Source of the DNA: a virus
Virus record (IMG/VR): IMGVR_UViG_3300018080_000596
Span: 1-23,664 of that record
DNA length: 23,664 nucleotides
Strand: one strand, 5' to 3'
The position numbers were made by a program, and so were the translations under genes. This document shows, piece after piece, positions 1 through 23,664 of the stretch (positions within the stretch are counted from its first letter, which is position 1; every line of letters starts with the position of its first letter). Below the pieces are notes generated by a model. It had not been told where the DNA came from. It was given only the letters and a program-made list of their open reading frames with translations, and made no database searches.

Positions 1-2904
1 AACATCTACACGTGAAAGGCCAACATCTGTCGACGCTATAGTGATAGCAGAAGCACCAGGTGTAACAGTTATACCAGCACCAGCCGTTATTGTAGATGTA
101 CCTAATTGACCGTTAGCGTCATGTGCCACAATAGTAGCAACTGAGCCTACATTTGTACCAACTATACCAGCTATAAAACATGTGTCTTGTTGGCCATCGC
201 CAGTGCCTTGGGTTCCGATGCGTATTGTATTGTTGTCGCCTGCTGTACCTGTATTAGAAAAAATAATGTTGTCGCTATCTGTGAGCGTTAAACTACTTCC
301 AGCAGAATCTCCTATCGCAATATTGTATCCACCAGTAGTAATATTCTCTAGGGCAGATTGACCAATTGCAGCATTTCTAACTCCAGTTGTAAGATCAATT
401 AAGGCACTTGCCCCCATAGCCATATTATAACTACCAGATGTACACGCAAATAATGAAGCTGATCCGATTCCACAATTATTCAAGCCATCTTGAACGCCTG
501 ATAATGAACTGTTTCCAATACCAACATTATAATCACCTGTAGTCAATGCATCTAATGAATTTCTGCCGACTCCTACATTATATGTAGCTCCAGATAATGT
601 GCCGTTTCCAGAATTAGCACCAACAAATAGATTGCCTGTACCATATGCATGAAACTGTCTAACACTATTTATCTCTATAACACCTTCTGAGAGCGCAGCA
701 TTAGTTGTAGGAAGATTTAAATTGTTTGTTCCAATTATGTCACCAACTGTACCTAGTTGCCCGCTAGCATCTACAAGGACAGTTCCAGTTACTGCCCCTG
801 CCGGAGTGGATCCGTTAATCCCAGCTATAAAGCATGAATTTTGTTGGCCATCACCAGTGCCTTGGGTTCCTATACGAATTGTATTATTGTCTGTAGCAAC
901 ACCCCTATTCATTATAGCAATATTATCGCTATCTGTAGTAGTTAAATCAGCTCCTGATGCATTACCAATACAACAATTATAACTTGCAGATGTTATGCCA
1001 GGCCCCCCTAATGCTCCTACACCAATACATGTATTCCTAACTCCCGTAGTCAAAAATGGACAACACACAAAGCCAATACCAATATTATAATCACCATCAG
1101 TAACCTTCTCGAGAACATCTGCACCAATAGCAATATTTCCTAAACCACTTGTACAAGCTGTTAGGGCATCAAATCCCAATCCAAAATTATTTGTTCCTGT
1201 CGTCAATGAGTCTAATGTATTTGTCCCAATACCAACATTTTGAACTCCACTTAGGGTTCCATTTCCGGCTCCAGCACCAATAAATAAATTATCTGTTCCA
1301 TATGAGTGTATAAATCTAGTGCTATTAATTTCTATAACACCTTCAGTAAGAGCAGCATTAGTTGTAGGAAGATTTAAGTTGCCAGCAGAAGCCGTTATGT
1401 CGCCAGTAGTAGCAACTAAACCTGTACCTGCTGTAGCTGTTCCAGAAAACGAAGGACTACCAGTCCATGTAGGATCAGCACCAGTAGAACCCATAATAGT
1501 TTCACCTGTAGCACCTACAGCCAAAGGAGTGACCGCTCCTGCGCCAGATCCAATCATAACAGCATGATCTGTAATTGTAGATAATCCAGTACCGCCATTA
1601 GCTACTGGAGTTACCCCGGTAACATCAGCCGCCAAATCAACTGCTGAATATGTTGGATCAGCCCCCGTATTACCATGAAGAACCGTGTTTGAAGCTCCTA
1701 CAGCTGTTACACTGAATGCTCCTGCGGCAGAACCAAGTAACACGCCATGATCTGTAAATGTTGCCGCACCAGATCCACCATTAGCAACTGGAAGCGTACC
1801 CGTTACATCAGCAGCTAAATCTATAGCACTCCAAGATGGATTGGCACCAGTGTTACCATGTAAAACAGTATTATTTGTTCCCACGCCCAAAGAATCAAGT
1901 GACCCTGTAGCGTCACCAACTTGTACTGCATATTGCGTTGTACCCGTAACTGCTATGGTCGCCGTACCACCCAATGAAACAGGAGATCCGGTAACCGTAA
2001 TGTTATTACCATCGCTTAATGTTATAGACGAGTTTACCAACGCTGCATTAGGAACCGCACCCCATGTAGGATCTGCCCCTGTCGCCCCTAGAAGTACCTC
2101 ATTTGTTGCTCCAACAGCTACCTCATTAACAGCATTTGTTCCGTCACCCACTATCAATGCATGTGCCGTGATGGTGGAAGCACCCGTTCCACCATTAGCA
2201 ACAGGCAATGTACCCGTTACACCATTAGCTAAATTGATTTGATCCCATGCAGGATTATTCGAAGCTCCCGTATTGGCTATATATCTCGTCGCTGTTGCAT
2301 CTTTAGTTAGCCCAGCAACTGTGTTGTCAGATGAAGAATAAATAACGTCACCCTGGCTTGTTGTAGCTGGATACGTTGCAGTACTCCATGCAGGATCAGA
2401 TCCTGCACCACTAGACTGCAAGACTTGATTAGCTGAGCCTATAGATAAAGAATCTAAACTGCCAGTAGCGTCCCCAACCTGTATCGCATATTGTGTTGTC
2501 CCAGATACCGCTATAGACACAGTTGATGCTGCACCTGATGTGGTAATATTTCCACCAACTGCACCCTTTACCTGAAGGACACCTAAAGCTGGAGTAGCCG
2601 TTCCAGCGTCACCATCAAAAGAAACGGCGACAGAACCAAATAGGTTGAGATCTAATGATCCTGCGCCTGGAGTAAACGTAATGAAGCCAGAAGATGAAGT
2701 TAGCGCCGCAAATACCGGGTCTGCACCAGTAGAGCCTATTAATAATTGGCCGTCAGTGCCTGGCCCTACAGGGGTAACAGCACCAACACCAGATCCAATC
2801 ATAACAGCATGATCTGTAATAGTTGTCAGCCCAGTACCACCTTGAGGAACAGTTGCAGGGAGAACCGATATAGCACAGGCACCCCTTCCTAAAAATCCAC
2901 TCAT
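1..2904 (-). CDS. Long tail fibre / adhesin with VANGGTG repeats and YadA-like head repeats (3' partial)
   Basis: An open minus-strand frame runs from ATG 2904 to the window edge without a stop (968 codons), so the C-terminus is missing. The start has a GGAGG site 6 nt upstream and overlaps the preceding stop as TAATG, implying translational coupling. The N-terminal half carries several units of the type TLPVANGGTG, then a 'TITDHAVMIGSG' segment, then 'GSTGADPTW' (near nt 2200, 1790 and 1610). The C-terminal half has many short units such as YNVGIG followed by SLDALTTG, typical of trimeric left-handed beta-roll adhesin heads, and two copies of a segment with TIRIGTQGTGDGQQ and CFIAGI. Related proteins usually end in an S74-type intramolecular chaperone, which would lie left of the window. 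Role: trimeric receptor-binding fibre on the virion. The family is clear, the exact position on the virion is inferred. Confidence 0.85.
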   Translation of the reverse strand, partial: MSGFLGRGACAISVLPATVPQGGTGLTTITDHAVMIGSGVGAVTPVGPGTDGQLLIGSTGADPVFAALTSSSGFITFTPGAGSLDLNLFGSVAVSFDGDAGTATPALGVLQVKGAVGGNITTSGAASTVSIAVSGTTQYAIQVGDATGSLDSLSIGSANQVLQSSGAGSDPAWSTATYPATTSQGDVIYSSSDNTVAGLTKDATATRYIANTGASNNPAWDQINLANGVTGTLPVANGGTGASTITAHALIVGDGTNAVNEVAVGATNEVLLGATGADPTWGAVPNAALVNSSITLSDGNNITVTGSPVSLGGTATIAVTGTTQYAVQVGDATGSLDSLGVGTNNTVLHGNTGANPSWSAIDLAADVTGTLPVANGGSGAATFTDHGVLLGSAAGAFSVTAVGASNTVLHGNTGADPTYSAVDLAADVTGVTPVANGGTGLSTITDHAVMIGSGAGAVTPLAVGATGETIMGSTGADPTWTGSPSFSGTATAGTGLVATTGDITASAGNLNLPTTNAALTEGVIEINSTRFIHSYGTDNLFIGAGAGNGTLSGVQNVGIGTNTLDSLTTGTNNFGLGFDALTACTSGLGNIAIGADVLEKVTDGDYNIGIGFVCCPFLTTGVRNTCIGVGALGGPGITSASYNCCIGNASGADLTTTDSDNIAIMNRGVATDNNTIRIGTQGTGDGQQNSCFIAGINGSTPAGAVTGTVLVDASGQLGTVGDIIGTNNLNLPTTNAALSEGVIEINSVRQFHAYGTGNLFVGANSGNGTLSGATYNVGVGRNSLDALTTGDYNVGIGNSSLSGVQDGLNNCGIGSASLFACTSGSYNMAMGASALIDLTTGVRNAAIGQSALENITTGGYNIAIGDSAGSSLTLTDSDNIIFSNTGTAGDNNTIRIGTQGTGDGQQDTCFIAGIVGTNVGSVATIVAHDANGQLGTSTITAGAGITVTPGASAITIASTDVGLSRVDV
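64..1377 (-). repeat. Tandem duplication of a ~219-codon fibre module
   Basis: Within the long fibre gene, two consecutive modules start with the same protein sequence (LNLPTTNAAL, then EGVIEINS) and end with GQLGT. A 26-bp stretch is identical at 695-720 and 1352-1377, which sets the period at 657 bp, exactly 219 codons. The rest of the copies has diverged to clear but imperfect similarity, for example around the shared GTQGTGDGQQ coding segment. The in-frame period indicates an old domain duplication that lengthened the fibre. Confidence 0.8.
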
Positions 2905-3251
2905 TATTTTCCTCCATACATATAAGTAACCGTTACCTTCTTTGTAGTAGGAGTTTCATCACGCTTAACATATATGGTTCTACCTATTGGAAAGTTAAGA
3001 TCACCATCATCGCCTTTCTTATTTGCTTGATGGTCAATTGTTATAGCAGTCTCAGAAGGTAACCATAACCGCGTTAAGAGCCCGTCTTCTTGCTCCCATC
3101 CAAAATACAAATCCGCATCAGTCCAATTCATAATAATTGTATTATATGCAGGTTGAGTTGGAGTAGCCCCAACAGCTACAAAATTTGCAGTTATTGACCC
3201 TGCAGCCAATTCTCTAAGCTCTTCAGCATTTGCTCTAGCACTATAATTCAC
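2904..3251 (-). CDS. Small virion-associated protein, 115 aa (function unknown)
   Basis: The start is GTG at 3251, supported by AAGGAG 5 nt upstream. The stop shares a base with the ATG of the long fibre gene (TAATG), so the two are probably co-translated. The product is a mixed alpha/beta protein with a helical N-terminus (SARANAEELRELAAG) and a beta-rich rest ending in KVTVTYMYGGK. No signal peptide or membrane segment is visible. Placement directly before the fibre, with coupling, suggests a fibre base, fibre-attachment or chaperone role, but no known family is recognised. Confidence 0.75.
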   Translation of the reverse strand: MNYSARANAEELRELAAGSITANFVAVGATPTQPAYNTIIMNWTDADLYFGWEQEDGLLTRLWLPSETAITIDHQANKKGDDGDLNFPIGRTIYVKRDETPTTKKVTVTYMYGGK

Positions 3252-3274
3252 AACAACTCCTTATTATTTGGAGA

Positions 3275-3511
3275 TTATTTTTTTTCTTCTATAATTTCTT
3301 CAACTTCAGATACGACGCCATTTTCAGGTGTAGCATCTTTAGCCTTTTTTTCTAGCTCTTCATTCACCTTTTCCATCTTCTTTTTCATAATCAAAAAGAA
3401 TTGAGCAGCCGCATCATAACTTGAATGAACCGGTGTATATGCAGGTGCTGTAAATGTATATGTATTATCGTCGATCTCTACTTCTAATGAGTATCTCATT
3501 GTTTCTTTCAT
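3275..3511 (-). CDS. Small hypothetical protein with acidic coiled-coil tail, 78 aa
   Basis: ATG at 3511 has AAAGGA 6 nt upstream. An internal ATG at codon 5 has no comparable site. The first ~30 residues look like beta strands (RYSLEVEIDDNTYTFTAPAY). Residues ~40-78 are helical and highly charged (MKKKMEKVNEELEKKAKD, then an EEIIEEKK end), consistent with a coiled coil. The gene is 23 nt from the 115-aa gene and just after a terminator-like hairpin, so it probably opens the fibre sub-operon that ends in the long fibre. Function unknown; an oligomerisation or assembly accessory for the fibres is a guess. Confidence 0.7.
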   Translation of the reverse strand: MKETMRYSLEVEIDDNTYTFTAPAYTPVHSSYDAAAQFFLIMKKKMEKVNEELEKKAKDATPENGVVSEVEEIIEEKK

Positions 3512-3571
3512 GTTTATCCTTTAAAAAAAATGTTAATAAAATTGTATCTTCCATAGCATATCAACTATAAA

Positions 3572-3603
3572 ATTCCCTGCCCACAATTGAGTAAGCAGGG
3601 AAT
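3572..3603 (-). terminator. Intrinsic terminator after the 460-aa fibre gene
   Basis: A 9-bp inverted repeat (ATTCCCTGC / GCAGGGAAT) with a 14-nt loop lies 13 nt past the stop of the gene at 3617-4999. On the minus strand it is followed by TTTTATAG. The stem is strong and the T-run short, so termination may be partial. Confidence 0.6.
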
Positions 3604-3616
3604 ACCATATATTTAA

Positions 3617-4999
3617 TTAAGCAGCAATTATCCAGAAAGTAAGGATGCAGTCCCCATTGAGCGCTGCGGCTCCTTCATTGATGCATGTAACTTCAAATGA
3701 ACCAGCTTTTGGCTCTACACGAGTTATAGACATTTGGGCATCATTGGTTCCAACGTTAGCCATTGTGCATAGTATTGCAGAAGTTGTTGTGCACAAACTG
3801 TTTGTTACAGTGAACACTTGTGATGCAGCACTTGCAACTGTGAGTCCTGTAAACGTTCCAACACCAACATTGGCATTTATTGTTACAGCTGCTGCCGCTT
3901 GACTGTCAGCAACAGGAACCATATCAATAAATCCATCAGAGTCTAGTGTTATTCCACCTGTACCGGCAAGTATATCAATGCCGCCCGCAGCATGTGAAGC
4001 CTCAATAGTAATCGCACCACTAGATGCTAGCCCTGAATCAACATCTATTCCACCAGCAGTAGACTTCAATGACAAAGAATCAAGAGCAGTACCTTGAGCT
4101 ACCAATAGATCCATGGTTTCAGAGGTTCCGCCATCTGTCGTTAACAGAATCGCCTGTGTCGCATCCTCAGTTGCCTCTACAACAAATTGGCCACCAGTTG
4201 TTAGAAGGTTTAATCCACCTGTGCCAGCGGTCATTGTAATTCCGCCCGCTATGTTTGTTGCCCGTAAAGTCAAGGCATTTATAAGCGCAGCTCCAGCGTT
4301 AACATCTATTCCACCAACAGTAGAACCTATAGCCACAGAATCAACCGCTGTACCCTGTGAAGCAACGATATCTATAGTTTCTGAAGTTCCGCCATTTGTA
4401 TTCAACAAAATCGCCTGAGCGGCGTCATTCGTAGATGCTATAGTAATAGAACCTGTAGAATCACACGCAGTTCCCCCAGTTCCTGAATCCATATCAATTC
4501 CACCTGCGGCATTAGATGTAACAATCTTTAAAGCTGCGGCGCTAGCTAAACCAGCATCTAATCTTATTGCTCCAACATCTGCTGTTACGTTAATAGCAGC
4601 AGCACCGGTCCCTTGTACATTATTCAAGTGGATGGTCTCACTTGTACCGCCATCGGTTTCTAGCAGTATTGCATCTGCAGCGTCATCATCGGCTTCTATA
4701 TGACAGGTACCAGAAGACATTGTAAAACTGTCACCCGCTGTAATAAAACTTGTAGTGGTAACACTTGTAAAGGTTCCACTTCCCCCACCTGCATTTATCC
4801 ATGTTGATACACCCGCTGTTATATCAACCAAGAAAAATACATCTTTACCAGGATTATATATCCATGGTGTGCCAATTTCAGCTCTATCCTTAGTAGTAGG
4901 AGCCCTGTCTGCTACCACTGGAATAGGAGCCATATCTATTAATGGCTTACCAACACCGTATGCAAGATTTCTTTCTATGTACCTTCTATCATATGCCAT
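3617..4999 (-). CDS. Beta-strand repeat fibre protein, 460 aa
   Basis: ATG at 4999 has AAGGA 6 nt upstream. The N-terminal ~75 residues (IERNLAYGVGKPLIDMAPIP, then TPWIYNP) look like a virion-attachment domain. Residues ~103-355 form three repeats of ~87 residues, each with AQAILLxTxGGTSETxDL near its start (at about 105, 191 and 278) followed by VGGIDVxAG and AGGIxMxAGTGG units, suggesting a beta-helical or beta-roll shaft rich in Gly, Ala, Ser and Thr. Residues ~410-460 form a distinct C-terminal domain with three cysteines. The gene stands between a divergent plus-strand unit and its own terminator, so it may be a separate transcription unit. Likely a tail or head fibre; receptor specificity cannot be read from the sequence. 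Confidence 0.8.
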   Translation of the reverse strand: MAYDRRYIERNLAYGVGKPLIDMAPIPVVADRAPTTKDRAEIGTPWIYNPGKDVFFLVDITAGVSTWINAGGGSGTFTSVTTTSFITAGDSFTMSSGTCHIEADDDAADAILLETDGGTSETIHLNNVQGTGAAAINVTADVGAIRLDAGLASAAALKIVTSNAAGGIDMDSGTGGTACDSTGSITIASTNDAAQAILLNTNGGTSETIDIVASQGTAVDSVAIGSTVGGIDVNAGAALINALTLRATNIAGGITMTAGTGGLNLLTTGGQFVVEATEDATQAILLTTDGGTSETMDLLVAQGTALDSLSLKSTAGGIDVDSGLASSGAITIEASHAAGGIDILAGTGGITLDSDGFIDMVPVADSQAAAAVTINANVGVGTFTGLTVASAASQVFTVTNSLCTTTSAILCTMANVGTNDAQMSITRVEPKAGSFEVTCINEGAAALNGDCILTFWIIAA

Positions 5000-5124
5000 A
5001 ATAATTCCTTATTTCTGCATTAACAATTTTACTATCAACTCAAAATAATAAGATATAGTTATATAGCGCTACTAAAAAAATAACTTTTGTCACCAAAATA
5101 ACGATACAAATAGAAAGGATAATT

Positions 5125-5298
5125 ATGAATAAAGGTATAGTTCTTATGCTTTTTACATCGATATTAACTTCAAATTGCGCACGATATTCACCACCACCTA
5201 AAAAAGGATCCAAAGAATATCTAGACGAAAGAAGGCTTGTTAAAAAAATGATCAACGAGGCCAACAATCGAAACAAAACAAAGAGAACCAAGAAGTGA
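5125..5298 (+). CDS. Small lipoprotein-like secreted peptide, 57 aa
   Basis: A short plus-strand frame starts at ATG 5125 with AAAGGA 5-6 nt upstream. Residues 1-17 form a signal peptide (MNKGIVLMLFTSILTSN) followed by Cys18. The residue before Cys is Asn rather than Gly/Ala/Ser, so the lipobox is imperfect. The mature part is ~40 residues, begins CARYSPPPKKG and is then highly charged and helical. Size, signal and a proline-rich start after Cys recall Rz1-type outer spanins, but no inner-spanin partner is adjacent, so this is only a resemblance. It could also be a lipoprotein that alters the host surface. Its TGA overlaps the GTG of the next gene by 4 nt, so the pair is probably translated together. 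Confidence 0.6.
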   Translation: MNKGIVLMLFTSILTSNCARYSPPPKKGSKEYLDERRLVKKMINEANNRNKTKRTKK

Positions 5299-5444
5299 AA
5301 CGCTTCGGGAGAAGAAGGCTATCATTAGATATACCAACTTATTTTCATACGAAACTAAAAGCTATATCTAAAAAGAGAAATATAACTATGACAAAAATAT
5401 TACTACGCTTGATCTGTTATTATATTTCACAAGAAAAAGATTAA
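5295..5444 (+). CDS. Ribbon-helix-helix DNA-binding protein, 49 aa
   Basis: GTG at 5295 overlaps the lipoprotein stop as GTGA; a purine-rich AAGAGAACCAAGAA precedes it. The product has a basic N-terminus (MKRFGRRR), a beta strand RLSLDIP, helix A (YFHTKLKAISKKR), a short turn and helix B beginning NITMTKILLRLICYYISQ. This strand-helix-helix order with alternating R-L-S-L-D-I in the strand is the hallmark of Arc/CopG/MetJ-type repressors, which bind operators as dimers through the strand. The stop TAA shares the palindrome TTAA with the stop of the convergent 1194-aa gene. Likely role: transcription regulator of its own unit or of phage genes. The fold call is strong for such a short protein; the target is unknown. 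Confidence 0.75.
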   Translation: MKRFGRRRLSLDIPTYFHTKLKAISKKRNITMTKILLRLICYYISQEKD

Positions 5445-8400
5445 CTTCTTCTTGCCCTTCGAGGTCTTCTGCGTCTTCTAGATTTTCGCTCCTCTAATAA
5501 CGACTTAGCGTAATCCTTTGTAAATTCACCTTCTCTTTTGAGTCGCTTTATTGCAGTTGTAAAAATATTATTAACAGATTGCTGTGATGGCTCCAATCTG
5601 TCAGATAGCATCTGTTTTTTTAGGACCTTAATGTGCCGCTCTCTTCTTAATGGGTTTTCTATCTTCATTATTTTATCAACCCTGCTAGAATATTTATCCC
5701 TAAACAACTGACCACGCACAGAACCAATACGACGATTAATGTCATCATCAAATACCCTATTATCTTTTAATTTTTCTCTTATAGCATTTAACTTTCTCTC
5801 ACCACGATCTTTATTGGGGTCCTTAAGAGCATTCTCTATAGCTGGTGTAGCTTTAAACAATGAAGTTTCCTTTGATATTGGGAACGTTCCAAAAGCTGAT
5901 GCTATCCATTGCTTCATGCCTCCACGCACAGAGAAAGGCAGTACACCCTTTGCAGTCTCTAGAGCACGTCTTCCAATCTGCTTAAATCCTTTTTCCCCTT
6001 GCCATGCAACCATCTTACCGCCCTTACGTGTTGCATCAACGGCAAATGATCCATATTCAGACGGTGTAGAGTTTGCCAGCTGCTTCCATATCTCTTGTAT
6101 TGCAGGAGTAGATTTATTGTACATAGTAGACACAAGTTTATCTAATCCGCTAACATATCCACCAAGCTCAAGGAATTGTTTACCTAAGTGTGATTCCATA
6201 ATGGTACCATCAGGGTGACGACCGAACTGAACTACATCGCTCTTATTTGGACCATACTTTATATCAATTTGTGGTATTTTCCAACTCATCATGCTGCGGA
6301 TCATTGGTAAGCCACCTTCGCCCATCTTGACATTACCCAACTCTTTTAGGCCACGACTAGGATCAAAACCAACAGATTTATCTTCTTTTTGATATATGCT
6401 ACCCATAAACGCTCTCATTAAGCTAGCTCTAACTACATTATTAAATAAGTATCTAGCCATATAGCGACGACCAATTTGGCCAGCTAGTCCTGGCTTAAAT
6501 GCACCCATAGCTTGCTTAATGTTAGATATTGTCCAATCTGGATATGCTATAACTCTACGCATTAACTTTCTTGATCTAGCAGTCTTAAAGAACTTACTAG
6601 TTTCCCAGTTTTGACCACCAAATACATTGTTTATCTGCTCAGCCACGATACTATTTATTTTTTTAGCCTCTGCTGTACTTGCTTTCCTGCCATGAGTTTT
6701 CTCAAACATCTCTACTTGAGCGTTAGATATTTCATGGAACGCTACACGTTTTGCATTAGGAATAAACTCTTGATGTAGATAACCCATCCCACGTTGTATC
6801 TTTTTTAGCGATAGCGGGCCTTTTGACGCGCCTGGAGGAGTTTGTCCTAAGAAGTATTCAAGTCCCTTCTCGAGCATATTAGACCCCTTCTTGAGGCGCA
6901 ACGATTCTATAGGTTTAACTTGGAGTCCAGACTCAGCTGCCTTAGAGACTGCTTGTCTGTTTTCACCAAGCATCTTACCTTGGTTCATCAAGTCTACTAA
7001 TCTTAACGATTTCTTTAGGCCTAACTGTCCAGCTATGTTTTCTATTTGTGTTGCATAGTGGAACGGACTAATAGCTACTCGTGCTATACGTACAAACTGG
7101 TTGGCCCTATCAAAGGCTTTCCAGTACCATGCATCAGGCGCAGACATCCCTTTCTGTGTGAATACGCCAGCCATTTCGCTCGCAAATTCAGGTGACACGT
7201 ATGCTGGCTTTGACTGGTACTTGAATGAACCATCTTTTTGTGGAACAGCTTTTAGTAGAGGATCATCAAATCTCTTGTAACCTTTTTTAACGTATTCCGC
7301 CTTTTGTGCCTCTGATTCTGGATGCACTATAAACTTGTTGCCCTCTAAGTTTTGAAGGTCACGCACTTCGCTCAATAGTTTAGTATCAGCTTGGATCCTC
7401 AATTGCTGTTGACCATATTTTTTCACCAAGTCAAAAGGATTAGAATACTTAGGAGTCAATCCGCCTTTCTCCATAGCATCTGCTAATGTTAGGAAAGTTT
7501 TAGAGTTAGCTGCAGGATTCTTAATCTTTAGCTTAGACATCGTACGGTCAAATACTTCTTTAACACGTGCTGGTGACTCTTGATAGTATCCTGGCAGGTA
7601 GACTTCTTTTACGGCCTCACGTGGATTTATCTTTTTTAATAGTGGGTTCTTATTGTTCTCTTTAAGCATATTGTCAAAATACTTAGTAAAATCTTTAGCT
7701 AGTCCCTTTTGCTCTGCAGTCATTCGTTGATTTAATTTTCCAAAAGTATCACCGGGAACATTAGGGTTACCCCTTTTTTGCATCCAGTGCATTATATCTT
7801 GTCCCTGCTTTGCAGTTATCTCACCATACTTTTGAGTATATGCTTTTTGCTTCTGATCCCAATCAAAATTATGCTCTGCTGTTCTTTTCCATGATTCACC
7901 TAAGCTTTCTTTTAATAATCCATGTAGCTTCTTAGATTTTGCTCGAGACTCAGGGATCCCTTTAAGGTACTCTGACAGTCTCTTTCCACCTAGGCTTTCA
8001 GGAACTATCTTCTTGGCTAATTTTGATGCGGTTTCGAATCTAGCTTGTTCTGCTGCTTTTTGTGTTGCGGTCTCTATAGATGTTTTAGGTTTACCAATAA
8101 TAGGTTTAGTGTAAGCTTTTGCTTTTCTTCCAGCTGCATGCATGAGGTCCATGCCAAAAAGGAGCGCTGCATCATCACCTACCTGTTCCGCAGTTGGCAA
8201 CTTAATCTTCCCTTCAGCAATAGACTCAACCACACCTCTTGATCCTGTCAGAGCTCCAAGTTGTGCACCCTTATTTGCAAGGTAGAATCCTGGCTTAGTA
8301 TTAAGTATCTTACTTACACCTGGTATCTTCTTTAATATTGGAATAGATTTACCTAACGCAGGAGCAGCAACACCAAATAAACCACCCATTGCTCCAGATT

Positions 8401-9025
8401 GTGCGGTAGCAGATGATACGTTTTTAGCTGATTCTAAGAATCCTTGGAATGATGCAGTACCGCCTTTATCAACATAGTTCTCATATTCAGCGAACGATTG
8501 CTTTATTAGCGTTGGAAGTGCAAGCATTCCTGCTCCACCACCTATAATTCCACCTACACCTGCGCCACCCACTGTACCAGCGCCAGGTATAACAGATCCT
8601 GCAACGCCTCCAATAACCCCACCAATTGGAGTACCGATAGATTGACCTAATTGCATAACTGGAAGATCACCAAGAACCTCACCAGCCATCCTAAGATAAT
8701 GATCTACCCATCCACTTTCTTCTTCAGGAAGATCATCCTTAAGGCCCCAAATATGTTTTATAGGTTTACCAGTTGCACTTTTAAGCCAGCCTTTCCTAAA
8801 AGATTGATACATAGATGCAGTTTTTGGATTAGACTTTACATTATTCTCGGCCATATTATAGAAATCATTTTCTGAAAATCCAGTAGCCTTTGGTGACTGC
8901 TTAGTTGATGTACGAGGTTTTGCCATATTCATAAAATCATTTTCTGATATAGTTGGTGCAGCTTTCCTAGAAGGCCTTATACTAGCTGATCCACCTGCTA
9001 ACTTGAGAAATTCAGATTCTGTCAT
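5441..9025 (-). CDS. Large internal virion (ejection-type / polyvalent) protein, 1194 aa
   Basis: ATG at 9025 has AAGGA 6 nt upstream; the site overlaps the start of the spacer after the neighbour. The N-terminus carries three short motifs, TESEFLKLA (2-10), SENDFMNMA (27-35) and SENDFYNMA (51-59). Residues ~127-168 are a glycine-zipper hydrophobic segment (GGVIGGVAGSVIPGAG and GGIIGGGAG) able to insert in membranes. A long Lys-rich helical body follows, with a region around VRIARVAISPFHYATQIEN that resembles the ISPxxxxxN patterns of phage large polyvalent proteins. The C-terminus ends in a run of arginines. Size, position after the nozzle, and lack of enzyme motifs fit a protein packaged in the head and injected with the DNA. 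No lysozyme or polymerase motif was seen. Confidence 0.75.
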   Translation of the reverse strand: MTESEFLKLAGGSASIRPSRKAAPTISENDFMNMAKPRTSTKQSPKATGFSENDFYNMAENNVKSNPKTASMYQSFRKGWLKSATGKPIKHIWGLKDDLPEEESGWVDHYLRMAGEVLGDLPVMQLGQSIGTPIGGVIGGVAGSVIPGAGTVGGAGVGGIIGGGAGMLALPTLIKQSFAEYENYVDKGGTASFQGFLESAKNVSSATAQSGAMGGLFGVAAPALGKSIPILKKIPGVSKILNTKPGFYLANKGAQLGALTGSRGVVESIAEGKIKLPTAEQVGDDAALLFGMDLMHAAGRKAKAYTKPIIGKPKTSIETATQKAAEQARFETASKLAKKIVPESLGGKRLSEYLKGIPESRAKSKKLHGLLKESLGESWKRTAEHNFDWDQKQKAYTQKYGEITAKQGQDIMHWMQKRGNPNVPGDTFGKLNQRMTAEQKGLAKDFTKYFDNMLKENNKNPLLKKINPREAVKEVYLPGYYQESPARVKEVFDRTMSKLKIKNPAANSKTFLTLADAMEKGGLTPKYSNPFDLVKKYGQQQLRIQADTKLLSEVRDLQNLEGNKFIVHPESEAQKAEYVKKGYKRFDDPLLKAVPQKDGSFKYQSKPAYVSPEFASEMAGVFTQKGMSAPDAWYWKAFDRANQFVRIARVAISPFHYATQIENIAGQLGLKKSLRLVDLMNQGKMLGENRQAVSKAAESGLQVKPIESLRLKKGSNMLEKGLEYFLGQTPPGASKGPLSLKKIQRGMGYLHQEFIPNAKRVAFHEISNAQVEMFEKTHGRKASTAEAKKINSIVAEQINNVFGGQNWETSKFFKTARSRKLMRRVIAYPDWTISNIKQAMGAFKPGLAGQIGRRYMARYLFNNVVRASLMRAFMGSIYQKEDKSVGFDPSRGLKELGNVKMGEGGLPMIRSMMSWKIPQIDIKYGPNKSDVVQFGRHPDGTIMESHLGKQFLELGGYVSGLDKLVSTMYNKSTPAIQEIWKQLANSTPSEYGSFAVDATRKGGKMVAWQGEKGFKQIGRRALETAKGVLPFSVRGGMKQWIASAFGTFPISKETSLFKATPAIENALKDPNKDRGERKLNAIREKLKDNRVFDDDINRRIGSVRGQLFRDKYSSRVDKIMKIENPLRRERHIKVLKKQMLSDRLEPSQQSVNNIFTTAIKRLKREGEFTKDYAKSLLEERKSRRRRRPRRARRS

Positions 9026-9034
9026 AACGATTCC

Positions 9035-9904
9035 TTATTTTGAAATATTAAATCCATATGAACGAGCTAATCTTAATGCTTTCTGCATGTCACCACCAGC
9101 CTCATCAGCAAAATATTTAACCATATCTGGAGTTAGCTTGTCACTTAATATAATTTTTTGAGACTTTTTATCTACACCTAACATATCCAACATCTTCTTT
9201 GCTTCTTTTTTGTTCACATCTTTAGATTGAAACCCTTCTTGAAACAGACTCTTCAATTCTTTAACATGCTCAGGATCAGTCTTTGAGAATTCCATTGGAT
9301 TAGGTGCAGCTTGCTGCTGTTGCTGCATTAACGCTTGTTGTTGATCTTGAGTTGGTGTAGCCGCTCCTAATGGTTCTTGTGGTTGCATAGGTTGCGGTTG
9401 CTGAGCTGGAGACATCCCCAAAGATTCACCAATAGTTTGCTGATTTGGATTCCTTAAATCTTGTTGCCATTGTTGCTGAGCCATACTTGGAATAGCTGCC
9501 GTACCTGCTTGGTATTCTGGGTTATCTAGCGCCTCACTTAACATATCTCGACCTGATCTTGCTATAACGTCAGCATCACTCTTTGAGTATCCACGCCCTT
9601 GTAGTACAGCAGAAATATTATTCAATTTAGCTTCCTCTTTATCCATCTTGCCCTTTGCTACCATTCTAGACTGGGAATACCTCAAAAAATCACTAAGATA
9701 GTTTTGCGGTAACCGCGCCAATGCTTTAGATTCTTTCTCACTATAACCTTGAGTCTTAAGCGCCTCTGATATTGTCTTCTCCTGTTCTTTTTTTTGCTTT
9801 TGTTTTATTTTATATGCCCCATATAATCCTAACCCTTCAACAAGAGTGTTTCCTATTTGCGCTCCAGCAGATTGATTAGTTCTAGGTATAACTTGTATAG
9901 CCAT
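9035..9904 (-). CDS. Internal virion protein with duplicated helical unit and Gln-rich linker, 289 aa
   Basis: ATG at 9904 has AAGGAG 6 nt upstream. The N-terminus has a short glycine-containing segment (EGLGLYGAYKI) and a lysine-rich helix. Two ~32-residue units follow at ~44-75 and ~96-126, each with the pattern (S)xxLxxxGYSxxxAxxxARxxxxxLSxxL. Residues ~150-205 are a low-complexity Gln/Pro region. The C-terminal ~80 residues are helical and end in ALRLARSYGFNISK, which may be a third relative of the unit. It sits between two other internal proteins, matching the three-gene ejection module of P22-like phages in position, though no sequence identity to a named protein is claimed. Confidence 0.65.
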   Translation of the reverse strand: MAIQVIPRTNQSAGAQIGNTLVEGLGLYGAYKIKQKQKKEQEKTISEALKTQGYSEKESKALARLPQNYLSDFLRYSQSRMVAKGKMDKEEAKLNNISAVLQGRGYSKSDADVIARSGRDMLSEALDNPEYQAGTAAIPSMAQQQWQQDLRNPNQQTIGESLGMSPAQQPQPMQPQEPLGAATPTQDQQQALMQQQQQAAPNPMEFSKTDPEHVKELKSLFQEGFQSKDVNKKEAKKMLDMLGVDKKSQKIILSDKLTPDMVKYFADEAGGDMQKALRLARSYGFNISK

Positions 9905-9919
9905 TTTTTCTCCTTAAGT

Positions 9920-10681
9920 TCACATTCCACCAACATATGCTTTAGCTAACATCTTCGCAACATCACCAGCCTGACCATACAGTCCTTGAGTCGCAGGCCT
10001 AATAACTGGTTGAAATGATGGCTGCATTGCAAATCCACCCAATGCCCTCAAATCTGGACGCTGACGCTGTTGAATCTGTGACAGCAAATCAGATCGCTGA
10101 AGACTTTGAATCGCTTGATTCATCCTAAATTGACCGCCCTGGAACTGTGTTGCAGCTGCACCTAGTTGACCCTGAAGCCCAATATTTTGTTGCTGAGTCT
10201 CAAGGCCACCCCTATCAAGATTATACTGAGACTTCATTTGCTCACCAAGTGCTGACAAATTTCCCGTAAGATCAGCTCTTGCTCTACCTAAAGTTGCTGC
10301 AAATCCAGGAGAGGTAAGCGCACCTTTACCCATAGATGAAAACCGTTCTGCCAGTGCTGGCACATCCTGTGTCTGGAACTTTCTTTCAGCTGCCGCCTTC
10401 ATAGCATCTATATCTATATCTGGTAACTCTCTAAACTGTGGCTGCTGAATTTGAGGAAAGCCACCAGGCATTAACTGCTCAGTTGTTGGAATCTCCTGCA
10501 CAGGTATTTCTTCTGGTTTGTCTGTAAAGGCCTCCTCAAAGTAATCAATTAATTTTTCCTGTGTTTTAAATTGCTTTCCTGTCATTGTTTGAATCTTTTG
10601 AAGCGATTCTGGTTTACCAAATATCACTTCACCTATCCTACGAAAGAACCTTCTTAGCCTTCCTGGCCTTTTTCTAGACAT
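9920..10681 (-). CDS. Internal virion / ejection-type protein, Gln-rich helical, 253 aa
   Basis: ATG at 10681 has GGAG 5 nt upstream. The N-terminus is strongly basic (MSRKRPGRLRRFFRRIGEVI), a potential membrane- or DNA-contacting amphipathic helix. A Pro/Gln-rich linker (~55-90) leads to a long alpha-helical region with ERKFQTQDVPALAERFSSMG and many Gln (residues ~95-210), then a C-terminus with GLYGQAGDVAKMLAKAY. It is the first gene of a minus-strand set with the 289-aa and 1194-aa proteins (spacings 15 and 9 nt). Composition and context fit a pilot or ejection protein. No enzymatic motif is visible. Confidence 0.65.
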   Translation of the reverse strand: MSRKRPGRLRRFFRRIGEVIFGKPESLQKIQTMTGKQFKTQEKLIDYFEEAFTDKPEEIPVQEIPTTEQLMPGGFPQIQQPQFRELPDIDIDAMKAAAERKFQTQDVPALAERFSSMGKGALTSPGFAATLGRARADLTGNLSALGEQMKSQYNLDRGGLETQQQNIGLQGQLGAAATQFQGGQFRMNQAIQSLQRSDLLSQIQQRQRPDLRALGGFAMQPSFQPVIRPATQGLYGQAGDVAKMLAKAYVGGM

Positions 10682-10772
10682 AATATCTCCAACATTAGTT
10701 ATAAATTAATACAAATAACCGCTAAGATAATCCTAGACTTTGTTATTTTGTTTTTCAAAAAGAGGTGCACTA

Positions 10773-11318
10773 ATGGCAATAAATACAGATAGAGGATCAT
10801 TTTTACCAATATCTCCAATTGTTGATCCAGGATTTATACAAAAAATGGATGTTAATGGACGAGAGTTTAAAGAATTAATCGTAGAATTGAGAAAGGCAAT
10901 AAGAGAAGTAATAACAGTACTCAATAAAAAAACGACTGGTAGACATGAGTTAACCGAGTTTGTTACTGGCTCAACATACTTTTCAGACCCAACACTTAAC
11001 TCTACTACTCCACGATTTCCTACTCCAAGACAAGAGTTTTTAATTACAGTAAATTTTGGAGCACTACCAAATACTGCATCAAAATCAGTTGCACATGGAA
11101 TAATATTCCCAAGTCCAAACACATTAAAATTTGTTCATATACATGCTACTGCAAACGACCTAACTGCACCTGCAGCACTAGAAATACCTTATTCTTCACC
11201 AGTTTTAGTTAATAATATTGCCATAGATGTAGATGGAACTAATGTAACTATAACAACAGGGAGCGACAGGACAGCTTTTACAGAATGCTACGTTGTGTTA
11301 AAATATATCAAAGATTAA
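10773..11318 (+). CDS. Virion appendage / fibre-type protein on the plus strand, 181 aa
   Basis: The likely start is ATG 10773, with AGAGG 8 nt upstream; an in-frame ATG 33 nt earlier lacks a site. Residues ~25-55 form a helix (NGREFKELIVELRKAIREVI), followed by a beta-rich part that includes ITVNFGALPNTASKSVAHGI and ends TECYVVLKYIKD. I recognise this as a type of small protein found with fibre and tail genes in environmental podovirus-like genomes (helical stalk, then a beta sandwich). It runs against its neighbours, divergent from the 253-aa gene and convergent with the nozzle. Plus-strand placement suggests separate timing or a recent insertion. Role as a host-contact appendage is inferred. 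Confidence 0.7.
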   Translation: MAINTDRGSFLPISPIVDPGFIQKMDVNGREFKELIVELRKAIREVITVLNKKTTGRHELTEFVTGSTYFSDPTLNSTTPRFPTPRQEFLITVNFGALPNTASKSVAHGIIFPSPNTLKFVHIHATANDLTAPAALEIPYSSPVLVNNIAIDVDGTNVTITTGSDRTAFTECYVVLKYIKD

Positions 11319-11337
11319 AATTGCTCTCCTTTTTTCG

Positions 11338-11359
11338 CTGCGTCGCTTTTGTGGCGCAG
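11338..11359. terminator. Hairpin between convergent genes, possible bidirectional terminator
   Basis: A 9-bp stem (CTGCGTCGC / GTGGCGCAG, two G-T wobbles) with a TTTT loop fills the 44-bp gap between the plus-strand appendage gene and the nozzle stop. It lacks a good T-run on either side (plus: TGTTTAAT), so it may be a weak terminator or an mRNA 3'-end stabiliser. Confidence 0.45.
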
Positions 11360-11362
11360 TGT

Positions 11363-13549
11363 TTAATATTCTTCTATAGGCGATGCATGAAATAATATCG
11401 CATGTAAAGTAAAGCCCTCAGATGTTATATTCACATCCCTCATTTGGTCATCATTCCAATACAATCTCAACTGTATGTTTTCACCTTGCGCCTGAGTATA
11501 GACACCATGCCAGAACCTCTTCTGGGAAGCTTCCATTGGTCTTAAAGAAAAAGGAGATAACTCTAAAACCGAAGTTCCCAGAATGGCTCCAGTAGCAAGA
11601 CCGTCGTCTCGCAATGATATCCCAGAAGCAGACGGAATATAATCTACAGTAATCTCACTATCATCAACCTTATCAACAAAAAAATCAGCCTTATTTATAC
11701 TTGATTGTATGCCTGCACCAGTATAGAAATTAAATCTTTTTGTTTTTATATCAATTTGACTAACACGAGTTATTGTTCCTTCGCCAGTGTATGTACCAGT
11801 GACTTCAGGAGCAAGATCTATAGTAAACGTATCAGTAGTTAAAACATTTACCTTAAAATTTTGATCATTAAGCTCTGTTATACCTTTACATCCGCGTATA
11901 AATATCCAATCTCCGGATTGAAAGTTATGATTTATTGCTGTAATTGTTACAACTCCAGAGGATTCTGTTATATTTGTAATCTGTAAAGATTGAGCATTAA
12001 AGGTAATATCTGGTGAGGTTATAAATGTAAAGCCTTCTTGGTTTCCTGCTAATGGTGTCCTATATGCCTCTTCAAACATATATGAATCCCATGACGTATC
12101 ATACGTTTCCCACGGAAGATCCATATCTTGCCATTGCTTATCATCACTATAATAATAATATCCAAAAGTAGTAATACTATCATCAAAGAATGCCCAGCTA
12201 TTAGATCTATAATTATAGGCTAAAATTCTAGTTGGATATTTAGAGCTTCCTGTTCTTCCAGGGATTGTCCAATATACCATCTCAGCTCTATAGTCTCTTA
12301 TGCCATGAACGCGAGATGGGCCATCATCATCATTGTGGAACTTAAATACTTCATCAGGTATCTTAGCATCTATACGCTCTACATTGTATCCGTTACAGGC
12401 ATGTATTCCGTTCTCACCTACAGCTAGTATTGCTGAGTCAAACGCAACTGCGGAAAATGTAGATTCTGCACCAAGTTCTATATTTATTTCACGCCATGCA
12501 AATGGTAGTACCTCATTAGAAGTGTATATCAGTTCCCATGTACTACGCTCAAAGAAAACAATTAGTCTATCCTTAAACTCGTATGCACTTACAATCGCCT
12601 CTTGAGTAGGGCAATCAACAAATCCACCATTCCCATTAGGCTGTTCAATGAATGCATCAGCTGCAAGAGGGCTACCTATATGTGAGTAGCGACAACGGTT
12701 AGAGAATATTTTACTATTTGCTCCACCAACTTGCTCTAAAGTATTCAAAAGTAAGAGCCTATCATGAAATTGCACCATAATCTTACAAGACTCAATAGTG
12801 TCGGTTCCGCCAGCTATGAAGTCAGGATTAAATGATGTCCAGTTAGTGCCATCATAATAACGCATTTGATCAGCTCTAACATAATTAGTAGTAAATAAAA
12901 GACGTATATCTGGAGTTACCCCTCTATATGTAATACTCCAGAAAAAATCTTTATCATCACCTGACCATTGAGCATCTCCTGGAACAGTCTCGCCATCAAG
13001 CCTTTCCCATGCATTGGAGGATATCTCATATGCAAATCTAGTGTCAAATGCATAAGTAGGCTCATCATTTATAGCTGCAGACTCATAGTTCGCAAAGCCC
13101 ATGACGGGCAACGCAGGATAGAAATAAACATCAGTAGCCGCCAATGACCCTTGAATGTCATATGCGCCAGTACCCGTGTTAAATGTATAAGTAGTTGCTG
13201 TTGAGCTTGTAGTCAACATATCTGCGGCACCAGCGGTTACTACCGTGAAAAACTCGTCACCAATAGTAAACAACTGTCCCACTGCTCCAATGCTGACTGC
13301 ACCGCCAGGAACAGTTCCTGCTAGATCGCCTGAACCGTTTGTTGTTCCAACCTTTATCCTTAAGCGTGATTGATCTTGATTAAAACCAAAAAAGCCACCT
13401 GTACCAACAGCACCAAATCTTTTCCTTACTCTGCCCCTATAGATATATGCATTCTTTAATTCAGCGAAAGCAGTATCTGGAATTAGCCATGGCTTAAGGT
13501 CTTTCTGTAAGCCACCATCAAATGGTGCTATGAGAAACTTATCAGCCAT
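11363..13549 (-). CDS. Tail nozzle / P22 gp10-like stabilisation protein, 728 aa
   Basis: ATG at 13549 lies 1 nt from the previous stop (TAATATG) with AGGGA inside the upstream gene end. The N-terminus FLIAPFDGGLQKDLKPWLIP, then FAELKNAYIYRGRVRKRFG, is characteristic of the large tail-tube/nozzle proteins that plug the portal in P22-like and related podoviruses. Middle residues (~250-460) contain repeated aromatic beta-blade-like segments (LIVFFERSTWELIYTSNEVL, SNSWAFFDDSITTFGYYYY), consistent with a beta-propeller. Residues ~525-600 contain an FCCH-like insertion (NHNFQSGDWIFIRGCKGITEL). At 728 aa it is longer than P22 gp10, which the insertion partly explains. Works with the adaptor and portal to close the DNA channel. 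Confidence 0.8.
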   Translation of the reverse strand: MADKFLIAPFDGGLQKDLKPWLIPDTAFAELKNAYIYRGRVRKRFGAVGTGGFFGFNQDQSRLRIKVGTTNGSGDLAGTVPGGAVSIGAVGQLFTIGDEFFTVVTAGAADMLTTSSTATTYTFNTGTGAYDIQGSLAATDVYFYPALPVMGFANYESAAINDEPTYAFDTRFAYEISSNAWERLDGETVPGDAQWSGDDKDFFWSITYRGVTPDIRLLFTTNYVRADQMRYYDGTNWTSFNPDFIAGGTDTIESCKIMVQFHDRLLLLNTLEQVGGANSKIFSNRCRYSHIGSPLAADAFIEQPNGNGGFVDCPTQEAIVSAYEFKDRLIVFFERSTWELIYTSNEVLPFAWREINIELGAESTFSAVAFDSAILAVGENGIHACNGYNVERIDAKIPDEVFKFHNDDDGPSRVHGIRDYRAEMVYWTIPGRTGSSKYPTRILAYNYRSNSWAFFDDSITTFGYYYYSDDKQWQDMDLPWETYDTSWDSYMFEEAYRTPLAGNQEGFTFITSPDITFNAQSLQITNITESSGVVTITAINHNFQSGDWIFIRGCKGITELNDQNFKVNVLTTDTFTIDLAPEVTGTYTGEGTITRVSQIDIKTKRFNFYTGAGIQSSINKADFFVDKVDDSEITVDYIPSASGISLRDDGLATGAILGTSVLELSPFSLRPMEASQKRFWHGVYTQAQGENIQLRLYWNDDQMRDVNITSEGFTLHAILFHASPIEEY

Positions 13550-13550
13550 A

Positions 13551-14132
13551 TTAAATCCCTATAACAAGATATTCAAATCCAACGGTAGCTGAGCCTGTAG
13601 TAGACCTATTAGAAGCATAAACACGTATCGTTCCTGGAAGTGTAAACGAAGTTGCCCTTATTGATTTATCAACATCAGTAGTAAGCGCATCCGCTACTGT
13701 TAGTTGTACACTATATATAGCAGTAAATGCAGGTATAGTTGCAGCGACTGGCAACACAAATGTATCATCTCCTGTTCCACTATCCGAGCCCCACTTTATA
13801 AGTATCCCAGAAGGCAACCTAGTCCATCCAGTTGCTGCTCTTGTAGCTGAAGTAAACTCATATACTGTGCCATCACCACGCTGTACAAATAGCTCTGGAA
13901 CAGAAGTTAAGGCTGATTGTTTAGCGTAAAGTTGCATTTCTGTTAATACTGCTCCTGGATCAGCAGCTTGTTCCGGGAATGATATATGAGTATGCTTTCC
14001 CTCATCCGCAAGATCAAAAGTATAATGATTTATATCAAACGCAGACTTGATAGCCGCAAAGTTATTAAGAATATCGTTTTGAGAATCTCTAAGCTTATCT
14101 GTTGGTTGTGGAATCGAGTTTTTATATGACAT
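13551..14132 (-). CDS. Short tail fibre / appendage protein, 193 aa
   Basis: ATG at 14132 has AGGAG 9 nt upstream. The N-terminal helix (TDKLRDSQNDILNNFAAIKS) is followed by a segment DEGKHTHISFPEQAADPG, which is typical of small fibre proteins encoded beside the adaptor and nozzle in environmental podovirus-like phages. The C-terminal ~90 residues (GWTRLPSGILIKWGSDSGTG, then VLPVAATIPAF) form a beta-rich domain like fibre tips of gp53/receptor-binding type. Packed between adaptor and nozzle with a 1-nt gap to the nozzle. Probably a tail appendage attached at the adaptor/nozzle junction. Confidence 0.75.
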   Translation of the reverse strand: MSYKNSIPQPTDKLRDSQNDILNNFAAIKSAFDINHYTFDLADEGKHTHISFPEQAADPGAVLTEMQLYAKQSALTSVPELFVQRGDGTVYEFTSATRAATGWTRLPSGILIKWGSDSGTGDDTFVLPVAATIPAFTAIYSVQLTVADALTTDVDKSIRATSFTLPGTIRVYASNRSTTGSATVGFEYLVIGI

Positions 14133-14143
14133 TTTTTAATCTC

Positions 14144-15109
14144 CTATCTACTAAATGGAGATCGATTTAATGCGACCCCACTATTAAATACTGTATTGAC
14201 CTTACTCCTAGATTGCTGATTAACGTTTCTTCTGTTAACCAGTATCTCTTGTTTTTTAAATTCAGGCATCAATAGCGCCACACTGTCTATATCCATTCTA
14301 TCCTGATAAACCTTAATGGCTGCACCATGTGCTATATACTGAGACCACTGATCTAAGTCAGGGCTCTGACTGTTGCTCAATAACTCTGTTGGCAGCTTAA
14401 ATGCTTCTATATCTACACGATATGCCTGATCAGGTACTGGTCTAACATAGAACTTATTATTGAAATACAGAAGAGCTTGAGGTTTAGACGCTAGATACGG
14501 TCTTGTTTGGCTATTTATTGCTACACCAGATGCAGGAGCTACGGAAAAGTCTAAATCATATTCACCGGTTACATAGTTTATTGTACCAATTCCAGACCCA
14601 CCAAGTAGTGCCGTTGTTCCAGCGCCACCAACAAAGTCATGCAATTCCAAACTATTATTATTTGCATCTATTGAACTAAATAAATTGTTGTTCTTTAATA
14701 TTGGAAATGAGGCAAGCGTGCCACTAAAGTTAGTAGTAAGCCCATCGCCATAAGCCAAAAAATTAAGAGTTGTTTCATATGGATATGCTGCATAAAAATC
14801 TTCCCTGTTTTGATAAAATGGTACTAGTTGTCCTGCTATATATACTGGTGCTTCAAACGTAGTATATTTATTCTTGAAGTCATCTAGTTGTGTTGCTGGG
14901 TTATCGCTATCATACTCATCTACATAAGGTTCAGTATAGAATGTGAAAGTTGTTTTATTTGAAAACAAATATAAGTTTTCAGGCATATCAAAAAGGATAA
15001 ATGTGTTTATATATTCATCTATTTCTGTGTCTGTTATCTGTGCTGGTGACTGACTTCTTGTTAGCCTTCTTACTTTTATCCGTATTGCTTCTAGACTAGA
15101 ATCTGCCAT
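14144..15109 (-). CDS. Head-to-tail adaptor (connector/ring) protein, 321 aa
   Basis: ATG at 15109 has AGGGAG 4 nt upstream. The N-terminus SSLEAIRIKVRRLTRSQSPA followed by QITDTEIDEYIN is the usual opening of the helical adaptor that docks on the portal in P22-like phages. The C-terminal ~90 residues are helical again (LDQWSQYIAHGAAIKVYQDR, then MPEFKKQEILVNRR). Between them, residues ~60-215 form a beta-rich insertion. Genes on either side (head protein, fibre, nozzle) fit this role. The exact family membership is inferred from pattern recognition. Confidence 0.7.
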   Translation of the reverse strand: MADSSLEAIRIKVRRLTRSQSPAQITDTEIDEYINTFILFDMPENLYLFSNKTTFTFYTEPYVDEYDSDNPATQLDDFKNKYTTFEAPVYIAGQLVPFYQNREDFYAAYPYETTLNFLAYGDGLTTNFSGTLASFPILKNNNLFSSIDANNNSLELHDFVGGAGTTALLGGSGIGTINYVTGEYDLDFSVAPASGVAINSQTRPYLASKPQALLYFNNKFYVRPVPDQAYRVDIEAFKLPTELLSNSQSPDLDQWSQYIAHGAAIKVYQDRMDIDSVALLMPEFKKQEILVNRRNVNQQSRSKVNTVFNSGVALNRSPFSR

Positions 15110-15185
15110 CTTTCTCCCTATCTATTTAATTTTTAATAATAAATTAATAGCGCAGACATCAAATGCCAGATTCTATTAATTTAAA

Positions 15186-15722
15186 CTATCTAGCATTCTT
15201 AGGAGCATAACCCCTTGATATCTTACTCATATCTACATCTTCACCAAAATCATCTCTCTCAAATGAGTATCGATTTGATATAACAGCTGAACGCCTAACT
15301 GGATTCTCTAAATCAGTTGATCCTGGATATGATACAAATTTACCACTATCTCTAAGATGTGTAGCCACTCCACGAGGAAGCGCATAACGATGTCCATCAA
15401 TAAGCATAAATTTTTCAACTGGATCACCATCCCACTTATGGAAGTCAAACTTTATATGGCCACCTTCAACATCATGATTCCTAAAGGTACCAACTACTAG
15501 CTCTCTATCTCTTAAGCGTAGTCTTTCCATTTTAGTTACAGTGTTTTCTGGTGCAGGAGGCGCTTTAATTTTAACCTTCTCCTTCTCTTCGAGCTTAGAC
15601 TCTAAGGCTTGAATCTTTTCTAAAAGACTCTTCATGGTTGGTTGCTTATATTTAGGCTTTATAGTTTTTGTTTCTATTTGTGGTTTTTCAATGTTTTTTT
15701 CTACTGTTTTATTTTCTGGCAT
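15186..15722 (-). CDS. Head-associated conserved protein, 178 aa
   Basis: The start chosen is ATG 15722 (MPENKTVEKN), because GGAG lies 7 nt upstream; a longer frame begins at 15749 but has no site and crosses a strong hairpin. Residues 1-75 are charged and coiled-coil-like (SLLEKIQALESKLEEKEKVK) with a Pro/Ala linker. Residues ~85-145 form a compact domain (RDRELVVGTFRNHDVEGGHI, then DGDPVEKFMLIDGHRYALP and GVATHLRDSG) that recurs beside capsid genes in uncultured podovirus-like phages. The C-terminus is basic. Function unknown; head completion or capsid decoration are the best guesses from its place between head and adaptor genes. Confidence 0.75.
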   Translation of the reverse strand: MPENKTVEKNIEKPQIETKTIKPKYKQPTMKSLLEKIQALESKLEEKEKVKIKAPPAPENTVTKMERLRLRDRELVVGTFRNHDVEGGHIKFDFHKWDGDPVEKFMLIDGHRYALPRGVATHLRDSGKFVSYPGSTDLENPVRRSAVISNRYSFERDDFGEDVDMSKISRGYAPKNAR

Positions 15723-15739
15723 TCTATTACTCCAAAGTG

Positions 15740-15760
15740 AGGGAGGCAAAAAGCCTCCCT
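15740..15760. terminator. Strong hairpin between head-protein genes (attenuator or processing site)
   Basis: A perfect 8-bp stem (AGGGAGGC / GCCTCCCT) with a 5-nt loop lies 8 nt past the stop of the 321-aa head protein. On the minus strand no T-run follows immediately (CACTTTGG), so full termination is doubtful. It may attenuate transcription or protect the abundant capsid mRNA 3' end. Confidence 0.55.
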
Positions 15761-15767
15761 GTCCATA

Positions 15768-16733
15768 TTATTCGTTATTAACATCAAGTGCTTTACCGGC
15801 TCTCCAGTAAATAACATCATTAGCTGCTCCTGCTGGGCTTGTTGTACCCGCTGCAAGAACCATGCCAATATATGCTGTGTTATCCTTAGAGTCTCCAAAG
15901 CCACCCGCTGCTACCATAGAAGAACCAGCTCCTACAGGTATAATTTTAGCGTGTGTAAATGGAACACCTGTTGTTAAAGGCCATGCAAATGTTGTGAATG
16001 TTCTTGTATCTATATCAACTGTAATTGTATTATTAGTAGTTGATATAGCTGTGATTGTACCTTCCATACCATCAATCTCAGTCATTCCGTAATCAGCCTC
16101 AACATTAAACTTGACTACTTGACCAACTGTGTACCCGTGAGTAACAGTTAATTTAACAACTGCTTGTGCAGCTTTAGAGATTGAGGATATATAACGCGAT
16201 CTAGGATAAAAAATAGGATCCCATTTCACCTTATAGAATGAAAATGTAGTACTGTTAGCAATCACAGGTGCATATGTAAGATCAACACTTGTATTGGCAA
16301 CTATAGTATCAATGGTGAAATCTACACCACCAAACTGTAATGCACCTACAGGATCAACTAATCTAATGACATCGCCTGCAACAAGTCCTGCAGTTGATGT
16401 CATTGCAGCTACACCTGTAGCACCTGTAATAGTTGTACCTGTTGTGTTAATAGCTGTAAGAGGATCACTAGAAGTATCTATTCTGGTAAACCCACCAGAG
16501 GTCATAACACCTTTAGTTATAGAGTCATCGGCTGCTAGCTTTGTATATATAAAGCCAGTATCATCAGCCATTCCTCGTTGCCATTTAAATTCTACACCAG
16601 TTGCAGCACCGCCGGCAGCTGAAACGGTATAGTTATCTACTTCAACCCAATCTACGTCAGCACGTAAAACTAGGGTCTTCGCATTTCCATCAGCGGTAAA
16701 ACTACCCTGTTGGATTATTGTTCCGTTCGACAT
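15768..16733 (-). CDS. Head decoration / head-fibre protein with FCCH-like domain, 321 aa
   Basis: ATG at 16733 has AAGGG 7 nt upstream, overlapping the capsid stop. The protein is Thr/Ala/Gly-rich and almost all beta. Residues ~190-245 contain KLTVTHGYTVGQVVKFNVEA, then YGMTEIDGMEGTITAI and ITVDIDTRTF, the pattern of the FCCH-like beta domain often grafted on phage structural proteins; a related stretch occurs in the nozzle here. The gene follows the capsid gene by 9 nt and precedes a strong hairpin, so it is probably made in high amounts with the capsid protein. Likely a capsid decoration or head fibre; a tail component is possible. Confidence 0.7.
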   Translation of the reverse strand: MSNGTIIQQGSFTADGNAKTLVLRADVDWVEVDNYTVSAAGGAATGVEFKWQRGMADDTGFIYTKLAADDSITKGVMTSGGFTRIDTSSDPLTAINTTGTTITGATGVAAMTSTAGLVAGDVIRLVDPVGALQFGGVDFTIDTIVANTSVDLTYAPVIANSTTFSFYKVKWDPIFYPRSRYISSISKAAQAVVKLTVTHGYTVGQVVKFNVEADYGMTEIDGMEGTITAISTTNNTITVDIDTRTFTTFAWPLTTGVPFTHAKIIPVGAGSSMVAAGGFGDSKDNTAYIGMVLAAGTTSPAGAANDVIYWRAGKALDVNNE

Positions 16734-16742
16734 AATAAACCC

Positions 16743-17702
16743 TTATGCTAATATCGTGCAACGTAATTTAACTATCCAAGCATCATTCAAGATAACTGGA
16801 GCTTGACGCATCTTATATGCAAGCGTGCAGTATTGCTCTAGAGCATCTGCATATCTTGGTGGATGATAAATAAGATCCTGACTAAAGTTATTTTGTTCTA
16901 TAACAGCGTAACTTTCCATTCCTGGAATGAAGATCTCATATACGTCATTACCGTTCATCGAAGAGTTTGGAACTATCTTACCTTCAGAGGACAAGAAGAA
17001 TCTAATGTTTCCAGCTTGACCCCACTCTGAATTTGCAATGTTTCTTTGATCTGGATATTCAGCTTTATGGGTAAACTTAGCAAGAGCTTCAATATCAGAA
17101 CTTAAATCTGTATGTGCAAACGCAAAGTACGAGTTTCTTTGAGGAGCTGTACCAAACTTATCTTCTGCTTCAATCTTTTGTCCAATAGTCCATGCATTAT
17201 TGCCTAACATTGTTTTTGTGACTTTTTGGATATCAGAATACATTAGATTTGTTGGGTTATCTCCGTTTACACCACCTGTAGCATTAATCTGTGTAGCTGT
17301 AGCAGATAGCATTTCACGAATCAACTCATCTTCTGTTCTTCTCATAGACTCACCAAGAAGCTTCACATGCTCGTTGAGCACAGGATCTTGGTTAGTAAGA
17401 GTAACAGTCTCTGTAATTTTTACATATTGCCCGTATGTTCTGAGAGTAGCATCAACGTCTACTTTTGATGTTGGAGTTGGAGGTATCTCTACACCCAAAT
17501 CTTCATCAAGAGGAGTTGTTGCTGTTGGCAAGTTATTGTATCGCCTTGCTCTCCAAGTTCTACCCGCTTTGTCAGGCATAACTTTTCTCAGCGCTGCAAT
17601 ACCATGGATTAAGTTAGGAAGTTCAATAGACAAAAGTGTTTGTTCAAACCAAATCTGGACTGGCGCTGGAAGCATACTAGGACCAATTACATTGGACGCC
17701 AT
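16743..17702 (-). CDS. Major capsid protein, N4-gp56 family, 319 aa
   Basis: ATG at 17702 has AAGGA 6 nt upstream. The protein contains the hallmark segment TLRTYGQYVKITETVTLTNQ, then DPVLNEHVKLLGE and RRTEDELIREML (about residues 85-130), seen in N4-gp56-type HK97-fold capsid proteins, preceded by the RKVMPDKAGRTWRARRYNNL and TTPLDEDLG region. The C-terminus ends TLAYKMRQAPVILNDAWIVK, also typical. No protease-cleaved delta domain is evident, in agreement with a separate scaffold gene upstream. It has its own promoter-like spacer with a tandem palindromic repeat and an upstream terminator. Confidence 0.9.
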   Translation of the reverse strand: MASNVIGPSMLPAPVQIWFEQTLLSIELPNLIHGIAALRKVMPDKAGRTWRARRYNNLPTATTPLDEDLGVEIPPTPTSKVDVDATLRTYGQYVKITETVTLTNQDPVLNEHVKLLGESMRRTEDELIREMLSATATQINATGGVNGDNPTNLMYSDIQKVTKTMLGNNAWTIGQKIEAEDKFGTAPQRNSYFAFAHTDLSSDIEALAKFTHKAEYPDQRNIANSEWGQAGNIRFFLSSEGKIVPNSSMNGNDVYEIFIPGMESYAVIEQNNFSQDLIYHPPRYADALEQYCTLAYKMRQAPVILNDAWIVKLRCTILA

Positions 17703-17744
17703 AGCGTTTCCTTAAAATGATAGTTTTTATTATTACAATACACC

Positions 17745-17787
17745 GGATGACGAATCCATTACGTCTGGATGACGAGTCCATTACGTC
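17745..17787. promoter_or_regulatory. Tandem 22-bp imperfect palindromic repeat upstream of the capsid gene
   Basis: Two copies of GGATGACGAxTCCATTACGTC (17745-17765 and 17767-17787) differ at a single base (A/G). Within each, GACG and CGTC arms flank an AATCCATT-like core, giving partial dyad symmetry. They lie 43 bp upstream of the capsid ATG and about 46 bp after a terminator, so they fit operator or activator sites that control capsid expression. No good -35/-10 pair is obvious; TTGACG overlaps the second repeat on the minus strand. Confidence 0.6.
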
Positions 17788-17832
17788 AAAAATATACTAC
17801 AGGCCAGTATAATAAAAATCAAAAACAGAAAA

Positions 17833-17852
17833 TGGGGTGCCCATGCACCCCA
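17833..17852 (-). terminator. Intrinsic terminator between scaffold and capsid genes
   Basis: A perfect 8-bp stem (TGGGGTGC / GCACCCCA on the plus strand) with a 4-nt loop lies ~28 nt past the scaffold stop. On the minus strand it is followed by TTTTCTGTTTTTGATTTTT. This is the best terminator in the window. It separates the scaffold transcript from the capsid transcript. Confidence 0.8.
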
Positions 17853-17880
17853 AACACTTAAGGTAAATCGGAGGAAATAA

Positions 17881-18582
17881 TCAATAGTTCATTGAAGCTA
17901 GTTTATTTCTTCTTCTAAGTTCTGCTTTAACCTCAGGTGTAAGGCCACCCTCAAACAGATGTGCTTGAGTTAAGGCACCTGTGCTACTCTTGCCACCAAT
18001 GCTATTAGTAGGCACAGGTTTTGCTATGTTCTCACTTATAGTTTTCTTTTCTTTTTCATGTGGATCTTCTTGGTATATGCCAAACTGCTTGATCACACGA
18101 TATAAAGATTTATACTGAGTTAACTTATTCGGATCAGACCCCAAACTGCGTGCTATTTCAGGATACTGGTCTATTAATTTATCTATATTCTTCTGGGTCA
18201 TTACCTTTTGATAATCATGGTGATCCATACGTAACTGAGAATTTATCAAAACTTCCTCAGCTTCACGCATCTTTTTATCCATCTTATCAACCTTGGTGTA
18301 AACTCTATTAAAGTCACTAGGCTCAACTATATCTTCTTCTCCGAGGAGATATTCGCTTTCTGTTTTTTGATTATTAACTGTTTGTTTTTGAGTTTGCGCA
18401 ATACGGAGCGCTTCAAGCTCCCTTGCTTGAGCTTCGATTGTTCTTCTAGCTTCTTCGTTAGCTTCTCGCATTTTCTGCAAGTTAACATCCTTTGAATTTT
18501 GTGCAAAAGCTTCGTTAGTAGTGCTCTCATTTTCTATACCCTCATTTGTTAGTTGTGGTTCTTGTTGAATATTTTCTTCCAT
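17881..18582 (-). CDS. Capsid scaffolding protein candidate, 233 aa
   Basis: ATG at 18582 has AAGGA 6 nt upstream. The N-terminus is acidic and Asn/Gln-rich (MEENIQQEPQLTNEG), followed by a long coiled coil (residues ~33-70, KMREANEEARRTIEAQAREL) and more charged helix up to ~175. The C-terminus is short and basic (AELRRRNKLASMNY), a usual capsid-binding end for scaffolds. It lies directly upstream of the major capsid gene and downstream of the portal, the classic order portal-scaffold-capsid. No protease motif is present, so it is probably a plain scaffold. Identification rests on composition and position. Confidence 0.75.
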   Translation of the reverse strand: MEENIQQEPQLTNEGIENESTTNEAFAQNSKDVNLQKMREANEEARRTIEAQARELEALRIAQTQKQTVNNQKTESEYLLGEEDIVEPSDFNRVYTKVDKMDKKMREAEEVLINSQLRMDHHDYQKVMTQKNIDKLIDQYPEIARSLGSDPNKLTQYKSLYRVIKQFGIYQEDPHEKEKKTISENIAKPVPTNSIGGKSSTGALTQAHLFEGGLTPEVKAELRRRNKLASMNY

Positions 18583-18591
18583 TGATTTCCT

Positions 18592-19053
18592 TTAATTTTT
18601 AATACTTTTGTTAATATCGTTTGCTAGTTTCTGCAATTTTCCAGCTTCATGATCAAGTAAATAATCAACATTTGCCTTATTGAAGCGTGATGGATCAAGT
18701 TTATAGAATACAGAGTTAGTCTGATCTGGTAACACCCATAAAAGTTTAAGCTGATCCTTATCTTTCTCATAATGCATGACAGCTTGACTAAAATGCGGAT
18801 TAGGACACGTCCTAGTCGCATTAATATATGGATGAACAGGATCAAGCGCCACCCTCTCGATCTTTATGAGTATCTCTATAAAAAAGTCGCCTTTATGTTT
18901 CTGTTTGCCCCTACGCTTAGTCTCCTCAATTATCTCTGGCATTGACCCAAAAACATCTTGTGCTGCCTCTTGAATTGTATCATGAGGTTTATTTTTCTTT
19001 GCCTCTTGTACTGCGTCTGTAAGTATTATCTTTTTACCATCTTGTATTGCCAT
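18592..19053 (-). CDS. Conserved pre-scaffold protein, 153 aa (function unknown)
   Basis: ATG at 19053 has AGGAG 9 nt upstream. Recognisable segments are HKGDFFIEILIKIERVALDP, ATRTCPNPHFSQAVMHYEKD and LKLLWVLPDQTNSVFYKLD. This combination (an FxE-type strand, a Cys-Pro-x-Pro-x-F turn, and a W-x-LPD motif) is one I associate with a conserved uncharacterised protein next to portal and scaffold genes in podovirus-like phages. The gene leads the scaffold by 9 nt and is divergent from ruvC across a 51-bp spacer that must hold both promoters or be read through. Likely an assembly or minor head protein; function is not known to me. Confidence 0.7.
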   Translation of the reverse strand: MAIQDGKKIILTDAVQEAKKNKPHDTIQEAAQDVFGSMPEIIEETKRRGKQKHKGDFFIEILIKIERVALDPVHPYINATRTCPNPHFSQAVMHYEKDKDQLKLLWVLPDQTNSVFYKLDPSRFNKANVDYLLDHEAGKLQKLANDINKSIKN

Positions 19054-19104
19054 AGTATCTTTCTCCTAAGTGATTTAATAAATGATAACCTAGAAAAGGA
19101 TATG

Positions 19105-19593
19105 ATGAAAATATTGGCAATTGACCCTGGAACACGATTCGCTGGCTACGCTGTGATGCAAAAAAAAGGACGCTCAATACAGCTTCTAGACCATGGATTA
19201 CTAAAAATTAAAACCACAAACGGATGGACACATAGAGTAGGAACATACTACGATTTCTTCTTAAAGAAAATACAAGACCATAAAGTAGAAGATCTATGTT
19301 TCGAAACCCCATTCCTATACAGAAATCCATCTACCTTTATGAAACTAGGTTACATAAGGGGTATTAATTACCTACTAGCACATCAATTTAATTTAAATTT
19401 GCATGAATATTCACCATCAGAAGTTAAACAGGCTACCTGCCTTAAAGGGAATGCCTCTAAGCAACAGGTAGCTTGTGCAGTATATAAGTATTTCCCCACT
19501 CTAGAAAGATCACTAAAAGATGATATCACTGATGCAATCTCAGTTGGACTATGCAGGCTAGTCGCTAATAGACTCTATAATAAACCCAGCTAG
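19105..19593 (+). CDS. ruvC: RuvC-like Holliday junction resolvase, 162 aa
   Basis: Start is ATG 19105 (second of two adjacent ATGs), because AAGGA ends 4 nt before it; upstream extension of the frame has no site and overlaps the divergent gene. The RuvC active site is complete: Asp7 in LAIDPGTRFAGYAV, Glu67 in LCFETPF, and Asp140 and Asp143 in KDDITDAISVGL. KLGYIRGINYLL after Glu67 matches the helix KLGxARG of bacterial RuvC, and length is near the usual ~170 aa. It is on the plus strand inside the minus-strand head operon, with a 36-bp convergent overlap with the 95-aa gene. Likely role: cleaving branched replication intermediates before packaging, as phage resolvases do. Confidence 0.9.
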   Translation: MKILAIDPGTRFAGYAVMQKKGRSIQLLDHGLLKIKTTNGWTHRVGTYYDFFLKKIQDHKVEDLCFETPFLYRNPSTFMKLGYIRGINYLLAHQFNLNLHEYSPSEVKQATCLKGNASKQQVACAVYKYFPTLERSLKDDITDAISVGLCRLVANRLYNKPS

Positions 19594-19845
19594 CGATACA
19601 CCAGCACTAACAACTGATACACCTGCGCCAACTAAGACCGTAACAAGTTTTACAACATCCCTTGGCGTAAACCCACCACACCGTGTTGTTGCTCTATTCT
19701 GTTCTGTGGCGAGCCGTCTTTCTCGACGATCTTCCACACTATATCTTTCAATGCGAGTTTTCTTTTTTTTAAGTTTTCGCATCTTAAATCTAGCAGGGAA
19801 CATACTTGTAGAACACAATAAAAGAATTAATATAATTCTTTTCAC
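19558..19845 (-). CDS. Small membrane/secreted protein, 95 aa
   Basis: The start is GTG 19845, supported by AAGGAGG 6 nt upstream; a longer frame starting at 19878 lacks any site. The N-terminus (MKRIILILLLCSTSMFP) is a signal or anchor segment with a Cys that lacks a good lipobox. A highly basic middle follows (FKMRKLKKKKTRIERYSVED), and residues ~65-90 form a second hydrophobic segment rich in Gly/Ala/Val (VTVLVGAGVSVVSAGVSLAG). Two hydrophobic ends around a charged core would suit a membrane-acting lysis or virion peptide, but no family is recognised. The last 36 bp overlap the 3' end of ruvC on the other strand. Confidence 0.6.
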   Translation of the reverse strand: MKRIILILLLCSTSMFPARFKMRKLKKKKTRIERYSVEDRRERRLATEQNRATTRCGGFTPRDVVKLVTVLVGAGVSVVSAGVSLAGFIIESISD

Positions 19846-19922
19846 GATGAGCCTCCTTCTATTAAAGGATAAAAACATACTATCTATAGGGTAACATTAA
19901 TTAAATACAGATTAATAGAAAA

Positions 19923-19942
19923 CCCCCGAAATTAATCAGGGG
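19923..19942 (-). terminator. Weak terminator-like hairpin after the 45-aa gene
   Basis: CCCC and GGGG arms with a ~12-nt AT-rich loop lie 20 nt past the stop of the small basic gene. On the minus strand the hairpin is followed by TTTTCTATTAAT. The stem is short but all G-C. Confidence 0.45.
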
Positions 19943-19961
19943 CCTAGGAATACAAATGTTT

Positions 19962-20099
19962 TTACTTGCGTGATTTAGATCGTCGTCGATTGCGTTTATT
20001 AACTGTTTTTCGTTTATCGCACTGGGAAGTAACTATATTACCCAATAACTCTTCTGCAATCTGTGCCGGTAATCCGTTATCACGTATCATAATAGGCAT
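19962..20099 (-). CDS. Small basic protein, 45 aa
   Basis: A 46-codon frame begins at ATG 20099 with AGGA 6 nt upstream; this site overlaps the TAG of the 70-aa gene, a layout used by its neighbours. The N-terminal half is a plausible short helix (GLPAQIAEELLGNIVTS). The C-terminal 18 residues are almost all basic or polar (CDKRKTVNKRNRRRSKSRK), suggesting nucleic-acid or packaged-DNA binding. It is followed by a hairpin. Its existence rests on the ribosome site and tight spacing (7 nt); function unknown. Confidence 0.6.
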   Translation of the reverse strand: MPIMIRDNGLPAQIAEELLGNIVTSQCDKRKTVNKRNRRRSKSRK

Positions 20100-20106
20100 C
20101 TAAATC

Positions 20107-20319
20107 CTAATATTTTGAACGAAGTTTGCCTCGTCTAAGTGGCTTCATATCTTCTTTTATTTGAGAATCTATTTGCCTTATAGAGTCATCCATCATTCCA
20201 CCTGTGTATCTAGGCATCATTGGAAAAGCTTTTCTGAATGCGTTTTGGTCCATTCCAGCGTTCCCAAAACTAAATACACCTGGGTTATAATTATTGCCGT
20301 AATATTTCTTCTTTGCCAT
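20107..20319 (-). CDS. Small hypothetical protein after portal, 70 aa
   Basis: ATG at 20319 has AAGGAG 5 nt upstream. The protein is rich in Gly, Met, Tyr and basic residues (MAKKKYYGNNYNPGVFSFGN), with a central FRKAFPMMPRYTGGMMDD and a basic end. It lacks membrane segments. It follows the portal by ~70 nt and precedes the 45-aa gene by 7 nt. The composition looks like a small virion-associated or portal-associated peptide, but I do not recognise a family. Confidence 0.65.
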   Translation of the reverse strand: MAKKKYYGNNYNPGVFSFGNAGMDQNAFRKAFPMMPRYTGGMMDDSIRQIDSQIKEDMKPLRRGKLRSKY

Positions 20320-20338
20320 GTCGGCTCCTTGTAGAAAC

Positions 20339-20352
20339 TACCCTTTCGGGTA
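20339..20352. other. Short stem-loop in portal to 70-aa spacer
   Basis: TACCC / GGGTA form a 5-bp stem; on the minus-strand RNA the loop is GAAA, a stable GNRA tetraloop. It sits 13 nt upstream of the AAGGAG site of the 70-aa gene and may influence mRNA processing or translation. It is too short to be called a terminator. Confidence 0.35.
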
Positions 20353-20389
20353 AGGTTATACCCCTAACTACAGAGGCTTGTTTAATCCA

Positions 20390-22477
20390 TTATACATTTG
20401 CAGGCTGCCCTACACCACTTTCGTTTTTAGTTTGATCCTGGTTATCTCGCGATATCTGTTTAAACATAGATTGCTCTAACGGTGAAGGCGTAGCTACATC
20501 TACTTTTTCAGGTACACTTTGCTGGCTCAATAAACCTGAAAGCTGTAGAAGTTTCTCAATCTGCGCCAACTTAGAGTCATCAATCTCTGTAAGAGTCTTA
20601 GCCATATTAAGTATAGCCTGTTGCCTATCTTTCTCAGCTTCAGCCAACCGCTCAATAGCAAACGCTCTATTTTCAGGCACCCTGCTTGTTCTTTCAAGCG
20701 CCCATCCAAGATCTGCTTTAGCTTTAGCCTGCATAGCTTCAATCTGAGCACTAACAAGATCAAGCTGTGACTGCATTTGCATCTGCTGTATCTGCGCTTG
20801 CTCTTGTTTATCTCTAGCAACAGCTTCCAACAACTCTGTTTTATTTTGAACAGTAAGTGCTTGTAGTATACTCTCGTCAGGTATAGGCACACCCATCTCT
20901 TTAACATGTAATAACTGTGCTAACTCTAATTGTCTCTGTGTTGTAGTGTTTACACCTTCTTCTATTGCAGAATCATACTTGCCAAACGCTTTATGGTAAA
21001 ACTCTTCCGTAGGCTCCTCATCAATGATTCTCATTACCTTACCTGCCGTAAAGTTTCTCTGCACAATCCTAAGTATAATTGAGCCTAACAACTTTTGAGA
21101 CCTATCTAAAAGATCAAATAATGGCCTAAGTGTAGTTAATGCTGCACCTTGCCTTAACTGTGATAATATCCCTGCTTTGTCATCAGTTGCGCTGCCGAGT
21201 AGTTCTTCGTTAACTCCCGATATTTGGGGAAGTTCGTTAGCCATACTCTCTGAAAGTTGGAATGTAGATTGAGGGATAACTGGAGGATCCTTAAACATAA
21301 TATCTGTTATCTCAGCATCATGCTTTAACACCATTATCTGCCCAGTATCCTTCTTGAACACATCATCAAAATTAACTAATGCATCCTCTTTAACTATGAT
21401 ACCTGTATTTATCTGGCTCTCAATAAGATCATTCTCATTAGCCTTTCTCCTATTGTAGAGCCATTGAGCGTCCCTAAGGTTTCTAACCATCCCTTGAATT
21501 CTATTGCAGATATCATCAGACTCAGGCCTATAATAAGCCAACACAGGCACAAAAGGATAGGTATCTATCCCTAAAGTATTACGCCCATCATAAATAACAT
21601 TACCCTGAACAACTAAAGACAAATTAACAGTAGGTATCTCCTGCTCAACAACTTCAATCTCAGGAAAGAACGATAAGTACTCTAATAAATCTTCCTCAGA
21701 CCCTGTCCATTCTTTACTATCACCGTTCCTCCTATCTACAAGCAACAACCTCTCTCTATATGTCCTATAGTAAAATTCATCATAAGTTAAAAGATTACGG
21801 TTACCATTAGTAAGATTCTCAGGCATATATGGAAACTTACCATCACGATCCTTCTTACCGCATGAGAACATAACCTCGTCTTTAAATCCTGGTAGTAACG
21901 ATGCACATTCTTCTCTTGTTAAATATGACCGTTTGAGTATACCATTACAGTCAGATAGATCAGATTTCCTAAAGTATGGATCTATAATGAAACTATTATA
22001 CTCGCAACGATCCACCTTGATATCACCTGAAATAGGGTCATCTCTGTAATCTACCCATACCTGAAGCAGGTTCATACCTGTAATTAGTGCTCCATGAAAT
22101 GCATCTGACACAGTCTCCAAAACGCTTTCATTCTTGTTTATCCACATCATTATTTTAGTAAACTGATCTGCTGTCTGCTGTGAAGCATTCTCTATAGGTA
22201 TAACAGTAGTAGAGTTCCTATTTTGACGTTGATAGCCACTCACCATATTAGGGATCCTGCGCACCCTATTTAAAGATATGACGCTCCTACCATAATCATC
22301 GGAATACCCAGGTAGAGACCTAAAGACATGTGGGTCACCCGCCTCTACTCTCACATCAATATTAGCCTCACTCCACCAGGCCTGATTCAAAGTAATTGCA
22401 TCTGTTCTAAATTTTTCTAAACGGTCCAAAACATCATTGCCACCGTAGCCAGGACCAATGTCTCTATGCACTGACAT
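20390..22477 (-). CDS. Portal protein, P22-like family, 695 aa
   Basis: ATG at 22477 has AAGGAG 5 nt upstream. The N-terminal part matches P22-type portals: RSVISLNRVRRIPNMVSGYQ followed by RQNR (about 65-88), IPIENASQQTADQFTKIM (94-110), SDAFHGALITGMNLLQVWVD (124-143) and CEYNSFIIDPYFR (158-170). The wing and stem continue with WLYNRRKANENDLIESQIN. Residues ~530-650 form the long Gln/Glu/Lys-rich helical barrel end (QEQAQIQQMQMQSQLDLVSA). Length is close to P22 gp1 (725 aa). It forms the dodecameric DNA-entry vertex, recruiting scaffold, terminase and adaptor. Confidence 0.9.
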   Translation of the reverse strand: MSVHRDIGPGYGGNDVLDRLEKFRTDAITLNQAWWSEANIDVRVEAGDPHVFRSLPGYSDDYGRSVISLNRVRRIPNMVSGYQRQNRNSTTVIPIENASQQTADQFTKIMMWINKNESVLETVSDAFHGALITGMNLLQVWVDYRDDPISGDIKVDRCEYNSFIIDPYFRKSDLSDCNGILKRSYLTREECASLLPGFKDEVMFSCGKKDRDGKFPYMPENLTNGNRNLLTYDEFYYRTYRERLLLVDRRNGDSKEWTGSEEDLLEYLSFFPEIEVVEQEIPTVNLSLVVQGNVIYDGRNTLGIDTYPFVPVLAYYRPESDDICNRIQGMVRNLRDAQWLYNRRKANENDLIESQINTGIIVKEDALVNFDDVFKKDTGQIMVLKHDAEITDIMFKDPPVIPQSTFQLSESMANELPQISGVNEELLGSATDDKAGILSQLRQGAALTTLRPLFDLLDRSQKLLGSIILRIVQRNFTAGKVMRIIDEEPTEEFYHKAFGKYDSAIEEGVNTTTQRQLELAQLLHVKEMGVPIPDESILQALTVQNKTELLEAVARDKQEQAQIQQMQMQSQLDLVSAQIEAMQAKAKADLGWALERTSRVPENRAFAIERLAEAEKDRQQAILNMAKTLTEIDDSKLAQIEKLLQLSGLLSQQSVPEKVDVATPSPLEQSMFKQISRDNQDQTKNESGVGQPANV

Positions 22478-22663
22478 TTAATCTCCTTATAATTTTTAAG
22501 ACTATCGGTGCCAATCCACCGAATATAAAACTATACTAAGGCTATCAGCTACTAGGATCGATTTCTAAACCTGTGACTAAATACAAAAAGATTGAAGCTG
22601 TGACGAATAGTCACGCGTTCAGTTGTCACCAAACCGTCGACAGATTGTCTACAGTTCAAATGT

Positions 22664-22731
22664 GTCCTCAAGGGGGAATCGAACCCACCGACCCGCCGTT
22701 GCAAAGCGCTCTACCACTGAGTTATTGAGGA
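22664..22731 (-). tRNA. tRNA-like gene, truncated anticodon arm, possible tRNA-Cys(GCA)
   Basis: On the minus strand the acceptor stem TCCTCAA / TTGAGGA is perfect (7 bp), the D-loop AGTGGTA is flanked by CTC / GAG, and the T-arm has TTCGATT with four G-C pairs and one mismatch. The anticodon arm is shortened: a 4-bp stem CGCT / GGCG closes the loop TTGCAAC, which places GCA after U. Overall length is 68 nt, about four less than normal, and no CCA is encoded (the end is CACA). It could be a functional minimal tRNA-Cys, or a decayed tRNA. The overall tRNA origin is well supported; activity and identity are uncertain. Confidence 0.55.
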
Positions 22732-22767
22732 CTGTCGTTACCGTGATTTTTATACATAAAGAGAGTA

Positions 22768-22773
22768 ATTATA
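22768..22773 (-). promoter_or_regulatory. Candidate -10 element upstream of the tRNA-like gene
   Basis: A perfect TATAAT on the minus strand lies 37 nt upstream of the tRNA-like 5' end, but the -35 position 17 bp away (CGACGC) does not match the consensus. Kept as a weak promoter call for the tRNA and portal transcript. Confidence 0.35.
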
Positions 22774-22801
22774 CCCTAATTTATCTTCACGCGTCGTAAG
22801 A

Positions 22802-22821
22802 CCTCGTCCTTTAGGGAGAGG
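22802..22821 (-). terminator. Hairpin after the 161-aa gene
   Basis: An 8-bp stem with one mismatch (CCTCGTCC / GGGAGAGG) and a TTTA loop lies 14 nt past the stop of the 161-aa gene. On the minus strand it is followed by TCTTACG, a poor T-run, so termination may be incomplete. Confidence 0.45.
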
Positions 22822-22835
22822 AGTATGTCAACATC

Positions 22836-23321
22836 TTAACTTGCTATAGAATCTAAAGCATTGACATCTTTCTCTAATGTCTTTTCAATTTTCTCTAGTT
22901 TCTTATCTCCGTCACCTAACCCTTTAGATACTCTTTTTATCTCTAAAGGATCTCTGTTCTTACCATCTATTGGGAACCTTCTACACCCTAAACAGGTGCA
23001 TCCTTTCTTAAAGTTGCCGTTACTTAATATTTGTTGATAAAGGGTCTTCATTGGGGCTAGATGCTCTTTTAATTGTGGCAACTCAGCCTCAATATACTTA
23101 AAGAGTGGTGATAAGTTTACAGCATATCTTTGCATTAACGCACTATAGTCATCAACTAACACCTCTCTAAACGTAGTCTCTATCTCATTTCTACCCGGTA
23201 TTACCTCGTTCTTATCATTTAAATACTCAGATATCCTGTTCGTTCTTAAAGAAATATCATTAATCGTATAGCAAACTATATGCTCTATTGCTCTTTGTAG
23301 ATCTCTTTTTAAATGTCTCAT
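22836..23321 (-). CDS. Hypothetical protein with Cys-x-Cys-x2-Cys motif, 161 aa
   Basis: ATG at 23321 has AGGA 6 nt upstream and overlaps the previous stop as ATGA, so translation is coupled to the 77-aa gene. The protein is mainly helical. A cysteine cluster at residues 108-113 (GCTCLGCRRFP) with Cys17 could bind a metal, but a fourth close ligand is not evident. The C-terminal ~30 residues are a charged helix (KKLEKIEKTLEKDVNALDS). It lies between a gene cut by the window edge and the portal, where terminase-related or assembly genes are expected. No family recognised. Confidence 0.65.
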   Translation of the reverse strand: MRHLKRDLQRAIEHIVCYTINDISLRTNRISEYLNDKNEVIPGRNEIETTFREVLVDDYSALMQRYAVNLSPLFKYIEAELPQLKEHLAPMKTLYQQILSNGNFKKGCTCLGCRRFPIDGKNRDPLEIKRVSKGLGDGDKKLEKIEKTLEKDVNALDSIAS

Positions 23322-23551
23322 ATTTTTTCCTGATGCTCCTTTATTAAATTCTTCTTATATTCCTGTAAATCATGCTCACCCTCTACTCTATCCATCAAAT
23401 GATCGAAGTATAATAATAATGCCTCGTTCATACAATCATCAAGTAATAGCTCAGGTGACCCAAACAAAGCGCTCGTTCTAATCTTACGACTACGTGCTAA
23501 CAAATCAAACTTAGCTTTATCATCTAACTTAGGTATTTTATTATAAAACAT
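23318..23551 (-). CDS. Small hypothetical helical protein, 77 aa
   Basis: ATG at 23551 lies 7 nt past the stop of the upstream gene with AGGA overlapping that stop, and its own TGA overlaps the next ATG (ATGA). The product is helical (FDLLARSRKIRTSALFGSPE, LLYFDHLMDRVEGEHDLQEY) with a charged C-terminus. The tight spacing on both sides supports a real gene in a three-gene coupled run. No motif or membrane segment; function unknown. Confidence 0.65.
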   Translation of the reverse strand: MFYNKIPKLDDKAKFDLLARSRKIRTSALFGSPELLLDDCMNEALLLYFDHLMDRVEGEHDLQEYKKNLIKEHQEKI

Positions 23552-23558
23552 ATTTATC

Positions 23559-23664
23559 CTATCTAAATGCTTTTGGCAATACTTTACCTTGTCTACTATT
23601 CTTTGCTCTTAGTTTAGCCATATCTATATCCTTCTGTGTCATACCTTCCTTCAAGAGATGTAAT
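23559..23664 (-). CDS. C-terminal end of an unidentified gene (5' partial)
   Basis: The frame enters from the window edge and ends at TAG (23559-23561). The visible 34 residues contain LHLLKEGMTQKDIDMAKLR, then AKNSRQGKVLPKAFR, with a basic end. An internal ATG with AAGGA a few bases upstream could also start a 27-aa peptide. Position upstream of the portal would suit a terminase or an associated gene, but the fragment is too short to identify. Confidence 0.5.
   Translation of the reverse strand, partial: LHLLKEGMTQKDIDMAKLRAKNSRQGKVLPKAFR

Follow-up and report, generated by a model that had tools for sequence, protein, structure and literature searches.

An antisense ribbon-helix-helix gene conserved in the late cluster of a phage lineage as the probable core of an autoregulated Mnt/Arc-type unit

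The stretch of DNA analysed here, referred to as the window, is a whole viral record of 23.7 kb. Its large genes, including the portal, major capsid and tail-type genes, all lie on the minus strand. A pair of short plus-strand genes opposes these late genes in the interval between a 460-aa and a 1194-aa late gene, and the two open reading frames overlap by GTGA (5295-5298). The coordinates, strand and overlaps of this pair agree exactly with the original prediction. The features of the locus are as follows.

20390-22477, minus strand: portal gene
16743-17702, minus strand: major capsid gene
5441-9025, minus strand: 1194-aa ejection-type late gene (family A5) with a Gly-rich N-terminal region; convergent flank
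3617-4999, minus strand: 460-aa late gene with an N-terminal RAPTxxD motif; divergent flank
5125-5298, plus strand: 57-aa lipoprotein-like peptide, predicted to be exported (ATG with Shine-Dalgarno sequence, h-region)
5295-5444, plus strand: putative 49-aa ribbon-helix-helix (RHH) repressor, GTG start
5441-5444, no strand: TTAA common to the stops of the RHH gene and the 1194-aa gene
5112-5119, plus strand: Shine-Dalgarno sequence AGAAAGGA of the 57-aa peptide gene
5104-5118, plus strand: leader ATACAAATAGAAAGG 5' of the peptide gene, the same as the leader directly before the RHH gene in the relative G011
5083-5099, plus strand: ACTTTTGTCACCAAAAT, a weak candidate for a diverged operator; it aligns with ACTTTTGTGTACACAAT in relatives
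5020-5049, plus strand: weak promoter-like sequence TTAACA-18-AATAAT directed toward the pair (10/12 matches)

The window DNA, the 1194-aa protein and the 49-aa protein have no match among named phages. The 1194-aa gene presumably has a role in ejection; in a direct comparison no similarity was found between its family and P22 gp16. The tight fit of the plus-strand unit against this gene, noticed earlier from the shared TTAA, recurs as the same 4-base overlap of stops in five relatives (G002, G015, G011, G054 and G056). Elsewhere in the virion cluster of the window (19558-19878, minus strand) a 106-aa product is encoded that begins with a hydrophobic, signal-like segment, is very basic in its middle part and ends in a hydrophobic C-terminus; no Pfam match was found for it.

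The 49-aa product can be assigned with confidence, from sequence comparison and structural modelling, to the RHH proteins, and the complete regulator that had been predicted is thereby borne out. It matches the PHROG Arc-like repressor family phrog_582 (E = 4e-4), as do 12 of the 14 aligned RHH proteins, and a profile of these 14 matches ParG, ORF56, ParD and Arc in the PDB; matches to Pfam lie below the cut-offs. The AlphaFold2 model of the protein has a mean pLDDT of 91.7, with helices at residues 15-28 and 32-48, and its top Foldseek neighbours are the RHH structures ORF56, CopASO, CopG and Arc. This model is of a monomer, in which the N-terminal strand is left unassigned, as the strand pairs only in the dimer. 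The protein thus has the N-terminal strand followed by two helices within about 45-50 residues that characterize the RHH (MetJ/Arc) fold, together with sequence similarity to curated RHH families. In single profile comparisons with Mnt and Arc, E values of 0.0013 and 0.01, respectively, were obtained, a likeness at the level of superfamily or fold only.

Searches with the major capsid protein or the 1194-aa protein alone pulled no relatives; the portal protein retrieved 80 viral contigs, with identities of 51-57%. When only the 49-aa protein served as the query, a match was present in 14 of 50 of the portal-pulled contigs (best E = 5.5e-12), the weakest of the 14 (G008) lying outside the slot occupied in the window. 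For a later count, relatives of the 1194-aa family were added and all were re-scored by HMM. An RHH gene was found in the slot in 28 records (27 including the window, and L139 by inspection), and the clear exception, without a slot RHH gene, is G058 (locus L151). The HMM was seeded with some of the counted proteins, so that this count leans toward inclusion, and the loci L136, L138 and L139 were fetched by the RHH protein itself; the 14 early matches are free of both biases. The layout is the same in nearly all cases: the RHH gene converges on the large late gene that precedes it and diverges from a second gene, here called the RAPT gene, the product of which begins with the motif PIxAxRAPTxxD. 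Since RHH relatives fill the same slot across the lineage, the RHH gene is not a chance reading frame. Both frames of the pair were sought in relatives, and only the RHH frame was recovered; as the 57-aa peptide has no detected relative, the conserved element is the RHH gene and not the pair.

The neighbours of the RHH gene on its own strand vary from phage to phage. The closest relatives carry the RHH gene alone in the slot, and many others encode small transmembrane (TM) peptides on the RHH strand. Where extra genes occur in relatives, the RHH gene comes first and the extra genes follow, whereas in the window the RHH gene is second and is preceded by the peptide gene. The spacers before the RHH genes of relatives are much shorter than that of the window.

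Several further features of these slots were observed. Directly 3' of the RHH gene, L110, L113, L117 and L128 encode small zinc-finger-like CxxC-CxxxC peptides, most of which have a C-terminal membrane segment and none of which matches a Pfam family above the cut-off. In three loci (L153:8926-9399, L155:10704-11153 and L157:10043-10522) an HNH_3-like nuclease domain precedes the slot RHH in a fusion protein, and in L127 a separate HNH-like gene adjoins the RHH gene. The N-terminal RAPTxxD motif, seen in the window (3617-4999) and in many relatives, is common to two subfamilies of late proteins, often in more than one copy per genome, and may serve fibre-like proteins as a shared anchor to the virion.

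As a gene, the 57-aa frame is less secure than the 49-aa RHH frame. It begins with ATG behind the strong Shine-Dalgarno sequence AGAAAGGA, and its product has a basic start, an h-region, GIVLMLFTSILT (mean KD 2.2), a cysteine at position 18 and a very basic remainder, from which a lipoprotein-like peptide is plausible. A signal peptide ending in Cys had been proposed; the basic start, the h-region and Cys18 are indeed present, but residues 15-18 read TSN-C, with Asn at position -1, and the strict lipobox PS51257, which calls for Ala, Gly or Ser before the Cys, is matched only when position -1 is relaxed. When the region was resampled by a Markov model, about 2% of the resamplings contained an ATG reading frame of at least this length by chance; the codon score of the frame does not discriminate. 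No relative of the peptide was detected among named phages, viral contigs or 232 Chlamydiota genomes, nor was a family match obtained. The leader ATACAAATAGAAAGG is identical to that directly 5' of the RHH gene in G011, a hint that the peptide gene may have come in between the RHH gene and an ancestral leader of that gene. An antisense frame of 83 aa (5040-5291, minus strand), the codon score of which is slightly better, was rejected as a mirror artefact: it starts with TTG, has no visible Shine-Dalgarno sequence and mirrors the Lys-rich peptide.

The spacer between the RHH and RAPT genes of relatives contains a decamer palindrome, TGTGTACACA, at 15 loci representing seven distinct phage records, among 221 loci searched (2.8 Mb). 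All copies lie in this spacer and nowhere else in the 2.8 Mb; about 0.04 would be expected per 38.9-kb genome. Because it is confined to RHH/RAPT spacers, TGTGTACACA is very likely to be an operator. In L146 it lies between TTGACT and TATACT, which belong to a promoter-like sequence directed at the RHH gene; this geometry would be that of an autorepressor. Residues R8, S10 and D12 of the window RHH protein, predicted by analogy to Arc to face the DNA, are the same in alignments as in most of the relatives bearing TGTGTACACA. Other relatives have different palindromes in the spacer, and as a group the spacers exceed resampled sequence in palindrome strength (combined p = 0.002), compared with p = 0.72 for a control stretch from the RAPT gene. 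The window spacer taken alone gives p = 0.54. Exact TGTGTACACA is absent from the window, and the extended form TTGTGTACACAA, with up to three mismatches, has 12 matches there against 15 expected, none of them in the spacer; the alignment of ACTTTTGTCACCAAAAT with ACTTTTGTGTACACAAT makes the former a weak candidate for a diverged operator. The promoter call at 5020-5049 is likewise weak, since five such sites were found in the region against 3.5 expected.

It had been proposed that the pair is an accessory, possibly borne by a prophage. This is not supported: the RHH gene is nearly universal in the lineage, and no tyrosine integrase was found in 33 lineage records and no resolvase or serine recombinase in 28, records that may be incomplete. 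Relatives of the portal occur in 10 of 232 Chlamydiota genomes versus 2 of 398 Pseudomonadota genomes (Fisher p = 0.001), where one of the two Pseudomonadota hits is the seed and two of the ten Chlamydiota hits are the loci that led there. The contigs in Chlamydiota bins that carry related portal genes include L141 and L223-L230, several of them phage-sized. Five of the seven contigs examined measure 35-41 kb, consistent with free phage genomes that were binned with their hosts, and the other two are shorter fragments. These data suggest tailed phages of environmental chlamydiae; few tailed phages of Chlamydiota are known. The stretches of these contigs that were examined contain no RHH match, so that the host assignment is tentative.

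Taking as established the RHH fold, the conserved slot and, in relatives, the palindrome unique to the spacer, we favour, and consider probable, an explanation by an autoregulated repressor unit of the Mnt/Arc type, antisense within the late cluster and with variable membrane-directed cargo. A promoter of its own between the RAPT gene and the RHH gene would transcribe against the late genes and would be switched off by RHH dimers bound to a palindromic operator within it. The unit would then yield a limited, probably early, burst and avoid collision with the late transcription that follows. The window peptide, encoded 5' of the RHH gene, would be translationally coupled to it, with the GTGA overlap keeping peptide and repressor in proportion; in relatives the cargo would be a small membrane or zinc-finger/membrane peptide encoded 3' of the RHH gene, or none. 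Such cargo would most likely act at the host envelope, for example in superinfection exclusion as does P22 SieA. The RHH identity, the slot in 28 records, the placement of TGTGTACACA, the palindrome excess of the group, the match at R8, S10 and D12, the TM peptides on the same strand and the layout of P22 all count for an autoregulated unit. Against it count the absence of TGTGTACACA from the window and its weak candidate site, the variable cargo, the peptide without a relative and the reversed gene order, as well as the superfamily-level similarity to Mnt/Arc and the contrast between temperate P22 and a lineage without a detected integrase.

The main rival is that the RHH protein acts chiefly on the late strand, its binding to the spacer or the antisense transcription setting passage into the RAPT tail gene, with the peptide incidental. 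That the RHH gene is conserved and its cargo is not, that TGTGTACACA is located between the RHH and RAPT genes, and that the ant moron of P22 has been proposed to affect the level of tailspike (PMC2629481) all speak for such control, but a late promoter of the RAPT gene is only hypothetical and the site in L146 fits a promoter of the RHH gene. We regard late-strand control as rather unlikely to be the principal function, yet the same anatomy would accommodate it, and both may apply. It is also unlikely, if only slightly more so, that the RHH gene alone is real and the 57-aa frame a chance reading frame in its 5' leader; the frequency of such frames in resampled sequence, the indecisive codon score and the lack of relatives agree with this, while the strong Shine-Dalgarno sequence, the signal-like sequence and the exact 4-base overlap with the RHH start, together with the much shorter spacers of relatives, argue for a gene.

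If the peptide is real, the locus might be a moron serving it, with a lipoprotein-like product for superinfection exclusion or alteration of the host surface and the RHH protein as its dedicated repressor. The signal-like start, Cys18 and GTGA coupling would suit such a moron, membrane peptides occur in other slots, and lipoprotein exclusion factors are known from other phages; we nevertheless hold it improbable, as the peptide occurs in this contig only, the slots of the closest relatives contain just the RHH gene and the lipobox departs from the strict pattern. A toxin-antitoxin or anti-CRISPR/Aca-like pair, to which weak matches with RHH antitoxin-type families and a small gene adjoining a repressor might point, is very improbable. 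The defining traits of a type II toxin-antitoxin system, a conserved partner and a toxin family match, were not found: neither a homologue nor a family match was obtained for the partner peptide, neighbours differ among phages and the window partner has a predicted export signal, and the toxin-antitoxin reading was set aside. So was the earlier proposal of a lysis factor: a unit running against the late genes is unlikely to serve lysis.

The immI region of P22 has hitherto been regarded as an accessory of lysogeny, present in some phages and absent from others. Here a distant lineage, in which no integration genes were detected, has an RHH gene in the slot almost without exception, which suggests a job for an antisense repressor in lytic late-gene control. 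It is conceivable, and put forward here only tentatively, that in these probably non-integrating phages, likely of Chlamydiota, the antisense RHH gene is core to late-gene control and sets the amount of transcription that continues from the ejection gene into the tail genes, that its operator specificity has diverged and that the slot gathers envelope-directed cargo. The unique palindrome TGTGTACACA is a direct, testable candidate operator, and the small membrane or exported peptides that accompany the RHH gene are candidate superinfection-exclusion factors of phages with likely Chlamydiota hosts.

Among known systems, T5 Llp and TP-J34 Ltp are superinfection-exclusion lipoproteins of phages. 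The window peptide resembles them as a small phage-encoded, predicted exported peptide with a candidate lipid-attachment Cys, and differs in its lack of a family match, its atypical lipobox and its coupling to an RHH gene. Closer in layout is the short immI of phages L and ST64T, which consists of an mnt homologue and one small gene of unknown function (PMC8022706, PMC2629481) and, like the window unit, combines an RHH gene with a single short gene in the same slot. The sequence link is the RHH fold only, and the immI of phage L has been described as possibly degenerate or repurposed, in contrast to the conserved RHH gene of the window lineage. In P22 itself the order is 16> <sieA <orf59a <mnt, arc> ant> 9>, and the separately oriented unit inside the late cluster, as originally proposed, is upheld in the sense of the P22 ant moron. 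Both units have an ejection gene (here a presumptive one) on one side and a tail gene on the other, the RHH repressor gene (its role here being presumed) is antisense and convergent on the ejection gene, and small genes share its strand, the membrane protein being SieA in P22 and the products of small membrane genes in our relatives. The window differs in having no ant and no late-strand arc, neither being found on the late strand between 4999 and 5441, and no sar RNA was seen. The ant moron, proposed to modulate tailspike read-through, varies greatly among P22-like phages or is missing altogether (PMC2629481), whereas the RHH gene is nearly always present here; P22 is temperate, while the window lineage, in records that may be incomplete, shows no sign of lysogeny, and its proteins are related to those of P22 at the superfamily level only. 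Because the similarity to Mnt/Arc is at the level of the fold, ant is absent and neither integrase nor resolvase was found, the unit is better said to work, by analogy, like the Mnt/Arc part of immI than to be an immI region.
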